NCBI RefSeq assembly: GCF_002834295.1
Contig: NZ_PISP01000001.1
Coordinates: 1,302,001-1,366,000, forward strand
Length of the DNA: 64,000 nucleotides
Direction of reading: 5' to 3'
Source of the DNA: Rhodohalobacter barkolensis
GTDB taxonomy: Bacteria; Bacteroidota; Rhodothermia; Balneolales; Balneolaceae
This document shows positions 1 to 64,000 of this stretch, in pieces. Every line of letters starts with the position of its first letter. Within the stretch, counting starts at the first letter, position 1. A program made the translations under genes and the position numbers. The notes below the pieces were generated by a model that saw only the letters and a program-made list of their open reading frames with translations, did no database searches and was not told the origin of the DNA.

Positions 1-20
1 TTACCCTTTGGAAAAAAAGA

Positions 21-41
21 GGCGCAACCATAAGCTGCGCC
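21..41 (-). terminator. Rho-independent terminator of the secreted LolA-like gene
   Basis: GGCGCA and TGCGCC form a six-base-pair stem around a nine-base loop. Read on the minus strand the stem is followed by a run of T (CTCTTTTTTT). It lies just past the stop of the gene at 81-914. Confidence 0.75.
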
Positions 42-80
42 ATTTTAAATTAGATTAGATTGAAGTGGAGCAAATCATCA

Positions 81-914
81 CTATTCGTTCACCTTTACAT
101 CGGTAACCGTCATTTTCATTGTCATTCCCTCATCACTTTCGAGCATACGCTCAAACTGCTCCATTTGAGGTTTAAGTTGACGTTCAATAGCCTCCCTTTG
201 TCCTTCCGGCATCTGGCTTAGCTGTTTCTCCATTTCACGCATAGCTTTTCTCGCTTCAGCCATCTCCTCCTCGCTGAACTGTGATGAAATACCTCCGATC
301 TTCATGGTCATAACCATGGGGATCGGATAGCTTGAGTGAACTTCATAATCATCCAGATTCATCTCCATACTCATATTTTGATCACCCTCCACAGTCTGTT
401 CCATAAAGATTTTCCTTACATACATGTTGTTAGTTTCAATCCAGAAAGTGGCAGAATCAAATACAATTTCCATCTCTTCCATTTCCATTTCACTCTGATC
501 CAGCGATTGAAGCAGTTCACGGTCATTCACATAAATTTTATACGTATTCATACCGTTTAGACTCTCTTCTGTAATGCTTTCCGCACCACGAATCAGCTCA
601 ACCATCTGGTCAACGGAGCCGGCCATGGCGCTAAAATCCATCTCCATATCGTCTTCATTTTCAATATCAAGATAGGGTGTACCATTTTCGTTTGTCTTTT
701 TTACATAGCGGGTTGTCATATCCGGTATCAGGCCGCCTTCATTCATTTGCATGGTCATCGTCAGAGTCTCAACATCAGATAACCACTCCGCATTTTTGCT
801 CATCATCTCTTCAGCTAAACGATCGGCAGAAGGTTGAGCCAACGAAATTCCGGAAAATAGTAATGTTATTAAAAGGGCAGTAAACACCGTTTTGTAATAT
901 TTTTTTACTCTCAT
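81..914 (-). CDS. Secreted LolA-like hypothetical protein
   Basis: 277 residues with a clear Sec signal peptide (basic MRVKKYYK, hydrophobic core, cleavage near SLAQ at about residue 26). The mature part is rich in Met and Glu and reads as alternating beta-strand segments such as 'LTMTMQMNEG', 'TRYVKK' and 'WIETNNMYVRKI', a pattern like the outer-membrane lipoprotein-sorting (LolA/LppX/RseB) fold. There is no lipobox Cys, so it is probably periplasmic. Residues about 210-260 form a charged helical stretch (FSEEEMAEARKAMREMEKQL) that is not part of a LolA core. It is transcribed alone and divergently from the next gene. The fold is inferred from pattern only; the function is unknown. Confidence 0.7.
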   Translation of the reverse strand: MRVKKYYKTVFTALLITLLFSGISLAQPSADRLAEEMMSKNAEWLSDVETLTMTMQMNEGGLIPDMTTRYVKKTNENGTPYLDIENEDDMEMDFSAMAGSVDQMVELIRGAESITEESLNGMNTYKIYVNDRELLQSLDQSEMEMEEMEIVFDSATFWIETNNMYVRKIFMEQTVEGDQNMSMEMNLDDYEVHSSYPIPMVMTMKIGGISSQFSEEEMAEARKAMREMEKQLSQMPEGQREAIERQLKPQMEQFERMLESDEGMTMKMTVTDVKVNE

Positions 915-998
915 GTCTCTTTACAGTTCATTGATTTTTATGTGATTGTGATATGTTACATATTTGAATTCAAATATTGAAATACCTTACAATACTAT

Positions 999-1385
999 AT
1001 GCGTAAAGATGACATATTCACTGCCATGATTCATGAGGAGCTTGAACAGCATGAACGTTTTTTTCTGTTTCAGGAAAGGGAGCTTTTCAGAAGAAAGGAG
1101 TATCAAAAATTAGCGTCCAAATCTCTTCGACAAACAAGGATTTTTGCATTTTTCGTACTTATGACAATCGCTGCATTCTCACTGGTTAGTATAATGCACT
1201 TTGTGGAATTTGGCCAGCAAGGCGGGCTTTCCCGATTTGTTCTGGGCATACTTTCCTGGGCTTTTTCTATCGCTTCAGTCTTTTTTTACACTAAAAATGT
1301 ACTCGAAAAGAAGAAATGTATGGAGCGTGTGCTAAAACTACTTGAAGCACGCGAGCAATTTTACGATACTGCGGGTAATCCATAA
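999..1385 (+). CDS. Small two-TM membrane protein, unknown
   Basis: 128 residues. An N-terminal charged helix (about residues 1-48, many Glu/Arg/Lys) precedes two hydrophobic segments (about 49-68 and 78-98), and a second charged, probably coiled-coil, tail follows (LEKKKCMERVLKLLEAREQF). The topology suggests both charged ends lie in the cytoplasm. I do not recognise a family. It sits directly upstream of a DUF3185 gene and the two may be cotranscribed, since only 19 bases separate them. No catalytic motif is visible. Confidence 0.6.
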   Translation: MRKDDIFTAMIHEELEQHERFFLFQERELFRRKEYQKLASKSLRQTRIFAFFVLMTIAAFSLVSIMHFVEFGQQGGLSRFVLGILSWAFSIASVFFYTKNVLEKKKCMERVLKLLEAREQFYDTAGNP

Positions 1386-1404
1386 ACTATTGATTGACAA
1401 TATT

Positions 1405-1611
1405 ATGCAAAAAATGATTTCTGCTGCGCTACTTATCGGAGGTTTGGTCCTCCTCTATTTCGGTTACCAGGAAACACAATCTTTAGGTAATGAAGTCAAT
1501 GAATTTGTAACCGGTTCGCCAGACGACCGCTCCATGTGGATGATGGGAGGTGGTGCAGCAATTGCTATTGCAGGACTGGTTGGTCTTGTGCGAGGTAAGA
1601 TCTTTAAATAA
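1405..1611 (+). CDS. DUF3185 family membrane protein
   Basis: About 68 residues from ATG at 1405. The earlier in-frame ATG at 1342 lies inside the preceding gene, so I prefer 1405. There are two hydrophobic segments around a polar middle with 'TGSPDDRSMWMMGGG' and 'GLVGLVRG'. This spacing (first TM, SLGNEV, FTGSP-type segment, W, second TM) matches the DUF3185 small integral membrane proteins. The family role is unknown. It lies about 100 bases upstream of the two-component system but an apparent regulator site intervenes, so cotranscription with that system is not obvious. Confidence 0.7.
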   Translation: MQKMISAALLIGGLVLLYFGYQETQSLGNEVNEFVTGSPDDRSMWMMGGGAAIAIAGLVGLVRGKIFK

Positions 1612-1670
1612 TGATACCTCTCATTTTGGATTTTTAACACCAAAAAACATCAATAACCGAGATTCCGGAG

Positions 1671-1692
1671 CTTCAGCTTTCCTTCAGAATTT
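1671..1692 (+). promoter_or_regulatory. Candidate OmpR-type operator upstream of the response regulator
   Basis: Two 11-bp direct repeats in tandem, CTTCAGCTTTC then CTTCAGAATTT. A period of 11 bp is what OmpR/PhoB winged-helix dimers bind head to tail. A better-matched copy lies at 3677-3698 before the receptor gene. It ends about 20 bases before the regulator start. The functional reading is inference. Confidence 0.45.
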
Positions 1693-1712
1693 ATCAATAT
1701 CTTAAATTTGAT

Positions 1713-2402
1713 ATGAAAATTTTGATTGTAGAAGACAATCCGGATCTCCGTGAAAACATTCTCACCTACCTAAGCAGGGAAAACTACATCTGCGAAACAG
1801 CTGAAGATTATGAGCAGGGTTTCGACAAAATCATGTCACACACTTACGACGTGGTTTTAATCGATATCATGCTCCCCAAGGGCAACGGTTTACAGCTGCT
1901 CAGGGATTTGATTTCGGTTCACCCTCAAACCGGTTCAATTATCATATCTGCTCGTAACGCACTGGATGACAAAGTAACAGGTCTCGAAATTGGTGCGGAT
2001 GACTATCTGACCAAACCTTTTCAGTTGCCTGAACTTCTAGCCAGGATAAAAGCGGTTCACAGAAGAAATCAACTCGAAGGAACCGACACCTTGCATCTGG
2101 GAAATATTGAAATTAACACTTCAACCAGAGTTGTTTCTGTAGAAAATTCACCTCTTAATTTGACACCTAAAGAGTATGACCTACTGCTCTATTTTGCTTC
2201 AAACAAAAATAGAGTCCTCTCGAAACAGACCATAGCTGAACACTTATGGGGTGATTATGTAGATCATCTTGATAACCTCGACTTTGTTTATCAGCATATC
2301 AAGAATCTTAGAAAAAAGATGACGGCAGAAGGTGCCAGTGACTACATCGAGAGCGTTTATAGTGTAGGTTATAAATTTGTGATACCGAATCAATACCTAT
2401 GA
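1713..2402 (+). CDS. OmpR/PhoB-family response regulator
   Basis: 229 residues, usual length. The receiver domain (1-118) has the acidic pair E7/D8, phospho-acceptor Asp51 in 'VLIDIMLP', and the conserved Lys in 'DDYLTKPF'. The C-terminal half (about 128-225) is a winged-helix DNA-binding domain with 'LTPKEYDLLLYFASNK', 'LWGD' and 'IKNLRKKM...IESVYSVGYKF'. It controls transcription after phosphorylation by the sensor kinase encoded next, whose ATG overlaps its stop codon (ATGA). The candidate operator just upstream suggests autoregulation, and a matching repeat before the outer-membrane receptor suggests that gene as a target. Confidence 0.95.
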   Translation: MKILIVEDNPDLRENILTYLSRENYICETAEDYEQGFDKIMSHTYDVVLIDIMLPKGNGLQLLRDLISVHPQTGSIIISARNALDDKVTGLEIGADDYLTKPFQLPELLARIKAVHRRNQLEGTDTLHLGNIEINTSTRVVSVENSPLNLTPKEYDLLLYFASNKNRVLSKQTIAEHLWGDYVDHLDNLDFVYQHIKNLRKKMTAEGASDYIESVYSVGYKFVIPNQYL

Positions 2403-3676
2403 AACTGATCACAAAATTTATTTGGATCTATCTAACCGTTACCCTGATCGTACTCGGTATCGCCGGATTTCTCTCTTACCATATCATAACGGATGAAATA
2501 AACAATGAGCTTAAATGGGAATTCCTGGAACGAATTGACCGTGTGACCTACCTGATTGATCGTGGCCGAAGATTTCACCCAAAGCGTTCAATTGAAGGAG
2601 ATCGGAATCTGATAGTAGAACGACTCGATTCCATCGTGGAGCCAAAAACGGAAGTTTCGGACACCCTGATCTGGCATGATCGACTGGAGCAAAATGAGCG
2701 AAATGTGAAAGTATCCGCCTATCGGACTATTGATGGAGAGTCGTATTTCATATCTACTTACGGCGCCATGATTGAGTCTGATGATATAAAAGAAGCCGTA
2801 TTAAAAATTCTTTTCTGGATACTGCTACTTCAGGTATTGGGTGCCTTTGGTATCGGATATTTTGTATCGGGAAGACTCTTTAAACCGTTCCGTAAAACAC
2901 TCGATCAGATCAAGACATTTAAGCTGAACAGTAAATCTTATCTGCCGGCAGAAAAAACGGGAGTTAAAGAGTTCGACAATCTGAATCGGTTTGTAGAGGA
3001 TATGACGCGCAAAGCAGTATCTGACTATCAAAATTTAAAAGAGTTTTCTGAAAATGCCTCCCATGAACTTCAAACACCATTGGCTATCGCAAAAGGAAAA
3101 CTCGAGCTACTCGCCGAAACCCCGTTAAATGAAGAACAATACAAACATGTAGAAGCGCTTGAACGTACCGTGAAAAAACTGTCGCGCTTAAGTGAATCCC
3201 TCTCCCTCCTGACCAGAATTGAAAATGAGGAGTTTGAAGATAGTCATGAAGTCAATTTTTCGAACCTCATTTCGGAAGGAATTAAAACATTCTCAGAGTT
3301 CATTGAATTTAATAATTTGACTCTCGAAACCGATATCGCTGATAATGTGATCGTGAACATCCACCCTGCGTTAGCTGATATTCTCTGGACAAACCTGTTG
3401 CAAAATTCCATAAAACACAACGTGGATAACGGTTTTATTTCAATCAAACTAACACCTCATCTGTTAACTATATCAAACAGCGGAAAACCAACAGAAACAG
3501 AGCCCTATCTCTTCTTTGAACGGTTCCGTAAAGCAGACCAGAACTCCTCCTCTATTGGTCTAGGGCTGGCTATTATTGAACGAATAGTTCAACAAAACAG
3601 CTTAGATATCTCCTACGAAGTTAATAAATCAATACATACGGTTACCATTCAGTTAAAGAATGTAAATAACGAATAA
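2399..3676 (+). CDS. Sensor histidine kinase
   Basis: 425 residues. TM1 lies at about 5-27, a periplasmic sensor loop at about 28-135, TM2 at about 138-158, and then a HAMP-like linker. The dimerisation/phosphoacceptor box reads 'ENASHELQTPLA' with His222. The ATP-binding domain shows the N box 'WTNLLQNSIKHN' and the G2-type 'SSIGLGLAII', but its G1 region is short (SNSGKPTE instead of DNGxGI). It overlaps the response regulator by four bases (translational coupling). The ligand is not evident; the extracytoplasmic loop is about 105 residues and charged. The downstream TonB-type receptor hints at a signal linked to uptake or the envelope. Confidence 0.93.
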   Translation: MKLITKFIWIYLTVTLIVLGIAGFLSYHIITDEINNELKWEFLERIDRVTYLIDRGRRFHPKRSIEGDRNLIVERLDSIVEPKTEVSDTLIWHDRLEQNERNVKVSAYRTIDGESYFISTYGAMIESDDIKEAVLKILFWILLLQVLGAFGIGYFVSGRLFKPFRKTLDQIKTFKLNSKSYLPAEKTGVKEFDNLNRFVEDMTRKAVSDYQNLKEFSENASHELQTPLAIAKGKLELLAETPLNEEQYKHVEALERTVKKLSRLSESLSLLTRIENEEFEDSHEVNFSNLISEGIKTFSEFIEFNNLTLETDIADNVIVNIHPALADILWTNLLQNSIKHNVDNGFISIKLTPHLLTISNSGKPTETEPYLFFERFRKADQNSSSIGLGLAIIERIVQQNSLDISYEVNKSIHTVTIQLKNVNNE

Positions 3677-3698
3677 CTTCAGAATTACTTTAGAATTA
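3677..3698 (+). promoter_or_regulatory. Candidate response-regulator operator upstream of the receptor gene
   Basis: Tandem direct repeat CTTCAGAATTA then CTTTAGAATTA, identical at 10 of 11 positions with an exact 11-bp period. It sits immediately after the kinase stop and about 84 bases before the receptor start, the right place for an activator site. A third single CTTCAGAATTA occurs inside codons 2-6 of the receptor (3787-3797). Confidence 0.55.
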
Positions 3699-3781
3699 AA
3701 TCAGTTTTGGAATAAGATTATACTTTAATCTTAAAGTAAATAGTAAACGATATCGTATAAATAAGATACATCCCCCTGAAA

Positions 3782-6196
3782 ATGAGCTTCAGAATTACAA
3801 AATCCCTGCTATTATTAAGTTGCTACCTGCTTTTTTCAAATACAGTATTCGCCCAGAATGGTGATCCCGGAACTGTTACCGGTACCGTTGTCAACCCGGA
3901 AGGACAAGGTGTACCCAACGCAACTGTAGCCATATTGACTTCAGACCCGGATTCTGAGGAAATTCTCGAGGGTACTGCAACAGACCCTGAGGGACGATTT
4001 GAAATTGAGATGGAGCCCGGCACCTATCGACTCAGAATTACATTTGTCGCACTAAATCCATATCTCACAGAAATTGATATTGAATCCGGTGAAACTATTG
4101 AGTTGGGACGGATCGAAATGCAGGACCGGCAGGAAGAGCTGGATGAAGTTGTAGTTCGAGGCGAGCGGTCGTATGTAGAAATGAACTTTGACAGCCGACG
4201 TTTCAATGTGGGTGAAGATGTTACCAGTCTTGGAGGCTCTGCGCTGGATGTTCTGGACAATGTACCCTCCATCACAACAGACTTTGAAGGAAATGTAAGC
4301 CTGCGTGGAAATCAGGGGGTTCAAATTTTGATTAACGGTCGACCTTCCAACCTTGTTCGAGGCGGAACAGATGGACTTAGCAGTATCCCCGCCAATTTAA
4401 TCGAGTCTGTTGAGGTGATCACCAATCCATCAGCACGCTATGAAGCCCAGGGAACCGCGGGAATAATCGATATCATTCTTGTAGACAACGCCGAACTCGG
4501 TTTTAACGGAAATGTAAGGGCAACAACAGGATATCCTCAGGATCACAGCATCAGTACCAACTTGAATTATCAAAAAAACAGTATTAACTGGTTTTTGAAT
4601 TTAGACTTTGAATATGAAAATGAACCGGAAACAGGTTCTTCATTCCAAAGTTTCAGCGCAGATACAACTTATCTCTTCAGCGAAGATAATGATGTTACTG
4701 AACAGGAACGAGAAGGGAATATCTTTTTCGGTGCTGATTTCTTTCTTCCCAATGATCAAATTTTAACCGCATCCTCCCGCATTAGTCTCGAACGCGGGGA
4801 TGAAGACGGAGATCTTCTATACACCGATTTCAATCCACCGGCGAATCAGATTTATCGCTCCATCGATAATAACTGGGACGTTCTTCGACAGATTGATCGT
4901 GAAAATATTGAGGATGCCAAAGAAAGAGATTTTGATGTACGACTACAGTACGAAAATAGATTTGAGGGAGACGATCATCGTTTAACTGCCGATTTCGATT
5001 TTGAATTTGGCAGTGAGAGTGAAGATTTTCTTCAGACCGGTACAGACGTAATTGGCATATCAGAGTTTAATAACAGAAGAACTTTTTCTGATGAAGAGTA
5101 TAGAGAAATTCGGTTTGATACGGATTATGAAAGGCCATTGGGTGAAAATGGGCGGTTTGAGACCGGTATGAGAATCAATTACGAATGGGAGGATAACGAT
5201 TTCACCTCTGAGGAATTCATTAACGGAGCCTGGACCGAACCTGAAGATGAATTCACTGTAAGTGATAATTTCACCTACATTGAGAACGTGAATGCTCTCT
5301 ATGCAATCTATTCCGGTCAGGCCGGGGATTTTACGTATCAGGCAGGTCTCCGTGCTGAAAACACAAATATCGAATCAAAACTGGATTTAGCCGGAACAGA
5401 GAGCAGTCAGAACTACACCAACCTGTTTCCCAGTCTGTTTCTTTCCTACACTATTAGTGAGCAAAACTCTTTACAAATCAGTTATAGCCGGCGAATTTCA
5501 CGACCGTGGTCGTTTTATCTACTTCCTTTCACTGAGATCCGGGATTCCAGAAACCGTCGAGTTGGGAATCCCGACCTAAAACCTGAAATCGGTAACTCCT
5601 ACGAATTTGGCTGGCTGCGTCGCTGGGAAACCGGGTCAGTTCTCACAAGTTTTTATTATAGATATCGTACGGGTGTTATTGAGAGTGTCTACACCATTGA
5701 CGGAGATGGTATCACGACACGATTCCCGATCAACCTTGCTACTGAAGACGCCTGGGGAGTTGAGATCTCTGCTGATCAGGATCTATTTGAAGGATTTCAA
5801 CTGTCCGGAAGTATGAACCTATTCCAATCTGAATCGGAAGGCCAGTTTGAAGGCGAGCTGTATGAGAGCAGCAGTGAATCATTTACCAGCCGTTTACGCG
5901 TCAGATATCGATTTTTAGAGAGCTGGAATTTCCAATCCTACATGTTTTACCGCGGTCCGCGCGAGACAACGCAGGGAAGAAGAGGCGGTTCCGCATTTTT
6001 TGGAGCCGGGTTGTCCAAACAGCTATTGGATGATAAAGCGAGAATTTCACTGAATGTGAGAGATCTTTTCAACTCCAGAACCAGTGATCGAGAAGTGATT
6101 CGGGAAACATCTTACACCAACAATAACTACAGCTGGTCATCCCGTTCGTTCAGGGTTACTTTTCAGTATAATTTCAATTCAGAAGGCAGACGATAA
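3782..6196 (+). CDS. TonB-dependent-receptor-like outer-membrane beta-barrel protein
   Basis: 804 residues. The signal peptide ends at about residue 25 (NTVFAQ). A carboxypeptidase-regulatory (beta-sandwich) domain at about 30-115 starts 'GTVTGTVVNPEGQGVPNA'. A plug-like domain at about 120-235 contains 'LDVLDNVPSITTDFEGNVSLRG', 'ILINGRP' and 'VEVITNPSARYEAQGTAGII'. From about 240 to the end it is a barrel rich in alternating aromatic strands, ending 'RVTFQYNFN' with extra residues after it. This is the OMP_b-brl_3 type of receptor common in Bacteroidota. No SusD partner follows, so the substrate cannot be named. It lies just downstream of the two-component system and probably has its own promoter. 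Confidence 0.9.
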   Translation: MSFRITKSLLLLSCYLLFSNTVFAQNGDPGTVTGTVVNPEGQGVPNATVAILTSDPDSEEILEGTATDPEGRFEIEMEPGTYRLRITFVALNPYLTEIDIESGETIELGRIEMQDRQEELDEVVVRGERSYVEMNFDSRRFNVGEDVTSLGGSALDVLDNVPSITTDFEGNVSLRGNQGVQILINGRPSNLVRGGTDGLSSIPANLIESVEVITNPSARYEAQGTAGIIDIILVDNAELGFNGNVRATTGYPQDHSISTNLNYQKNSINWFLNLDFEYENEPETGSSFQSFSADTTYLFSEDNDVTEQEREGNIFFGADFFLPNDQILTASSRISLERGDEDGDLLYTDFNPPANQIYRSIDNNWDVLRQIDRENIEDAKERDFDVRLQYENRFEGDDHRLTADFDFEFGSESEDFLQTGTDVIGISEFNNRRTFSDEEYREIRFDTDYERPLGENGRFETGMRINYEWEDNDFTSEEFINGAWTEPEDEFTVSDNFTYIENVNALYAIYSGQAGDFTYQAGLRAENTNIESKLDLAGTESSQNYTNLFPSLFLSYTISEQNSLQISYSRRISRPWSFYLLPFTEIRDSRNRRVGNPDLKPEIGNSYEFGWLRRWETGSVLTSFYYRYRTGVIESVYTIDGDGITTRFPINLATEDAWGVEISADQDLFEGFQLSGSMNLFQSESEGQFEGELYESSSESFTSRLRVRYRFLESWNFQSYMFYRGPRETTQGRRGGSAFFGAGLSKQLLDDKARISLNVRDLFNSRTSDREVIRETSYTNNNYSWSSRSFRVTFQYNFNSEGRR

Positions 6197-6230
6197 TCAG
6201 AACAGCTCGCAATTGTGAAGGGAAAGTAGG

Positions 6231-6578
6231 TTATTCTTCTTTCTTTTCACTTAGTTTTTGAACGGCTTCATCCATATCTCGAATCAACTGCCATCTGTAC
6301 ATTCCGGCATTGTGGCCATCATTCCAGGTGATTTTCAAGGCGTGATTTCCTACAGGCTCAGCCTTCACAATTTCATACGTACGGGTCGGTTTAATTCTGA
6401 AAAGTTCCGGTTCGTACTTTCCCATTTCCGAATGTCCGCCCCTGCAGGTTACACAAGGACAGTTTTTTCGCAGTCCAAATAGAGACAGTTCCGTAACATG
6501 ACCATCTCCCCACTCCACTTTAAACAACTGTTCCGAATTACTAACATCTACCGATACCGGTTTGTATCTTGCGTCCAT
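6231..6578 (-). CDS. DUF971 domain protein
   Basis: About 115 residues from ATG at 6578 (MDARYKPVSVDVSN). A longer reading to 6680 would run into the divergent neighbour and adds no family-like sequence. The core 'LFKVEWGDGHVTELSLFGLRKNCPCVTCRGG' and 'YEIVKAEPVGNHALKITWNDGHNAGMYRW' are the DUF971 signature, the same fold as the N-terminal domain of gamma-butyrobetaine hydroxylase. The CPCxxC cluster may bind a metal. In other bacteria the domain is found next to or fused to Mrp/ApbC iron-sulfur carriers; none is encoded here. Exact function unknown. Confidence 0.85.
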   Translation of the reverse strand: MDARYKPVSVDVSNSEQLFKVEWGDGHVTELSLFGLRKNCPCVTCRGGHSEMGKYEPELFRIKPTRTYEIVKAEPVGNHALKITWNDGHNAGMYRWQLIRDMDEAVQKLSEKKEE

Positions 6579-6648
6579 TACCTGATGATTTTGAATATTT
6601 CTGCTCAGGGGTTTCAACCCTTTGGATGAATAAATATACGCACCATTT

Positions 6649-7374
6649 ATGTGGATTTTAAGTCTCTTTTTACTGATCATTTTGGCTGGTTCCGCTTATG
6701 CCGGTTCTCTCAAGCTCTTCACGTTAGACAAAATGAACCCGGCCAATGTATTGAACAGCCTGCTTGTTCTGCTACTATTTTTCACTTTGCTGATAGTGGC
6801 CTACTCATTCGGTTACTTTCCCCAATCGATTGCAGCGCCTTTCATGATGATTATCTACACTGCTGTGGCCGGTTTTTTCTTTGGGTATGCTTCCCGTTTA
6901 TTTCGCGACCGTTCAGATTCCGGCACCATTCTTTATCAAAATCGCTCTTTTTGGGTAGATCACGCACCAAATCTGCTGGCAGCGGCACTCATTATATTCG
7001 GGTTCTACAGAACCTCAATCCTTACAGATCTCCCTGTAACGGGAATTCGTGTTACATCCGGACTTTCACTGATTGGATTCGGACTTTTCAACTGGACGCT
7101 CAAAGCTGTTCCTGAATTTCGATCTAAAGGTGTATTACTATTAGATCGGTTGATTCACTGGCCGGATGTCATATCATGGCATTGGCATGAAGAATCGGTA
7201 CTAGCCATTGAATATACAGTGAAAGTTGGGGAAGAAGAGCGGATCAAACAGTTTACAACGGCTATACCCGTATCCGATAGAAAAGAGATCGAAATGGTTT
7301 TAAAATCTAAAATGGATGAATTTGCCGACGAGCGTCAGGAGAAATTGTTCAACGGTGAAAAAACGGACCATTAA
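6649..7374 (+). CDS. Polytopic membrane protein, unknown
   Basis: 241 residues. The N terminus (MWILSLFLLIILAGSAYAG) could be a signal anchor, followed by hydrophobic segments at about 35-55, 62-82, 108-122 and 132-148. The last about 85 residues are soluble and mixed alpha/beta ('GVLLLDRLIHWPDVISWHWHEESVLAIEY'), as in cytosolic PH-like tails of small bacterial membrane proteins. I do not recognise a named family. It is transcribed towards the phosphofructokinase gene, with a shared terminator between them. Confidence 0.65.
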   Translation: MWILSLFLLIILAGSAYAGSLKLFTLDKMNPANVLNSLLVLLLFFTLLIVAYSFGYFPQSIAAPFMMIIYTAVAGFFFGYASRLFRDRSDSGTILYQNRSFWVDHAPNLLAAALIIFGFYRTSILTDLPVTGIRVTSGLSLIGFGLFNWTLKAVPEFRSKGVLLLDRLIHWPDVISWHWHEESVLAIEYTVKVGEEERIKQFTTAIPVSDRKEIEMVLKSKMDEFADERQEKLFNGEKTDH

Positions 7375-7381
7375 ATATACC

Positions 7382-7426
7382 CTGAAACCGGACTACGCGG
7401 TATTGTAACAACATAGTCCGTTTCAG
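7382..7426. terminator. Bidirectional terminator between convergent genes
   Basis: CTGAAACCGGACTA pairs with TAGTCCGTTTCAG (one bulged base) around a loop of about 18 bases. It sits between the convergent membrane protein gene and the phosphofructokinase gene and can serve both. Confidence 0.6.
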
Positions 7427-7440
7427 TTCAAAAATTTACT

Positions 7441-8658
7441 CTATTGATTTTTCATCATTTCACTTGCCATGATGAATAGAGGCTGGTTTTCAAATCTGTG
7501 ATAAAATGGACGCAGCCTTTCTGTGTTGTAATGTTTTTCCACATCAACCAATTTTTTGCGGCTTGTCACAATTTCGATTGGAATGTTGCTGTAGCGTCCA
7601 TTACTCAGCACAACCAAGCGCCCTGATACACCTTCCAGAATCAGGTCCAGGGCTAGGTTCCCGAATGCCATTGGTGCGATGGAATCGATCGAATCGGGAT
7701 CACCGCCACGCACCATGTAGCCAAGTTTCTGATTTACTGTGCGAATCTCACGTCCATTATTAAATTTTGGCGAAATTCTTTGAAGCTCTTCCGATACCAG
7801 ATCCCCGATTCCTCCAAGTTTCTTATGACCAAAAGCGTCGGCGCGGTTGTCTTCGAACACCATTTCACCGCCCTCAAACATGGCCCCTTCTGATATGAGT
7901 ACCATAGAATATTTACTTGGATTGGTATTGCGATCTTCAACCAGAAGTTCGGTCAGGTGCTCCATATTAAACTTATACTCTGGAATCACACAGCGGTGAG
8001 CCGCGCCTGCCAAAGTAGGCAGCATTGCGGTAAAGCCAGCATAGCGGCCAAAAACCTCCATCACAAGAAAACGCTCGTGTGAACCGGCCGGTGTGCGCAG
8101 ATTGTTTGCGAGTTGAATGGTCCGGGTTACACACGTACTGAATCCGATGCAGTAATCCGTTCCCGGAACATCGTTATCCATGGTTTTGGGGATAGCTACA
8201 ACTTTTACTCCCTCCTCATGAAGTCTTACACCATAGCTAAGCGTATCATCTCCTCCAATGGGTATTAGTGTATCGATACCCAAATAATCGAGATTTTTCA
8301 ACACCTCGGAAGTGAGATCATTTACTTCATCCGAAAATTTATCCCGCAAATGATCCGGTACATTATCTTTAGAGACCTTACTGGGATTGGTTCGTGAGGT
8401 ATGCAAAAATGTACCGCCTGTTCGTCCGGCTCGATTGACAATATCTTTCGTCAGCTCCAGGTAGTTATTGCTGTTATCCGCTTCTTTATCCCGAATGATG
8501 TCGACCATGCCACCCCATCCCCGACGAATACCAATCACCTTATAACCTTCACGAAGTGCCCGAATGGTTACAGCACGGATTGCCGGATTAAGACCGGGTA
8601 CATCACCCCCGCCCGTTAAAATTCCCAGAACTTTATTGCCACTATTGATATTTGCCAT
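7441..8658 (-). CDS. 6-phosphofructokinase, probably pyrophosphate-dependent
   Basis: 405 residues, longer than the roughly 320 of E. coli PfkA. The phosphoryl-donor loop 'LTGGGDVPGLNPAI' (residues 14-27) and the substrate motif 'PKTMDNDVPGTD' (157-168) place it in the PFK superfamily, which phosphorylates fructose 6-phosphate in glycolysis. Two residues are diagnostic: in 'IGGDDT' Asp138 occupies the position of E. coli Gly104, and Lys158 in 'PKT' occupies Gly124. Asp plus Lys is the known hallmark of PPi-using enzymes (EC 2.7.1.90), which work reversibly, whereas ATP enzymes carry Gly at both. It is transcribed alone. Donor specificity is inferred from these residues, not measured. Confidence 0.85.
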   Translation of the reverse strand: MANINSGNKVLGILTGGGDVPGLNPAIRAVTIRALREGYKVIGIRRGWGGMVDIIRDKEADNSNNYLELTKDIVNRAGRTGGTFLHTSRTNPSKVSKDNVPDHLRDKFSDEVNDLTSEVLKNLDYLGIDTLIPIGGDDTLSYGVRLHEEGVKVVAIPKTMDNDVPGTDYCIGFSTCVTRTIQLANNLRTPAGSHERFLVMEVFGRYAGFTAMLPTLAGAAHRCVIPEYKFNMEHLTELLVEDRNTNPSKYSMVLISEGAMFEGGEMVFEDNRADAFGHKKLGGIGDLVSEELQRISPKFNNGREIRTVNQKLGYMVRGGDPDSIDSIAPMAFGNLALDLILEGVSGRLVVLSNGRYSNIPIEIVTSRKKLVDVEKHYNTERLRPFYHRFENQPLFIMASEMMKNQ

Positions 8659-8797
8659 AACGAAAGAATTTTTGATTTACGTCAGAAAGTGAATCATCAA
8701 CCGTCAATTCCATGAATTGAAATATACAATCAATTATATAAAATCGACGAGACGCAATTCTGAAGCAACAGTTTATGATGATTTGTATATCAATAAT

Positions 8798-8812
8798 GTA
8801 CAAAATTTGTAC
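8798..8812. promoter_or_regulatory. Short palindrome upstream of the phosphofructokinase gene
   Basis: GTACAAAATTTGTAC has seven-base arms around one central base. It lies about 140 bases upstream of the phosphofructokinase start in otherwise AT-rich noncoding DNA. A regulator site is possible, but chance is also plausible in this composition. Confidence 0.25.
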
Positions 8813-8922
8813 TGTAATATTAGATATCAAAAGGCCTGAAGTTGCAAATTTTCAGACGCTTGCCAAGTTACCAAAGGCAGGGAAATTTTATGGACGCTGA
8901 AAAGTGGTAAATGAGCGGGCAG

Positions 8923-9357
8923 TTAAACCGAACGATGATCGACCATAATGCAGCGATTTTCAATGTAAGTCAGGGCCGCTTCTTCAGCTTTTGATTTGGC
9001 AGAGTCGGTACTTACATCAAGTTGGGTCCAAATAATGGGTTTTTGCCCTCTTCTATCAGCCCATTCGATAATCTCTATGACGGTTTCATCCGTGTACTTT
9101 TTGTTTCTGAATATGTTCATTACATCTACTTTCACATCATCGGGAATGTCATCTATAGACGGGTAACTCTTTATCCCTAAAACCTCTGATTCATTTGGAT
9201 TTACGGGAATTATATCAAACCCGTTGTTGAGCAAATATTTAGAGATGTGATGACTCGTTCTGTAGGGGTTTGATGAGCAGCCGATTACTGCAACGGTTTC
9301 AATGGATTCAAAAAGTTCGGTCAGATTCTGCCGTGAGGGACCAAAGAGAGTACTCAA
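8923..9357 (-). CDS. CoA-binding (YccU-type) protein
   Basis: 144 residues forming a single Rossmann-like CoA-binding domain, as in the N-terminal domain of succinyl-CoA synthetase alpha. The sequence shows 'TVAVIGCSSNPYRTSHHISKYLL', 'IIPVNPNESEVLGIKSYPSIDDIP', 'VDVMNIFR' and 'RCIMVDH'. Length and motif order match the stand-alone YccU family of unknown physiological role that binds CoA or a related nucleotide. It is divergent from the FKBP gene. Confidence 0.88.
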   Translation of the reverse strand: MSTLFGPSRQNLTELFESIETVAVIGCSSNPYRTSHHISKYLLNNGFDIIPVNPNESEVLGIKSYPSIDDIPDDVKVDVMNIFRNKKYTDETVIEIIEWADRRGQKPIIWTQLDVSTDSAKSKAEEAALTYIENRCIMVDHRSV

Positions 9358-9427
9358 ATTCTTAATTCTGTAATAAAATGGTTATATTTAAAACTCATTA
9401 ACAATACAAAAAAAATAAAGAAATATT

Positions 9428-9859
9428 TTGTCACAAGTAAAAGACGGAGATACCGTAAAAGTACATTACACCGGAACTTTGAAAGACGGTACGGTATTTG
9501 ATACATCAGCAGAACGAGAACCCTTAGAATTTACTTTGGGTCAAGGACAGCTCATCCCGGGCTTCGAAAAAGCAGTTCAAGGATTGGCAGAAGGTGATTC
9601 AACAGAAGTTGATATTCCAAGTGAGGAAGCATACGGAGAATCAAGAGAAGATTTAGTGATCTCTGTGCCAAAAGATCAGCTTCCCGACGATGTTGAACCA
9701 CAAGTTGGAATGCAGCTGCAGGTAAATCAACAGGATGGTCAACCTATTCCTGTTCGTATTACTGAAGTTGGAGAAGAAAACCTGACTTTGGATGCCAATC
9801 ATCCGCTTGCAGGCCAGGACCTGAAATTTGAGATTGAGCTGGTAGAAATCGCCAACTAA
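9428..9859 (+). CDS. FKBP-type peptidyl-prolyl isomerase, SlyD-like
   Basis: 143 residues starting at TTG (9428); no ATG in frame gives a better N terminus. The FKBP core begins 'DGDTVKVHYTGTLKDGTVFDTS', followed by the inserted-flap region 'IPSEEAYGESREDLVISVPKDQLPD' typical of SlyD/FkpA-type enzymes, and ends 'ANHPLAGQDLKFEIELVEI'. There is no signal peptide, so it is a cytoplasmic folding helper. It lacks the His/Cys-rich metal-binding tail of E. coli SlyD. It is monocistronic, with its own terminator. Confidence 0.95.
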   Translation: MSQVKDGDTVKVHYTGTLKDGTVFDTSAEREPLEFTLGQGQLIPGFEKAVQGLAEGDSTEVDIPSEEAYGESREDLVISVPKDQLPDDVEPQVGMQLQVNQQDGQPIPVRITEVGEENLTLDANHPLAGQDLKFEIELVEIAN

Positions 9860-9881
9860 TTTCAATTCGTAACACTTTATA

Positions 9882-9918
9882 AACCCGATCTGATTGCATT
9901 TGTATATCGGATCGGGTT
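9882..9918 (+). terminator. Terminator of the FKBP gene
   Basis: AACCCGATC pairs with GATCGGGTT, followed by TTTTTT. A strong intrinsic terminator 20-60 bases after the stop. Confidence 0.85.
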
Positions 9919-9935
9919 TTTTTATTTCATTAAAA

Positions 9936-10149
9936 CCTCCCCTCTTGAGAGGGGATAGGTTCGAAAGAAAACGCGAAGCGTTGTTCTGAAGAACACGTGG
10001 TGTGTACCGATTGCCGAACTCTGATTCGTTTATTGAGTCGGATTGAGTAATGAGTTATTCTCTGGCAACAATAAACACAAATTAATGAAAACACACCCCT
10101 GACAACTACGTTGAACACTTCGTTGTCTGTACGCTCTCAAGAGGGGAGC
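9936..10149. repeat. MITE-like repeat bounded by CCCCTCT/AGAGGGG ends
   Basis: The stretch begins with CCTCCCCTCTTGAGAGGGG and ends with CTCTCAAGAGGGGAG, so its ends are inverted copies of each other. Inside is at least one further hairpin (GACAACTACG with CTTCGTTGTC at about 10101-10127). No reading frame of note lies inside. The same end motif recurs at 12236-12251 and 51807-51824, as expected for a dispersed non-autonomous repeat. No transposase is present in the window. Confidence 0.6.
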
Positions 10150-10203
10150 CACGACTTTTCAACTTGATTACAGCTTTTAATTTCCACAGCAAGACATTCA
10201 AAA

Positions 10204-11361
10204 ATGGCCGATTTTACCAAGAAAAGCACCGTAAGTATCACCTGCCCACTGGGACTTGCCCCCCTGCTTGAAAAAGAGGTGGTTGAGCTGGGTTTTAAAC
10301 CAATCTCTACTCGTGTAACCGGAGTGGAAATTGAAGCATCACTCAACGACTGCATTCTTCTCAATTTCTGGTTGAGAACCGCACACCGGGTTCACTACCT
10401 GATGGAAGAGAAATCGATTCAGTCTCCCGACCAACTCAGAAACTGGGTGAAAAAGATTCCATGGGAAAACTGGATCTCTGACGATGGGTATTTTTCTGTA
10501 ACCTCACGTGTAGACCATCACACCATCGACAACGATCAGTTTGCAAATCTGGTAGTTAAAGACGCAGTTGTGGATCGTATCCGGTTTAAAAAAGAATCGC
10601 GGCCCGATACCGGTTCAAACTTGAACGATACTGTACTTTTTCTATTCTGGAACCGTCAGGGAGCAAGGATTTTTCTTGATACATCCGGCGAGTCACTTTC
10701 CCGAAGAAACTACAGAACTACATCCGTAGCCGCCCCCATGCAGGAAACACTGGCGTCAGCCATTGTGCAATCCACCCGATGGAAACCCGGACAAGAGCAC
10801 TTTATAAATCCAATGACGGGTAGTGGTACAATTGCCATAGAAGCTGTTATGCTTGCTTTAAACCGGGCTCCGGCATCACTTCGAAATAACTTCGGCTTTA
10901 TGCACATTCTGGGCTATGATGAATCGTACTATCAAAACGTTCGCGAAGAAGCCAAAAAACGTGCGGTTAAAGATGTGAAAGGAAAATTTATCGCAACAGA
11001 TAATGACCCGCGCGCTGTGATGGCAGCCAAAAAGAATGCAAAAACTGCGGGTGTGGATCATCTGATTGAGTTTGAAACCTGTGATTACGACAAAACACCC
11101 ATACCGGACGGTGACGGCATTGTGGTTTTTAATCCACCCTACGGCATGCGCTTGGAAGACAAAACCGATCTGAGACCGCTCTACAAGGGAATCGGTGATT
11201 TCATGAAGCAGGAGTGCCCCGGCAAGACCGGATATGTATTTACCGCAAATATGGCACTGGCTAAAAAAGTGGGGCTTCGGGCTAAATCAAGAACAACACT
11301 TTTCAATTCTACTCTGGAGTGTAAACTCTTTGAATACGAACTTTATAAAGGAAGTAAATAA
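10204..11361 (+). CDS. THUMP-domain rRNA (guanine-N2) methyltransferase, RlmL/YcbY-N type
   Basis: 385 residues. The N-terminal THUMP RNA-binding region (about 50-160) precedes a class I SAM-dependent methylase domain with motif I-like 'FINPMTGSGTIAIEAVMLALNRAP' and the catalytic motif IV 'NPPYG' at residues 310-314. This order and length match the N-terminal half of E. coli RlmL, which makes m2G2445 in 23S rRNA, and stand-alone homologues in Bacteroidota. The exact target base is inferred. It is followed by its own terminator. Confidence 0.9.
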   Translation: MADFTKKSTVSITCPLGLAPLLEKEVVELGFKPISTRVTGVEIEASLNDCILLNFWLRTAHRVHYLMEEKSIQSPDQLRNWVKKIPWENWISDDGYFSVTSRVDHHTIDNDQFANLVVKDAVVDRIRFKKESRPDTGSNLNDTVLFLFWNRQGARIFLDTSGESLSRRNYRTTSVAAPMQETLASAIVQSTRWKPGQEHFINPMTGSGTIAIEAVMLALNRAPASLRNNFGFMHILGYDESYYQNVREEAKKRAVKDVKGKFIATDNDPRAVMAAKKNAKTAGVDHLIEFETCDYDKTPIPDGDGIVVFNPPYGMRLEDKTDLRPLYKGIGDFMKQECPGKTGYVFTANMALAKKVGLRAKSRTTLFNSTLECKLFEYELYKGSK

Positions 11362-11391
11362 ATGCCGTTGCTTTGAAAAAAAGAAAAATGG

Positions 11392-11418
11392 AGTCTCCCA
11401 TGTTTCTATTGGGAGGCT
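11392..11418 (+). terminator. Terminator of the rRNA methyltransferase gene
   Basis: AGTCTCCCA pairs with TGGGAGGCT (one G-T pair) and TCTTTT follows. It also lies between convergent genes. Confidence 0.75.
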
Positions 11419-11438
11419 TCTTTTAAAACGTGTTTCAA

Positions 11439-12077
11439 TTATTTCCTCAAAACCCTGACGATTGTAACGCCATCCCGCAACGGTAACATCAGTTGCTCTA
11501 CTTCTTTGTCATCCCGAATGATCTCATTCATTTGATGAATGGCCGCAGCCTTTCGATTCTTTTTCTCCAAAACATCTCCGTCCCAAAGAACATTGTCTAT
11601 AACAATCAGCCCGCCGGAATTGATTTTCGTCTTTGCCAGCCGATAATACTCCGGGTAGTTCACTTTATCTGCATCCAGAAAAATGAGATCAAACTTCCTT
11701 TCAATCTTGGGAATAAGATCAAGAGCATTACCCAGTTTTTGTGAAATTTTATTTCGATATGGCTCTTTTGAAAAAAATGGCTCAGAGATTATTTGGTAAC
11801 GCTCGTTCATTTCACAGGTAATCAGCTCACCGTCATCCGGAAGTGCGTCAGCCATCATGATTGCGGAATAACCTGTAAAGGTCCCGACTTCCAGAACCCG
11901 TTTTGATCCTGATATAGCCACCAGCATTTTAAGCAGCAGCCCGGTCTGTCTGCCACTCAGCATATCAACATGCTGCAGGTCGTTTTCCGATGCCTTAACC
12001 AGCTGTTTGATAATCTCAGGCTCTTCACTCGTGAACGATTCCGTGTATTCTGCAATTTGTTTGTTCGTGATCTCCAT
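11439..12077 (-). CDS. Class I SAM-dependent O-methyltransferase (catechol-OMT-like family 3)
   Basis: 212 residues from ATG at 12077 (MEITNKQIAEYTESF), the normal length for the family. The frame stays open upstream to 12320, but that extension translates a palindromic repeat and lacks family similarity. The SAM site is 'VLEVGTFTGYSAIMMADALP', with 'GELITCEMNERY' after it and the metal/acidic motif 'DLIFLDADKVNYPEYY' and 'GGLIVIDNVLWDG'. The likely reaction is Mg-dependent O-methylation of a catechol or caffeoyl-type substrate; the substrate is unknown. Confidence 0.92.
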   Translation of the reverse strand: MEITNKQIAEYTESFTSEEPEIIKQLVKASENDLQHVDMLSGRQTGLLLKMLVAISGSKRVLEVGTFTGYSAIMMADALPDDGELITCEMNERYQIISEPFFSKEPYRNKISQKLGNALDLIPKIERKFDLIFLDADKVNYPEYYRLAKTKINSGGLIVIDNVLWDGDVLEKKNRKAAAIHQMNEIIRDDKEVEQLMLPLRDGVTIVRVLRK

Positions 12078-12146
12078 GTACCTTAAACTCTTTCTTAAAT
12101 CTGATATTAATTTTTGTAACTGTGTATTGGAGTTGATTACAAATAG

Positions 12147-12251
12147 TCCCCCTTCGAAGGGGGGAGTGAACCTGACATCAGTCAGGTGAACTGGGGGATG
12201 AACACCCCTCGCCCCGACAAAATACCGTCGGGATACTCCCCTCAAGGGGAG
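12147..12251. repeat. Complex palindromic repeat cluster
   Basis: Four adjacent hairpins: CCCCCTTCGAAGGGGGG, then CCTGACATCAGTCAGG, then CCCCGAC with GTCGGG, then CTCCCCTCAAGGGGAG. It lies between the divergent O-methyltransferase and acyltransferase genes. The last hairpin belongs to the CCCCTCT/AGAGGGG family seen elsewhere in the window. Confidence 0.6.
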
Positions 12252-12304
12252 ATGATTCATCAACACTGCGCAACACAGATTAAAAACCCGCTGTCTTTTT
12301 CTAC

Positions 12305-12982
12305 GTGAATAGATCCTCAACAGACTTCATACCTGCTAACGAATCAAAATGGTTTATCACCATCTTTGATCTCTATGTTCGAAATCTTTTCTGGCGACGG
12401 TTCAAAAATATCGCGATCGATCAAGAGTACCAACCTGGAGAGGATAGCAAAACCATTTACTACCTCAACCACACCTCCTGGTGGGACGGTTTGATTCCTC
12501 TCCTGCTCAATCAAAAAATATTTAAGCAGAAAGCGCGCGCTTTGATGGAAGACAAACAGATGCGGGATCACAAATTTTTCAGCCGCATTGGTGCATTTTC
12601 TGTAAACCTTGAGGAACCCCGAGCTGCACTCAAGTCTATGCGCTATGCAGTTGACTCAATGAAACGTCAAAACTCCAGCCTGTTTATCTATCCGGAAGGT
12701 AAAATTGTACCCTATTCAACTCAAAAGCCAAACTTTCAAAAAGGTTTGGGGTGGATTGCTAGCCGAACACCGGAAGCTGATGTGGTGCCGGTTGGGATTT
12801 ATATTCATACCGCACGGCATGACAAGCCGGAACTCTTTATTAAAGTTGGTCCTTCAGTAAAGTTTAGCGCAGAAAGTACTGCCGATGAACTAAAGCTACT
12901 GTTTGAAAAATCGTTGCAGGATATTCTGATCAATTTACAGGAGAAATCCCACACGGCTCCGCAACAATTCAAACAATTGTAA
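12305..12982 (+). CDS. PlsC-type 1-acylglycerol-3-phosphate acyltransferase
   Basis: 225 residues from GTG at 12305. The acyltransferase motif I is 'NHTSWWD' (HX4D) and motif III 'FIYPEGKI' (normally PEGTR, so the final residues differ). The GIYIHT segment fits motif IV. No obvious TM helix is present, so peripheral inner-membrane association is likely. It would transfer an acyl chain to a lysophospholipid or related acceptor; substrate uncertain because this subgroup is broad. Confidence 0.85.
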   Translation: MNRSSTDFIPANESKWFITIFDLYVRNLFWRRFKNIAIDQEYQPGEDSKTIYYLNHTSWWDGLIPLLLNQKIFKQKARALMEDKQMRDHKFFSRIGAFSVNLEEPRAALKSMRYAVDSMKRQNSSLFIYPEGKIVPYSTQKPNFQKGLGWIASRTPEADVVPVGIYIHTARHDKPELFIKVGPSVKFSAESTADELKLLFEKSLQDILINLQEKSHTAPQQFKQL

Positions 12983-13134
12983 TCCTCCCGAAGGCTTCGC
13001 GTAACACGTTGGCCGCCAATTTAAATGCATATCTCTGTAAAAAAGCATTAACTTTGCGCTTACTAATTTTATGTTTTTTGAATTTGATACATTTTCATGG
13101 TGTATCAATAAATTTTTGATTAAGAACTTTATCC

Positions 13135-14550
13135 ATGAGTGAAATTCAACCGAGTGTCAGTTATAGTTTTACCGTTCGCCTGGCTATTGTAAACAAACCG
13201 GGCATGCTTGCAAAAGTTTTGAATGTAATTGCAGAGCATCGGGGCGATCCGGGTGGTGTGGATGTTGTAGCTGTAGAAGGGAAATATAAAATTCGGGATA
13301 TCACCGTCAGTGCACGTGACGCCAAACACTCTCGAGAAATTGTTGAAGCGGTACGGGTTATTGATGGTATCTCCGTTAAATATGTTTCCGACCGGGTGTT
13401 CCTGCTGCATATCGGTGGTAAAATAAGTATTAAGAATAAGGTACCTGTGGATACCCGGGATACACTCTCGATGGCATATACGCCCGGAGTTGCAAGAATT
13501 TGCATGGCTATAGCCCGCGATAAGTCCAATGTACAATCGTTGACTATTAAACAGAACTCCGTGGCTGTAGTCACAGACGGAACGGCCGTACTTGGTCTTG
13601 GAGATATTGGACCCGAAGCAGCCATGCCGGTAATGGAGGGTAAAGCAATGCTTTTCAAAGAGTTTGCTGATATCGATGCCTACCCGATCTGCCTGAGTAC
13701 AAAGGACACTGAAGAGATTATCAAAACCGTTAAAAACATTTCACCCGGATTTGGCGGTATTAATCTGGAAGATATCGGCGCTCCAAAATGTTTTGAGATT
13801 GAACACCGACTTAAACAGGAACTCGATATTCCCGTATTTCATGATGATCAGCACGGTACAGCTGTTGTAGCGTTGGCAGCAACAATCAACGCGCTCAAGG
13901 TTGTTGGGAAAAAACTGGAAGATATACGCGTAGTCGTTGTAGGAATAGGAGCTGCCGGAAGTGCCATCAGCCGAATTCTTCTGGAAGCGGGTGTAAAAGA
14001 GCTCTTACCAGTAGATATTGACGGCATTTTGAACCGGGACCATACCGATCACCTGGATGACAATAAAAAATGGGTTGCCGAAAACGCAAATCAAAACAGG
14101 GTGAAAGGCAGTTTAATGGACGCTACAAAGGGAGCCGACCTAATCATTGGAGTGAGCGGCCCCGACACTATACCGGTTGAAGCTGTAGAGCAGATGGCAA
14201 ATGATGCAATTGTATTTGCAATGGCTAATCCCGATCCGGAAATCCGACCCGAGAAAATACAGGGTAAGGCCAGAATCATTGCCACCGGTCGGAGCGATTA
14301 TCCTAACCAAATCAATAACGTACTTGCATTTCCCGGGATATTCAGAGGAGCGCTGGATGCTAAGGCATCAGACATTAACGAAGAGATGAAACTGGCAGCC
14401 GCCTACGCTATCGCCAACTGTATTGGAGTTGATGAAGTAGGTGAAGAGTATATTATACCGAGTGTGTTCAATAAAAAGGTGGTTCGTGAAGTAGCTAAAG
14501 CGGTAAAAGAAGCCGCTTATGATAGCGGGGTTGCAAAAAGAAATTCGTAA
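13135..14550 (+). CDS. NAD(P)-dependent malic enzyme with N-terminal ACT-like domain
   Basis: 471 residues. The first about 85 residues ([27 protein letters not shown]) form an ACT-like ligand-binding domain. The malic enzyme core follows with '[14 protein letters not shown]', the catalytic Lys in '[21 protein letters not shown]', the metal site '[17 protein letters not shown]' and '[10 protein letters not shown]', and a Rossmann motif '[18 protein letters not shown]'. It decarboxylates malate to pyruvate. The ACT domain suggests allosteric control by a small metabolite. Transcribed alone. Confidence 0.93.
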
Positions 14551-14583
14551 TACACAGTGTATTTAGTGTAATTTTTGAACTGA

Positions 14584-15627
14584 TTATTTTGATACGTCGA
14601 GCCGTTTACCTTCCAGGTTACTCTTGAGTGCCAGCTCAATCAGGTAGATGACATAGGCAGCGTCATTCGGGTCAACCGGAAGATCACCTTCCCCTTTTAT
14701 GGCTGCTGCCATTTCCCGGTAAAACGTTATGTAGCTGCCTGCAAGCGTTTTTACCTTTTCAACACTCATTTCATTGTTTTTCCATTTGTAGAGAGAACCC
14801 CAATAGTTTTCAGAATCTGTCCCCAGATCCGGGCTTTTTGGATTTTTTCCTTCTTTCAAATTCTGTTCTTGAGGATCCAGTCCAAATTTTACAAAAGCTC
14901 CTTCCGTTCCCCGGATGGTAAATCTGGGTGATGGATCCGCAACCAGCATCCCCGCTTTAAGCTTCACCTTCAGGTTTGGATAGTGTAAATCCACTTCAAA
15001 ATAATCGTCTGTTACTCCGCCTCGCTGCTCCCTGATATCCGCAAAAAGATGATCCGGTTTACCAAAAAGACGTATACTCTGATCGATCAGATGAGGTCCC
15101 AAATCGTATAAAACACCACTGCCGGGTTGATCCTTCTCTCTCCACTTATTCTCCCGGACCTGATTTCGAAACCGGTTAAAAGTGGAAACCACCTCCACTA
15201 CTTCTCCTACTTTTTGATCCCTGATTATCTGTTCAACTGTTTTGAAATCCCCATCCCACCGCCGATTTTGAAATACAGAAAGTTTCAAATCCAGATCATC
15301 TGCCAACCGGATCAGCTTTTTGGCTTCTTCAAATGTTACCGTAAACGGTTTATCAATAACAACATGTTTACCTGCACTCAAGGCCTCCATAGCCATTTGG
15401 TAATGCAGATGATTTGGTGTTGTGATAATAAAAAGCTCAGTCACGTCATCTTTTAAAATATCTTTAAAATTTCTAAACACCTCTACGTTGGGATACTGTT
15501 GTATTGCATCATCACTGCTGCGTTCAACAACACTATAAAAATCTAAATCGTTAACGGCTTGAATCAGTGGTGCATGAAAAATTTTCGCAGCTTTTCCGTA
15601 TCCTACAATTCCCGCTTTGATACTCAT
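14584..15627 (-). CDS. Gfo/Idh/MocA-family oxidoreductase
   Basis: 347 residues. The N-terminal Rossmann domain starts 'AGIVGYGKAAKIFHAPLIQAV' and contains the hallmark 'VIDKPFTVTFEEAKKLI' (the conserved Lys-Pro of the family). The C-terminal alpha/beta domain has 'GSGVLYDLGPHLIDQSIRLFG' with the conserved Asp/His pair. It resembles the YdgJ/YvaA subgroup that acts on sugars or inositols using NAD(P). The substrate is not deducible. It converges on the malic enzyme gene with only 33 bases between. Confidence 0.9.
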   Translation of the reverse strand: MSIKAGIVGYGKAAKIFHAPLIQAVNDLDFYSVVERSSDDAIQQYPNVEVFRNFKDILKDDVTELFIITTPNHLHYQMAMEALSAGKHVVIDKPFTVTFEEAKKLIRLADDLDLKLSVFQNRRWDGDFKTVEQIIRDQKVGEVVEVVSTFNRFRNQVRENKWREKDQPGSGVLYDLGPHLIDQSIRLFGKPDHLFADIREQRGGVTDDYFEVDLHYPNLKVKLKAGMLVADPSPRFTIRGTEGAFVKFGLDPQEQNLKEGKNPKSPDLGTDSENYWGSLYKWKNNEMSVEKVKTLAGSYITFYREMAAAIKGEGDLPVDPNDAAYVIYLIELALKSNLEGKRLDVSK

Positions 15628-15787
15628 TATGCTTTAATTTTCGATTCCTTGTTATTGCTTTCATATTGTAACCGGATCCAGAGTAAAACTGAACAAATTC
15701 AATCTGACAAAATTTTATGATGGTGTATGATTCTCCCCATCATCGGTTCACTATATGCAAAGTACTTAAACAAATGGTCTCCTAACA

Positions 15788-15824
15788 AAAAAGGCGCAGA
15801 AGCAATACTGCCTCTACGCCTTTT
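15788..15824 (-). terminator. Terminator of the coiled-coil lipoprotein gene
   Basis: On the minus strand AAAAGGCGTAGAGGCA pairs with the complementary TGCTTCTGCGCCTTTT arm, and the T-run TTTTTTG follows. Confidence 0.75.
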
Positions 15825-15851
15825 GGGGTCATCTAAAACTTATTTTCTACT

Positions 15852-16250
15852 TCAGTTACCCAGTTCTTCCATCCACTCGTTGAACTGGTTTGAAATGGAT
15901 CCATAAAGATTTTCAGCTTCTGTCTTAACATTATCCCAAGTGTCTTCTGAAGCATTTTTCACCTCATCAATGGTTTTCTCCAATTCAGACCGATCATCTG
16001 TAAGTTCCTGGTGTGCCTCTTCTACACTATCGCTTACATCATCGCCTTCCTCGTCGATACGATTTCCAAGCTTCTCTATCTCTTCATCAAGGTCATCTCT
16101 CAGGTTTTCAAGATTATTTACCAACTCTTGCCGTTCCTGTTCAAAATTCTGTGATTGCTGATCATTACTCTCTTCACTGCAAGAACTGAACAGAAATAGC
16201 CCGAATAGTGCTGTAACCGCGATAAGAGTTAACTGTTTAAAACTTTTCAT
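15852..16250 (-). CDS. Coiled-coil lipoprotein
   Basis: About 132 residues from ATG at 16250 (MKSFKQLTLIAV). A further in-frame ATG at 16274 would only add eight residues before the signal sequence. The lipobox 'LFLFSSCSEES' puts the acylated Cys near residue 24. The rest is a strongly acidic heptad-like helix (LVNNLENLRDDLDEEIEKLGNRIDEEG), then a helix with 'WDNVKTEAENLYGSISNQF'. It resembles small Bacteroidota surface lipoproteins of unknown role. Confidence 0.75.
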   Translation of the reverse strand: MKSFKQLTLIAVTALFGLFLFSSCSEESNDQQSQNFEQERQELVNNLENLRDDLDEEIEKLGNRIDEEGDDVSDSVEEAHQELTDDRSELEKTIDEVKNASEDTWDNVKTEAENLYGSISNQFNEWMEELGN

Positions 16251-16436
16251 AAGTAAATGGTCATTTTTGTTCATAATTTAAAACTGCCCTTATTTTATTA
16301 ACCGGATACGCAGATGAATGTTCCGACTTCTCGAATTTGTGTATCAGCTTTTTGAAATTTTCTCTATCTAACTGTTTTGCATTCATCTACCGAAACCTTT
16401 AACGTCCACAGCATAAATTTTCACAAAGTCGCTTAT

Positions 16437-17372
16437 ATGACACGATATTCTACGATTATCACATTCTTACTATTCCTGTTTCTATCATCAGATCTCATTG
16501 CCAGGCAATCGAATGTTAAAATCGAAGTACAACGAAATAATCGGGATGGATACACCTTTTATGCCACGAATCAATCCCCATCTCCGTTTATTGTTACCAT
16601 CGACTTTAGCACACTGACAAATCTTCGGGCAAGCACATCCTTACCCTATTCCAGAAACGTATCGCGTGGAAGATCGCGCATATTCAAACTCACCAAAGAG
16701 ATGGGTAATCTACAGACCAACTACCGTTATCGATATAGAACCCATACCGGCTGTCTGGATACTGAACCCGATGATATTGAATATCTTTTGCCCTACCCGG
16801 AAGGTGGAAAAGCCCGATCCGGTGAATTGAGTTATGTTTATGAGCGGCTGAATCATGACGCACCGGAGGATTGGTACTCCATTGTTTTTTATATGAAAGA
16901 TGAATCGAAGATTCATGCAGCAAGAAAAGGTACCGTCATATCTATTCGTGATGGGGACAACTCAACCCATGAGGGACTTGTTTATTCAAGTGACCGAAAT
17001 TATGTGGTTGTTGCGCAGGACGATTGTACATTTGCACGGTATTCAGTTTTTCGGGACGACGAGATATTTGTTAATGTAGGTGATACGGTTTATCCTGGCG
17101 ATCCGCTGGGTGAGATGGCGGGCGAAGAGTTTGGTTTTGGTAATCAAATTCGCTTACTCATCTACTACAGAAATGACGAATCGGTGACCTTTAACCGGGA
17201 AGATTCTGAAGGGATACACAACTGGCACTATGTGAAACCCAAATTCAGAACAAGCGCCGGTGAATCGCAAAATCCTGAAACCGGTATGGAGTACATTAGT
17301 ATTCATCCGGAAGACGTTATTACCGAAGAGATGGGCCGCAGGGAACGTCGACGCTGGAGGCGAAGTAATTAA
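16437..17372 (+). CDS. Secreted M23/LytM-fold protein, catalytic residues apparently lost
   Basis: About 311 residues from ATG at 16437 (MTRYSTIITFLLFLFLSS, cleavage near LIARQ). The C-terminal half follows the peptidase M23 layout: 'IHAARKGTVISIRDGD', 'YVVVAQDDCTFARYSVFR', 'VGDTVYPGDPLGEMAG' and 'FGNQIRLLIYYRN'. In active LytM enzymes these positions hold HxxxD, H(L/I)S and HLHFE zinc ligands; here they read without the His residues, so it is probably a non-catalytic relative that binds peptidoglycan or a partner. The N-terminal part (about 20-150) is a beta-rich domain I do not recognise. Confidence 0.7.
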   Translation: MTRYSTIITFLLFLFLSSDLIARQSNVKIEVQRNNRDGYTFYATNQSPSPFIVTIDFSTLTNLRASTSLPYSRNVSRGRSRIFKLTKEMGNLQTNYRYRYRTHTGCLDTEPDDIEYLLPYPEGGKARSGELSYVYERLNHDAPEDWYSIVFYMKDESKIHAARKGTVISIRDGDNSTHEGLVYSSDRNYVVVAQDDCTFARYSVFRDDEIFVNVGDTVYPGDPLGEMAGEEFGFGNQIRLLIYYRNDESVTFNREDSEGIHNWHYVKPKFRTSAGESQNPETGMEYISIHPEDVITEEMGRRERRRWRRSN

Positions 17373-17417
17373 TACCGTTATTTCAAAACTGCTAGCCCAA
17401 ATATTTAAATCTCAAAT

Positions 17418-17448
17418 TCCCGTCAGCACGCTCCAAGCGGGCAGACGG
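17418..17448. repeat. REP-like 30-bp imperfect palindrome (copy 1)
   Basis: CCCGTCAGCACGCTCC with AGCGGGCAGACGG. A member of the CCGTCAG...CTGACGG family repeated at 18006, 18080, 20306, 20386 and 22052. Confidence 0.6.
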
Positions 17449-17478
17449 ATACTTTAAGTTTCAATAAGGTACTAAAAA

Positions 17479-17934
17479 ATGAAATATATAATTCTATTAC
17501 TCTTAACAGTATTCATTTTCGTTGCGTGTGAGTCTGATTCAAGCCAACCCGAAGAAGAGAATCCTCAAACCGAGACTAAGGTAGATATTTTCGACACAAA
17601 CTGGACTTTAACTGAACTCAATGGAGATCCCGTATCTGAAACCGAAACTAGCGTATCCATTCCCACGATCAATTTTGTTGAGGCTGAAAATCGATTTTAT
17701 GGCAGTGGCGGGTGTAATCAATTCAATGGTGGCTTTGAGTTTAATGAGGAATCCGGAGAAATAGAGTTAAGTCAAGTTGCCGCTACAAAAATGGCTTGCC
17801 CGGATATGGAACTTGAGAATCGCTATTTCTCAATGCTGAATGAAGTGGAACGAATGGAGATCAGTTCGCAGATTTTGAAGTTTTATAACAATTCAGGAGA
17901 GATCATCGCTCAGTTTGAAATAATGGAAAATTGA
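17479..17934 (+). CDS. META-domain lipoprotein (HslJ-like)
   Basis: 151 residues. The lipobox 'VFIFVAC' gives a lipidated Cys at about residue 17. The META domain has 'TNWTLTELNGDPV', 'FYGSGGCNQFNGGFEF', and 'VAATKMACPDMELENRYFSML', the usual order with the paired Cys residues. Such proteins are often linked to envelope or heat/novobiocin stress (HslJ); the molecular role is unknown. Monocistronic. Confidence 0.9.
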   Translation: MKYIILLLLTVFIFVACESDSSQPEEENPQTETKVDIFDTNWTLTELNGDPVSETETSVSIPTINFVEAENRFYGSGGCNQFNGGFEFNEESGEIELSQVAATKMACPDMELENRYFSMLNEVERMEISSQILKFYNNSGEIIAQFEIMEN

Positions 17935-17960
17935 AAGTTGAAAGTTGAATGTTCTAAACA

Positions 17961-17991
17961 CTCGTGGCACGACTTGAAATCGTACCACGAG
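17961..17991. repeat. CTCGTGG hairpin repeat (copy 1)
   Basis: CTCGTGGCACGACTTGAAAT then CGTACCACGAG forms a 13-base stem. A related hairpin lies at 25604-25634, so this is a dispersed repeat that may also serve as a terminator for the META gene. Confidence 0.5.
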
Positions 17992-18005
17992 AATTGAAGC
18001 CACAA

Positions 18006-18109
18006 TCCCCGTCAGCACGCTCCAGGTGATAAAATAGGTGTCTAAATTCTCTTACGGTTACAATAGTTACTTTAAAGATCCGTCAGAACGCATGAGGCGG
18101 TCTGCCGGG
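18006..18109. repeat. REP-like doublet (copies 2 and 3)
   Basis: A half copy CCCGTCAGCACGCTCCAGG at 18006-18025 and a fuller copy CCGTCAGAACGC...GCGGTCTGCCGGG at 18080-18109, with AT-rich DNA between. The same two-part arrangement recurs at 20306-20415. Confidence 0.6.
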
Positions 18110-18157
18110 TATCTCCATTCTTTCTCTCAACTCGGGATAAAGCAAACCAAAAGCACT

Positions 18158-19513
18158 TTAATTCAATCTTTTATTACTTATTTGTGTCTTTTGGTTTAGA
18201 TCTTGAACTACACTTTTCAACATATGAACCTGGCCCTGAAGTTGTTCAGCAGTGGATGCATTTTTTTCGGCAGTCTCAGCAGTTTTTCTGGTAGTAATAT
18301 CCAGCTCTGAACTAATATTTTTCAGCTCTTCAACACCGGATATTTGTTGATTACTCACTTCATGAACATTGGCAATCCATTCATTGAGTTCACTGATTTT
18401 TCCAGTGATATCATTCGCTATCATTCCACCGCCTTTGGCCTTACCGATATTAGACTCAATAATTTCAGCAATACCATAAGCTGCTTCTGATGTTTTTTTC
18501 GCCAAAACTCTCACTTCTTCCGTAACAACCGCAAACCCTGCACCGGCCTCCCCGGCTCTTGCTGCCTCTATAGCTGCATTTAGCGCCAGCAGATTAGTTT
18601 GAGATGCAATGCTTTCAATTGTCTCAACTACAGATCGTATGTCACTGCTTGAATTTTCCAGCTCGTTCATTGACTGATTTAGATTAACGGTTTCTCTATT
18701 AATCTCTTCAATCTTTAATTTTGCGGAAGATGTTTTGTCGCTAAGATTTAGAATATCATCTCCCATTTTTTTCAATGAAGCATGAGACTGAGCTATAGAT
18801 ACGGAATTTTCGTTTGCATGCAGTGCAAGATTTTGTCCTGATTCTGAAATAAAGTCTGCCGCTTCACTGGTATGGTTAGCGGAATCTTCTAACTGGTCGA
18901 TAATATTAAATACCTCCAGATTTCCAATGTATTCCTGAGTCAGATTTAAAATAATTGAGCTATACACAAGTGTTGCTGCAACTACAAAGGATGCGTGTAA
19001 CCCCACAATATCCCATCCACAGCCATAGTCGAAGATCATGATCGGATTTCCGGCTATCATCAATTCAGAGTCTTGAGCTATATTAAAAATCGCATGGTGA
19101 ATGGCAATGGTAGCAGCTGCAGAAAGTATAGGAGAGATATCCTTATACTTTATCAGAAAAGCCATTGATACAAAAATATGAAAATGCATCTCTATCCGCC
19201 CAAAGTGCTGCTGAATAAATAGCATTGAGAAAGCCATAAATGCAGCACCCATCGTGATCCTGCTAATTAGAGAACCGGGATTTGATCTGTACGCCAAATA
19301 GGCAAGCCCCGTAATCATTCCTCCTCCTACAAAACCCAGAATATACGTACTGTATGAAAAGGCGATGATAGTTGAAGCCAGAATCCAGTGCAATACCAAA
19401 AGCTTCAGCATAAATTTGTCAGACTGAACGAAAGTCTCGTGCAAAGAGTCTTTTGCAAAAGATGGAAGAGCTTGATCTAACGAAGGAAACAGGTTTAAAG
19501 ATGTTGAATTCAT
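18158..19513 (-). CDS. Methyl-accepting chemotaxis protein with polytopic His-rich membrane sensor
   Basis: 451 residues. The N-terminal about 190 residues hold six or seven hydrophobic segments with conserved-looking His clusters: '[12 protein letters not shown]', 'IAIHHAIFN' and 'GLHASFVV'. This pattern is known in a class of chemoreceptors and GGDEF proteins with a membrane sensor. The C-terminal signalling domain has the highly conserved tip '[20 protein letters not shown]' followed by '[21 protein letters not shown]'. No HAMP domain or periplasmic loop domain is seen. It would dock CheA/CheW, but no che or flagellar gene is nearby, so it is an orphan receptor whose pathway is encoded elsewhere. 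Confidence 0.9.
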
Positions 19514-19563
19514 GGCTTCTTCTATTTTCAGATCTAAATTTTAATATCTGTACGTTTACTATT

Positions 19564-20109
19564 TTATTTTTTTAATAAGACTTCAGCCAGTTTTTCAGTG
19601 GTCACCTGGTTGGGTAGAACAGCTGTTATTTCAAATGCTTTGTCTCTACGCTTCAAGACAAAAAAGTGGTCGGTATGGTAAACTTCACTATCCATCCGTT
19701 TTGTATCCCTGATCCTGAGATTGAACATATCTACTGAATAATCTAACTGCTCTTTAGACAAATTTACACCCTGCATGCGAGGCGAAATATTTTTAGCGTA
19801 ACGGTCAGATGAAACAACACCCGGGCGATTTGCAATATCGGCAAACAGAATCGACAAGCCCTCAAATTTAGTGGAGTCGTTTTGTTCAGATAACATTTCG
19901 TCAATCTTATAAAGTGAAGTCGGGCAGATATAGCTGCATCCCACATATCCAAAGAAAATAATCGCTGTATCACTCTCTTGATCAATGTGCAAAATCTCAG
20001 GGTCAACCAGATTTCCTTTTGCAGGATGAGACACAATTCCAAAACCAGATCCGAATACAATTACAATCGGAGTGAGAAACAGTGCAATAAGTAGTAGAAC
20101 CGACTTCAT
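19564..20109 (-). CDS. SCO1/SenC-family copper chaperone-like protein
   Basis: 181 residues with an N-terminal signal anchor (MKSVLLLIALFLTPIVIVFGSG). The thioredoxin-like domain contains the Cys pair in 'GYVGCSYICPTSL' (CxxxC) and the distal His in 'VYHTDHFFVL', the three copper ligands of SCO proteins. Known members deliver copper to the CuA site of cytochrome oxidase or act as thiol reductases. No oxidase gene is in the window. It is 50 bases from the chemoreceptor gene and on the same strand. Confidence 0.88.
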   Translation of the reverse strand: MKSVLLLIALFLTPIVIVFGSGFGIVSHPAKGNLVDPEILHIDQESDTAIIFFGYVGCSYICPTSLYKIDEMLSEQNDSTKFEGLSILFADIANRPGVVSSDRYAKNISPRMQGVNLSKEQLDYSVDMFNLRIRDTKRMDSEVYHTDHFFVLKRRDKAFEITAVLPNQVTTEKLAEVLLKK

Positions 20110-20305
20110 CTATTTTATGGCTGATTTTCTGTTCATAAGTCTTATCGGCCAAAACAGAACAAAAGTTAAGCGCTATGAAGGAATTAACATCAAAAGAAAA
20201 GCCTTGTTATAACGATATTTATCAGCACACCATAAGGTTAAGAACACAGATAAACACCAGGAGATTACAACCATTGTCTAGAATAAACACTTCTGAAACT
20301 CCAAA

Positions 20306-20415
20306 CCCCGTCAGCACGCTCCGAGCGGGTAGACGGGTGTTTTGAACTCAATCTCTCTACTCAATCCGTTTGACCGTTTAAACAACCCGTCAGACCGCTT
20401 GGTGCGGTCTGACGG
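20306..20415. repeat. REP-like doublet (copies 4 and 5), the second also a terminator
   Basis: Copy 4 (20306-20336) is CCCCGTCAGCACGCTCC with AGCGGGTAGACGGG. Copy 5 (20386-20415) is a perfect 12-bp stem CCGTCAGACCGC / GCGGTCTGACGG with a five-base loop, placed seven bases after the oxidoreductase stop, so it may end that transcript. These elements make up the only structure in the 312-base gap 20110-20421. Confidence 0.65.
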
Positions 20416-20421
20416 ATAATC

Positions 20422-21978
20422 TCAATCACTACGCTCAACACAAGCCAACGCACACTTCTCTCCATCCATCGCTGCAGATATAATCCCACCTGCATATCCT
20501 GCTCCCTCTCCACACGGATAGAGTCCCTTCACTCTCACATGCTGAAATGTCTTCCAATCACGTGGTATTCGCACCGGAGAGGATGTCCGCGACTCCGGAG
20601 CGTGAACCACAGCTTCATTTGTCAGGTACCCCTTCATCGATTGATCAAACTTATTGAATCCCAGGACCAATGCATTGTGAATAAAATCCGGCAGAACTTC
20701 ACTCAACTCTACGGATTTAATTCCCGGAGCATAGGAAGTATTCGGCAGATCAGCCGAGAGTTTTCCATCCACAAAATCGACCAGGCGCTGCGCCGGTGCG
20801 GTCTGAGTTTTTCCGCCCATCTCCCAAGCCCGCTGTTCTATCGACTTTTGGAACTCCATGGCAGCTAACGAACCATGCTCGGCAAACGGTTCAAAATCCT
20901 CTTCCCGAAGCTCCACAACAATTCCCGAGTTGGCGGTTGCACGTGCACGCCTGGATGACGACCAGCCGTTGGTTACAATCTCCCCTGGCTTTGTGGCACA
21001 AGGAGCAATCACCCCTCCCGGACACATACAAAACGAGTAAACTCCGCGATCATCCACCTGTTTGGCGATGCTGTAGGGTGATGGCGGCAGATAGTCGCTC
21101 CGCACATCACAGCTGTACTGAATCGAATCGATCAGGGATTGCTGATGCTCTATCCTCACACCGATTGCCAGCGGCTTGAGCTCAATCTCAACACCTTTTC
21201 GGTGAAGCAGCTCAAAAATATCCCTTGCCGAGTGTCCGGTTGCCAATATCACCTGACCGGCCTTGAATATATCTCCCGACAGTGTTTTCACCCCTTTCAT
21301 CTGATCTCCCTCGATAATGAAATCCGTGACACGGGTATTGAAATGGATCTCCCCACCGTGATCTAAAATACATTCTCGCATCTTTTCTATGATGGGAGGC
21401 AACTTGTTGGTTCCTATGTGTGGATGAGCATCCACCATGATATCCCTGACCGCACCAAACCCCACCAGAAGACGAAGAATTCTATCTACATCTCCGCGCT
21501 TCTTGGATCTCGTGTAGAGTTTTCCGTCCGAATACGTACCGGCCCCGCCCTCACCAAAGCAGTAGTTGGAATCCTCATTCACAATGTGCTTCACGTTGAT
21601 TCCCTTCAGATCCTGAATTCGCTCTTTCACATCCTTCCCACGTTCCAGGATAATAGGTTTCTTGCCCAGTTCAATGAGTTTGAGTGCGGCAAAAAGTCCC
21701 GCCGGACCCATTCCCACAATGATCACCTCCTCTTCACTACCCACATGCGGGTAATCTGGCAAAGAAATCGGCTCCTCCCGGTACTCCTCGCCAATATAGA
21801 CATTCACCTTCAGGTTGATGATCACATCCTTCTGCCTCGCATCGATGGATCGTTTCAGAATCTCGATGTGGTTGATCTCATCCATTGGAATATTCTTCTG
21901 CTGTGAGATATAACTCTCCAACAGTTCCGGTTTTGCGGCGGTCTCCGGATCGAACCGTAACTGGTATTCTTTAATCAT
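20422..21978 (-). CDS. FAD-dependent oxidoreductase (COG2509-like)
   Basis: 518 residues. An N-terminal about 85-residue alpha/beta domain (IKEYQLRFDPETAAKPELL) precedes the FAD Rossmann motif 'EVIIVGMGPAGLFAALKLIELG' and 'PIILERGKDV'. Further family features are 'CFGEGGAGTYSDGKLYTRSKKRG', 'VILATGHSARDIFELL' and the C-terminal 'GLYPCGEGAGYAGGIISAAMDG'. Catalysed reaction and substrate are unknown for this family. It has a fairly large noncoding flank of repeats on both sides. Confidence 0.88.
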   Translation of the reverse strand: MIKEYQLRFDPETAAKPELLESYISQQKNIPMDEINHIEILKRSIDARQKDVIINLKVNVYIGEEYREEPISLPDYPHVGSEEEVIIVGMGPAGLFAALKLIELGKKPIILERGKDVKERIQDLKGINVKHIVNEDSNYCFGEGGAGTYSDGKLYTRSKKRGDVDRILRLLVGFGAVRDIMVDAHPHIGTNKLPPIIEKMRECILDHGGEIHFNTRVTDFIIEGDQMKGVKTLSGDIFKAGQVILATGHSARDIFELLHRKGVEIELKPLAIGVRIEHQQSLIDSIQYSCDVRSDYLPPSPYSIAKQVDDRGVYSFCMCPGGVIAPCATKPGEIVTNGWSSSRRARATANSGIVVELREEDFEPFAEHGSLAAMEFQKSIEQRAWEMGGKTQTAPAQRLVDFVDGKLSADLPNTSYAPGIKSVELSEVLPDFIHNALVLGFNKFDQSMKGYLTNEAVVHAPESRTSSPVRIPRDWKTFQHVRVKGLYPCGEGAGYAGGIISAAMDGEKCALACVERSD

Positions 21979-22483
21979 TGGATTGGTTTTGTGCGGTTTG
22001 AGAACTAAAAATAGGAATAAATACGCACGATCCCGATGGTGGAATTTAGATTCCCGTCAGATCGCTTCCCGCAGTCAAACGGGTAAAACCATTCTATACA
22101 AATGGCATCTATATTTTGTATGAAAAAACTCTCAAATTCACGCCTCAACATAGTCTTTCAATTTTATTCACACTCTCTGTTCGGCGCGTATAAATTGACC
22201 TCTATTAACCCCGGGTTTCGCCTTGCTACACCCGGGGCTACAATCTGGCCACCCCTAACGGGGTTGGTTTCCTGACCCAGAATTCATTTCAAACGCCCCT
22301 GTTATTTAACCCTCCCCTGTCACCTCCCTAAGTCGCAAAAGCGCTCCTCATGGAGGGGAACTCCTGAACTAGCTTGGAAATCAATTTCTATGTTCAGGCT
22401 CAAAATTCGTTCTGAAGTCACTCCCTCTTTTTGATCCGCCTTAGGCGGAGAAAAGAGAGGGGGTTGGGGGGTGAGTCAGTAGC
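21979..22483. repeat. Repeat-filled intergenic stretch
   Basis: No gene seen. It holds a degenerate REP-like copy (22052-22082), a GC-rich stem AACCCCGGGTTTCG / ACCCGGGGCT followed by CCCCTAACGGGGTT (22207-22269), and a long hairpin ACTCCCTCTTTT...TCCGCC-TTA-GGCGGA...AAAGAGAGGG (22420-22464). The last is positioned to act as the 3' end of the amidase transcript on the minus strand. Confidence 0.55.
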
Positions 22484-23989
22484 TTACCGGAAATAGATCA
22501 TCTGCTTCATCAGCCGGTAGGATTCTGTGCCGATCTCATAAAAGTAAACACCGCTGGCTAATCCTGTTGGTGACCAGCTCACTTCGTGTTCACCCGCTTC
22601 GGTCACCTCATCATATATTCGATCCACCTTCTCGCCACTGACGTTATAAATATCAATCCAAACACGGAGATCTTCATCCAAGGAAAATGAGATGGTCGTC
22701 TCCCCGGTAAACGGATTGGGATAGTTTTGGTTCAGCTCAAAGGGAAACTCCACAACCTCTTCAGGTGGTTCAGACTCTCCTGTATCTACCTGAGATCGAA
22801 TATCAGGCAGAAGCTGATAGAGATTCTCGCCCGGACAAGCCGTGGCAGAAACATCCCGGTGTCCGGAGATCACAGGCAAGAAGTTACCGGCAATGTAACC
22901 ACTGCTTTCAGAACCAATACCAGTTTGTGTAAAACGCCACCCGATCGTTTTCACCAAAGCATCCAGGGCTAATGCCTGAGGTTGACCCGGTGCCGGCTGT
23001 GCTCCCGGCTCAAACTGTCCAAGCAACGCAACACCTACACTTTGGCTGTTGGCAGCGCCGGCGTGAGCTCCCTGAACATCGGTCTGTTCCAGATTGGGAT
23101 TGTATCTTCCCTGATAAATTGTTCCCTCATGATCGATCAAGAAGTTGTATCCGATGTCGAGCCAACCGTTGTCATTCACATGCCAGTCCCAAATCTGTCG
23201 AATCACCTGTGCAGGGTTGGCAGGCTCGTTTACCGTTACGGTGTGATGAACTAAAGCGTGGGAAATATCAATGGGTGTTGGAGAGTAGTTCGGCTCCAGC
23301 TCCGATGGCGGCAGATCTCCCCACCAGCCCGACCGATCCACAATCTCCGGCATATCATAGCTTTTTGAAGCTTCTTTTGACTGCTCAACGTTATCAAAAT
23401 CATCACCATTTCTTAATCTGGCGTCTGCACCTGTCACCCTAATTTCTTGTAATTCTACACCGGCCGGCATCTCAATTTCCACTTCAAACTGATCGTGCGC
23501 CTCACCTGATTCCGTCACATAAAGCATCGCCCAATAGAAACCACTGGGAGATTCTTGCGGAGAGATGTATCCATATGAAGATGTCCAGCCACCAAAATCT
23601 TCGCCCTGAGCAATGCTTCGAATTTGTAACGCAAACTCATTCGGGTTGATGGATTGATCTTCTAGCTTCCACCCTACGGCCAGACCTGTAAAAGGCTGTT
23701 CCGTTTTTCCACTCAGTATGATGGTGTTTCGATCCGGAGATTTAGATCTCAAATTTTCACTGACCGTTTGTTCGGCCCATATCCATTCCGTTCTTGGCAA
23801 CTGCTCCTCTTCGGATAATACATCGATCTTATCAGCGGGTGTGTATAAAGCAGTTTCCTGTGCCAGTGCATCAGAAATAATCAATCCAAAGAAGATGGAG
23901 AGAATTAAAAAAAGAAAACCCCTATTGGCCATAAATTGCATATCGGATAATTTTTTACGAATCGATGAAGGAAATTTTTCTACATTCAT
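22484..23989 (-). CDS. Secreted PGRP-like N-acetylmuramoyl-L-alanine amidase with T9SS sorting domain
   Basis: 501 residues from ATG at 23989 (MNVEKFPSSIRKKL), chosen because an upstream start would overlap the divergent peptidase gene. The signal peptide core is 'GFLFLILSIFFGLIISDALAQ'. The amidase_2/PGRP domain shows zinc ligands in 'ALVHHTVT' and 'GHRDVSATACPG', plus 'DWHVNDNGWLDIGYNFLI' and 'GAHAGAANSQSVGVALLG'. The last about 85 residues begin 'FELNQNYPNPFTGETTISF' and end 'RLMKQMIYFR', a type A type-IX-secretion sorting domain, so it is likely exported across the outer membrane. It would cleave the amide between muramic acid and the peptide stem. Confidence 0.92.
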   Translation of the reverse strand: MNVEKFPSSIRKKLSDMQFMANRGFLFLILSIFFGLIISDALAQETALYTPADKIDVLSEEEQLPRTEWIWAEQTVSENLRSKSPDRNTIILSGKTEQPFTGLAVGWKLEDQSINPNEFALQIRSIAQGEDFGGWTSSYGYISPQESPSGFYWAMLYVTESGEAHDQFEVEIEMPAGVELQEIRVTGADARLRNGDDFDNVEQSKEASKSYDMPEIVDRSGWWGDLPPSELEPNYSPTPIDISHALVHHTVTVNEPANPAQVIRQIWDWHVNDNGWLDIGYNFLIDHEGTIYQGRYNPNLEQTDVQGAHAGAANSQSVGVALLGQFEPGAQPAPGQPQALALDALVKTIGWRFTQTGIGSESSGYIAGNFLPVISGHRDVSATACPGENLYQLLPDIRSQVDTGESEPPEEVVEFPFELNQNYPNPFTGETTISFSLDEDLRVWIDIYNVSGEKVDRIYDEVTEAGEHEVSWSPTGLASGVYFYEIGTESYRLMKQMIYFR

Positions 23990-24027
23990 AATCGTAAATT
24001 GTTTCAAAACAGAACCTAAACAAACAC

Positions 24028-25590
24028 ATGGGATATATGAAGAAAGCACTACATCTTTTTGCATTTCTATTTTTGATTTCCTCCTCATTGGCTGTTGCAC
24101 AAAGTCAGGAAGAGATTGTCAATCAAATTGTTATCGAAGCCAATGAAAATTCACAACTGGAAGATCTTGCGCATCATCTTCTGGACGTTATCGGACCAAG
24201 ACTTGTAGGAACACCTCAACAGCAAAAGGCACACGATTGGGCTGTTGAACTGTTTGAAAGCTGGGGTATCGATGCACGTAATGAGCAGTATGGAACTTGG
24301 CGCGGATGGGAACGAGGCGTTACTCATGTTGATATGCTTGAACCGCGAGTTGTAACTCTTGAAGCGATGCAGCTGGCCTGGAGTCCTACTACACCCGAAG
24401 GCGGAATAGAGGCAGAAGTTGTCTCACTGCCCTGGGTTGAAAGTGCTGAGGAATTTGAAGAGTGGCTATCCACCATCGACGGTAAGTTTGTATTGGTGTC
24501 CATGCCGCAAATAACCGGCCGGCCCGACTATAACTGGGAAGAGTGGGCTACGGAAGAGTCGTTCGAAAAAATGCGCCAGGATCGCGACGAACAGATGCGC
24601 GCCTGGAGAGCAAATATTGAAAACACCGGATACAATCAGCGTACACTGCCTGAAGCTTTGGAAGAAGCCGGTGCAGCGGGGCTGTTGATGTCGAACTGGA
24701 GTCGCGGATTTGGAACCAACAAAATTTTTGGTGCCGCCACGGATAACATCCCTCATATCGATGTTCTGCTCGAAGATTACGGAATGCTTTGGAGACTGGC
24801 TGAAAATGGCTCAAGTCCTGTGATTCGGGTAAATGCTCAATCAAAAGATATGGGAGAAGTTCCAACATTTAACACCATCGCTGAAATACGAGGAACGGAG
24901 AAACCGGAAGAGTATATCATCCTTTCTGCCCACTACGACTCCTGGGACGGCGGAACCGGAGCAACCGATAACGGTACCGGATCAATCACCATGATGGAAG
25001 TTGCCCGAATTCTGAAGAAAATTTATCCAAATCCAAAGCGTACCATCCTGGTCGGTCTTTGGGGAGGTGAAGAGCAGGGGCTGAATGGCTCAAGTGCTTT
25101 TGTTGCAGATAACCCGGAGATCGTTGATGGAATGCAGGCGCTGTTCAATCAGGATAACGGAACCGGCCGTGTGGCAAATATCAGCGGACAGGGATTCCTG
25201 CACTCCTACGATTATCTTACGCGTTGGCTTTCCGCTGTTCCGCGCGACGTTACCCAGAATATCGAAACCAGTTTTCCTGGACTGCCAAGCGGTGGTGGAA
25301 GTGATCATTCATCCTTTGTTTCAGCCGGGGCTCCGGGCTTTATGACAAGCTCTCTAAGCTGGGATTACTATAGCTATACCTGGCACACCAACCGAGATAC
25401 ATACGATAAAATCGTGTTTGATGATGTGAGAAATAATGTGATTCTGATTGCTACACTAGCCTATATGGCAAGTGAAGATCCGGAGACAACGTCTCGGGAA
25501 AGACGGATTCTTCCCATAAATCCAAGAACAGGTGAGCAGATGACCTGGCCTGAACCAAGAACACCAAATCGTCAGGGCGGATTGGATTAA
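24028..25590 (+). CDS. Secreted M28-family zinc aminopeptidase
   Basis: 520 residues with a signal peptide (MGYMKKALHLFAFLFLISSS, cleaved near AVAQ); the internal Met at codon 4 is an alternative start. A protease-associated-like insert occupies about residues 130-270. The M28 core follows with zinc ligands in 'LSAHYDSWDGGTGATDNGTGS', the catalytic Glu pair in 'GLWGGEEQGLNGS', and the last His in 'GGGSDHSSFVSAGAPG'. It probably removes N-terminal amino acids from peptides in the periplasm or outside. No C-terminal T9SS sorting domain is seen. Confidence 0.93.
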   Translation: MGYMKKALHLFAFLFLISSSLAVAQSQEEIVNQIVIEANENSQLEDLAHHLLDVIGPRLVGTPQQQKAHDWAVELFESWGIDARNEQYGTWRGWERGVTHVDMLEPRVVTLEAMQLAWSPTTPEGGIEAEVVSLPWVESAEEFEEWLSTIDGKFVLVSMPQITGRPDYNWEEWATEESFEKMRQDRDEQMRAWRANIENTGYNQRTLPEALEEAGAAGLLMSNWSRGFGTNKIFGAATDNIPHIDVLLEDYGMLWRLAENGSSPVIRVNAQSKDMGEVPTFNTIAEIRGTEKPEEYIILSAHYDSWDGGTGATDNGTGSITMMEVARILKKIYPNPKRTILVGLWGGEEQGLNGSSAFVADNPEIVDGMQALFNQDNGTGRVANISGQGFLHSYDYLTRWLSAVPRDVTQNIETSFPGLPSGGGSDHSSFVSAGAPGFMTSSLSWDYYSYTWHTNRDTYDKIVFDDVRNNVILIATLAYMASEDPETTSRERRILPINPRTGEQMTWPEPRTPNRQGGLD

Positions 25591-25603
25591 TTTCATTGAT
25601 TTC

Positions 25604-25634
25604 TTCGTGGCACGTCTTCAAGCCGTGACACGAA
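25604..25634. repeat. TTCGTGG hairpin repeat (copy 2)
   Basis: TTCGTGGCACGTCTTCAAG then CCGTGACACGAA, related to 17961-17991. It sits 14 bases after the M28 stop. Confidence 0.5.
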
Positions 25635-25656
25635 TCTTATAGCAAACATTTCTAAA

Positions 25657-25692
25657 ACATCCGATCATTAAATAAATGGTCGGATGTTTTTT
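25657..25692 (+). terminator. Terminator of the M28 peptidase gene
   Basis: ACATCCGATCATT pairs with AATGGTCGGATGT (one mismatch), then TTTTTTT. Confidence 0.85.
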
Positions 25693-25696
25693 TGTT

Positions 25697-25937
25697 GCGT
25701 ACCTACGGCACGCAAATATAATGGAAGGATCCTATTCCCACTTCTACCCATGTTTTGTCCCTGACGGGACATTTCTATTCAGGACAAATTCACTTGAAAG
25801 TAATTTCAGAAATATCTTTTTGATAAAAAAAGGGTAAGCACACTCATAATCCTTCGTCCTGTAGGGACGAAACATGGGTAGAAATGTGCATCTGTAACCA
25901 AATCATCCGTGCCGTAGGTACGGTACGTATCTGCGCC
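25697..25937. repeat. Nested long inverted repeat, MITE/REP-like
   Basis: Outer arms are GCGTACCTACGGCACG (25697) and CCGTGCCGTAGGTACGG (25907). Inner arms are CTACCCATGTTTTGTCCC (25744) and GGGACGAAACATGGGTAG (25864). The whole about 240 bp folds back on itself, and no protein is encoded. It resembles degenerate non-autonomous elements. Confidence 0.6.
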
Positions 25938-25972
25938 ACCTGAGATGAATCCTAAACGATCGTTAACAGACG

Positions 25973-26007
25973 CTTTCAGGAGCCGACTAACGGCGTCACG
26001 CTGAAAG
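25973..26007. repeat. CTTTCAG hairpin downstream of the hydroxyacid dehydrogenase
   Basis: CTTTCAG ... CTGAAAG enclose the inner stem GCCG-ACTAA-CGGC. It lies right at the 3' end of the dehydrogenase gene and may protect or end its mRNA. Confidence 0.4.
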
Positions 26008-26013
26008 GTCCTT

Positions 26014-26946
26014 TTATATAAACTCCCTGATGTTTGCATAAACTCCGTCTATCATCTCTGTACGGGCCTCCACGCTTGACCAGGTGATGTGCGGCAGCAT
26101 CAACAATCTGGAACTGTTCTGAACCTTCAGCAGCGGATTATCCTCACTCATCGGCTCCTGCTCAAAAACATCCAGTGCAGCGCCGGCAATCAACTCCTCA
26201 TCCAGCGCCATGGCAAGATCGGACTCATTCACAATTCGCCCCCTTCCGGTATTGATCAGAATTGCAGACTTCTTCATTTTTTTGATCTGATTGTAGGCGA
26301 TCAAATTATTTGTATTCTCATTCAAAGGCGCATGAATAGACACCACATCAGAAGTTTGCAACAGTTCTTCCAGATCCAAACGTTTGTATGGCTGATCCGT
26401 ATTTTTACCGGATGTGGAGTAGTAAACCACTTCGGCACCAAAAACCTCTGCAATCTCAGCCACTCTTTGGCCGATTGTCCCCAAGCCGATAATGCCGAAT
26501 CGTTTCCCTTTCAGCTCATGAAACGGACGATCCAGATTCGTGAAAATCTCGCTCTTTGAGTACTCTCCGCTCTTGATGAATTGATCATAATACTCCAAAT
26601 CCTGCATCAGCCGAAAGAGCATCGAAAACGTGGATTGAGCCACACTGTCAGTAGCATAACCCGCCACATTTTTGACCTTTACGCCATGTTTCTCAGCCGC
26701 TTCCTGATCCACATTATTCATACCAGTAGCTGCAATGGCAATCATTTTCAGCTGACCGGCGTATTTGGAAATCAGTTCTTCATCAAGTACCACTTTGTTG
26801 GTGATAACAATCTCTGCATCCTTAATTCGCTCCTCGGTTTGGTCCGGCCGGGTTGATGGATAGAACGTCACATCTCCCAGTTCCTTCAGTTTATCCAGGT
26901 TTGGCGGTGTTCCAACGGTTTTGGCGTCCAGAAATACGATGTTCAT
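26014..26946 (-). CDS. D-2-hydroxyacid dehydrogenase, glycerate dehydrogenase-like
   Basis: 310 residues. The NAD-binding motif is 'GIIGLGTIGQRVAEIAEVFGA'. Catalytic residues are Arg in 'INTGRGRIV', Glu in 'DVFEQEPM', and His in 'LPHITWSS'. The start 'MNIVFLDAKTVG' and 'ATGMNNVDQEAAEKHGVKVKNVAGY' resemble hydroxypyruvate reductase/glycerate dehydrogenases. It is NAD(P)H-linked; the exact substrate is uncertain. Confidence 0.9.
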   Translation of the reverse strand: MNIVFLDAKTVGTPPNLDKLKELGDVTFYPSTRPDQTEERIKDAEIVITNKVVLDEELISKYAGQLKMIAIAATGMNNVDQEAAEKHGVKVKNVAGYATDSVAQSTFSMLFRLMQDLEYYDQFIKSGEYSKSEIFTNLDRPFHELKGKRFGIIGLGTIGQRVAEIAEVFGAEVVYYSTSGKNTDQPYKRLDLEELLQTSDVVSIHAPLNENTNNLIAYNQIKKMKKSAILINTGRGRIVNESDLAMALDEELIAGAALDVFEQEPMSEDNPLLKVQNSSRLLMLPHITWSSVEARTEMIDGVYANIREFI

Positions 26947-26992
26947 GATATACTCAATTTATTATCCAAAATTTGATTTGGTACTAAAACAA

Positions 26993-27016
26993 AAAAAGCG
27001 AGATAACTCGCTTTTT
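26993..27016 (-). terminator. Terminator at the end of the curli locus
   Basis: AAAAAGCGAG and CTCGCTTTTT form a ten-base-pair stem with a four-base loop. On the minus strand it follows the last gene of the curli locus by 30 bases, with a U-run in the 3' arm plus TTG. Confidence 0.8.
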
Positions 27017-27045
27017 AAAATTAAATTTCGATATATAGGATCAGA

Positions 27046-27684
27046 TTATTGAGATACCCATACTCCGTCAACTACAACTTCAGCTGCTGTATTCTGACGG
27101 ATACTTTTCCTGAAATTCCCGTTTCTGATTTGTTCCGCATTCAGTTCTGTTCCCGATACATCATAATAAAACGTATCTCCGTCTGTAGTAATTTTAAAAT
27201 AGATCTCATACTCAGAAATATCCGAATCTGTATTTAGGTTTTTCAGCCGGTATTCGACATCTACATAGGTAGTGTCATCTACCACCGCATTTGCCCAGGA
27301 GGTGACCTCAGCCTCTAAATCCTCTTCTGACACATCGGGGGTCTCATCAACAGGCGTCAACACAATCTGAGCTGTCGTCACTCGGTCTTCCTGTACATTG
27401 ACGCTTACTGATACATTACTGTAGCCACTTTTTCTAGCCTGAATCGTATAATTACCAACCGGTAAATTATTCAGGTTGAAGCTGCCGTCACTGTTTGAAG
27501 TGATGGAGTTGGATGGAGGGGTCGTAGTCAAATTAACCCTGGGTATTGGATCATCAGAATCACTATCGATGACAATACCTTCAATATCTCCAAAGAGTTG
27601 AACATCTACAGTCTCTTTTGAGCAGGATGAGAAAATAAACGCTATTGTGATAAATATAAGTGCTGGAATACTTCGAAATTTCAT
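27046..27684 (-). CDS. Lipoprotein with carboxypeptidase-regulatory-like domain, last gene of the curli locus
   Basis: 212 residues. The lipobox 'FIFSSCS' gives an acylated Cys near residue 21. Residues about 33-110 form a beta-sandwich like the carboxypeptidase regulatory domain ('DIEGIVIDSDSDDPIPRVNL', 'NSDGSFNLNNLPVGNYTIQARKSGY'). A second about 85-residue beta domain follows ('WANAVVDDTTYVDVEYRLKNL'). It starts 18 bases after the curlin-repeat gene upstream, so it is probably cotranscribed with it. A surface anchor or chaperone for curli is conceivable, but that is inference only. Confidence 0.75.
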   Translation of the reverse strand: MKFRSIPALIFITIAFIFSSCSKETVDVQLFGDIEGIVIDSDSDDPIPRVNLTTTPPSNSITSNSDGSFNLNNLPVGNYTIQARKSGYSNVSVSVNVQEDRVTTAQIVLTPVDETPDVSEEDLEAEVTSWANAVVDDTTYVDVEYRLKNLNTDSDISEYEIYFKITTDGDTFYYDVSGTELNAEQIRNGNFRKSIRQNTAAEVVVDGVWVSQ

Positions 27685-27702
27685 AAGATGATATTCAAAT
27701 AA

Positions 27703-28284
27703 TTAATTGTACCCTCTTCGGGTTGTTACTGAGACTCCCGCTCCATCCCCGCTTCCATTTCCGTACTGCTCTATTGATACGGGCAGACCGTCACCTGAGA
27801 TTTCCAACATCAGATTATTTCCGCTTTGCAGAACCTGGTCCCGGAGTCCATTGCCTTGCCTGAAATTGAAATAGCTGTTAAAACTTCCTTCCTGTGTTAG
27901 TCCAAGATTGTTGTCATCTCCAAGTAAATAGATTAATGCCGTATTGAGATTCCCATCCTGTTGAACTCCCGTTCTGTTGTCAATTCCCTCCAGCTGCACA
28001 AATGCATAATTTCCAATTCCATTTTGATCGATTTCTGCGATATTGCGCTCGCCAATCTGAATAACCTGTGCGCTGTTACCGGCACCGGTAAGTGTTGATT
28101 CAAGGCTCCCGAAAGCAGGTAAATTATCGAATAAGGTAGTAACGAAGCGCTGACTATGCTTTTGCACGGCTTCATTATGCTCTGTATTTGCCTGCGATGG
28201 AAAAACCTCGCTGTTTGTCGATTGAGCTGACAAACCTGAAAAACTTGCTACGATGAATATGACCAGTAATATTATTTTCTTCAT
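27703..28284 (-). CDS. Curlin-repeat protein, possible CsgB-like nucleator
   Basis: 193 residues with a signal peptide (cleaved near GLSAQ). After a 50-residue lead there are about five curlin-type repeats of the form QxGxxNxAxxxQ: 'VIQIGERNIAEIDQ', 'NYAFVQLEGIDNRTGVQQ', 'NTALIYLLGDDNNLGLTQ', 'YFNFRQGNGLRDQVLQ' and 'LMLEISGDGLPVSIEQ'. The C terminus is basic (VTTRRGYN). Five repeats and a basic end recall E. coli CsgB, which nucleates CsgA. It is followed by the lipoprotein gene. The repeat identity is secure; the nucleator role is inferred. Confidence 0.8.
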   Translation of the reverse strand: MKKIILLVIFIVASFSGLSAQSTNSEVFPSQANTEHNEAVQKHSQRFVTTLFDNLPAFGSLESTLTGAGNSAQVIQIGERNIAEIDQNGIGNYAFVQLEGIDNRTGVQQDGNLNTALIYLLGDDNNLGLTQEGSFNSYFNFRQGNGLRDQVLQSGNNLMLEISGDGLPVSIEQYGNGSGDGAGVSVTTRRGYN

Positions 28285-28365
28285 GTCTCTAAGATAATTT
28301 TGTGTGATCGGTTTATAAAATAATTTGTTCTAACAGCACATATGCTTGAAGGCATAGACCACATT

Positions 28366-28773
28366 TCAATACTGTGTTACCTGTACCTTATTTTTCTCTC
28401 CACTCTGGTTTACCTTTATCAAGTTCATTTCACCCTTCAGGCCGTCATCTTTTTGAGTTTGGAAAACTGTGATCAAATTATGAGTTCCATCTTGCCTGAC
28501 ATTCAAGGAATCTTGACTCTGCATTGACATCATCCATACTAAATTATCAGAACCTGCCTGGTCAATCTTTTTCTTGCTAAGAATCTTTTTACAGTTAGCT
28601 TTGCCTGAAAAAAGTAAATAGAAGCTGTTGGTATTTTCCTTACTAACAGTCAGAGTTTGAAAATCCCCGAATGAAACACATTTATCTACTTTATCATCGG
28701 TGCTCTCAGATTGTGCTGATGCTACCCCTGCTGTGAGCAGAAAAATTAGAGTTAATATGATTCGAATCTTCAT
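28366..28773 (-). CDS. Small secreted protein with Cys-pair domain and C-terminal curlin repeats
   Basis: 135 residues. The signal peptide ends near VASAQ. An N-terminal part (about 22-75) has two Cys (DKCVSFGDF and GKANCKKIL) that could form a disulfide. About three curlin-like repeats follow ('DSLNVRQDGTHNLITVFQ', 'EMNLIKVNQSGEKNKVQVTQY'), with the last one ending at the stop codon. I do not know a named family with this layout. It lies inside the curli locus between the major repeat proteins and the CsgB-like protein, so a capping, nucleating or anchoring role is plausible. Confidence 0.7.
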   Translation of the reverse strand: MKIRIILTLIFLLTAGVASAQSESTDDKVDKCVSFGDFQTLTVSKENTNSFYLLFSGKANCKKILSKKKIDQAGSDNLVWMMSMQSQDSLNVRQDGTHNLITVFQTQKDDGLKGEMNLIKVNQSGEKNKVQVTQY

Positions 28774-28889
28774 GATTTTCTAAAATATATGATGTAGCAG
28801 TTTTAAAGGTTCACCAAAAATATGCAGGTACTAATTTCTTAAAACTTTGATATAGTAACCTACGTTTTTGTTAAACCTTTCATTGAACA

Positions 28890-28917
28890 GGCTACAGCCC
28901 TATCAAGGCCATAGCCA
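28890..28917. repeat. Hairpin between curlin genes
   Basis: GGCTACAGCC - CTATCAA - GGCCATAGCC, with mismatches, lies just 3' of the curlin gene ending at 28945. It has no T-run, so it may stabilise the mRNA rather than end it. Confidence 0.35.
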
Positions 28918-28944
28918 AGATTATTTAAAATATCTTCCAACAAA

Positions 28945-29712
28945 TTAATTACTCTGTGTGATAAGTGCAGTATTACCTGATCCGTTAACAGTTACATTTG
29001 CAGTGTTTGAAACACCTGTTTGATAAATATTATAATAATTAGCATCTCCAGTAATCATAACATCTGACGTATGGCCCTGACCATCTTGATATATATAACT
29101 TGAACCCGTACTGGTCATATTATTCGCTTCTCCAACTATGTCAACATTTGCGGTGTGACCGCCAACGCCTAGTTGCTGTATTTCAACTCGATTGATTGAA
29201 CCGTTTAAGCTTACATCCATAATATTGTTATCGCCTAACTGGTTTAATCTTGCAACATTGCTGATTCCGCCGCCCTGGTATACATCTATAGAGTTGCCAC
29301 TTCCTATTTGATCAACTCGTACCTGACTGAAATTATTTCTCTGTGTAATATTGAGAACATTTTGGTCACCGCCAGTATTCTCTTGAATTGCAGGATAGTC
29401 AAGACCCGTACCCGGGGCAGAACTAAAACCAGCAACCGTATGCTTTCCATCTTGATCAATAGTTGCAGAGTTATTACCGATTTGTTCAAGATTCACAAAG
29501 TTAGCTCCCCCTGTTTGATCAATGTCTGCAAATGAAGAACCAGATCCGTTTTCAGTTTGACTTAAATTTACAGTAGCACCGATAGATACAACTTGATCAA
29601 TTTGTGCTTCATTAGTATTACCGGTTTGAGTTACGTTAGCATCATTATTCTGTGCGAACGCCAATCCTGCGGTAAACAAAAAAGCTACGAGTAGCGTTAA
29701 TATCTTTTTCAT
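28945..29712 (-). CDS. Large curlin-repeat (CsgA-like) amyloid subunit
   Basis: 255 residues. The signal peptide (MKKILTLLVAFLFTAGLAFAQ) is nearly the same as in the next upstream gene, pointing to duplication. The rest is a run of about ten Asn/Gln/Gly-rich repeats such as 'ANVTQTGNTNEAQIDQ', 'FVNLEQIGNNSATIDQDG' and 'VARLNQLGDNNIMDV', matching the curlin pattern with internal Gln and Asn ladders. It is probably secreted through CsgG and polymerises on the surface. It is about twice the size of E. coli CsgA (151 residues). Confidence 0.88.
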   Translation of the reverse strand: MKKILTLLVAFLFTAGLAFAQNNDANVTQTGNTNEAQIDQVVSIGATVNLSQTENGSGSSFADIDQTGGANFVNLEQIGNNSATIDQDGKHTVAGFSSAPGTGLDYPAIQENTGGDQNVLNITQRNNFSQVRVDQIGSGNSIDVYQGGGISNVARLNQLGDNNIMDVSLNGSINRVEIQQLGVGGHTANVDIVGEANNMTSTGSSYIYQDGQGHTSDVMITGDANYYNIYQTGVSNTANVTVNGSGNTALITQSN

Positions 29713-29736
29713 TTCATTTCATTGATTATTAAAAAT

Positions 29737-29764
29737 AGCCTGCACAAACGTTACTGTGCAGGCT
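29737..29764 (-). terminator. Intercistronic terminator-like hairpin between the two large curlin genes
   Basis: On the minus strand AGCCTGCACA pairs with TGTGCAGGCT around an eight-base loop and ATTTTTAAT follows. It sits between the two large curlin genes, so it may reduce expression of the downstream subunits. Confidence 0.7.
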
Positions 29765-29773
29765 TAAGATTGA

Positions 29774-30454
29774 TTAGTTTTGTGTAATTGTAGCTGAATT
29801 AAATGATCCAGTAACATTTACTACAGCTGAATTTGAATCCATTGTTTGTGTAACACTTACACCGTTCTCATTACCCATAATATCAACCATCGCAGTATTG
29901 AATGCTGAATTATTTCCAAGTTGAGATAACATTACGGAATTTAAATCACCTTCAATGTCTACGTCTCCGATTCCAGACTCTTGTTCCATACCTACGGTGT
30001 TGTCACTTCCGATTATGTCGAGGAAAAACTCATTATTGTTCTTTTGAGCTTCACCACGAAGAGAATAGAGTAGGTTATCATTGCCTACCATAGACACATC
30101 AAGAATTCCACCCGGCTGATTTTGATAAAAGGCACTTGTCTCTGAAGTTCCTTCTATTCTGTTGTTATCACCAATTTGAGTAATAGTTGCAACACTTTCG
30201 TCAGGGAATCCAAAAAATGCCCTTTGAAGAATGTTTACATAATTATTATCTCCTTCCTGCGAAATATCGGCAGTAGCATCGCCATTTGAGCCACCATCTG
30301 TTTGATCAACATATGCCATGTTGCTGAACCCAATTTGTTCAATCATTGCTTCATGGTCTTCTCCTTCTTGGTCAATGGTTGCTTCATTACTTTGTGCAAA
30401 CGCCATTCCTGCTGTAAACAGAAAGGCTACGGTTAGTATACTTAGCTTTTTCAT
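29774..30454 (-). CDS. Large curlin-repeat (CsgA-like) amyloid subunit, first in order
   Basis: 226 residues from ATG at 30454 (MKKLSILTVAFLFTAGMAFAQ); the 22 codons upstream in frame lack a signal sequence, so I reject the longer form. The mature part has about nine repeats such as 'ATIDQEGEDHEAMIEQIG', 'ADISQEGDNNYVNILQ', 'SVMLSQLGNNSAFNTAMVDI' and a final 'FNSATITQN'. It is strongly acidic. It is the first subunit gene after csgG, separated by about 267 noncoding bases, and likely has its own promoter for high output. Confidence 0.88.
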   Translation of the reverse strand: MKKLSILTVAFLFTAGMAFAQSNEATIDQEGEDHEAMIEQIGFSNMAYVDQTDGGSNGDATADISQEGDNNYVNILQRAFFGFPDESVATITQIGDNNRIEGTSETSAFYQNQPGGILDVSMVGNDNLLYSLRGEAQKNNNEFFLDIIGSDNTVGMEQESGIGDVDIEGDLNSVMLSQLGNNSAFNTAMVDIMGNENGVSVTQTMDSNSAVVNVTGSFNSATITQN

Positions 30455-30639
30455 GGTTGTATCCTGTTTTATTTGATTGTTTGTTCGCCGCATCAAATCC
30501 AATTCCGGATTGATACGCACTCACTTTTTTTTCGTGAGATTGTTAACAGGAGAGTGAAAAAGCGCCGTTAGACTGCAAACGAAGATTTATGTATCTTGCA
30601 TTTTGCAGAGCAGCGTTGTGGATAAATGGTTGGTCGCCT

Positions 30640-30657
30640 CCTTACGATTTCGTAAGG
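30640..30657. repeat. Perfect short hairpin between csgG and the curlin genes
   Basis: CCTTACGATTTCGTAAGG: eight-base arms, two-base centre. It is followed by GC-rich repeats (CGCAGCG / GCTTTGCGC). It lies in the gap 30455-30721 upstream of the first curlin gene, on the path of transcription from a point outside csgG. Confidence 0.4.
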
Positions 30658-30721
30658 TCCCGCAGCGTTGCTTTGCGCTTTTATGTGTCTCCTATACTCT
30701 TTACATAGTCATATTTAATGT

Positions 30722-32086
30722 TTACCGTTTAAAATTTGGTTTATAGGTAAATCCAAGATTTACTCCCCAGTGCTGGTCATTATACTTACCCATCTCAACG
30801 CCATCCAATCCGTCTTCAAACAGATAGCGATAATTTGCTCCGACCCTTATTCCAAACCGGGTATTCAGTTTGTAGTCAAATCCTCCTTCTACTACTCCGT
30901 ATGGCTTGAATTTTTTGATATTCCCCAGAAAAAACGTCCCGCCACCGAGTGATATATAAGGTGAAAGGTTTAAATCAGGAGTCAGATAAAAATTCCCCAG
31001 GATCTCAGCACTTGAAATTTTATCAAAATAGGCATCGCCTGCACTGATCGTAGTATATTGGCCTGTTCCCTTGATGGAAAATCCTTTTACTAATCCCCGC
31101 TCCAAACTTAAACTTACTCCGGGATTTACGTCCGGGTTACCATAGTTTCCAATTACGCTGCCCATAGAACCAAAAGCGTTAAGAGTCCATCCGCTGCGTA
31201 AATCCGCTTTTTCCAGCAGTCCAAAATAGTTTCTTGATAGTTGCTCTCGTTTAAATTTCTCAGCATTAAAGGCAAGCCTGTACTCTTCAACTTCATCCGG
31301 ATCTTTCGGACTCCAGATTTCGTCTTCAATTCCTTCTAAAACCAGCTCTTTCAATGCTTCATCAATCGCCTCCGTTACAGCCATAACAGGAGGTTCGTTG
31401 TAGGTGTAACCCAGTTCAGATTCCAGGAGCCTGTTTGCATCTATAAACCGGAATACACCGCTTTCCAACTGTTGCGAAATAATCGACTTGGTTATGTGGA
31501 CAGTTTTTAAAACTCTACCGCTTTGTGTGGAAACCGCTCTAAGATAAATGGTAACCTGATCTTTTCTGTACTGTGAGGAAGCACCCGTACCCAGATATCT
31601 GGCTCCTGCACCTCCGGTCAACACATTAGTATCGTATCCGATGATACCTCCCTCTAACATTACACCCGCAAAAAGCAGAGGGGGCAATGGCGTTGGTCCA
31701 TTAGGCCCCGCATTTTGCTGGCGAATGTTTTGAATAATCTGACGTTCATTCAGAAGATTTGAAATACTTTCACGCTCAATAGCCACAAACCATCCCGACT
31801 CCTCCATCGCTTTCATCAAAATAGAGGTAGCTCCCTGAGTCACAGCCGTCGACCAGCTTGCCACCCTGTCAGATGGCTTATACTGACCGGTTTGATCTCT
31901 AAAGCGGTATACTGCCGCAACCACTTTTTCTTCAGGTTCAGGCAAAGATTTCAACGCAGCGGATGATTCGCTGACAATACCGGCCGTCGCGCGCTCAGTA
32001 TGAAGTGGTTTCATTACACCTGTACAACCTGCAAGTAATAGTGCACTGAAAAGAAAACTAAAATATGTAACGATTTTGTTCATCAT
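30722..32086 (-). CDS. csgG: CsgG-family curli secretion channel with extended C-terminal beta domain
   Basis: 454 residues, against about 277 for E. coli CsgG. The lipobox 'LLLAGC' places the acylated Cys at residue 21. Residues about 35-258 follow the CsgG plan: 'VVAAVYRFRDQTGQYK', 'TSILMKAMEESGWFVAIERESISNLLNERQII', 'LLFAGVMLEGGIIGYDTN', and 'LKELVLEGIEDEIW', where E. coli CsgG nearly ends. About 195 further residues contain strands ending in aromatic residues ('LERGLVKGFSIKGTGQY', 'GIRVGANYRYLF', 'HWGVNLGFTYKP'), like a small outer-membrane barrel or OmpW-type domain. It overlaps csgF by one base. It forms the outer-membrane pore for curli subunits. Confidence 0.92.
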   Translation of the reverse strand: MMNKIVTYFSFLFSALLLAGCTGVMKPLHTERATAGIVSESSAALKSLPEPEEKVVAAVYRFRDQTGQYKPSDRVASWSTAVTQGATSILMKAMEESGWFVAIERESISNLLNERQIIQNIRQQNAGPNGPTPLPPLLFAGVMLEGGIIGYDTNVLTGGAGARYLGTGASSQYRKDQVTIYLRAVSTQSGRVLKTVHITKSIISQQLESGVFRFIDANRLLESELGYTYNEPPVMAVTEAIDEALKELVLEGIEDEIWSPKDPDEVEEYRLAFNAEKFKREQLSRNYFGLLEKADLRSGWTLNAFGSMGSVIGNYGNPDVNPGVSLSLERGLVKGFSIKGTGQYTTISAGDAYFDKISSAEILGNFYLTPDLNLSPYISLGGGTFFLGNIKKFKPYGVVEGGFDYKLNTRFGIRVGANYRYLFEDGLDGVEMGKYNDQHWGVNLGFTYKPNFKR

Positions 32087-32520
32087 CAGAAACTTGGAAC
32101 TGAAATGCTGGTTTCGTCGCCTGTTAAAATGTTACGGATCACAATTTGCACGTCATCCAATCCGGGCACTACATCGATTGAAAATTCACCAAATTCAAAA
32201 CTCCTTTCTTCAACCTCTCCATCGCCAAACTGACGATTCACAATATCTCGCGTCAGTTGAGACAGGATTTGTCGTTGAAGTGAACTTTGAAAATCACTTA
32301 GTGGATCTCTTTGAAACCTTGAAGCTGCACTGGCTGCCTGATCAAAACGATTTTGCGTATTTGCACTGTTCATCAGCCAGGAGTAATTGCCCGGATTTCC
32401 ACCGAATGCCGGGTTTTTAGGTTGATAAACAAGTTGCTGGGCAGATGCACCGGATACTGCCAGGAACATCCACAAACAACTTGCAAATAAAATTCCTGTA
32501 AATATCTTTCTAAAATTCAT
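32086..32520 (-). CDS. csgF: CsgF-like curli assembly factor
   Basis: 144 residues with a signal peptide (near GASAQ). The hallmark begins right after cleavage: 'LVYQPKNPAFGGNPGNYSWLMNSANTQNRF', closely parallel to the CsgF signature NPxFGGNPxNGxxLLNSAxAQN. The C-terminal part (FEFGEFSIDVVPGLDDVQIVI, NILTGDETSISVPSF) matches the CsgF tail. In E. coli it inserts into the CsgG pore and holds the CsgB nucleator. It is one base from csgE and overlaps csgG. Confidence 0.95.
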   Translation of the reverse strand: MNFRKIFTGILFASCLWMFLAVSGASAQQLVYQPKNPAFGGNPGNYSWLMNSANTQNRFDQAASAASRFQRDPLSDFQSSLQRQILSQLTRDIVNRQFGDGEVEERSFEFGEFSIDVVPGLDDVQIVIRNILTGDETSISVPSF

Positions 32521-32521
32521 A

Positions 32522-33376
32522 TCAGTATATTATTACTTCATTTTTGTTATCACGTAAATATGCATACGTAGTTCTTACCGCATATTTACTGGCCTCTTCA
32601 ACAAAGTCATACTTAGGTTGCAGCCTCACTTTAAATGTTTCTTCATCATTTACCTTAACTATAATGATTGAACCCAGACTGGGAGCGGGTTGCTCCATTA
32701 TTCTTATAGAGTAGTTACTGGCCTCAGGCGGAGACTGCCAATGGCGGTAAAATATGTCGTAGAAATCACGCCCGAATTTTGACCGGGTCTCGTCGTGAAC
32801 CATACCATCCAGCTCCCGAAACATTGCCTGTTCTGTGTTGTTGGACTTCTTCTGCTCCTCACTCTTTTTCTCTTCTATTAGAGCATTAAAGGCTTCACGA
32901 AATGCTGCCATCTCCTCTTCATTCACAACCTCACTACTGTCAGCACTACTGCTTTCAGTCTCTGCAATACTTTCCAATGCGGCTAAATCCATCAGTGTAC
33001 TGATTCTATATCGTCGAAGATGAGATTCATTAACCTTGGCTATAGGCACTTCAGAGACTTTACAGAAAGGATTTTCAAGAACTTCTGCAATATTGAGATT
33101 AGCCTCCTTATAGTTGGCTACATTTTGTGGAATTCTAATTTTTTGTCCCGGAAAAATAAGGTGAGGATTGTTTACCTGGTCAGCATTTGCAATATAAATT
33201 GGCTCCCAAAAACGGTGATCACCGAATCGTTCAGCAATTCGGTAGAGATTATCCCCTTTCTGTACAGAATAGAGTACATCAGAATCGCTGCAACGTTCGG
33301 ACTGTACTGAATTCTTATCAGCACTTTGTCCGAATGGTAATAACAGCAAGATGATAATTACCCCAAATAAATTCAC
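32522..33376 (-). CDS. csgE: LysM-CsgE fusion curli secretion factor
   Basis: 284 residues, more than double E. coli CsgE (129). The signal peptide runs to about residue 18. A LysM domain at about 33-84 ('LYSVQKGDNLYRIAERFGD', 'NPHLIFPGQKIRIP') should bind peptidoglycan. An acidic/serine-rich linker with a predicted helix spans about 86-185. The last about 100 residues are the CsgE domain: 'LDGMVHDETRSKFGRDFYD', 'YRHWQSPPEASNYSIRIMEQ' and 'GSIIIVKVNDEETFKVRLQP', which parallel E. coli CsgE. CsgE caps the periplasmic side of CsgG; the LysM would tether it to the cell wall. First gene of csgEFG. Confidence 0.92.
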   Translation of the reverse strand: MNLFGVIIILLLLPFGQSADKNSVQSERCSDSDVLYSVQKGDNLYRIAERFGDHRFWEPIYIANADQVNNPHLIFPGQKIRIPQNVANYKEANLNIAEVLENPFCKVSEVPIAKVNESHLRRYRISTLMDLAALESIAETESSSADSSEVVNEEEMAAFREAFNALIEEKKSEEQKKSNNTEQAMFRELDGMVHDETRSKFGRDFYDIFYRHWQSPPEASNYSIRIMEQPAPSLGSIIIVKVNDEETFKVRLQPKYDFVEEASKYAVRTTYAYLRDNKNEVIIY

Positions 33377-33796
33377 TAGCCTACTCTTTTTATTTCTGAT
33401 TGCTCTTCAATATTATGCTGTGTCTCTCAGCATATATAGTTACCCAAATCTATTCAGCTACGTATACGTAGTATTTTTACTTAGATGAATAAAACCAAAA
33501 GCACTCTTTATATCTACAGGAAAGAAAGTCATCAGGGTATTAATTTCAAAAGCAGAAAAATTTAATAAACCGGCTCAGTAAATTAGACAAACACATTTAT
33601 GTAACTGTTTGACAATAGCTTATGAGGTGAGATTTTTACAATTTATTTAAATCTATGTTAGGGTTAAAATATTTTAACTAAGCATTAGTACTTACGTTGA
33701 ATAAGAATGCGTAAATTTATTAATAATAGCTTAAAATTTTGATGTGTTTTAGATTGATGGTATGAGGGAGATTAACTAAACTTTAAGTGTTCTCTT
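33377..33796. promoter_or_regulatory. AT-rich promoter region of csgEFG, with a perfect 14-bp palindrome
   Basis: No gene seen in 420 bases. CTACGTATACGTAG at 33458-33471 is a perfect palindrome about 82 bases upstream of the csgE start, a good place for an operator. The rest is AT-rich with no clear RNA structure. Confidence 0.4.
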
Positions 33797-35029
33797 TCAC
33801 CTATTCTTCTCCTCAATCCACTTCGACATATACTTGGTCCCCTGCTGATAGTGATGCATTAACATCGAGCCGATAAAGTTCTTCTTTCTGTGACTCTGCA
33901 GATTTTCACTTATAAAAGCTACACGATTAAGAAAATCATCTGTAAACTTTGTTTTATCGAACTTCTGTTTCAACAGATCGAATCCTGATTCCTGCGCGTT
34001 CTCCCACTCCTCCTTGTTTTGATGAAGCTCAACCGCGTGTTTTGCAAAATCACTCGGTACATTGGTAACTGCCCCGGGCCAATCATTTACGTCAGCAATT
34101 CCCTCTGCTCCAATCGCTGTGGTTACGCTCGGTGTTCCAAATTTCATGGCATCCACAAGCTTTCCTTTCAGTCCTGCACCGAAGCGTAATGGCGCCAATA
34201 AAACCCTGGCCCTGCTTATCACCTCTTCGGCCGACTCTGCCCTTCCTTGAACCAAAAAACCTTCCTTCGGATTGTCAAGCTGATCCACTTTCTGTGAGGG
34301 ATAAGCGCCGTAAATATTAAGCTTTGCATTTGGCAGTTGCTGGCAGATTAGCGGCAAGATTTCCTCCTTCAGCCAGAGCACTGCATTCCAGTTCGGCTCG
34401 TGCAAAAAATTGCCAATGGATACAAAATCACTCCGATCTTCGAATGTGATCGGTGAACTTTGCGGTATATCTTCCATCAAAAAGGGAAGATAAAACAGTA
34501 GGTCCTCCTGTATCCGAAATCGATTGCGAAGGATTTCAAACTCAAATTCTGAGATAATCAACGAAAGATCACACCGGTAAATACTGGCAATTTCCCGCTT
34601 GGTAATGTCATGCTCAAAAAGCATCTCCGGTTCAAACGTACACCCTTGTTTCCATGCAGATTGACGCGCTGCCCGAAGACAATGAAGATCTTCAGTATCC
34701 AAAATTCTTACCGCACTTGGGCACTCCTCCGCTACTCGCCATCCAAACTGTTCCTCGGTCATAAACCGGTCGAACATAACGGCATTCGGGTCCATCTCCC
34801 TGATGAATTCGTTAAATGTTGGGCTGTTCATCTCAACGTCTGCTCGATGAACATCGTATTCAGCCAAATCAACAGCATAGTCGCTGTCGGATGCTGAGGT
34901 TGCAAATGTAACATCGTAACCGGCCTGCTGAAAGAGATCAATCAATTCCATCATTCGACCGCCTGCAGCAGATGAGTCAGGTTCCGGCCAGACTTTCCCG
35001 ATGATCAGTAATTTTTCCATTTGTGACAT
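33797..35029 (-). CDS. Family-1-type glycosyltransferase (GT-B fold)
   Basis: 410 residues, no signal peptide. N-terminal Rossmann half starts 'KLLIIGKVWPEPDSSAAGGRMMELIDLFQQAGYDV', typical of GT4 enzymes. The C-terminal half has 'FVSIGNFLHEPNWNAVLWLKEEILP', 'LNIYGAYP', 'FLVQGRAESAEEVISRARVLLAPLRFGAGLKGKLVDAMKFGTPSVTT', with the Gly-rich nucleotide-sugar region and a Glu replaced by an Ala-rich stretch. It likely adds a sugar to a polysaccharide or glycan. No polysaccharide cluster is next to it. Acceptor unknown. An internal Met at codon 4 is a possible alternative start. Confidence 0.88.
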   Translation of the reverse strand: MSQMEKLLIIGKVWPEPDSSAAGGRMMELIDLFQQAGYDVTFATSASDSDYAVDLAEYDVHRADVEMNSPTFNEFIREMDPNAVMFDRFMTEEQFGWRVAEECPSAVRILDTEDLHCLRAARQSAWKQGCTFEPEMLFEHDITKREIASIYRCDLSLIISEFEFEILRNRFRIQEDLLFYLPFLMEDIPQSSPITFEDRSDFVSIGNFLHEPNWNAVLWLKEEILPLICQQLPNAKLNIYGAYPSQKVDQLDNPKEGFLVQGRAESAEEVISRARVLLAPLRFGAGLKGKLVDAMKFGTPSVTTAIGAEGIADVNDWPGAVTNVPSDFAKHAVELHQNKEEWENAQESGFDLLKQKFDKTKFTDDFLNRVAFISENLQSHRKKNFIGSMLMHHYQQGTKYMSKWIEEKNR

Positions 35030-35146
35030 GCCTAAAACTATTCATTTCGAACATGATTTACATCCATGAATTGATTAACCGAATGTTTTTCAATCATTAA
35101 ACTTCTTAATACCTTATGCTTGATTATCATTTATCCAAGCAAACCC

Positions 35147-36301
35147 ATGAGCATACGCTACATTCAGCAAAAAGACGATTTCCATTCCGCCGTTAACCAT
35201 CTCCTTTCTACAGATCAGATCGCTGTTGACCTTGAGTTTGATCGAAACCGATATCGCTACGGCTTTAACCTTTGCCTGGTACAGATTTATGATGGCGACG
35301 ACTGCCTTTTGATTGACCCACTGAGTGAGCAGATCCAAATTGAAAAACTTTTCCCGGTTATGGAGAATCCGGAAATTGAAAAAGTTGCTTTCGCTTTTCA
35401 GGAAGATCACCGTTTGCTTCATCATATCGGTTGCCGACCCAAAAATATTTTTGATCTTCGAATCGCCTCACAGCTGCTGAACTATCCGCCTGCATCACTC
35501 ACCAACATAGTCATGGATACTCTTGATGTGGATATGGGAAAATCATCACAAAACAGTAACTGGTTCAAGAGGCCTTTAAAAGAGCATCAGATAAAATATG
35601 CTGCAAAAGATGTTCTATATCTGTTTGATCTGAAAGAGAAATTTAAATTCGAGGCCAAAAAGAAAGAGATCCTTCCGTGGATTGATGAAGAGAACCGAAA
35701 CTGGGATCATGCACAGTACGATGACTCGGACATCAATAATTTCATTAAGGAGAAAGACAAACGTGATCTGAATGAGGTAGAATGGCATGTTTTCGTGAAA
35801 CTGATGGAATTTCGTGAAGAAATTGCGAGTCAGGCTAACCGGCCATCCTATCAGATAATCAGCAAAAAACTGATCTACAAGATTGTTGAAAACCCGGAGA
35901 GACTCAATCAATGGACTGCCGAAAAAGGTGTCTTCAGAAGGTTGAAAACAGCACACATACAGCAAAAAATGAAGAGTCTTGTGAAAAGTGCACTAAAGGA
36001 AGCTGAGGACTTGGGGCTTTCCCCGTCAAAATCGGCCAGAGGAGTTCTCACTTCAGAAGAGATGCAGGAAATTAATCAGAGGAAACAACTCATTCAGCAG
36101 GCAAAATCAGAATTCTTTACTCCAATCAAAGATAGAATATCGGACGAGTTCGGTGATGAAGTAAGTACCTTTTTATTCAGTAACCGAACCGTTGCGGAAA
36201 TTGTAACCGGCTCGAACGGATCACTTGAACAGTATAAACGTGATTTGATTGAAAGATATGCTGATGAGCTGAATTTAAATGCGGATCGTTTTATCGATTA
36301 A
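35147..36301 (+). CDS. rnd: Ribonuclease D
   Basis: 384 residues from ATG at 35147 (MSIRYIQQKDDFHSAV); an ATG at 35120 would add nine odd residues. The DEDDy exonuclease core shows 'IAVDLEFDRNRYRYG' (Exo I, Asp/Glu), 'KVAFAFQEDHRLLHHIG' (Exo II, Asp), and 'QIKYAAKDVLYLFDL' (Exo III, Tyr/Asp). An HRDC domain lies at about 205-290 (KRDLNEVEWHVFVKLMEFREEIASQANRP). It trims 3' ends of tRNA and other small RNAs. Divergent from the glycosyltransferase. Confidence 0.93.
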   Translation: MSIRYIQQKDDFHSAVNHLLSTDQIAVDLEFDRNRYRYGFNLCLVQIYDGDDCLLIDPLSEQIQIEKLFPVMENPEIEKVAFAFQEDHRLLHHIGCRPKNIFDLRIASQLLNYPPASLTNIVMDTLDVDMGKSSQNSNWFKRPLKEHQIKYAAKDVLYLFDLKEKFKFEAKKKEILPWIDEENRNWDHAQYDDSDINNFIKEKDKRDLNEVEWHVFVKLMEFREEIASQANRPSYQIISKKLIYKIVENPERLNQWTAEKGVFRRLKTAHIQQKMKSLVKSALKEAEDLGLSPSKSARGVLTSEEMQEINQRKQLIQQAKSEFFTPIKDRISDEFGDEVSTFLFSNRTVAEIVTGSNGSLEQYKRDLIERYADELNLNADRFID

Positions 36302-36320
36302 CCGTAAGAACATTCAGTTT

Positions 36321-37334
36321 TCACATAAACTGGAAATAGATAATAGCTGCAAGACCTATCAGAAGCGAAACCCAGATCATAATTGCATAGCGGCTGAGCT
36401 CCTCTCCTTCCCTTCTCTCCCTGAAACTTTTGGGCTTTATACCTTGGAGTAAAAAAGTCACCACTCCGGCTAAATTCACACAAATAATGTAGGTTATTGT
36501 AAGTATGGCGGCTCCAAAAGCCAGATCATACATGCCGCTGCCCAGCAAGAGTCCGGTAGCAACCATTGGGGGAAGAAGTGCAACAGCCACCATCACGCCA
36601 ATAACAGCCGCAGAGATTCCTCTTGTAAATGACAAACAACCAGCAACTCCTGCGGATAAACCAAGTGCTATATCGGCAAAACTCACGCTCGTGCGTGATG
36701 ATATTTCATACACCTCAGGATCGACTTGAATCATGAAACCCATCATGATGGACAATACCATTCCAAGTGAAAATCCATATACGATGGACTTCATTGAGCG
36801 AATCATCAGAGCCTTATCTCCCAATGTTGTGGCCAGCGACAAACCTACATTTGGACCTAAAATCGGAGCAATAACCATCGCCCCGATCACCATCGCGCCG
36901 CTATCACGAATCAGGCCGTTAGCCGCTACTACACAGGAGAGTGCAATTAAAACAAAGTACACCCACGAGATATCCACTACCGCTTTAATTTCCTCATAAA
37001 GCTCATCTCTTGAAATACGCTTTACTCTCTTATCTCCCTGCTCTTTCTCTTTTTGTGTTGGCGGTTCATCCTCTTTCTCCTCATTTGTCTCCTGTTTTGG
37101 GATTGTAGCGGCGACAGGGAGTAAAATTACCCGGTAGTCATCACGATGGCCTAGTCTGTCATCAATGTCTGCCAGGATTTTTTCTGTGAGTTCAACATCG
37201 GCCAGAATGTGTATGGTGGTTCGGCCGGAAACAGAGTCATCTACCCACTGCTCAATCACATCATCTTCATCGATAATATCTTCATCGAGTTCGCAATCTT
37301 CCGGAGTAATAATTTGTATAAGTCGAAGTGCCAT
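36321..37334 (-). CDS. DUF389 (TIGR00341) membrane protein
   Basis: 337 residues. An N-terminal cytoplasmic alpha/beta domain (LRLIQIITPEDCELDEDIIDEDDV) and a charged linker (ETNEEKEDEPPTQKEKEQGDKR) precede about six TM helices. The family signature is visible: 'GLIRDSGAMVIGAMVIAPILGPNVGLSLATTLGD' and 'GVAGCLSFTRGISAAVIGVMVAVALLPPMVATGL'. These proteins are of unknown function, possibly transporters. The acidic, possibly regulatory N-terminal part is common in the family. A hairpin terminator lies between it and the DUF2892 gene. Confidence 0.9.
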   Translation of the reverse strand: MALRLIQIITPEDCELDEDIIDEDDVIEQWVDDSVSGRTTIHILADVELTEKILADIDDRLGHRDDYRVILLPVAATIPKQETNEEKEDEPPTQKEKEQGDKRVKRISRDELYEEIKAVVDISWVYFVLIALSCVVAANGLIRDSGAMVIGAMVIAPILGPNVGLSLATTLGDKALMIRSMKSIVYGFSLGMVLSIMMGFMIQVDPEVYEISSRTSVSFADIALGLSAGVAGCLSFTRGISAAVIGVMVAVALLPPMVATGLLLGSGMYDLAFGAAILTITYIICVNLAGVVTFLLQGIKPKSFRERREGEELSRYAIMIWVSLLIGLAAIIYFQFM

Positions 37335-37377
37335 GCAGGAATATGATTTTAAATTTCATGTAAATCAAAAAAAAGAA

Positions 37378-37406
37378 GAGCCGGCTTTTGATCAAAAAGC
37401 CGGCTC
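37378..37406 (-). terminator. Terminator of the DUF2892 gene
   Basis: GAGCCGGCTTTT pairs with AAAAGCCGGCTC around GATCA. On the minus strand the T-run CTTCTTTTTTTTG follows. Confidence 0.85.
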
Positions 37407-37484
37407 CTAACCTATCTCGACAGATATGATAGCAGACGTGGTGCGCCTGCATCATTATGTAAGCATTTGTCAATCAAACAAAAA

Positions 37485-37691
37485 TCAATTTGCTCTCTCA
37501 ATATTCGGTTTTGTGGTTTCAATATTCAACAGTCTATAAACCGGGCAGAATGAAACGGCGCCGGAAAAAACAGGAATTAACCCCAAAAATCCCCAAAAAC
37601 TGTCAAAGTACAAACCCGCTCCTACTATCAGAGCTCCAAGTGTTACCCGGATAATTGAATCCAGATATCCTACATTTTTCTTTAAAATCAT
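37485..37691 (-). CDS. DUF2892 (YgaP-TM-like) membrane protein
   Basis: 68 residues. The pattern 'MILKKNVGYLDSIIRVTLGALIVG', two hydrophobic segments and 'VFSGAVSFCPVYRLLNIET' with a conserved Cys-Pro match DUF2892, small two-helix membrane proteins often found with rhodanese-type sulfur enzymes. No rhodanese is next to it here. Function unknown. Confidence 0.9.
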   Translation of the reverse strand: MILKKNVGYLDSIIRVTLGALIVGAGLYFDSFWGFLGLIPVFSGAVSFCPVYRLLNIETTKPNIERAN

Positions 37692-37977
37692 TATGTCAAC
37701 CTCTCATTTTTTATTTAACAGATTGACGAAATTTCAAATCTTTCGATCTTTGGCTTCATCATCCCTTCTTGTTTCTTTAAATATGATAAGAAACCCATTC
37801 ATCATTCTACCACATACCGAACCTGATTGTCCTATCATACCTACCATTATCCGTGCATCGGGGAATTCCCTATGCCGGCCATCTTGCGGATCTGCTTCTC
37901 AATTAGTCTCATGGAAGCTATACTCTTTTCACTATCTTTAAACATCACGTTCTGTAATTCAAACCCATCCCAGATCC

Positions 37978-39027
37978 ATGAATTTCAAAGCACCCTTTCA
38001 ATCAATTACCTGGAATGATGACCACATAACCATCATTGATCAGACCTACCTGCCTGAACGGGAAGTTTACGTAGACTTAACCACTGAAGGCCAGGTTTGG
38101 GATGCCATAAAAAAGATGAAGGTTCGCGGTGCTCCCGCTATTGGAATTACCGGGGCTTACGGTCTCTATCTGGGTCTGCGAAATGCTCCTGAAACCTCAT
38201 TCGACTCGTTCTATAATGAAGCCGATCGAATTTCTGAGTATTTAAATTCCGCCCGACCGACAGCTGTTAATTTATCGTGGGCTTTAAAACGTCTCAACGC
38301 AACAATCTTTGCGGTGAAGGACAAACCGATCAGCGAGATCAAACAGATTATTCTGGATACGGCCAAAACTATTCACAATGAGGATCGAAGACTTTGTAAA
38401 TCTATTGGTGAAAACGGACTGGATCTCATTCCCGACGATGCCAGAATTTTAACTCACTGCAATACCGGCGGATTGGCAACGGGAGAATTTGGAACAGCAT
38501 TCTCTGTAATTTTACACGCTCATCACGCCGGTAAACTAAAACAGGTTTGGGTTGATGAAACTCGTCCGCTGTTACAGGGTTCACGGCTAACAACATGGGA
38601 ATTGCAAAAAGCGGAGATCCCTTTTCATTTAAATGTTGATTCGGCCGCTGCATTTTTAATGCAACAGGGAAAAGTAGATTTGGTTGTTCTGGGGGCAGAT
38701 CGAATCACCAAAAATGGCGACACAGCCAATAAAATCGGAACCTATTCGCTGGCTGTCCTTGCTGACGCCCACAACATTCCGTTTTATGTTGCCGCGCCCT
38801 ACTCCACGATCGATATGGATCTGGAAACGGGCAGTGAAATTGAGATTGAGCAGCGCGATGCGGATGAAGTCACAAACTTTGGGAATAAACAGACGGCTCC
38901 CGACAAAGTTGATGTTTACAATCCGGCTTTTGATGTGACACCAAATCGTCTCATTACGGCCATCATTACTGAAAAAGGTGTGATTAAACCCAACTATAAA
39001 ACTAATTTTGAAAAACTATTCAGTTGA
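37978..39027 (+). CDS. mtnA: S-methyl-5-thioribose-1-phosphate isomerase
   Basis: 349 residues, standard length. Hallmarks: 'VRGAPAIGITGAYGLYLG', 'RPTAVNLSWALKR', the catalytic Cys in 'ILTHCNTGGLATGEFGTAF', and the catalytic Asp in 'VLGADRITKNGDTANKIGTY'. It converts 5-methylthioribose 1-phosphate to methylthioribulose 1-phosphate in the methionine salvage pathway. The related eIF2B-like family can show the same core, but the Cys and Asp support the isomerase. No other mtn genes are adjacent. It overlaps the end of the convergent propeller gene by eight bases. Confidence 0.95.
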   Translation: MNFKAPFQSITWNDDHITIIDQTYLPEREVYVDLTTEGQVWDAIKKMKVRGAPAIGITGAYGLYLGLRNAPETSFDSFYNEADRISEYLNSARPTAVNLSWALKRLNATIFAVKDKPISEIKQIILDTAKTIHNEDRRLCKSIGENGLDLIPDDARILTHCNTGGLATGEFGTAFSVILHAHHAGKLKQVWVDETRPLLQGSRLTTWELQKAEIPFHLNVDSAAAFLMQQGKVDLVVLGADRITKNGDTANKIGTYSLAVLADAHNIPFYVAAPYSTIDMDLETGSEIEIEQRDADEVTNFGNKQTAPDKVDVYNPAFDVTPNRLITAIITEKGVIKPNYKTNFEKLFS

Positions 39028-40201
39028 TTGAGTTGTACTGAATAATGTATTTAACCACTTTCTTGAAACCATTTTCATCAGATTCCACGGCGTACACATT
39101 TCCTTTATCTACTTTTAAAAAAAGACTGTTGCGGGGCCACGTAAATGTATGCTGAACCATTTGGCGATCTTTGTCCGGATTTATAATCCACCACTCAAAT
39201 TGTGACTCATCTTCCGGTATAAGCGCTAACCAAATGTAATCTCGGTCATCTGTAAACATTGTAAAGAGAGCCGGCCATTGCTTCGGATAGTCGGCACTTG
39301 CTCTCGTTAACTGAAGCTGACGATTATGACTGAACTCCTCTTCAATTAACATTTCTGCGTTTAACGTTGCTCTCCGGAAAGGATATCTGATAATTCTTTG
39401 AACCAATCCATGTAAATCTCTTTCTCGGATTTCAAATTGTTCAGTCCTGGCCGTGTAGAACTTGCCATTTTGAAATTGCGTTAAAAGTGATCTCTCCGGA
39501 TATGGCAGTAGAAAGGCAGAGGGCCGGCCGGCGTGATCCCCAATTTGGTATTTTTCAGCCTTTTGCCTGAACAGTTCATTTTCATCCACAGCTCCGGTAT
39601 TATCCGCAACATAGTAGTAGTGCCACTGATCCGGGTGGATCGCCGGATTTCGATCATCCGAAAATTCAATCAAAAACCTGCTCTCACTCCAGCGCTGAAT
39701 CGGGACAGGTTTAAGATCTACTGAATCTTCAGGATGAATCTGTATTGCTGATGAAAAATCCGTGGAATTTATAAATTCCAAAGTGGAGAGATGGAATCGT
39801 GACAACCGGCTCAACTCATCATCAAAAACAAATAGAGTATCCGCCTCAATTTGGATATTTCTGATGCTCTCAAACTCACCGGGTTCTGTGCCAAACGTTC
39901 CAATCGTATCCAGCAGTTCACCCTCCGGTGAATAGTGGTAGACACTTCTGATATTATGGCGTTCGGCCGCTACATAAAGATTCCCATTCCGATCAACATC
40001 AAGGGCGGGTAAACTCTCAATAAACAGACTATCGTGATATTCGACAACCGGGGTTAGTTTGAATTGATCCCAATTTGGATTTTCTACGTCCTCAGATGAA
40101 ATGGTAATAACAGAAATATCCTCTGAGGCATCAGAATTAAATTCACATCCAACACAAAATGAGAGCGTTAAAGTGACAACAATCAGGCTAAAAACTCTCA
40201 T
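39020..40201 (-). CDS. 6-bladed beta-propeller lipoprotein
   Basis: 393 residues. The lipobox 'LSFCVGC' gives a lipidated Cys near residue 19. The body shows repeated NHL-like strands: 'LPALDVDRNGNLYVAAERHNIRSVYHYSPEGELLDTIG', 'IQIEADTLFVFDDELSRLSRF', 'YIWLALIPEDESQFEWWII', matching the '6-bladed beta-propeller' proteins abundant in Bacteroidota. Ligand unknown. It ends inside the last codons of mtnA. Confidence 0.85.
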   Translation of the reverse strand: MRVFSLIVVTLTLSFCVGCEFNSDASEDISVITISSEDVENPNWDQFKLTPVVEYHDSLFIESLPALDVDRNGNLYVAAERHNIRSVYHYSPEGELLDTIGTFGTEPGEFESIRNIQIEADTLFVFDDELSRLSRFHLSTLEFINSTDFSSAIQIHPEDSVDLKPVPIQRWSESRFLIEFSDDRNPAIHPDQWHYYYVADNTGAVDENELFRQKAEKYQIGDHAGRPSAFLLPYPERSLLTQFQNGKFYTARTEQFEIRERDLHGLVQRIIRYPFRRATLNAEMLIEEEFSHNRQLQLTRASADYPKQWPALFTMFTDDRDYIWLALIPEDESQFEWWIINPDKDRQMVQHTFTWPRNSLFLKVDKGNVYAVESDENGFKKVVKYIIQYNSIN

Positions 40202-40249
40202 ATTTTGATGTTAAACAGGTGATTAAGTTAAAGAATGCACAACAAAGGA

Positions 40250-41236
40250 TTATTCATCCAAAAAGCCGTGCTCTCTCATCCAATCATCATTGTAGATTTT
40301 AGATGTGTAGCGAGTTCCGCTGTCTGGCAGAATCACAACCATCAAGTCATTCTCTCCCAGATTGTTTTCCCTTGCGTACTGCAACGCTCCATAAACGGCT
40401 GCACCGCATGATCCTCCAATAAAAAGCCCCTCTTCTTTCGCAAGACGGCGGGTCATCTGAAATGCGTCTTTGTCCCCTACCTGAACAACTGCGTCCAGCA
40501 GATCCCGATCAACATTTTTTGGAATGATATCCTCGCCAATTCCCTCGGTCAGATATGGTTTCACTTCACCTTTATCAAATTCACCGGTTTCGAAATACTT
40601 TTTATAAACAGAGCCAACACTGTCAATACCTATAACTTTCACATCCGGATTCTGCTCTTTCAAATATTTTGCAGCTCCTGTAATGGTCCCACCTGTCCCC
40701 ATTCCGGCAACATAGTGTGTGACTTTTCCTTCCGTCTGTTCCCAGATTTCCGGGCCGGTAGTTTCGTAGTGAGCCTCTCTGTTGCTAAGATTGTCGTACT
40801 GATTTGGATAGTATGAATTGGGGATCTCTTCACTCAACCTTTGCGCCACAGAGTAGTAACTGCGCGGATCATCCGGCTCAACATTTGTGGGACACACTTC
40901 TACCCTCGCGCCCAATGCGCGAAGCAGATCAACTTTCTCCTTGCTCTGTTTGTCTGTTGTTGTAAAAATACACTTGTATCCTCGCACAGCAGCAACCAGT
41001 GCCAGTCCCATACCGGTATTCCCTGAAGTCCCTTCAATAATGGTTCCACCCGGTTTGATCAATCCCTTCTCTTCCGCATCATCTATCATTTTGAGCGCAA
41101 TGCGATCTTTGATACTCTGCCCGGGATTTAAATACTCAACCTTAGCGGCAACGGTGAGAGGTTGTCCGTCTGTAACTTTATTCAGTCTTACAAGCGGTGT
41201 ATTTCCAATAGCGTCTATAATCGAATTGTGAATCAT
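40250..41236 (-). CDS. PLP-dependent cystathionine beta-synthase-like / cysteine synthase-family enzyme
   Basis: 328 residues from ATG at 41236 (MIHNSIIDAIGNTPLVRLNKV). The PLP-binding Lys lies in 'YLNPGQSIKDRIALKMI', with 'EGTSGNTGMGLALVAAVRGY' for substrate, and 'GMGTGGTITGAAKYL' for phosphate. 'LPDSGTRYTSKIYNDDWMREHGFL' near the end is more like cystathionine beta-synthase than CysK. It could make cysteine or cystathionine from serine/O-acetylserine and a thiol. No CBS tail domain is present. Sulfur metabolism genes (mtnA, metY) occur elsewhere in the window. Confidence 0.85.
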   Translation of the reverse strand: MIHNSIIDAIGNTPLVRLNKVTDGQPLTVAAKVEYLNPGQSIKDRIALKMIDDAEEKGLIKPGGTIIEGTSGNTGMGLALVAAVRGYKCIFTTTDKQSKEKVDLLRALGARVEVCPTNVEPDDPRSYYSVAQRLSEEIPNSYYPNQYDNLSNREAHYETTGPEIWEQTEGKVTHYVAGMGTGGTITGAAKYLKEQNPDVKVIGIDSVGSVYKKYFETGEFDKGEVKPYLTEGIGEDIIPKNVDRDLLDAVVQVGDKDAFQMTRRLAKEEGLFIGGSCGAAVYGALQYARENNLGENDLMVVILPDSGTRYTSKIYNDDWMREHGFLDE

Positions 41237-41339
41237 TTTATAATCTCTTTGAACTGATATACTTTTGCGCAAAATATAGTAAATTTTGATGCCGATATTC
41301 TAATCAATCATCTACAGCAATCTGAAGCCTCGAACGCCA

Positions 41340-42575
41340 ATGCACCGTATATTTTTTATACCCTTTTTGATCTGTATCACAGGATTTTTGCTGTTTGGAT
41401 CAGCAAGAGTTGATCCGGTTGGGCAGAATAATTTATTGGACTTGCGCGACGCTGAAACTGTTCGTGTTCTGATTCTGGAACGGGAGCAACCGAATGTTAT
41501 TCGAGTCAACGCAAAAGAATCGCCCATCAACTTCAGACTGGACGATAAAAGCCTGACACTTCAACCGGCTGATGGATTTGCATTTCTCTTTTTTGAGAAG
41601 GATCACATCCGCTTGCAAATGGATGGCCGTTCTCTGGTTGTGCAAAAAGTTGTTATTGAAAATCCGGCCGGTTTGATTCAGCTGTTCTCCACTGAAACCG
41701 GCACAAGATACTACAGAGGTGATTTTGACATCAGCCGGACGAATAGCACAAAAATTCAAATAATCAACTCTGTAGGTCTTGAAGACTATGTTACATCCGT
41801 CATTGGAAGCGAGATGAACTTCACGGAAACGGATGCTTTAAAAAGCCAGGCGGTGGTCTCAAGAACATATACACTCTGGAGTATTCATAGAAGTGAATGG
41901 ACATCTTTTCATTTGAAAGATCATGAGCAGAATCAGGTTTATCTGGGTGAGCTACCCGGCAGGCCTGACTATGCTGAAGCTGCAAAAGCTACGGCCGGTG
42001 AAATACTCATGTGGAGTGACAAGTTAATTTTAGCGGCTTATTCAAGTACTTGTGGAGGGGTAACAGGAAATAATATTGATGTTTGGGATGGCGATGACCT
42101 GCCCTACTTAAACTCTGTAAAAGACTATCAAATGTGTGAAATATCGCCCCATTATGAATGGGAAACAGACATTCCTACAACTGAGTTCTTTGATTTTATT
42201 CGCTCCAGATATGGATTTTCTGCAATACGGTTTAATACAAAAACCCATCCATCGGGCAGGATAAGTGAAATTTCATTTTACGATTCATCAAGCCGTAAGC
42301 TTTCATTTGGAGGCAACGAGTTCAGACTGATCTTAAATCGACACTATGAGGATATGAGTTTAAAAAGCACACTCTTTACTGTTCATGAGGATGATGGAAC
42401 CATCCATTTTTCAGGAAACGGGCTGGGGCATGGCGTTGGGATGTGTCAATGGGGAGCTAAAGGTTTCGCCAATGCGGGATGGAACTACTCCGATATTTTA
42501 TCATTTTACTTTAGTGGTACAAAAATTGTAGATTTGAACAACATTGAAGATCAAAAAATAGCCCTTTCTAACTGA
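41340..42575 (+). CDS. SpoIID/LytB-domain protein
   Basis: 411 residues with a signal peptide (MHRIFFIPFLICITGFLL). The SpoIID core contains 'GLEDYVTSVIGSEMNFTETDALKSQAVVSRTYTLW', 'AYSSTCGGVTGNN' and 'GNGLGHGVGMCQWGAKGFANAGW', the sequence hallmarks of peptidoglycan lytic transglycosylases that act on denuded glycan strands. In non-spore-formers these proteins are taken to remodel cell wall. The DUF4290 gene follows after six bases. Confidence 0.92.
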   Translation: MHRIFFIPFLICITGFLLFGSARVDPVGQNNLLDLRDAETVRVLILEREQPNVIRVNAKESPINFRLDDKSLTLQPADGFAFLFFEKDHIRLQMDGRSLVVQKVVIENPAGLIQLFSTETGTRYYRGDFDISRTNSTKIQIINSVGLEDYVTSVIGSEMNFTETDALKSQAVVSRTYTLWSIHRSEWTSFHLKDHEQNQVYLGELPGRPDYAEAAKATAGEILMWSDKLILAAYSSTCGGVTGNNIDVWDGDDLPYLNSVKDYQMCEISPHYEWETDIPTTEFFDFIRSRYGFSAIRFNTKTHPSGRISEISFYDSSSRKLSFGGNEFRLILNRHYEDMSLKSTLFTVHEDDGTIHFSGNGLGHGVGMCQWGAKGFANAGWNYSDILSFYFSGTKIVDLNNIEDQKIALSN

Positions 42576-42580
42576 ACACT

Positions 42581-42856
42581 ATGTTTCTCGAACAAGATAA
42601 ACCAAAAGACTACGACTGCGGATACAATCTCGATTTGATGATTGCCGCAATACCAAGAATTGATGATCAGCAAGAGCGCATCCGTTACGCAAAACGTGTA
42701 GTCGGTCTCATCAAACAGAGTCATCCAAACTGGGTCGACAAAAATGGACAGAGTCGCCTGGCCTGGGAATATTACTTTGAACTCGCCGACTATAATCCCA
42801 GAGATTATGGAATACAGAACCCATTTGAAAGTGGGCAACAAGACGATGCAGAATAG
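42581..42856 (+). CDS. DUF4290-like small protein
   Basis: 91 residues. 'DYDCGYNLDLMIAAIPRIDDQQERIRYAKRVVGLIKQSHPNWVDK' followed by 'LAWEYYFELADYNPRDYGIQNPF' matches the layout of DUF4290, a Bacteroidota family (pattern: basic tail, ERxRxAKxVV, P, W-H-L-type segment). It starts six bases after the SpoIID stop, so they are likely cotranscribed. Unknown role. Confidence 0.75.
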   Translation: MFLEQDKPKDYDCGYNLDLMIAAIPRIDDQQERIRYAKRVVGLIKQSHPNWVDKNGQSRLAWEYYFELADYNPRDYGIQNPFESGQQDDAE

Positions 42857-43035
42857 ACCTGTCCCATCCTATTTATAATTGAGTATAATTTAGAACAAAT
42901 CACTCTTTTTGTTCGATTTTTAATACAAGCGCTTGTTTATACAAACCCTTTAACTCTTTTGTCTTTCAATAAGATAACTGATTTTCCGTTTTGGAATGAT
43001 AAACTTTCAATTTATATTGAAAGTATTGAAAGAAC

Positions 43036-44508
43036 ATGGAGTTTAACAGATATATGGATATTCAATATTCTGATCACATAACACCTACGGAGTTCATTGA
43101 AGCGCTTGACTCTCCGTCATTTACAGATTTCTTGAAGGAAGTTCAAAAATCGAAGAAACCCATTCTCACCGTCACCCTCCCGATCGCTCCCATCGATCCA
43201 TTGGCTGCCCTTGAGATTAATCATGAATTTGAGCAGCAGTTCTACTGGGACCATCCGGAAAATGATATCTCCATTTCTGCGGCCGGCTGCATCCGTGAAT
43301 TAAAATCCACCGGTAAAGACCGGTTTTCTGACATTTCCGATCAGACTCGATTAATGAAACAGGAAATTGAAGCCTATACCGCGATAAAACACTCTATGGC
43401 GGGTCCTCTTTTTCTGGGTGGATACTCTTTTTCTGATCATAATGTTGGCGCAGTTTGGAAGAAATTTGGCGGGGCACGTTTTGTTCTCCCGGAATGGATG
43501 ATCATCAGAAATGGGAAATTTCACCTGCTCACTCTATCAATTAACAAAGAGAGCTATACGTCGGATGAAATCTACCAGGAAATTATCAGCCGAATTACAG
43601 ATTTTCTAAACCTTTCCGGAAAACTTCAAGACCGGGGAATGCGTGAAACCACAAAGACCTCCATTCTCTGTACTCTGCAATCGCCCGAAGATAAAGGCCG
43701 ATGGATCAAAAAAGTTGATCAGGCTCGCAAAATGATTGCAAACCACAAATTTGAAAAGATTGTACTCGCGCGCTCCGTGGAAGTTGAATCGCGCCACAAA
43801 CCGGTCTTTACGCTACTCACGCATCAGCTGAGACAGAAATATCCGGAGTGTTTTAATTTTATGATTCAAAAAGATTCTGAAACTGCATTTATTGGCGCCA
43901 CTCCCGAGCGACTTGCTTCTTTCAGAAATCAGATTTTTATGACGGAAGGACTTGCTGGAAGCACATCCCGTGGACGCAGTGCTATTGAAGATGAACTCCT
44001 GGCAAATGATCTCCTGATGAGCAGCAAAGACCGGGAAGAGCATCAATTTGTGGTCAAAGCAATTCAGGAAAATCTGGAGCCTCTCAGCGAAAAAATTGAT
44101 CACCCTACAAATCCACAGATTAAAAAGCTGAAAAATGTGCAGCATCTTTTCACGCCCATTTCGGCGTCTATTAAAAAAGGTGTTCAAATTCACGATTTGA
44201 TTCGTGAACTGCATCCCACTCCGGCTGTAGGTGGATTTCCAAGAGAAGATGCCGTATCTCATATTCACGAAATTGAACAGTTGGACCGAGGCTGGTATGC
44301 AGCACCCATCGGCTGGTTCAACCTGAATGGATGTGGCGAATTTGCAGTTGCCATACGCAGTGCGCTTCTTCATGAAAACAGGGCAACACTCTACGCCGGT
44401 TGTGGAATTGTATCAGATTCTGACCCGGAAAAAGAGTGGAAAGAAACCCTGCTGAAATTCAAACCGATGATGGATTCTTTAACCGGAGCTCACCACCATT
44501 ATGAATAG
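43036..44508 (+). CDS. menF: Isochorismate synthase
   Basis: 490 residues. The chorismate-utilising core (about 205-485) shows 'KIVLARSVEVESR', 'FIGATPERLASFRNQIFMTEGLAGSTSRG', 'KDREEHQFVVKAIQENLEPL', 'HPTPAVGGFPREDAVSHI' and 'GEFAVAIRSALLHENRATLYAGCGIV', with the Glu/Mg residues of this family. Together with menD behind it this identifies isochorismate synthase rather than salicylate or anthranilate synthase. It converts chorismate to isochorismate, the first step of menaquinone synthesis. Its 3' end overlaps menD by eight bases. Confidence 0.95.
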   Translation: MEFNRYMDIQYSDHITPTEFIEALDSPSFTDFLKEVQKSKKPILTVTLPIAPIDPLAALEINHEFEQQFYWDHPENDISISAAGCIRELKSTGKDRFSDISDQTRLMKQEIEAYTAIKHSMAGPLFLGGYSFSDHNVGAVWKKFGGARFVLPEWMIIRNGKFHLLTLSINKESYTSDEIYQEIISRITDFLNLSGKLQDRGMRETTKTSILCTLQSPEDKGRWIKKVDQARKMIANHKFEKIVLARSVEVESRHKPVFTLLTHQLRQKYPECFNFMIQKDSETAFIGATPERLASFRNQIFMTEGLAGSTSRGRSAIEDELLANDLLMSSKDREEHQFVVKAIQENLEPLSEKIDHPTNPQIKKLKNVQHLFTPISASIKKGVQIHDLIRELHPTPAVGGFPREDAVSHIHEIEQLDRGWYAAPIGWFNLNGCGEFAVAIRSALLHENRATLYAGCGIVSDSDPEKEWKETLLKFKPMMDSLTGAHHHYE

Positions 44509-46186
44509 TCACCTTCGGTGGACATCTGAGTTCCTAAATGCACTGTATCAACACGGAGTTCAACACGCCATCATCTCACCCGGTTCCCGGTCTACACCAC
44601 TTACAATTGCTGCAGCAATACATCCGGGAATTAAAAAACAGATCGTTCTGGATGAACGGTCAGCCGGATTCATCGCACTGGGAATTGGAAAAGCCACGGG
44701 AATTCCTGCAGTATTGATTTGTACATCAGGGACAGCTGCGGCAAACTATCTACCGGCTATCACTGAGGCGAAGGAGTCCGGTGTATCCATGATTGTATTA
44801 ACAGCCGATCGCCCACCAAATTTACGAGGTATCGGAAGTTCACAAACTGTAGATCAGATCAAACTCTACGGTGATCAAGCCGTTTTTTTTCACGAAGCCG
44901 GAGAACCTTGCTTTGATCAAGCTGATTTGAAAAGGCTCCGTTATGCTGCCAAACAAGCTGCTGAAAGTTCCATTGATCTCGGTGGGGCAGCCCACCTTAA
45001 CTTCCCATTTAGGAAACCGCTTGAACCGACATCAGGAGAGATTCAATTTGAGAAAAAACAACTCTCTGAATCTTATTCAAATGAGAAATTACAATCCAGT
45101 ATTCAAGTATCTCAGCGGACAATCCGTTTAGATAAAGATATCATAAAATTGATAACCGACTCTAAGAGACCTCTGATTGTTGCCGGTCCTGCAAATTCAA
45201 ACCATCGTCTCATAAATCAAATAAAAGATTTTTCTGAATGGTTAAACTCACCGGTTATCGCAGAGCCCGGCAGTGGATTTTCAAATAGTGAATATCAGGT
45301 ACATAGATACGAACAGTTTCTGAGATCAGAAGAGAAAAGAGAATCGCTTCAACCCGATTTAATTCTGCGCTTTGGTGATCAGCCCTTTACCAAATCGATG
45401 CTTGTTGCGCTTGATGCCTGGTCAGAAGTCCCAACTATATATTTTTCTTCTCGAAAGTCCACTCAGGATCACTCCATGAGCGTCAATCACAAGGTTGAAT
45501 GCCAGTCTTCTGATCAATTTGATTATGCCGATCTCCAATTTGAATCAGATCCGGATTGGATTTCAAAGTGGAAGAAAGCAGATCAGTTCGCTGATATACA
45601 ACTCAAGAAATCGATTGAAAAAACTGAAGCACTCACGGACGGACATGTATTTCATTTTCTGTCAAACCGACTGGAAAAGAATTGGAAGATCATGTTATCC
45701 AACTCGTTTATACCTCGGGATATGGCGATGTTTGGCGAGTCAAGAATTGGACAGTTTGTGAATCGAGGAGCTGCCGGAATTGATGGAATACTGTCTACGG
45801 CCATTGGAATAGCTAAATCAACTGAAAGTCCTGTTTGCTGCGTTACCGGTGATCTCGCATTTTTGCACGATTCAAACGCTCTTTTAAGCCTTCAGAAAAT
45901 TCAACACCCTTTCATCATAGCTGTAATTAATAACGGTGGCGGAAATATTTTCAAGATGCTTCCGGTTTCTGAGAACAAGGAGTTCTTCCGGGATTATTTC
46001 ATCACCCCACAAAATGTTAAGATCCAAGAACTGGCCGAGGCACACAGTATTCCGTTTAGAAGAGTTCAGTCAAAGGACGAACTGAAGTCATTGGATCTAA
46101 TGGATATAGATGGAGTTCAGCTCATTGAATTTGTAACCGACCCTGATGAAAGCATGAAACAGAGGCGAACACTCTGGGAGATGTAA
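44501..46186 (+). CDS. menD: 2-succinyl-5-enolpyruvyl-6-hydroxy-3-cyclohexene-1-carboxylate synthase
   Basis: 561 residues. The ThDP enzyme shows 'HAIISPGSRSTPLTIAAA', 'DERSAGFIALGIGKATGIPAVLICTSGTAAANYLPAITEA', 'VLTADRPPNLRGIGSSQTVDQI' and in the C-terminal domain 'NRGAAGIDGILSTAIGIA', 'CCVTGDLAFLHDSNALL' and 'IIAVINNGGGNIFKMLP', all canonical for MenD. It joins isochorismate and 2-oxoglutarate. Translationally coupled to menF and menH. Confidence 0.97.
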   Translation: MNSHLRWTSEFLNALYQHGVQHAIISPGSRSTPLTIAAAIHPGIKKQIVLDERSAGFIALGIGKATGIPAVLICTSGTAAANYLPAITEAKESGVSMIVLTADRPPNLRGIGSSQTVDQIKLYGDQAVFFHEAGEPCFDQADLKRLRYAAKQAAESSIDLGGAAHLNFPFRKPLEPTSGEIQFEKKQLSESYSNEKLQSSIQVSQRTIRLDKDIIKLITDSKRPLIVAGPANSNHRLINQIKDFSEWLNSPVIAEPGSGFSNSEYQVHRYEQFLRSEEKRESLQPDLILRFGDQPFTKSMLVALDAWSEVPTIYFSSRKSTQDHSMSVNHKVECQSSDQFDYADLQFESDPDWISKWKKADQFADIQLKKSIEKTEALTDGHVFHFLSNRLEKNWKIMLSNSFIPRDMAMFGESRIGQFVNRGAAGIDGILSTAIGIAKSTESPVCCVTGDLAFLHDSNALLSLQKIQHPFIIAVINNGGGNIFKMLPVSENKEFFRDYFITPQNVKIQELAEAHSIPFRRVQSKDELKSLDLMDIDGVQLIEFVTDPDESMKQRRTLWEM

Positions 46187-46999
46187 ATGAAACTTTATGC
46201 CGATGGAATTGCGTACCATCTTACCATCCACCAATCTGAACCATCTCTTCCCAACCTGATTCTCTTTCATGGATTCATGGGTTCGGGTAAAGTTTTTGAA
46301 CCGCTGGTAGACCGACTGAAGTCTTTTTGTAATCCCATCACAATTGACCTTGCGGGACATGGTAACACTGAGACACCGGCTAACACAGAGTTATTCCATG
46401 CAGATCGGCAAGTTGCTCAGCTAAAATCGATTCTTGATCGGCTCTCATTTGATCGGCTTTTTGCATTTGGATACAGTATGGGCGGCAGACTGCTTTTTCA
46501 GTTGATTACCACCTTTCCTGAACTTTTTGATGGAGCCATACTTGAGAGTACACACTGCGGATTAAGCTCAGATAAAGAGAAAAAACAGCGAATTACCGTT
46601 GATGAACTTCGGGCTGAGTCGATTCTGAACAACTTTGATCAGTTTCTTAAAGAGTGGATAAACCTGCCTCTTTTCAAGCACACTCCGGACACGGCCAGGA
46701 AAGCTTATCAAACCATTATGGAAAATCAAAAACCCGAGTGCATGGCTGCTTCTTTGCGTGGCTTTGGATCAGGTACGATGCCGACTGTTTGTGATAAGTT
46801 GCAAGATGTGCAATTCCCTCTCTATCTTATTGCCGGAGAATATGACCAAAAGTATGTTGATCGGATGGCTTCTATTGCCAAACTGTGCAATGATTCAACG
46901 TTTCAGATTGTTGAAAAAGCCGGTCACCGGATACACACCGATCAGCCTGATACCTGGATTCAAATTTTAAAAAATTTTATCACACAACATTATGTCTGA
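46187..46999 (+). CDS. menH: 2-succinyl-6-hydroxy-2,4-cyclohexadiene-1-carboxylate synthase (MenH-like alpha/beta hydrolase)
   Basis: 270 residues. Alpha/beta hydrolase fold: oxyanion 'LILFHGFMGSGKVFEPL', nucleophile elbow 'FGYSMGGRLL', and the C-terminal His in 'KAGHRIHTDQPD'. It is one base after menD (ATGTAAATG arrangement), which supports the MenH role: elimination of pyruvate in menaquinone synthesis. The gene order menF-D-H-B is the standard one. Some members act on other substrates, but context is strong. It overlaps menB by eight bases. Confidence 0.9.
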   Translation: MKLYADGIAYHLTIHQSEPSLPNLILFHGFMGSGKVFEPLVDRLKSFCNPITIDLAGHGNTETPANTELFHADRQVAQLKSILDRLSFDRLFAFGYSMGGRLLFQLITTFPELFDGAILESTHCGLSSDKEKKQRITVDELRAESILNNFDQFLKEWINLPLFKHTPDTARKAYQTIMENQKPECMAASLRGFGSGTMPTVCDKLQDVQFPLYLIAGEYDQKYVDRMASIAKLCNDSTFQIVEKAGHRIHTDQPDTWIQILKNFITQHYV

Positions 47000-47831
47000 C
47001 TGGAAAACTGTAAAAGAGTACGAAGATATCACCTATAAAAAACGTGATGGTGTAGCACGAATTGCGTTTAACCGACCGGAAGTGAGAAATGCTTTTCGCC
47101 CGCAAACTCTGTTTGAACTGGAAGAGGCTTTAATTGATGCCCGGGAAGACACTTCGATTGGTGTAATTCTGCTCTCAGGAGAAGGACCTTCTAAAAAAGA
47201 TGGCGGTTGGGCATTTTGTTCCGGCGGGGACCAAAAAGTTCGTGGTAAACAGGGGTATGAAGGAGTGGATGGCGTTCAGAGACTCAATGTACTTGATATT
47301 CAGAGGATCATCCGGTTTATGAGCAAGGTGGTTATTTGTGTGGTGCCGGGTTGGGCCGTTGGCGGCGGACACAGTCTACACGTTGTTTGTGATCTTACAC
47401 TTGCCAGTAAAGAACATGGAATTTTCAAGCAGACCGATGCGGATGTGGCCAGTTTTGACGGCGGATTCGGTTCTGCTCTTCTCGCACGACAAGTAGGACA
47501 AAAGCGGGCTCGTGAAATCTTCTTCTTAGGAAGAGATTATTCGGCACAGGAAGCATATGAAATGGGTATGGTAAACGAAGTGGTTCCTCATGATGAACTG
47601 GAAGAGACCGCTTTTGAATGGGCTCAGGAGATTCTCGGCAAGAGCCCAACCGCTATACGCATGATTAAATTCGCTTTAAACCTGGTGGATGACGGTATGG
47701 TGGGGCAGCAGGTGTTCTCAGGCGAAGCAACCCGTCTCGCTTATATGACCGATGAGGCCGAAGAGGGGCGAAAAGCATTTTTAGAGAAGAGAAAGCCAAA
47801 CTTCAAGAAGTTCCCCTGGTTGAGTTTGTAA
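46992..47831 (+). CDS. menB: 1,4-dihydroxy-2-naphthoyl-CoA synthase
   Basis: 279 residues, crotonase fold. 'WAFCSGGDQKVRGKQGYEG', 'CVVPGWAVGGGHSLHVVCDLTLAS', 'TDADVASFDGGFGSALLARQVGQKRAREIFFLGR', 'VPHDELEETAFEWA', and the C-terminal 'EEGRKAFLEKRKPNF' are textbook MenB. It closes the ring of o-succinylbenzoyl-CoA. menC and menE are not in this window, so the pathway is completed elsewhere. It is the last gene of the operon; a hairpin follows. Confidence 0.97.
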   Translation: MSDWKTVKEYEDITYKKRDGVARIAFNRPEVRNAFRPQTLFELEEALIDAREDTSIGVILLSGEGPSKKDGGWAFCSGGDQKVRGKQGYEGVDGVQRLNVLDIQRIIRFMSKVVICVVPGWAVGGGHSLHVVCDLTLASKEHGIFKQTDADVASFDGGFGSALLARQVGQKRAREIFFLGRDYSAQEAYEMGMVNEVVPHDELEETAFEWAQEILGKSPTAIRMIKFALNLVDDGMVGQQVFSGEATRLAYMTDEAEEGRKAFLEKRKPNFKKFPWLSL

Positions 47832-47839
47832 CCCTTGCC

Positions 47840-47872
47840 CCCGACTGTCGATTGCCTTTTTCGACCGTCGGG
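47840..47872 (+). terminator. Terminator-like hairpin after menB
   Basis: CCCGACTGTCGA pairs with TCGACCGTCGGG (one mismatch) around ATTGCCTTTT-type loop. It lacks a good T-run. The stem is built from the same GTCGA core as the neighbouring 182-bp repeat, so it may be a worn copy of it. Confidence 0.5.
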
Positions 47873-47882
47873 TTGTCTTACC

Positions 47883-48241
47883 CTCGACCGTCGAGTGGAA
47901 TTACCACCAATCTCTGCCCTGATGATGAGTACTCGACTGTCGAGTTCATTCGAGTAAGAAATTTCGGCTTGTGGGGTTGAGACCAATCACAGAATTCGTC
48001 GGACGACTGAACATTTGAAGTCCAAAGCATAGTTTTTTCTCAAAGTCGTCAGACGAGGTTATCTCTCGACCGTCGAGTGGAACAACCGCCAATCCTCGCC
48101 CTGCTCATGAACACTCGACTGTCGAGTTTATTAGAGAAATGAATGCCAATTTGTGATGATTAGCTCAATCACATAACTCGTCAGACGACTGAACGTTTGG
48201 AGCTCATAGCGTAGCTTCTCTCAAAGTCGTAAGACGAGGGT
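47883..48241. repeat. Tandem 182-bp repeat with multiple palindromes between menB and mutL
   Basis: Two imperfect copies, at 47883-48064 and 48065-48241, with period 182. Each has a stem made of CTCGACCGTCGAGT and ACTCGACTGTCGAG (one mismatch over 14 bases, loop about 36) and then a second stem of CTCGTC-AGACGACT and AGTCGTCAGACGAG. The inner sequence is less conserved than the arms. There is no protein frame of note. It fills the gap between two convergent genes. Function unknown. Confidence 0.85.
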
Positions 48242-50083
48242 TTATCGAAATCTTCTCATAATCTCTTCCATCGACATGTACATCAATGTGGGATGCTGAA
48301 GGGGATCTTTGTAGGGTTCTTCACAGGCAAAAAGCTGATCAATCAGTAACTCCATTTCCTGCTCGGTGAGTCGTTTTCCTCTGGGAATGGCTGTTCTGGA
48401 GGCAAATGCAATCGCTACTTTCTCCCGGGCTTCGAGCTTCAAGGTTTTATCCAGATCCCGGTACTGATGAAGCATATCCCGTAGAACCTGGCGCTCATCT
48501 CCGATATCAATATCGGCCGGCACACCATTGATGATAGCTGTGTTACCACTCAAAAGATCAATACTAAAACCCATTCGCTGAATGATTGGAAGCAATTCTT
48601 CCAAGAGAGAAAATTCGGATGCACTGAGCTCTATTGTTCTGGCAAAAAGAAGTTGTTGGGTAAACGGCAGAGATTCTTCAGTGGCGCTCAATGTGTTTTC
48701 GTAAATAATTCGTTTGTGAGCTGCATGCTGATCGATAACGGTTAGCCCGGTTCGCGTTTGTGTTAAAATATACCGGTTGTGCAGTTGCCAAAAGGTTTTA
48801 TCACCGCTACTTGATTTTTTAGCACTCTCCTTGCCTCCCCCAACACTGTCTTCATTCTGTTCAGCTTCTCCGTAAAGTTGCCGGGCGGTTTCGTTTCCAT
48901 CCCGGCCGGAAGATTGTCCAAAATTGATTCTCGAAGGAAACTGAACCGGCTCTGATGGGCGTCCCCGCTGTTGAAACTGTTGACTACCGGTGTTATCCCT
49001 TTGTCCGATCTGATCAAAACTGAGATCAAAATCATTTTCCATAAAATCAGACTTCCCAACATCCGGTACCACAAAATGTTCGTTGAGTGCTTTTTTCACA
49101 ACCGATCGGGCCAGCTGTGTAATACTCCGCTCGTCATCAAATTTCACCTCCATCTTAGCCGGATGAACATTCACATCCACCTGAGCAGGATCTATTTCTA
49201 AAAAGATGGCATAAAACGGATACTCATTTTGTTTGGTCCAAGCGTCAAACAAACTTAAAATCACATAAGAGAGATAGCGATGCTGAAAGGGTCTTCCATT
49301 CACGAACAGGAACTGTTCTCCGCGTGATTTCTTGGCAAGTTTCGGATCAGCAAGCAGACCGTGTATTTTTACATAGCTTGTCTCTTCGTTAAACGGAATC
49401 AGGCTGGCGCGGTATTGCTTACCAAATATATCGGCCACTCTCTGTTTCAGCTCCTGTTTTGGAAGATGGTAGATCCTATCACCATCCGCATGCAGTTCAA
49501 ATTCAATATCAGTATTGGCCAAAACAATATTTTGAAACACGCGAATGATATGTTTCAGTTCTGTGGCATCGGTTTTTAAAAATTGTCGCCTTGCAGGAAC
49601 ATTATAAAACAAGTTTCGAATGGCAACGGAGGTTCCGTCATCGGTAGCAACAGGTTCAAAACGTTTCTCCTCTCCACCCCAAATCTCAAGAAGAATTCCC
49701 GACTCATCGTCCACCCGTTTGGTTTTCATCTCAACCTGAGAAATAGATGCAATTGAGGCCATAGCTTCGCCTCGAAAACCCATGGTTCGAATTCTGAACA
49801 GATCTTCCACAGATTGAATCTTAGACGTCGCATGCCGCTCAAAACAGAGTCTGGCATCAGCCGCTGACATACCACAACCGTTGTCGATAACCTGAATGAG
49901 TGTGCGTCCGGCTTGCTGTACAATCAGCTTAATTCGGTCGGCACCGGCATCAACCGCATTATCGAGAAGTTCCTTGGCTACCGAAGCAGGTCGCTGTATC
50001 ACTTCGCCTGCGGCTATTTTATTGGAGAGCTCCGGGGGCATAGTGTGTATGATAGACTGCCCCTTATCTTCGGTTTGATTCAA
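48242..50083 (-). CDS. mutL: DNA mismatch repair protein MutL
   Basis: 613 residues, normal length. N-terminal GHKL ATPase domain: 'PPELSNKIAAGEVIQRPASVAKELLDNAVDAGADRI', 'IDNGCGMSAADARLCFERHATSKI', and 'TMGFRGEAMASIASIS'. C-terminal dimerisation domain about 440-610. The nuclease motif of MutL endonucleases, DQHA(X)2E(X)4E, reads 'DQHAAHKRIIYE' here, with Lys in place of the first Glu, and the later CPHGRP-type motif is not seen ('DPLQHPTLMYMS'). This suggests reduced or altered endonuclease capacity. Confidence 0.95.
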   Translation of the reverse strand: MNQTEDKGQSIIHTMPPELSNKIAAGEVIQRPASVAKELLDNAVDAGADRIKLIVQQAGRTLIQVIDNGCGMSAADARLCFERHATSKIQSVEDLFRIRTMGFRGEAMASIASISQVEMKTKRVDDESGILLEIWGGEEKRFEPVATDDGTSVAIRNLFYNVPARRQFLKTDATELKHIIRVFQNIVLANTDIEFELHADGDRIYHLPKQELKQRVADIFGKQYRASLIPFNEETSYVKIHGLLADPKLAKKSRGEQFLFVNGRPFQHRYLSYVILSLFDAWTKQNEYPFYAIFLEIDPAQVDVNVHPAKMEVKFDDERSITQLARSVVKKALNEHFVVPDVGKSDFMENDFDLSFDQIGQRDNTGSQQFQQRGRPSEPVQFPSRINFGQSSGRDGNETARQLYGEAEQNEDSVGGGKESAKKSSSGDKTFWQLHNRYILTQTRTGLTVIDQHAAHKRIIYENTLSATEESLPFTQQLLFARTIELSASEFSLLEELLPIIQRMGFSIDLLSGNTAIINGVPADIDIGDERQVLRDMLHQYRDLDKTLKLEAREKVAIAFASRTAIPRGKRLTEQEMELLIDQLFACEEPYKDPLQHPTLMYMSMEEIMRRFR

Positions 50084-50116
50084 CTGCTTAACTTTGAAGA
50101 TTTAAATTTTGATTAC

Positions 50117-50332
50117 TTACAGAATTGACATCAAAAATATTACCGCGGCGAGTCCGACAGCATATACCAGAATTCGCACGTTCTGACTTTTTTCACGTTT
50201 TCTGCGACTCAAACTTCGCGTTTTGAGCTGAATGCGTTTCTTTCGCTTCTCCTCTTCTTCGGGATTGTGATATCTGAGAGGTATTTCAAATTTTTTGGGC
50301 CTGGCTCTATGCCCCATCATAGGTCTGATCAT
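50117..50332 (-). CDS. Small basic tail-anchored membrane protein, unknown
   Basis: 71 residues. A strongly basic cytoplasmic part (KRKKRIQLKTRSLSRRKREK) precedes one C-terminal TM helix (ILVYAVGLAAVIFLMSIL). No known family recognised. It lies 33 bases upstream of mutL on the same strand, so they may be cotranscribed. The high basic content could also come from a translated spacer, but ATG placement and TM support a gene. Confidence 0.55.
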   Translation of the reverse strand: MIRPMMGHRARPKKFEIPLRYHNPEEEEKRKKRIQLKTRSLSRRKREKSQNVRILVYAVGLAAVIFLMSIL

Positions 50333-50449
50333 AATAAAACTCCGTTATTTAGCCTTTTAACGAACAAAAACGCGTTGTCGTGTAAAGATACAATTTGACC
50401 GGAGAAATGTGGAGTTTTTTCTTTCCGATCCATTAATTGAAATTCACCA

Positions 50450-50959
50450 CTAAAGAACCCTTCTAGTCCCAATGTATCTGCCGGCCCAATATGACTCAGA
50501 CAGGTTTGAGATCATCACTCCGCTGGATACCGAAGCGTGCAGAAAGTCTCCATCTTCCATTGCTATCCCTACGTGAAGAACATTTCGGCTGGTTCTAAAA
50601 AAGATCAGATCACCCGGCCTGATACTCTCTCTTCTCACTCCCGATCCCTCTTGCAGCTGATTACGCGTATTGCGCGGTAGATCTTCACCGAAAAAATCAC
50701 GATAAACTACCTGTGTAAAGGCTGAACAATCGATTCCGTTAATACCGTTTCCACCCAGTTGATAAGGCGTTCCCTCCCATTCGCGGTGAGCACTGTGGAG
50801 CTGATTTACAACACGATCAAATGATGAAACAGAAGCAGCTGCCGGAAGATTACCGGAACCGGAAGGTTGTGATTGAGGACCGCTATCTCTCGGCACTACA
50901 CCGCAACCGGTCAGTAAAAATAAAAAGGAGATAATACTTAGATATCGCTTCGTTGACAT
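50450..50959 (-). CDS. NlpC/P60-family lipoprotein
   Basis: 169 residues from ATG at 50959 (MSTKRYLSIISFLFLLTGC, lipobox LLTGC). An ATG at 51037 would overlap the divergent pdxJ and adds no signal. The NlpC/P60 domain shows the catalytic Cys in 'GINGIDCSAFTQVVYRDFFG', His in 'NVLHVGIAMEDGDFLHAS'. It is a D,L-endopeptidase of peptidoglycan anchored in the outer membrane or periplasm. Similar to E. coli Spr/MepS. Confidence 0.92.
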   Translation of the reverse strand: MSTKRYLSIISFLFLLTGCGVVPRDSGPQSQPSGSGNLPAAASVSSFDRVVNQLHSAHREWEGTPYQLGGNGINGIDCSAFTQVVYRDFFGEDLPRNTRNQLQEGSGVRRESIRPGDLIFFRTSRNVLHVGIAMEDGDFLHASVSSGVMISNLSESYWAGRYIGTRRVL

Positions 50960-51031
50960 AGAGCCTTTGAGGTTCACAATTTGCAATGGGATGTTGTATC
51001 TTTGCCCTAAACAAAAGAATAATACGAAACC

Positions 51032-51763
51032 ATGCAATTACTTGTAAATATCGATCACATAGCAACGCTTCGGAATGCCCGCGGTGAGGGATATCCCGAT
51101 CCTGTTGAAGCTGCCGAAGTTTGTGAAAAAGCCGGAGCCGCCGGAATCGTGTTTCATTTGCGGGGTGATCGCCGTCACATTCGTGATGAAGATGTCTACC
51201 GATTGAAAAAATCTGTGAAAGGCGCTCTCGACTTTGAAATGGCCGCCACAGAAGAGATGATTGAAATTTGTAACGAGATCAAACCGGAACTCTGCACGCT
51301 TGTTCCCGAAGGCCGCGAGGAGCTGACGACTGAAGGCGGACTCGACATGAAAAAAGTCTATGATGACTTTAATAACCGAGTTTTCCCGAAGTTTAAAGGA
51401 ACCGGGATTAAGATGAGCCTCTTTCTGGATCCTAATCCGGAGGATATCAAACTGGCTCATAAATTAGGGGCTGATGCCATTGAACTCCATACAGGAGTTT
51501 TTGCAAATGCGCAGGACGAACATAGCCGGAAAAAGGAACTCATTCGGTTGAAAGAAGGTGCTGAGCTGATTCATGAATTTGGGATGACAGTCAACGCCGG
51601 ACACGGCCTGAACCTCAACAATTTACCCCTTTTGATTGAAGAAGTACCACATTTACACGATATCAGTATTGGACACGCTTTAGTATCCAAAGCTGTTTTC
51701 TGGGGTTTGGATCGAACCGTGAAGGAGTATTTGAGGATTATGGACCAAGCATATAATGAATAA
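51032..51763 (+). CDS. pdxJ: Pyridoxine 5'-phosphate synthase
   Basis: 243 residues. 'LLVNIDHIATLRNARGEGYPDPVEAA', 'GIVFHLRGDRRHIRDEDVYRL', 'MAATEEMIEICNEIKPELCTLVPEGREELTTEGGLD', 'FLDPNPEDIKLAHKLGADAIELHTG', 'NAGHGLNLNNLP' and 'ISIGHALVSKA' are all canonical PdxJ motifs. It condenses aminoacetone phosphate with 1-deoxyxylulose 5-phosphate to make vitamin B6. Era follows after about 87 bases containing a repeat. Confidence 0.97.
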   Translation: MQLLVNIDHIATLRNARGEGYPDPVEAAEVCEKAGAAGIVFHLRGDRRHIRDEDVYRLKKSVKGALDFEMAATEEMIEICNEIKPELCTLVPEGREELTTEGGLDMKKVYDDFNNRVFPKFKGTGIKMSLFLDPNPEDIKLAHKLGADAIELHTGVFANAQDEHSRKKELIRLKEGAELIHEFGMTVNAGHGLNLNNLPLLIEEVPHLHDISIGHALVSKAVFWGLDRTVKEYLRIMDQAYNE

Positions 51764-51806
51764 TTTTAATGCAAATATAGTTTAACTTTTTTAACACACC
51801 CCTAAA

Positions 51807-51824
51807 TCCCCTCTCAAGAGGGGA
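51807..51824. repeat. CCCCTCT/AGAGGGG palindrome between pdxJ and era
   Basis: TCCCCTCTCAAGAGGGGA, the same end motif as the elements at 9936 and 12236. Confidence 0.6.
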
Positions 51825-51850
51825 CTTGTAGAACCACAAAATAGATTAAT

Positions 51851-52732
51851 TTGACTGATCAACCACATAAGTCCGGATACGTAGCTCTCATTGGAAAACC
51901 CAATGCAGGAAAATCTACGCTGATGAATCATATTCTGGGCACAAAAATATCCATAACCACCCACAAACCTCAGACCACGCGACACCAGGTGGTCGGTATC
52001 TACTCGGATGATGATACTCAGGTCATCTTCCTGGACACTCCGGGGGTCATTACGCCAAAATATGAGCTTCAGCGAGCGATGATGAATACGGTTGAAAGAG
52101 CCCGTGCCGACGCTGATGTGATTCTTTTCATCTTCGATCCAACTGATAAATTCCCGACTCATGAAGTCATTGAGCTTCTCAGAACCATCAATAAACCTAT
52201 TTTCCTGGTGGTCAATAAGATGGATCAGGCAAGCCGTTCCAGAGCTGAAGCAAAAGTGAATGAGCTGAAAGAGAAGTTGCGTTTTAAGGAAATCCACTAC
52301 GTATCCGCACTACAGGGAAATGGTATAGATGAACTTTTACAGTCGATCCGAACCCAACTCATTCCCGGTCCTCCCTACTACCCAAAAGAGGATTTAAGTG
52401 AACACCCTGTACGATTTTTTGTATCCGAACTCATCAGAGAACAGGTATTTCTTCAATTTCAGGAAGAGATTCCCTACTCCTGTACAGTGGATGTGATCAG
52501 CTACGAAGCGGATGATGATATTGACCGGATCAGTGCCGACATTATTGTTAATCGAAAATCACAAAAAGGTATTTTGATTGGGAAAAAAGGAGCCGCCATC
52601 AAAGAACTCGGTATCAAATCACGCGAAGCCATAGAAGACTTTATCGGCAAAAAAGTATTCCTGGATCTTCACGTAAAAGTTCGCGAAAAGTGGCGCGAGC
52701 AGGAAAATTGGGTTCGGAATATGGGGTATTGA
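51851..52732 (+). CDS. era: GTPase Era
   Basis: 293 residues starting at TTG (51851). G1 'GKPNAGKSTLMN', G2/G3 'TTRHQVVG' and 'DTPG', G4 'NKMD' and G5 'SALQG' are all present. The C-terminal KH domain contains 'IIVNRKSQKGILIGKKGAAIKELGIKSR', an RNA-binding GXXG-type loop. It acts in 16S rRNA/30S maturation. The TTG start is unusual but no in-frame ATG sits before the G1 motif. Confidence 0.96.
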   Translation: MTDQPHKSGYVALIGKPNAGKSTLMNHILGTKISITTHKPQTTRHQVVGIYSDDDTQVIFLDTPGVITPKYELQRAMMNTVERARADADVILFIFDPTDKFPTHEVIELLRTINKPIFLVVNKMDQASRSRAEAKVNELKEKLRFKEIHYVSALQGNGIDELLQSIRTQLIPGPPYYPKEDLSEHPVRFFVSELIREQVFLQFQEEIPYSCTVDVISYEADDDIDRISADIIVNRKSQKGILIGKKGAAIKELGIKSREAIEDFIGKKVFLDLHVKVREKWREQENWVRNMGY

Positions 52733-52830
52733 CAAATATCTCAAACAAGTTCATATTTATCCGGTGCTGAAAACGTTACCCTGTTTTCCTTTACATTTTA
52801 GCTTAGTCCAAACTTAACGTCTACCCATCT

Positions 52831-54672
52831 ATGAAGAAATTTACCGGCTCACTCATTCAATGTCTGATTCTCGTTGCATTTATTTTAACATCGGCAACTG
52901 CTCAGCCGTCGACTCTCACAGTTCCTCTGATTGAAGATGGACAAGCTCAGATCATCGAGGCGTTCCAGAACCCTGAAGAGTGGATTCGCCATGATCTTTG
53001 GGTAGAAACCGATTTTGACACAGATGGAGACGGAAATCCCGACAGGATGTACGTATCCGTTACACGACCGGCTCAAACCGAAAACGGTGACCTGAAACTA
53101 CCCGTTATCTATGAGACTAGCCCCTATTATGCCGGAACCGCTCGTCCGCCATACGATTTCTTCTGGGATGTAAAGCAGGAACTTGGAGAAGACCCTCCGG
53201 TTCGGAAACCGGGTCCTGAAATTGAACGCCGTGGTGAACGACCTATCATCTCCAATTCACACACTTCCACGTGGGTTCCGCGCGGATTTATCGTGGTTCA
53301 CTCCACATCACCCGGAACCGGACTGTCTGACGGTTCACCTTCTGTTGGTGGAGAAAATGAAGCACTGGCTCCAAAAGCTGTCATTGACTGGTTAAACGGC
53401 CGGGCTAACGGATACACAACACGAGATGGAGACGAAGAGGTTGAGGCATTCTGGACCAATGGCAATGTGGGGATGACCGGAACATCCTATAACGGATTTT
53501 TACCGTTTGCAGCGGCCACAACCGGCGTGGATGGATTGAAGGCGATCATACCGGTAGCTCCAGTAACTTCTTTCTACATGTACTATCGGTCCAACGGGTT
53601 GGTACGATCTCCCGGCGGTTACCTTGGTGAAGATGCCGATGTACTTTATGACTTCGTACACAGCGGGGACGAAGCTAAACGAGAATACAACAACCGCACC
53701 ATGCGAGATGGCATCATGGCCGAGGGACTGGATCGAAAAAACGGAGATTACAACGATTTCTGGGAAGAACGGGATTACCTCAAACAGATGGAGAATTATA
53801 AAGCTGCAACATTGATGGCCCACGCTTTTAATGACTGGAATGTAATGACAGAGAACAGCTATCAGGCCTATGAAAAACTACAAGAAATGGGTGTGCCATC
53901 CATGGTTTACTATCATCAGGGTGGTCACGGTGGCGAACCTCCACACGAATTGATGAATAAGTGGTTTACCCGATACCTTTTTGAGGTTGAAAACGGAGTT
54001 GAGGATCTGGAAAGATCATGGATTGTACGTGAACGTGATGAGCGTGAAAATCCTACCCCCTACGAAAATTATCCACATCCGGCAGCCTCTCCGGTTACGT
54101 TTCATCTGACATCCGGTGCACCCGAAAGAGGTGGATTGACGCTTTCGCAACCCGAGTCTCAGGGAAATGAAACACTGGTTGATAACTACTCCTTTACGGG
54201 TTCAGCACTGGCTCAGGCCGAATGGACAGATCACCGATTAATCTACCTGACACCTGAACTTCAGGACTCTGTTCATATCTCCGGAGTGCCTTCGGTTTCC
54301 GTTACATTGGCGAGCAGTAAACCGGCTGCAAACTTAACCGTATGGCTCGTTTCGCTTCCGTGGAATGAGGGTCGAAACTCTCAAATTACCGATAATATTA
54401 TCACGAGAGGTTGGGCGAGTCCGCAAAATAGAAACTCACTTCGGGAAAGTGAACCATTGGAACCCGGAGAATTTTATACTGTTGAATTTGACCTTCAACC
54501 GGATGATCAGATCATCCCTTACGGTCAGCAAATAGGTCTGCTTATTTTCTCTAGTGACAAAGAGTATACTCTTTGGCCACAACCGGGTACAGAGTTAACT
54601 ATTGACCTGGACAATACAACCTTAACACTTCCGGTAGTGAACGGCAGGGATGCACTTTCAGGCATGAATTAA
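52831..54672 (+). CDS. CocE/NonD or X-Pro dipeptidyl-peptidase family hydrolase
   Basis: 613 residues with a signal peptide (MKKFTGSLIQCLILVAFILTSATA). The alpha/beta hydrolase N-terminal part has 'YVSVTRPAQTENGDLKLPVIYETSPY', and the nucleophile Ser in 'GNVGMTGTSYNGFLPFAAATTGVDG'. Then 'AHAFNDWNV', 'HQGGHGG', and a C-terminal beta-sandwich (PepX_C-like: 'ISGVPSVSVTLASSKPAANLTVWLVSL') follow, as in peptidase S15 and cocaine esterases. Likely a secreted dipeptidyl peptidase or ester hydrolase. Single gene. Confidence 0.9.
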   Translation: MKKFTGSLIQCLILVAFILTSATAQPSTLTVPLIEDGQAQIIEAFQNPEEWIRHDLWVETDFDTDGDGNPDRMYVSVTRPAQTENGDLKLPVIYETSPYYAGTARPPYDFFWDVKQELGEDPPVRKPGPEIERRGERPIISNSHTSTWVPRGFIVVHSTSPGTGLSDGSPSVGGENEALAPKAVIDWLNGRANGYTTRDGDEEVEAFWTNGNVGMTGTSYNGFLPFAAATTGVDGLKAIIPVAPVTSFYMYYRSNGLVRSPGGYLGEDADVLYDFVHSGDEAKREYNNRTMRDGIMAEGLDRKNGDYNDFWEERDYLKQMENYKAATLMAHAFNDWNVMTENSYQAYEKLQEMGVPSMVYYHQGGHGGEPPHELMNKWFTRYLFEVENGVEDLERSWIVRERDERENPTPYENYPHPAASPVTFHLTSGAPERGGLTLSQPESQGNETLVDNYSFTGSALAQAEWTDHRLIYLTPELQDSVHISGVPSVSVTLASSKPAANLTVWLVSLPWNEGRNSQITDNIITRGWASPQNRNSLRESEPLEPGEFYTVEFDLQPDDQIIPYGQQIGLLIFSSDKEYTLWPQPGTELTIDLDNTTLTLPVVNGRDALSGMN

Positions 54673-54771
54673 GGACAATCATACTTCAAATAGTGCAGAT
54701 GAATTTTTGCCAAATGAGATGGTGAAAAAATTATTTGCATTTTCTTTGAAGACCGTTCTATCTTAAGAGCA

Positions 54772-54840
54772 ATGAAAAATTCAAACCTACATTACACAAC
54801 TTTTATGATCTGCCCCATGTGTATGCATAGTCACACATAG
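54772..54840 (+). CDS. Putative 22-codon Met/Cys leader peptide of the methionine operon
   Basis: A short frame ATG at 54772 to TAG at 54840. Its C-terminal half reads MICPMCMHSHT: three Met, two Cys and two His within 11 codons. A weak AAGAG sits five bases before the ATG. The terminator that follows (54874-54900) and a sequence able to block it (AGAGGG, 54844) are arranged as in amino-acid attenuators. It lies in front of metY, metX and hom, so sensing of Met or Cys tRNA charging is the natural guess. Coding is not proven; it is far below usual gene size. Confidence 0.55.
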   Translation: MKNSNLHYTTFMICPMCMHSHT

Positions 54841-54843
54841 AGT

Positions 54844-54900
54844 AGAGGGTATATTTTTCATTAAGAAATTTGAAAGGCCCTCTGGAAACAGCAGGGCTTT
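54844..54900 (+). terminator. Attenuator: terminator with competing antiterminator
   Basis: Terminator stem: 54874-54884 pairs with 54889-54900 (GGCCCTCTG, loop GAAA, CAG-C-AGGGCT with one bulged C), then TTTATTTG. Antiterminator: AGAGGG at 54844-54849 is complementary to CCCTCT at 54878-54883, which is inside the 5' arm of the terminator. The two structures exclude each other. AGAGGG starts four bases after the leader stop codon, so a ribosome at the stop would cover it. Confidence 0.6.
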
Positions 54901-54944
54901 ATTTGTTCAGATAAATTGAACAGCGTTCTTTAAAATTAATGAGT

Positions 54945-55073
54945 CTTATCAAGAAAGGTGGAGGGACAGGCCCTTTGAAGCCTTAGCAACCGCCTCTCGA
55001 ATTTATTCGGGAGGGTTAGGTGCTAAATCCTGCCCGTTTTGGTTTTCAACAACCAAAATTTGGGAAAGATAAG
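54945..55073 (+). ncRNA. SAM-I (S-box) riboswitch aptamer
   Basis: P1 is CTTATC (54945-54950) paired with GATAAG (55068-55073). The conserved core reads 'AAGAAAGGTGGAGGGAC' then 'GGCCCTTTGAAGCCT', 'AGCAACC', 'GCTAAATCCTGC', all in the order of the S-box. P3 is GCCTCTCGAAT...ATTCGGGAGG and P4 is the TTTTGGTT-TTCAACAACCAAAA hairpin. It binds S-adenosylmethionine and turns off the downstream genes when SAM is high. Confidence 0.93.
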
Positions 55074-55109
55074 AAGCCGGCTCACCTGTTGTTACTTCAG
55101 GTTCTGTTT

Positions 55110-56530
<1,421 letters not shown>

Positions 56531-56587
56531 GCCCAATGAAAACTTGGCGGCCTGAACTTCTCTGATCAAATATATGGATAACTCATA

Positions 56588-57634
56588 ATGAATAAAGGTA
56601 TCACTACAACAACTTTGGAAACGGATTTCATTACTGAATCCGGATTTCGGTTTGAAAAAGCGCCGGTTGCCTATAAAACCTGGGGTGAACTCAATAGTGA
56701 AAAGGATAACGTCATCTTGATTTTTCACGCACTGACGGGACACGCAGCCGCTGATGAATGGTTTCCCGGGATCTTTGGCGAAGGAAATATTTGCGATCCG
56801 GATGAGCATTTTATTATCTGCATCAACGTACCGGGAAGCTGTTATGGTTCTGTAGGTCCTCAATCCATCAACCCGAAAAACGGTAAAGCTTACAAAAATG
56901 GCTTTCCCGAAATCACCATTCGGGATATGGTTCGATTTCAACAACAACTGTTGGATCAACTTGGTATTACCGGAATTGAACTCGTAATCGGCGGTTCCAT
57001 GGGCGGAATGCAAGCTCTGGAATTCATATTTATGGATCGCCGTGCTCGTTCAGCTGTACTGATCGCCATGGGGAAAGCTCATACCCCATGGGCGATCGGT
57101 ATCAGCCATGCCCAGAGAGCAGCCATTAAAAATGACCCAAACTGGAACAATGGAATTTATGAACCGGAAAACGGTCCGTTCCGGGGTGTAGCTACAGCAC
57201 GAATGATGGCGATGGTGACCTATCGGGCACCTGAAGATTACAACCAAAAATTTGGGCGAAAACATCAGAATGAAGATGGCCAGTTTCAGATCGAGTCCTA
57301 TCTCAACTACCAGGGACAGAAGCTGGCAAAGCGAATGGACGCTCACACCTATATCACTCTTACAAAGGCGATGGATTCTCATGATATCTCCCGAAATAGA
57401 AGTGACTTTGAACTGATTTTGAATCGCATTGAAATTCCGATTCAGGTCATTGGGATCACTTCAGATCACCTCTACCCTGTTGCCGAACAGAAAGAGCTGG
57501 CGAATCTTTTGCCTAATGGTCGTTTCGCAGAGATCGATTCACACGCAGGCCATGACGGATTTCTAATCGAATTTGATCAGCTCAATAGTATCATCAAACC
57601 CTTTACCCACCGAAAAGAACTTTTAATCTACTGA
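56588..57634 (+). CDS. metX: Homoserine O-acetyltransferase
   Basis: 348 residues. Alpha/beta hydrolase-type acyltransferase: 'VILIFHALTGHAAADEWFPGIFG', nucleophile Ser in 'VIGGSMGGMQALEF', Asp in 'SDHLYPVAEQ' and His in 'HAGHDGFLIE'. It activates homoserine with acetyl-CoA for MetY. Between metY and metX there are 57 bases with no clear terminator, so they should share the riboswitch control. Confidence 0.95.
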   Translation: MNKGITTTTLETDFITESGFRFEKAPVAYKTWGELNSEKDNVILIFHALTGHAAADEWFPGIFGEGNICDPDEHFIICINVPGSCYGSVGPQSINPKNGKAYKNGFPEITIRDMVRFQQQLLDQLGITGIELVIGGSMGGMQALEFIFMDRRARSAVLIAMGKAHTPWAIGISHAQRAAIKNDPNWNNGIYEPENGPFRGVATARMMAMVTYRAPEDYNQKFGRKHQNEDGQFQIESYLNYQGQKLAKRMDAHTYITLTKAMDSHDISRNRSDFELILNRIEIPIQVIGITSDHLYPVAEQKELANLLPNGRFAEIDSHAGHDGFLIEFDQLNSIIKPFTHRKELLIY

Positions 57635-57637
57635 GAT

Positions 57638-58708
57638 ATGTCACAATTGCACGCCATCAAAAAAAACCGAGTCCCATTTGCCAAACCGAAACCTGTTAAA
57701 AAAATATTTATTGCCGGTGTTGGAGCTGTAGGTTGCACGCTGGTTAAACAGATTGAAGGTCACCACTCACTTCGAGTTGTAGGTATTTGCAACTCTCAAC
57801 ACGTACAGTGGTTCAGAAGAGAAGAAGCGAACTACAGGAGAAGTGAGTTACAAATTTCACCTGACAAACATTGGGATAATATTATCCGGAAACTAAGCTC
57901 ATACAAAAAAGGGAGTGTTATATTTGTGGATGCAACGGGAAGTTCTGAAGTCTCGGCTCTCTATCCACAGTTGTTTGAAAACCATATCCATGTTGTAACT
58001 CCAAGTAAGCTTGCCAACACACAAAGCCAGGAAACCTTTGAAAACCTTCATCAGCTTGCCAATGAGTTTGATGTGGAATTTCACTACGAAACCAACGTAG
58101 GGGCAGGTCTGCCGGTTGTAAACACCATTAAAAATTTGATTGCTTCAGGAGATGAAATCATCGAAATCAGCGGTGTGGTTTCCGGAACAATGACGTATCT
58201 CTTCTCTGAGTTGGAAAATGGAGCTTCCTTTAGCGAAACCGTGAACAGAGCACGAACACTGGGTTATGCTGAACCCGATCCCAGGGATGATTTATCGGGA
58301 GAAGATGTGGCCCGAAAGTTTTTGATCTTGGCACGAATCTGTGGTGTTCGAATAGAACGAGATGAAGTAAATGTAGAATCACTTATTCCTGAAAACCTCA
58401 AGAATGTTGATGCAACCCAATTTCTTGACAGATTGGCTGAAGCAGACAACAACTGGCAACAAAAGATCGCCTTAGAAAAAGAAAAAGACCGGGTGTTGAG
58501 ATACACGGGCAAATTGGAAAACGGAAAAATTGACGTCGGTATTGAAGCCGTTCCCAAACTATCCGCATTGGGAAATCTGACAGGTACTACAAATCTCATT
58601 ACGATCAGAACAAAACGATATAACGACCAGCCGCTTACTGTTCAGGGACCCGGAGCAGGGAAAGAAGTTACCGCAGCCGGTGTACTGGCAGATATTCTGA
58701 AGATTTGA
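57638..58708 (+). CDS. hom: Homoserine dehydrogenase
   Basis: 356 residues, a free-standing enzyme without an aspartokinase or ACT domain. The NAD(P) motif is 'KKIFIAGVGAVGCTLVKQI'. The catalytic region has 'VTPSKLANTQSQETFENL', 'FHYETNVGAGLPVVNTIKNLIASGDEI', 'ISGVVSGTMTYLFSELENG' and 'DPRDDLSGEDVARKFLILAR'. It starts four bases after metX. It supplies homoserine for MetX. The absence of an ACT domain means no obvious Thr feedback on this copy. Confidence 0.95.
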   Translation: MSQLHAIKKNRVPFAKPKPVKKIFIAGVGAVGCTLVKQIEGHHSLRVVGICNSQHVQWFRREEANYRRSELQISPDKHWDNIIRKLSSYKKGSVIFVDATGSSEVSALYPQLFENHIHVVTPSKLANTQSQETFENLHQLANEFDVEFHYETNVGAGLPVVNTIKNLIASGDEIIEISGVVSGTMTYLFSELENGASFSETVNRARTLGYAEPDPRDDLSGEDVARKFLILARICGVRIERDEVNVESLIPENLKNVDATQFLDRLAEADNNWQQKIALEKEKDRVLRYTGKLENGKIDVGIEAVPKLSALGNLTGTTNLITIRTKRYNDQPLTVQGPGAGKEVTAAGVLADILKI

Positions 58709-58723
58709 CGGGCAAACATAAAA

Positions 58724-58755
58724 AAACCTCCTTACAAAAAAATGGAAGGAGGTTT
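58724..58755. terminator. Bidirectional terminator between hom and the FFPGDH-repeat gene
   Basis: AAACCTCCTT pairs with AAGGAGGTTT around a 12-base loop. On the minus strand TTTTTTTATG follows; on the plus strand TTTATCTTT does. Confidence 0.8.
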
Positions 58756-58773
58756 ATCTTTGCCAGCAAGAAA

Positions 58774-59418
58774 CTATTTTGCACCACCAAGAAATACTAC
58801 GGGCTTACTCATTACCTCCATATCGGGTTCAAACTGATCCGGAACTAATATCATAGCAAAAGCTACCTTGCCGGCTCCTCCACCACTGCTCAGAGCCCTT
58901 CTGCCGGCATCCATTGCCATCCGTTCAGCATCTCTGCTTGATTTGATGAAATGATCTCCGGGGAAAAAGTGGTCACCCGGGAAAAAATGATCTCCGGGGA
59001 AAAAGGTGTCACCGGGAATATGCGTTGAATTGGGATATGACTGAATAAGAAAATTCAAAAATTCTCGTCCACTGATATGCCTTCCTAACATAACAGGTCT
59101 TTCTGAGATTTTGACGGGATAACCATTCTGACCAACAATTCCTCGCTCTCCGATGGCGTATATATATAGTCTTCCTCCAACTTCAGTTCCGAATCGATCT
59201 GCTTTCAGATAGATTTGCCCCCTTTCTGTTACCCATTTGGAAAATTCTTCAAATGTGATTCCCTTTTCGCCGCTGTTCCCAACCATAGCCCTGTAGTTAT
59301 TCTCTTCAAACTCTAACTGATACGCTATCTGTTTGGTGCCCTCTTGTGCTTGTAAGTCACTGAATAGAAATGACAGGCAAGTCAGTACACCGATTACTCC
59401 CACTACTAAATATCTCAT
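58774..59418 (-). CDS. Secreted protein with FFPGDH tandem repeat, unknown
   Basis: 214 residues. Signal peptide MRYLVVGVIGVLTCLSFLFS, cleaved near LQAQ. The mature part has one globular-looking region ('IYLKADRFGTEVGGRLYIYAIGERG'). At about residues 133-156 there is a tandem repeat with unit HFFPGD, near identical in four copies ('DTFFPGDHFFPGD' and on), coded by 18-base units at 58948-59017. The repeated Phe-Phe-Pro-Gly-Asp-His motif could bind metal or a ligand. A small Ser/Gly-rich stretch follows. I do not recognise a family; it is near the division cluster but divergent from it. Confidence 0.65.
   Translation of the reverse strand: MRYLVVGVIGVLTCLSFLFSDLQAQEGTKQIAYQLEFEENNYRAMVGNSGEKGITFEEFSKWVTERGQIYLKADRFGTEVGGRLYIYAIGERGIVGQNGYPVKISERPVMLGRHISGREFLNFLIQSYPNSTHIPGDTFFPGDHFFPGDHFFPGDHFIKSSRDAERMAMDAGRRALSSGGGAGKVAFAMILVPDQFEPDMEVMSKPVVFLGGAK
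58948..59017 (-). repeat. In-frame 18-bp tandem repeat within the FFPGDH gene
   Basis: About four units of 18 bases. Codon choices alternate between units (CCC GGA GAT CAT then CCG GGT GAC CAC), so the repeat looks like a 36-bp unit duplicated. Copy number change by slippage would add or remove HFFPGD units without a frameshift. Confidence 0.75.
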
Positions 59419-59853
59419 GATTCGATTATTTAAGATTTATATTTAACGATATACACAATGACAAAATGGATACCGTATTTATTTTATAAGCGTAAGTAGA
59501 TTCAGAGGTATGTCATCGCTCTCAAAGTTTTTTGTTTTCTGACATTTATTTGCATTCCATCACCCTTCCACTCTCTCCCACCAACCACCCACCGGAAAAC
59601 ACCTACGCAAATTTCAGCCTATACAGTTACTGTAAGCCACTTTTTCCAATGCGTTGAGTTTCCTTAAAAAATTTTCATCCACGCTAAACTTTTTTTCTTG
59701 ACAAATACAGAGGCTATGAGGTACATTGTGGGGAGAAGTGGGAGATAGTGGGGAATTTATTAGCAAGGTTCCCGTACCCGGTCAAACCGGCTATCAATAT
59801 GTTTTTAGCAATCCAGGCTCTGAGTAGCACAGAGTCTATAATAGAGAAAACCC
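59419..59853. other. Noncoding region before the division cluster
   Basis: About 435 bases with no gene. Apart from the MraZ promoter/box it holds, at 59570-59595, a block whose reverse complement reads GTGGGTGGTTG then GTGGGAGAGA then GTGG, a run of TGGG motifs with 10-11 bp spacing in the opposite orientation. Confidence 0.4.
59698..59757 (+). promoter_or_regulatory. mraZ promoter with MraZ box of three GTGGG direct repeats
   Basis: TTGACA (59698-59703), 18 bases, then TACATTG (59722). It is followed at once by GTGGGGAGAA, GTGGGAGATA and GTGGGGAATT (59728-59757), three direct repeats with exact 10-bp period. Tandem TGGG repeats spaced by five or six bases upstream of mraZ are the known binding site of MraZ. 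Position over the start of transcription implies autorepression. Confidence 0.75.
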
Positions 59854-60318
59854 GTGCCAAGTTTTAAAGGGGAATACGAACACAGTGTAGATAATAAAGG
59901 CCGTGTTGCTTTTCCGGCCAAACTACGCAAGATCCTCAAGCCTGAGGCCCAGGAGAGGTTTACCCTTTTGCGAGGCCTCGAACCTTGTCTCTATCTCTAC
60001 CCACAAGACGAATGGGAACTTGTTGAAGATAAACTCTCACAAATCAATAGTTTTTCCCGTCAAGGCCGAACCGTTAAACGAAATTTCCTTCGATTTGCTG
60101 AAGATCTGGTTCTGGACAAACAAAATCGCCTTTCTCTTCCATCCCACTTAATGGAATGGTCCGGAATCTCAGACAGCGCCATCTTTATAGGCAGTGGTGA
60201 ACGAATCGAAGTTTGGTCACCTAAAAAACTTGAAGAAGTTGATGCCGAACTCAGTTTTGAATCCTATCAGGACCTTTTTGAAGAGGTTATGGGCGGACAA
60301 AACAATGGAGGGGAATAG
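59854..60318 (+). CDS. mraZ: Transcriptional regulator MraZ
   Basis: 154 residues from GTG at 59854. Two AbrB-like (MraZ) repeats: 'GEYEHSVDNKGRVAFPAKLRKIL' and 'DLVLDKQNRLSLPSHLMEW', each with the DxxGR/DKQNR loop. First gene of the division and cell-wall cluster. It binds the repeats upstream of its own start and represses the cluster. Its stop is adjacent to the rsmH ATG. Confidence 0.96.
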   Translation: MPSFKGEYEHSVDNKGRVAFPAKLRKILKPEAQERFTLLRGLEPCLYLYPQDEWELVEDKLSQINSFSRQGRTVKRNFLRFAEDLVLDKQNRLSLPSHLMEWSGISDSAIFIGSGERIEVWSPKKLEEVDAELSFESYQDLFEEVMGGQNNGGE

Positions 60319-61242
60319 ATGACAGGCTACTACGAGCACTTTCCCGTCCTATTAAATGAGTCTGTCGATTATCTCGTTACCGACCCTAAGGGTATATATA
60401 TAGATGGTACACTTGGCGGTGGCGGACACAGCAAATCTATATTAAACAGACTAGACTCTGAAGGACATCTCTATGGAATTGACCAGGATCCGGAAGCTTT
60501 AAAAGCAGCCGGTGAGCGAATTGGTAATGACGAACGGTTCACCGCTTTGGAAGGTAATTTTGGTTATCTCTCTACCCTCATTCCAAAAGAGCATCAGGGA
60601 CAAATCACCGGAATTCTTTTTGATTACGGAGTTTCCACGCATCAGATAAAAGAACCTGAACGAGGCTTCAGCTTTCAGCACGATGGCCCACTGGATATGC
60701 GAATGAGTGCTATGAGCGGTGTTTCTGCGCATAGCGTTGTAAATGAATACGATTATAAAAAACTGCGCGATGTAATCTTTCACTATGGCGAGGAACGAAT
60801 GAGCCGACAAATTGCTCAGGAAATTATTAACCGCCGTCCTATTGAAACAACCGGAGAACTACGAGATGCCGTAGAGAGTGTTGTTAAAGGAAGGCACTCC
60901 ATTAAATCCGTTGCACGGGTTTTTCAGGGAATCCGGATTGAAGTAAACCGGGAAATTGAAGTATTAAAGCTTGCCCTGCAGGATTCACTTAATCTTTTAA
61001 AAGTTGGCGGACGAATTGTTGCCATCTCTTATCACTCATTGGAGGATCGGTTGGTTAAGTACTTTTTCAAAAGCGGGAATTTTGAAGGTAAAATTGAAAA
61101 GGATTTTTACGGGAAATCACTCAATACCATTGAACCGGTAACAAAACAAATCATCACCCCCGGGGAAAAGGAAATTGAGACAAATCCGGCAGCCCGGAGC
61201 GCAAAAATGCGTGTTGCAGTGAAAATCAGTGAGGTAAACTGA
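60319..61242 (+). CDS. rsmH: 16S rRNA (cytosine1402-N4)-methyltransferase
   Basis: 307 residues. 'HFPVLLNESVDYL', 'IDGTLGGGGHSKSIL', 'LYGIDQDPEALKAA', 'GILFDYGVSTHQIKEPERGFSFQHDGPLDMRM' and 'ISYHSLEDRLVKYFF' are canonical MraW/RsmH. It methylates C1402 in the 16S rRNA P site. It starts immediately after mraZ. Confidence 0.97.
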   Translation: MTGYYEHFPVLLNESVDYLVTDPKGIYIDGTLGGGGHSKSILNRLDSEGHLYGIDQDPEALKAAGERIGNDERFTALEGNFGYLSTLIPKEHQGQITGILFDYGVSTHQIKEPERGFSFQHDGPLDMRMSAMSGVSAHSVVNEYDYKKLRDVIFHYGEERMSRQIAQEIINRRPIETTGELRDAVESVVKGRHSIKSVARVFQGIRIEVNREIEVLKLALQDSLNLLKVGGRIVAISYHSLEDRLVKYFFKSGNFEGKIEKDFYGKSLNTIEPVTKQIITPGEKEIETNPAARSAKMRVAVKISEVN

Positions 61243-61694
61243 TGTATATCCAAACACCTATCAAAGAAAAGAAGAGCGTAAAGCCTAACCGGCGTGGTCT
61301 TTCAAACGGTAAACCATCCGGATGGAAAACCAAAAACTCACTTGGCAGCAATGGATTTAAGGGAACCACAAATTCTTACGGTACCCGCAAGAAAGAGCCT
61401 ACACAAAAAAAGAAATCTGCCCTTCCGGCTTTTACCCCCTGGAAGGTTATACTCGCAAGCTTCTTGATTGGAGTTTGCGGGATTCTCTATATCGGACATG
61501 TTTTCAGTACTCAGCAGGCACTTCAGGAAGTGCGACAACTGGAAATTGAGTTCAACAAAGTACAGCGTCAGTACAACGCTTCCAGATTGGAATATGATCG
61601 TTTGGTTGGTCCAAAGGAAATTTACCAGCGGGCAAGGCAGCAGGGATATATCAATGCCGGTCCTGCCGATCAGATCATAACCGTAAAACCTTAG
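61242..61694 (+). CDS. ftsL: FtsL-like division protein
   Basis: 150 residues, bitopic: a basic cytoplasmic N terminus of about 65 residues (rich in Lys/Ser/Gly), TM at about 68-87 (WKVILASFLIGVCGILYIG), then a leucine/coiled-coil stretch (ALQEVRQLEIEFNKVQRQYNA) and a YQRARQQGYI tail. Size, topology and place between rsmH and ftsI match FtsL, the divisome scaffold that binds FtsB and FtsQ. Sequence is poorly conserved in this family, so the call rests largely on context. It overlaps rsmH by one base. Confidence 0.8.
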   Translation: MYIQTPIKEKKSVKPNRRGLSNGKPSGWKTKNSLGSNGFKGTTNSYGTRKKEPTQKKKSALPAFTPWKVILASFLIGVCGILYIGHVFSTQQALQEVRQLEIEFNKVQRQYNASRLEYDRLVGPKEIYQRARQQGYINAGPADQIITVKP

Positions 61695-61701
61695 CCATAT
61701 C

Positions 61702-63849
61702 ATGAACGAAAGAACTGCAATTATGGGACGTATGTTTATGCTGCTGGGACTCCTGTTCCTGCTGCCTGCGGCCATTTTGCTGCAAATCTTTCGTGTAAAC
61801 ATGCTCGAAGCCGATGGGCTGAAAGAACTCTGGAATAAACAGGCTATAGACACTATTCCAATTTCTGCTCAGCGCGGGAATATTTTTGACACCAACGGTT
61901 CGCTTCTGGCAACAAACAGTGTGAATTATAAAGTTGCCGTAGACCCTCTAGCCCCTACTACAACCCGCGAGCATCTAAATAATATTGCCACCGTCTTAAG
62001 CCGTCATACCGGCAGGTCTGCAACTCATTATCAGAATGTGATTCGAAACTCCTCGAATCGATCCAGATATATTGTTTTGGAGCGAAGTATTCCTGTAAAC
62101 GCTTATGATGATTTAAAAGAGCTTGGTTATCGCAGTTTAATTCTTGAAGAGGAGTATCGAAGAAATTACAATTTCGAATCGCTGTCAGCCCATACACTCG
62201 GTTTTGTAAATCACAACGTTGATGGAATGTCCGGATTGGAAAACAGCTACAACAACCTTCTCAAGGGACGTGACGGACTTCAGCAAGTTCGGAAAGATCG
62301 TAGCAATCGAATCTTTGCATATGTTGGTGCACCCCAAAAATTACCGGAACAGGGAGTAAATCTTCATACCACAATTGATGCCTACATTCAGGCAATCACT
62401 GAAGAGGAGCTTGAATCCGGTATTAAACGGCATAGGGCAAATTACGGAACAGCAATTGTAATGGATCCCAAAACCGGTGCCATTAAAGCATTGGCAAACT
62501 ACCCTACGTTCGATCCAAATAACCCCTCATCCATCGATAGTGAAAATCGCAGAAATTATGCGGTTTCAGATATGATTGAGCCCGGGTCAACTTTCAAGCT
62601 TGTTACAGCTATTGCCGCTGTTGAACAGGGCGTTGTAGACTTTGAGGAAATATTTGAAACTCCTGAGAACGGCCAAAAGATAATTCATGGTCAGATGATG
62701 CGTGATCATGATCCTCTTGGCGACCTGGATTTTACCGGAGTTATTGCAAAGTCATCCAATATTGCAACATCAGAAATTGCAATGCGCCTGAAGCCTGAAA
62801 CCCTCTATCAATATGCCAGGAACATGGGTTTTGGAACTCCAACCAACATTGATCTTCCGAATGAAATGGATGGCAGACTCCAAAGACCCTATGAGTGGAG
62901 TCGTGTTACCCTGCCCTGGATGTCGATTGGTTACGAAGTGCAGGTCACTCCTATCCAAATGCTACAGGCCTATGGTGCCTTTGCCAATGGCGGCAGGATG
63001 ATGCGTCCGTATATAGTAGAAAAAATTACAGATGAATATGGCAATATCATTGAGGAAAAGCGTCCGAATATGGTTCGCCGAATCGCTAAGGAATCAACTA
63101 TCAACAAACTTACACCCGTTTTTGAAGAGGTTGTAACCGATTCGGGTACAGCCGGTTGGGCCAGCGTTGAAGGGTTACGAATTGCCGGTAAAACCGGAAC
63201 TGCTCAAAAATTAGTTGATGGCAGATATCAGGCAACATACCGAGCTTCATTTGCCGGGTTTTTTCCTGTTGAAGATCCAAAATATGTGATGTTTGTACTG
63301 CTTGATGAACCACTTTCCAGTATTTATGGCGGATACACCGCAGGATCTATTTTTAAAGAAATTGCCACTCGTATAGCAGGGTTGGATAATGAGATTCACA
63401 GAAACCTTTTAGAAGGAAACTTTGCAATAGCCGACAGTGTCGTGACACCAAAGATTGAAGGATTACATCGTAATGATGCACAGATGCTATTAGACAGTAA
63501 AAATCTGACCGCCAGCTTTACAGGATCGGGTGATTTTGTATTGGAGCAACAACCGGAACCCGGAGAAAGAATTACCGGAAACACTTCTCTGAATGTAAAG
63601 TTGGGAACTATGGAGTCCGATTCTATACCGGACGGCTATGCACTGATTCCAAACCTTCGCGACATGAGTATGAGGCAGGCCACAACTCTGCTTCTTTCAC
63701 GCGGTTTAGAGATTGAAATGATCGGGTCAGGAACTATTTATACACAATTCCCTCGTGCAGGAGACTTCATGAAAAAAGGAAGAACTGTCACTGTGCGTGG
63801 TAAGGCACGAGAAATGCAACAAGCAACGGTAGTAGCTGCAAACGAATGA
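61702..63849 (+). CDS. ftsI: Division-specific penicillin-binding protein (FtsI/PBP3) with PASTA domains
   Basis: 715 residues. One N-terminal TM (MFMLLGLLFLLPAAILLQ), a PBP dimerisation domain ('SAQRGNIFDTNGSLLATN'), then a transpeptidase domain with the three active-site motifs: Ser in 'IEPGSTFKLVTAIA', 'KSSNI', and 'GKTGTAQ'. Two PASTA domains close the protein (about 575-715: 'VVTPKIEGLHRNDAQMLLDSKNL' and 'ALIPNLRDMSMRQATTLLLSRG'). It crosslinks septal peptidoglycan. It overlaps the murE start (ATGA). Confidence 0.96.
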   Translation: MNERTAIMGRMFMLLGLLFLLPAAILLQIFRVNMLEADGLKELWNKQAIDTIPISAQRGNIFDTNGSLLATNSVNYKVAVDPLAPTTTREHLNNIATVLSRHTGRSATHYQNVIRNSSNRSRYIVLERSIPVNAYDDLKELGYRSLILEEEYRRNYNFESLSAHTLGFVNHNVDGMSGLENSYNNLLKGRDGLQQVRKDRSNRIFAYVGAPQKLPEQGVNLHTTIDAYIQAITEEELESGIKRHRANYGTAIVMDPKTGAIKALANYPTFDPNNPSSIDSENRRNYAVSDMIEPGSTFKLVTAIAAVEQGVVDFEEIFETPENGQKIIHGQMMRDHDPLGDLDFTGVIAKSSNIATSEIAMRLKPETLYQYARNMGFGTPTNIDLPNEMDGRLQRPYEWSRVTLPWMSIGYEVQVTPIQMLQAYGAFANGGRMMRPYIVEKITDEYGNIIEEKRPNMVRRIAKESTINKLTPVFEEVVTDSGTAGWASVEGLRIAGKTGTAQKLVDGRYQATYRASFAGFFPVEDPKYVMFVLLDEPLSSIYGGYTAGSIFKEIATRIAGLDNEIHRNLLEGNFAIADSVVTPKIEGLHRNDAQMLLDSKNLTASFTGSGDFVLEQQPEPGERITGNTSLNVKLGTMESDSIPDGYALIPNLRDMSMRQATTLLLSRGLEIEMIGSGTIYTQFPRAGDFMKKGRTVTVRGKAREMQQATVVAANE

Positions 63850-64000
63850 CTTTCGATGAACTCATAGCATTTTGTGATCCTATTTCAGTTCAGGGCAATG
63901 AGCCTGAGAAAATGGGTAAACTATGCCTTGATTCCAGAAAGGTTAACACCGGTGATATTTTTATAGCCATTGACGGTTCACAGGCAGACGGACATAGTTT
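63846..64000 (+). CDS. murE: UDP-N-acetylmuramoyl-peptide ligase MurE, N-terminal fragment (cut by window end)
   Basis: Starts at ATG 63846, four bases before the end of ftsI, and runs off the window. The 51 readable residues begin 'MTFDELIAFCDPIS' and contain 'LCLDSRKVNTGDIFIAIDG' then 'QADGHSF', the start of a Mur ligase N-terminal domain (MurE type, DSRxVxxGDxFxAxxG...DGH). Gene order after ftsI supports murE; murF cannot be excluded from this fragment. Confidence 0.85.
   Translation, partial: MTFDELIAFCDPISVQGNEPEKMGKLCLDSRKVNTGDIFIAIDGSQADGHS

Follow-up and report, generated by a model that had tools for sequence, protein, structure and literature searches.

A probable cysteine- and methionine-responsive attenuator in series with a SAM-I riboswitch upstream of metY-metX-hom in Rhodohalobacter barkolensis and its Balneolales relatives

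Introduction

The classical attenuators of enteric bacteria (trp, his, leu, thr, ilv, and phe) have a leader ORF with codons for the amino acid of the pathway, a stop codon just before segment 2, the pairings 1:2, 2:3, and 3:4, and a terminator. The leader of metY in Rhodohalobacter barkolensis is alike in all of these. Unlike the classical attenuators, it carries a signal of Cys plus Met, belongs to the Bacteroidota (in the wide sense), is probably leaderless, and stands in series with a SAM-I riboswitch. According to the accessible portion of PMC3766115, Rfam in 2013 covered attenuators for His, Leu, Thr, and Trp only.

Leaderless poly-Cys sORFs that respond to cysteine have been described in mycobacteria (Canestrari 2020, as cited in the available text of PMC13236596). 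Cys codons near the stop are common to both systems, and the leaderless start of the mycobacterial sORFs may have a counterpart here, judging by promoter spacing. The mycobacterial cys leaders are described as acting by translation attenuation (PMC13236596, same portion) and have no conserved terminator hairpins, as far as the excerpted text of PMC1262725 goes. In contrast, the leader described here has a conserved intrinsic terminator and a predicted antiterminator, has Met codons mixed in, and precedes metYX-hom. Tandem SAM-I and adenosylcobalamin riboswitches were found upstream of metE of Bacillus clausii (PMC2258182, accessible part). That system resembles ours in having two independent termination-controlling sensors before a methionine gene, but one of the sensors here would be a translated leader peptide, not an aptamer. 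In the same broad phylum, leader-peptide attenuation has been suggested for amino acid operons of Flavobacterium psychrophilum; the available portion of PMC9723704 names neither a Cys/Met leader nor a riboswitch partner.

Among the papers listed by searches of the open-licence full-text literature, none described a leader peptide of Cys/Met type coupled in series to a SAM riboswitch, nor did the accessible portions of PMC2965389, PMC4833913, PMC7366714, and PMC9373788; the survey of bacterial attenuation by Lopatovskaya 2010 may hold related cases. As far as the literature searches show, the attenuation logic is old; what is new is the pairing of these two amino acids, the lineage, and the placement in series with SAM-I and a boxA-like element. 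From comparative sequence analysis, we consider it very probable that the leader attenuates transcription through the ribosome in response to charged tRNA-Cys and tRNA-Met and, in series with SAM-I, controls metY-metX-hom. The leader probably stops transcription when Cys and Met are plentiful, and most of the sampled Balneolales relatives have the same layout of leader and SAM-I.

Results and Discussion

The metY leader

The window is the whole stretch of 64,000 nucleotides that was analysed. Its relevant genes are, in order, era, the Xaa-Pro dipeptidyl-peptidase gene, metY, metX, and hom, with the leader region (54735-55160) between the peptidase gene and metY. From 5' to 3', the leader consists of a promoter, the Cys/Met ORF, terminator 1, a boxA-like element, SAM-I, and terminator 2, followed by metY-metX-hom (Table 1). 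MetX was under the cut-off of TIGR01392 (403 of 500), and the match of hom to PRK09436 (375 bits) was below the model cut-off of 726. The family annotation of MetY includes cysteine synthase.

A sequence-only reading of this stretch had placed the stop of the ORF at 54840, AGAGGG at 54844-54849, and CCCTCT at 54878-54883 in the terminator arm, and these coordinates are right to the base. It had also stated that the attenuator is in series with a SAM-I riboswitch, that methionine genes follow, and that it knew of no named family with this peptide. The matches in Table 1 agree with the first two statements. As to the third, no attenuator or amino acid operon leader family of Rfam matched the leader, and a permissive Rfam threshold over the element gave chance-level matches only (HrrF with 21.8 bits vs 77 needed, ncr952, and snR46). 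No T-box was matched in 54673-55204 even at E values up to 5.

Table 1. Positions of genes and leader features in the window
Feature	Position	Strand	Description
Xaa-Pro peptidase gene	52831-54672		Upstream of the leader region
Promoter	54735..54764	+	By sequence: TTGCAT (54735-54740), 18-nt spacer, TATCTT (54759-54764)
Leader peptide ORF	54772..54840	+	22 codons, MKNSNLHYTTFMICPMCMHSHT; ATG 54772, stop TAG 54838-54840
Segment 1	54809..54823	+	TCTGC (54809-54813) and CATGTGTA (54816-54823), inside the Cys/Met codons; predicted to pair with segment 2 and the preceding bases
Segment 2	54843..54850	+	TAGAGGGT; 5' strand of the predicted antiterminator, also 3' strand of the predicted protector hairpin
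Segment 3	54877..54884	+	GCCCTCTG; partner of segment 2 (antiterminator) or segment 4 (terminator)
Intrinsic terminator 1	54874..54904	+	Stem 54874-54900, T-rich tail to 54904
boxA-like element	54925..54935	+	GTTCTTTAAAA; follows terminator 1 and precedes the aptamer
SAM-I riboswitch aptamer	54943..55075	+	RF00162, 79.9 bits vs gathering threshold 44.4
Intrinsic terminator 2	55110..55159	+	SAM-I expression platform; 55110-55155 in the terminator scan
metY	55205..56530	+	O-acetylhomoserine sulfhydrylase; TIGR01326, 694 bits
metX	56588..57634	+	Homoserine O-acetyltransferase family; NF001209, 372.9 bits, cut-off 331
hom	57638..58708	+	Homoserine dehydrogenase-like protein; best match is the dehydrogenase part of PRK09436

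Upstream of metY, a short ORF rich in Cys and Met (at least five Cys plus Met, including at least two Cys, within 10 residues) was present on the sense strand in 57 of the 67 Balneolales regions, the window included; since close species are among them, the 67 regions are not independent. The same score was reached by 3/67 regions on the reverse strand and by 0.006 per shuffled region (0.6%). On these sequence counts, the Cys/Met leader frame in Balneolales is not due to chance. Ten regions were below the score (L007, L016, L026, L028, L030, L038, L040, L041, L045, and L050), and shorter Cys/Met runs were seen in L028, L030, L038, and L040. SAM-I was not found in L016, which is a short contig end. 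L007 (identical to L054), from a genus relative, has SAM-I and a boxA-like site without the Cys/Met leader, and this absence is probably a natural loss.

The peptides of the relatives end in sequences such as CMMCMCCFT, CTMCMCMHSHI, CCMSCCCR, and MCCMYMCKMHI. Their N-termini, lengths, and C-termini all vary, and Cys and Met exchange freely. A search for CPMCMH-like endings had been suggested. As an exact motif, CPMCMH failed as a conserved unit: the pattern TGYCCNATGTGYATGCAY occurred in only 2 of 296 phylum genomes, at the window's own locus and at one place in G127 that has no such leader. The conserved parts, judged across the relatives, are the Cys/Met content, its position, and the pairing, not the exact peptide motif. 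The copy in the window is weaker than those of many relatives, with two Cys codons, an imperfect U-tract, and a G-U pair in 1:2.

We counted codons at 27 loci (the 28 family loci described below without L013) by the distance from the first base of the codon to segment 2. Cys and Met together made up 87% of the codons at 16-21 nt, 95% at 22-27 nt, and 70% at 28-33 nt, and their share was 23% at 34-39 nt, 26% at 40-45 nt, and 35% at 0-15 nt. Beyond 45 nt it was 0-2%, except for 5% Met at 58-66 nt. The sensing zone is composed of 44-52% Cys and 43% Met, and the relatives use Cys no less than Met; the Cys codons of the leaders are TGT (97) and TGC (22). Given the size of ribosome footprints, a ribosome stalled with its A site in the Cys/Met-rich zone would cover segment 1 and leave segment 2 free. 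The Met/Cys codons, which had been proposed as the pause site, are where such a site would be expected, but the proposal that His belongs to the signal did not hold for the family. His accounted for 2/54 codons at 16-21 nt and 8/81 codons at 0-15 nt. The codons of the window's own zone, 32 to 17 nt before segment 2, are Cys, Pro, Met, Cys, Met, and His, and the first His codon is at 17 nt. A contribution of His may be local to the window; as a signal of the family it was rejected on the codon counts.

When positions 54840-54890 were folded alone, they formed the antiterminator (-14.0 kcal/mol; 2/200 shuffles were as good), and 54862-54912 alone formed the terminator (-17.3; 0/200 shuffles were as good). 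The whole leader (54772-54912) folded as the 1:2 hairpin plus the terminator (z -2.8; 1/200 shuffles), and in this hairpin the Cys/Met codons are paired with the bases around the stop. The window itself has 6/7 pairs in 1:2, and most listed relatives have a better U-tract (TTTTTT) than its TTTATTT.

For comparison, 28 family loci were drawn from 44 unique leader loci; the remaining 16 have diverged arms. Pairing 2:3 was present in 26 of the 28 (4.9 expected from shuffles), and 1:2 had 7/7 pairs in 17 (2.3 expected). At one site, segments 2/3/4 read A/U/A in most loci, G/C/G in L009 and L065, and U/A/U in L022. In L027, segments 2/3 are changed to G/C. Segment 1 follows the coordinated change in L009, L065, and L027. 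Covariation was calculated on 21 of the 28 rows. Several of the rows left out (L005, L013, L022, L024, L027, L061, and L074) pair poorly in 1:2; some of them would help and some would hurt. In helices 1:2 and 3:4, 95.9% of cells were paired and 14 showed a double change, a number reached by 0/500 shuffles; for further pair types in the same two helices, 43/500 shuffles reached the observed value. Helix 2:3 was 98.2% paired, compared with at most 63% when slid. Alone, it had one doubly changed pair, reached by 165/500 shuffles, and thus shows little covariation.

In the order as a whole, 57 of 65 regions had a leader with at least four Cys plus Met; 15 of the 16 loci with diverged arms (not L041) were included in this test. 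A terminator followed in 53 of the 57 (shuffles 7.5%), and a terminator together with a complementary run of at least 6 nt near the leader stop was found for 45 (shuffles 4.0%). No terminator was found after the Cys/Met leader in L029, L030, L033, and L034, where the mechanism may be a different one. The predicted antiterminator, terminator, and 1:2 protector hairpin are conserved and mutually exclusive. The sequence-only reading had argued that a pause at Met/Cys frees AGAGGG and that a ribosome at the stop covers it. This logic fits the conserved frame, the 2:3 pairing, the coordinated changes, and the clustering of Cys/Met codons at the distance where a stalled ribosome would expose segment 2; both the frame and the AGAGGG/CCCTCT pairing, on whose conservation the argument depended, are conserved in the relatives. 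To it the present analysis adds the predicted 1:2 protector hairpin, a probable leaderless start, and the boxA-like element before the aptamer.

The covariance model of the element was run over 128 genomes of the order with stricter filters and had matches at E<=1 in 102 of them. Among the matches listed, at least 33 had E values below 1e-4. We inspected 70 of the listed matches (the best 30 and 40 chosen others). Since 54 of the 70 precede metY (21 seed rows and 33 others) and 51 of these 54 have an ORF whose last 13 residues include at least four Cys plus Met (exceptions L179, L185, and L201), the element goes with metY. The other 16 inspected matches are elsewhere; L175 and L178 reach four by chance, inside a coding gene and in another frame. 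There are five matches in the genome of the window, four of them weak (E >= 0.086 where listed). Three of the four (L197, L203, and L204) were considered as further copies and rejected. Like L175 and L178, they fall inside coding genes or at gene ends, and no paralogue was found among these three.

The -10 box of the promoter ends 7 nt ahead of the leader ATG in the window. Promoters with at least 9/12 matches that end 6-8 nt before the leader start codon were found for 29 of 55 Balneolales leaders (shuffles 6.6%). A loose promoter rule (49/55, with distance 7 in 30) was uninformative, as 76% of shuffles pass it. A consensus promoter scan, in which TTGACA was wanted, did not list the promoter at 54735. 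Promoter spacing of this kind would put +1 at or beside the AUG, and from it we infer that the leader ORF probably has a leaderless start. The scan listed no promoter-like site between terminator 1 and the aptamer, though promoters of another type would escape the consensus that it uses.

In 62 of 64 Balneolales loci (shuffles 3.0%), the SAM-I core is preceded at -33 to -43 by GTTCTTT or, in L028, L044, and L049, by a one-base variant. The exceptions are L027, which has the motif at -72, and L037, which has none. The motif is kept where the leader is missing (L007, L026, and L045). GTTCTTT is also located 84 nt upstream of the 16S rRNA start motif in the same genome. The element shares the GTTCTTT motif with the rRNA-type boxA antitermination element, but here it precedes a riboswitch, and its role is putative, possibly to keep Rho from acting on the long untranslated leader. 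A boxB-like hairpin before the motif was rejected as too weak (stem of at least 5 in 23/36 vs 38% of shuffles).

One RF00162 match was found in this genome. Similarly, 11 of 12 genus relatives have one match, and G296 has none. By eye, the loop of terminator 2 (ATCTTTCCCA, 55125-55134) can pair over 10 nt with TGGGAAAGAT (55061-55070), and this pairing can serve as a candidate antiterminator. Some genus members have an extra gene between SAM-I and metY (956-1429 in L006 and 683-1273 in L009), whose product presumably resembles a CoA-binding-domain protein.

Proposed mechanism

In the proposed mechanism, the transcript would begin at the leader AUG or next to it, with a ribosome loading at its 5' end. 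When Cys or Met is short, the ribosome would stall on codons 54805-54825, with segment 1 melted or masked. Segment 2 would then be free to pair with segment 3, and RNA polymerase would read on. When both amino acids are plentiful, the ribosome would reach the stop and cover segment 2, and 3:4 would terminate transcription. Without translation, 1:2 would form and 3:4 would terminate again. A polymerase past terminator 1 would meet the boxA-like site, presumably shielding the long untranslated leader from Rho, and next the SAM-I switch, which would terminate at high SAM. With two terminators in series, metYX-hom would thus be expressed only if Cys/Met-tRNA charging and SAM are both low. This would be an AND of two shortages, unless there is an undetected promoter between the two terminators.

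The ORF might instead encode a functional small protein, such as a Cys/Met/His peptide that binds or senses metal, in which case translation, not tRNA charging, would be the signal. It is generally known that endings like CxxCMHSHT could bind copper or zinc, and a few relatives have C-terminal extensions past the Cys/Met run (HLQPED in L031 and L205). However, the variable ends and length and the free interchange of Cys and Met are not what such a protein would lead one to expect. What stays constant is the spacing between the run and segment 2 and not a peptide motif, and the leader occurs with metY and, in most cases, with a terminator. We regard a small protein as most improbable. It is also highly unlikely that terminator 1 is a plain terminator of the Xaa-Pro peptidase gene, with a separate SAM-I transcript and an incidental ORF. 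The terminator does come after that gene, and there may be a promoter past 54904, but a promoter-like pair between the peptidase gene and the leader is enriched in relatives, a terminator follows the leader in nearly all the order-wide loci, leaders and model matches go together with metY, and the scan listed no promoter-like site ahead of the aptamer.

The remaining alternative concerns the signal. If one amino acid were sensed, Met alone or Cys alone, the codons of the other would be passive. MetY makes a methionine precursor, which would suit Met. In favour of Cys, this residue is dominant in many relatives (CMMCMCC), poly-Cys ORFs precede metY elsewhere, and the MetY family is annotated also as cysteine synthase. 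The similar shares of Cys and Met in the sensing zone argue against a single sensor, which we consider unlikely but worth keeping in mind. If the attenuator does sense both charged tRNAs, a single leader would combine the reading of Cys/Met tRNA charging with a metabolite riboswitch. Such a leader would be a naturally occurring RNA gate with two inputs for sulfur amino acids, in a phylum for which the literature searches returned little on RNA-level control of methionine synthesis. The loci provide many natural variants whose arms covary, they point to the use of boxA outside rRNA operons, and they make a testable claim of which shortage opens which terminator.

Related leaders in other lineages

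In the class outside Balneolales, a Cys/Met ORF was found in 1 of 27 metY upstream regions and on the reverse strand also in 1 of 27, so these 27 regions hold no signal, with the possible exception of L263. Elsewhere in the phylum, 12 of 45 regions had such an ORF, compared with 0/45 on the reverse strand and 0.3% of shuffles; this phylum group includes L289, which belongs to the class and has no such ORF.

Two other layouts were seen. In Pontibacter, Imperialibacter, Cesiribacter, and others, SAM-I comes first and an ORF follows near its P1 stem. Among 50 loci with an aptamer core recognised by pattern (duplicates included), 41 had an ATG within 45 nt of the P1 end, at 10 nt in 27 of these 41. 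At least two Cys in the last 12 residues were found in 16 of the 41 SAM-I-first ORFs. Eleven loci have a Cys-ending ORF after SAM-I (L086, L087, L109, L117, L120, L121, L123, L124, L128, L280, and L283), with the ATG 8-11 nt after the P1 stem and the stop 123-154 nt before metY. Rfam confirmed SAM-I in L086, L087, L109, L121, L124, and L128. In SAM-I-first loci, the SAM switch may gate translation of a cysteine leader. In the tandem layout, read by eye, two Cys/Met ORFs, each with a terminator-like hairpin and a T-run, precede metY. It was found in Melioribacter (L084), L264, and L295, and L085 and L229 look similar. An Rfam run on L084 and L085 found no SAM-I in these two.

We tentatively propose that the control of metY in Bacteroidota (in the wide sense) has two interchangeable modules, a Cys/Met leader and SAM-I, which are wired by lineage, though we would lean slightly away from this general scheme at present. 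The leader would precede SAM-I in Balneolales. SAM-I would precede the leader in Pontibacter, Imperialibacter, Cesiribacter, and others, with SAM gating translation of the sensor, and two Cys/Met attenuators would act without SAM-I in Melioribacter and others. In the same scheme, the boxA of Balneolales would let a polymerase released by the first sensor reach the second. Many of the loci L088-L129, from Algoriphagus and relatives, keep the spacing of the ORF start after SAM-I and have ORFs without the Cys-rich end.
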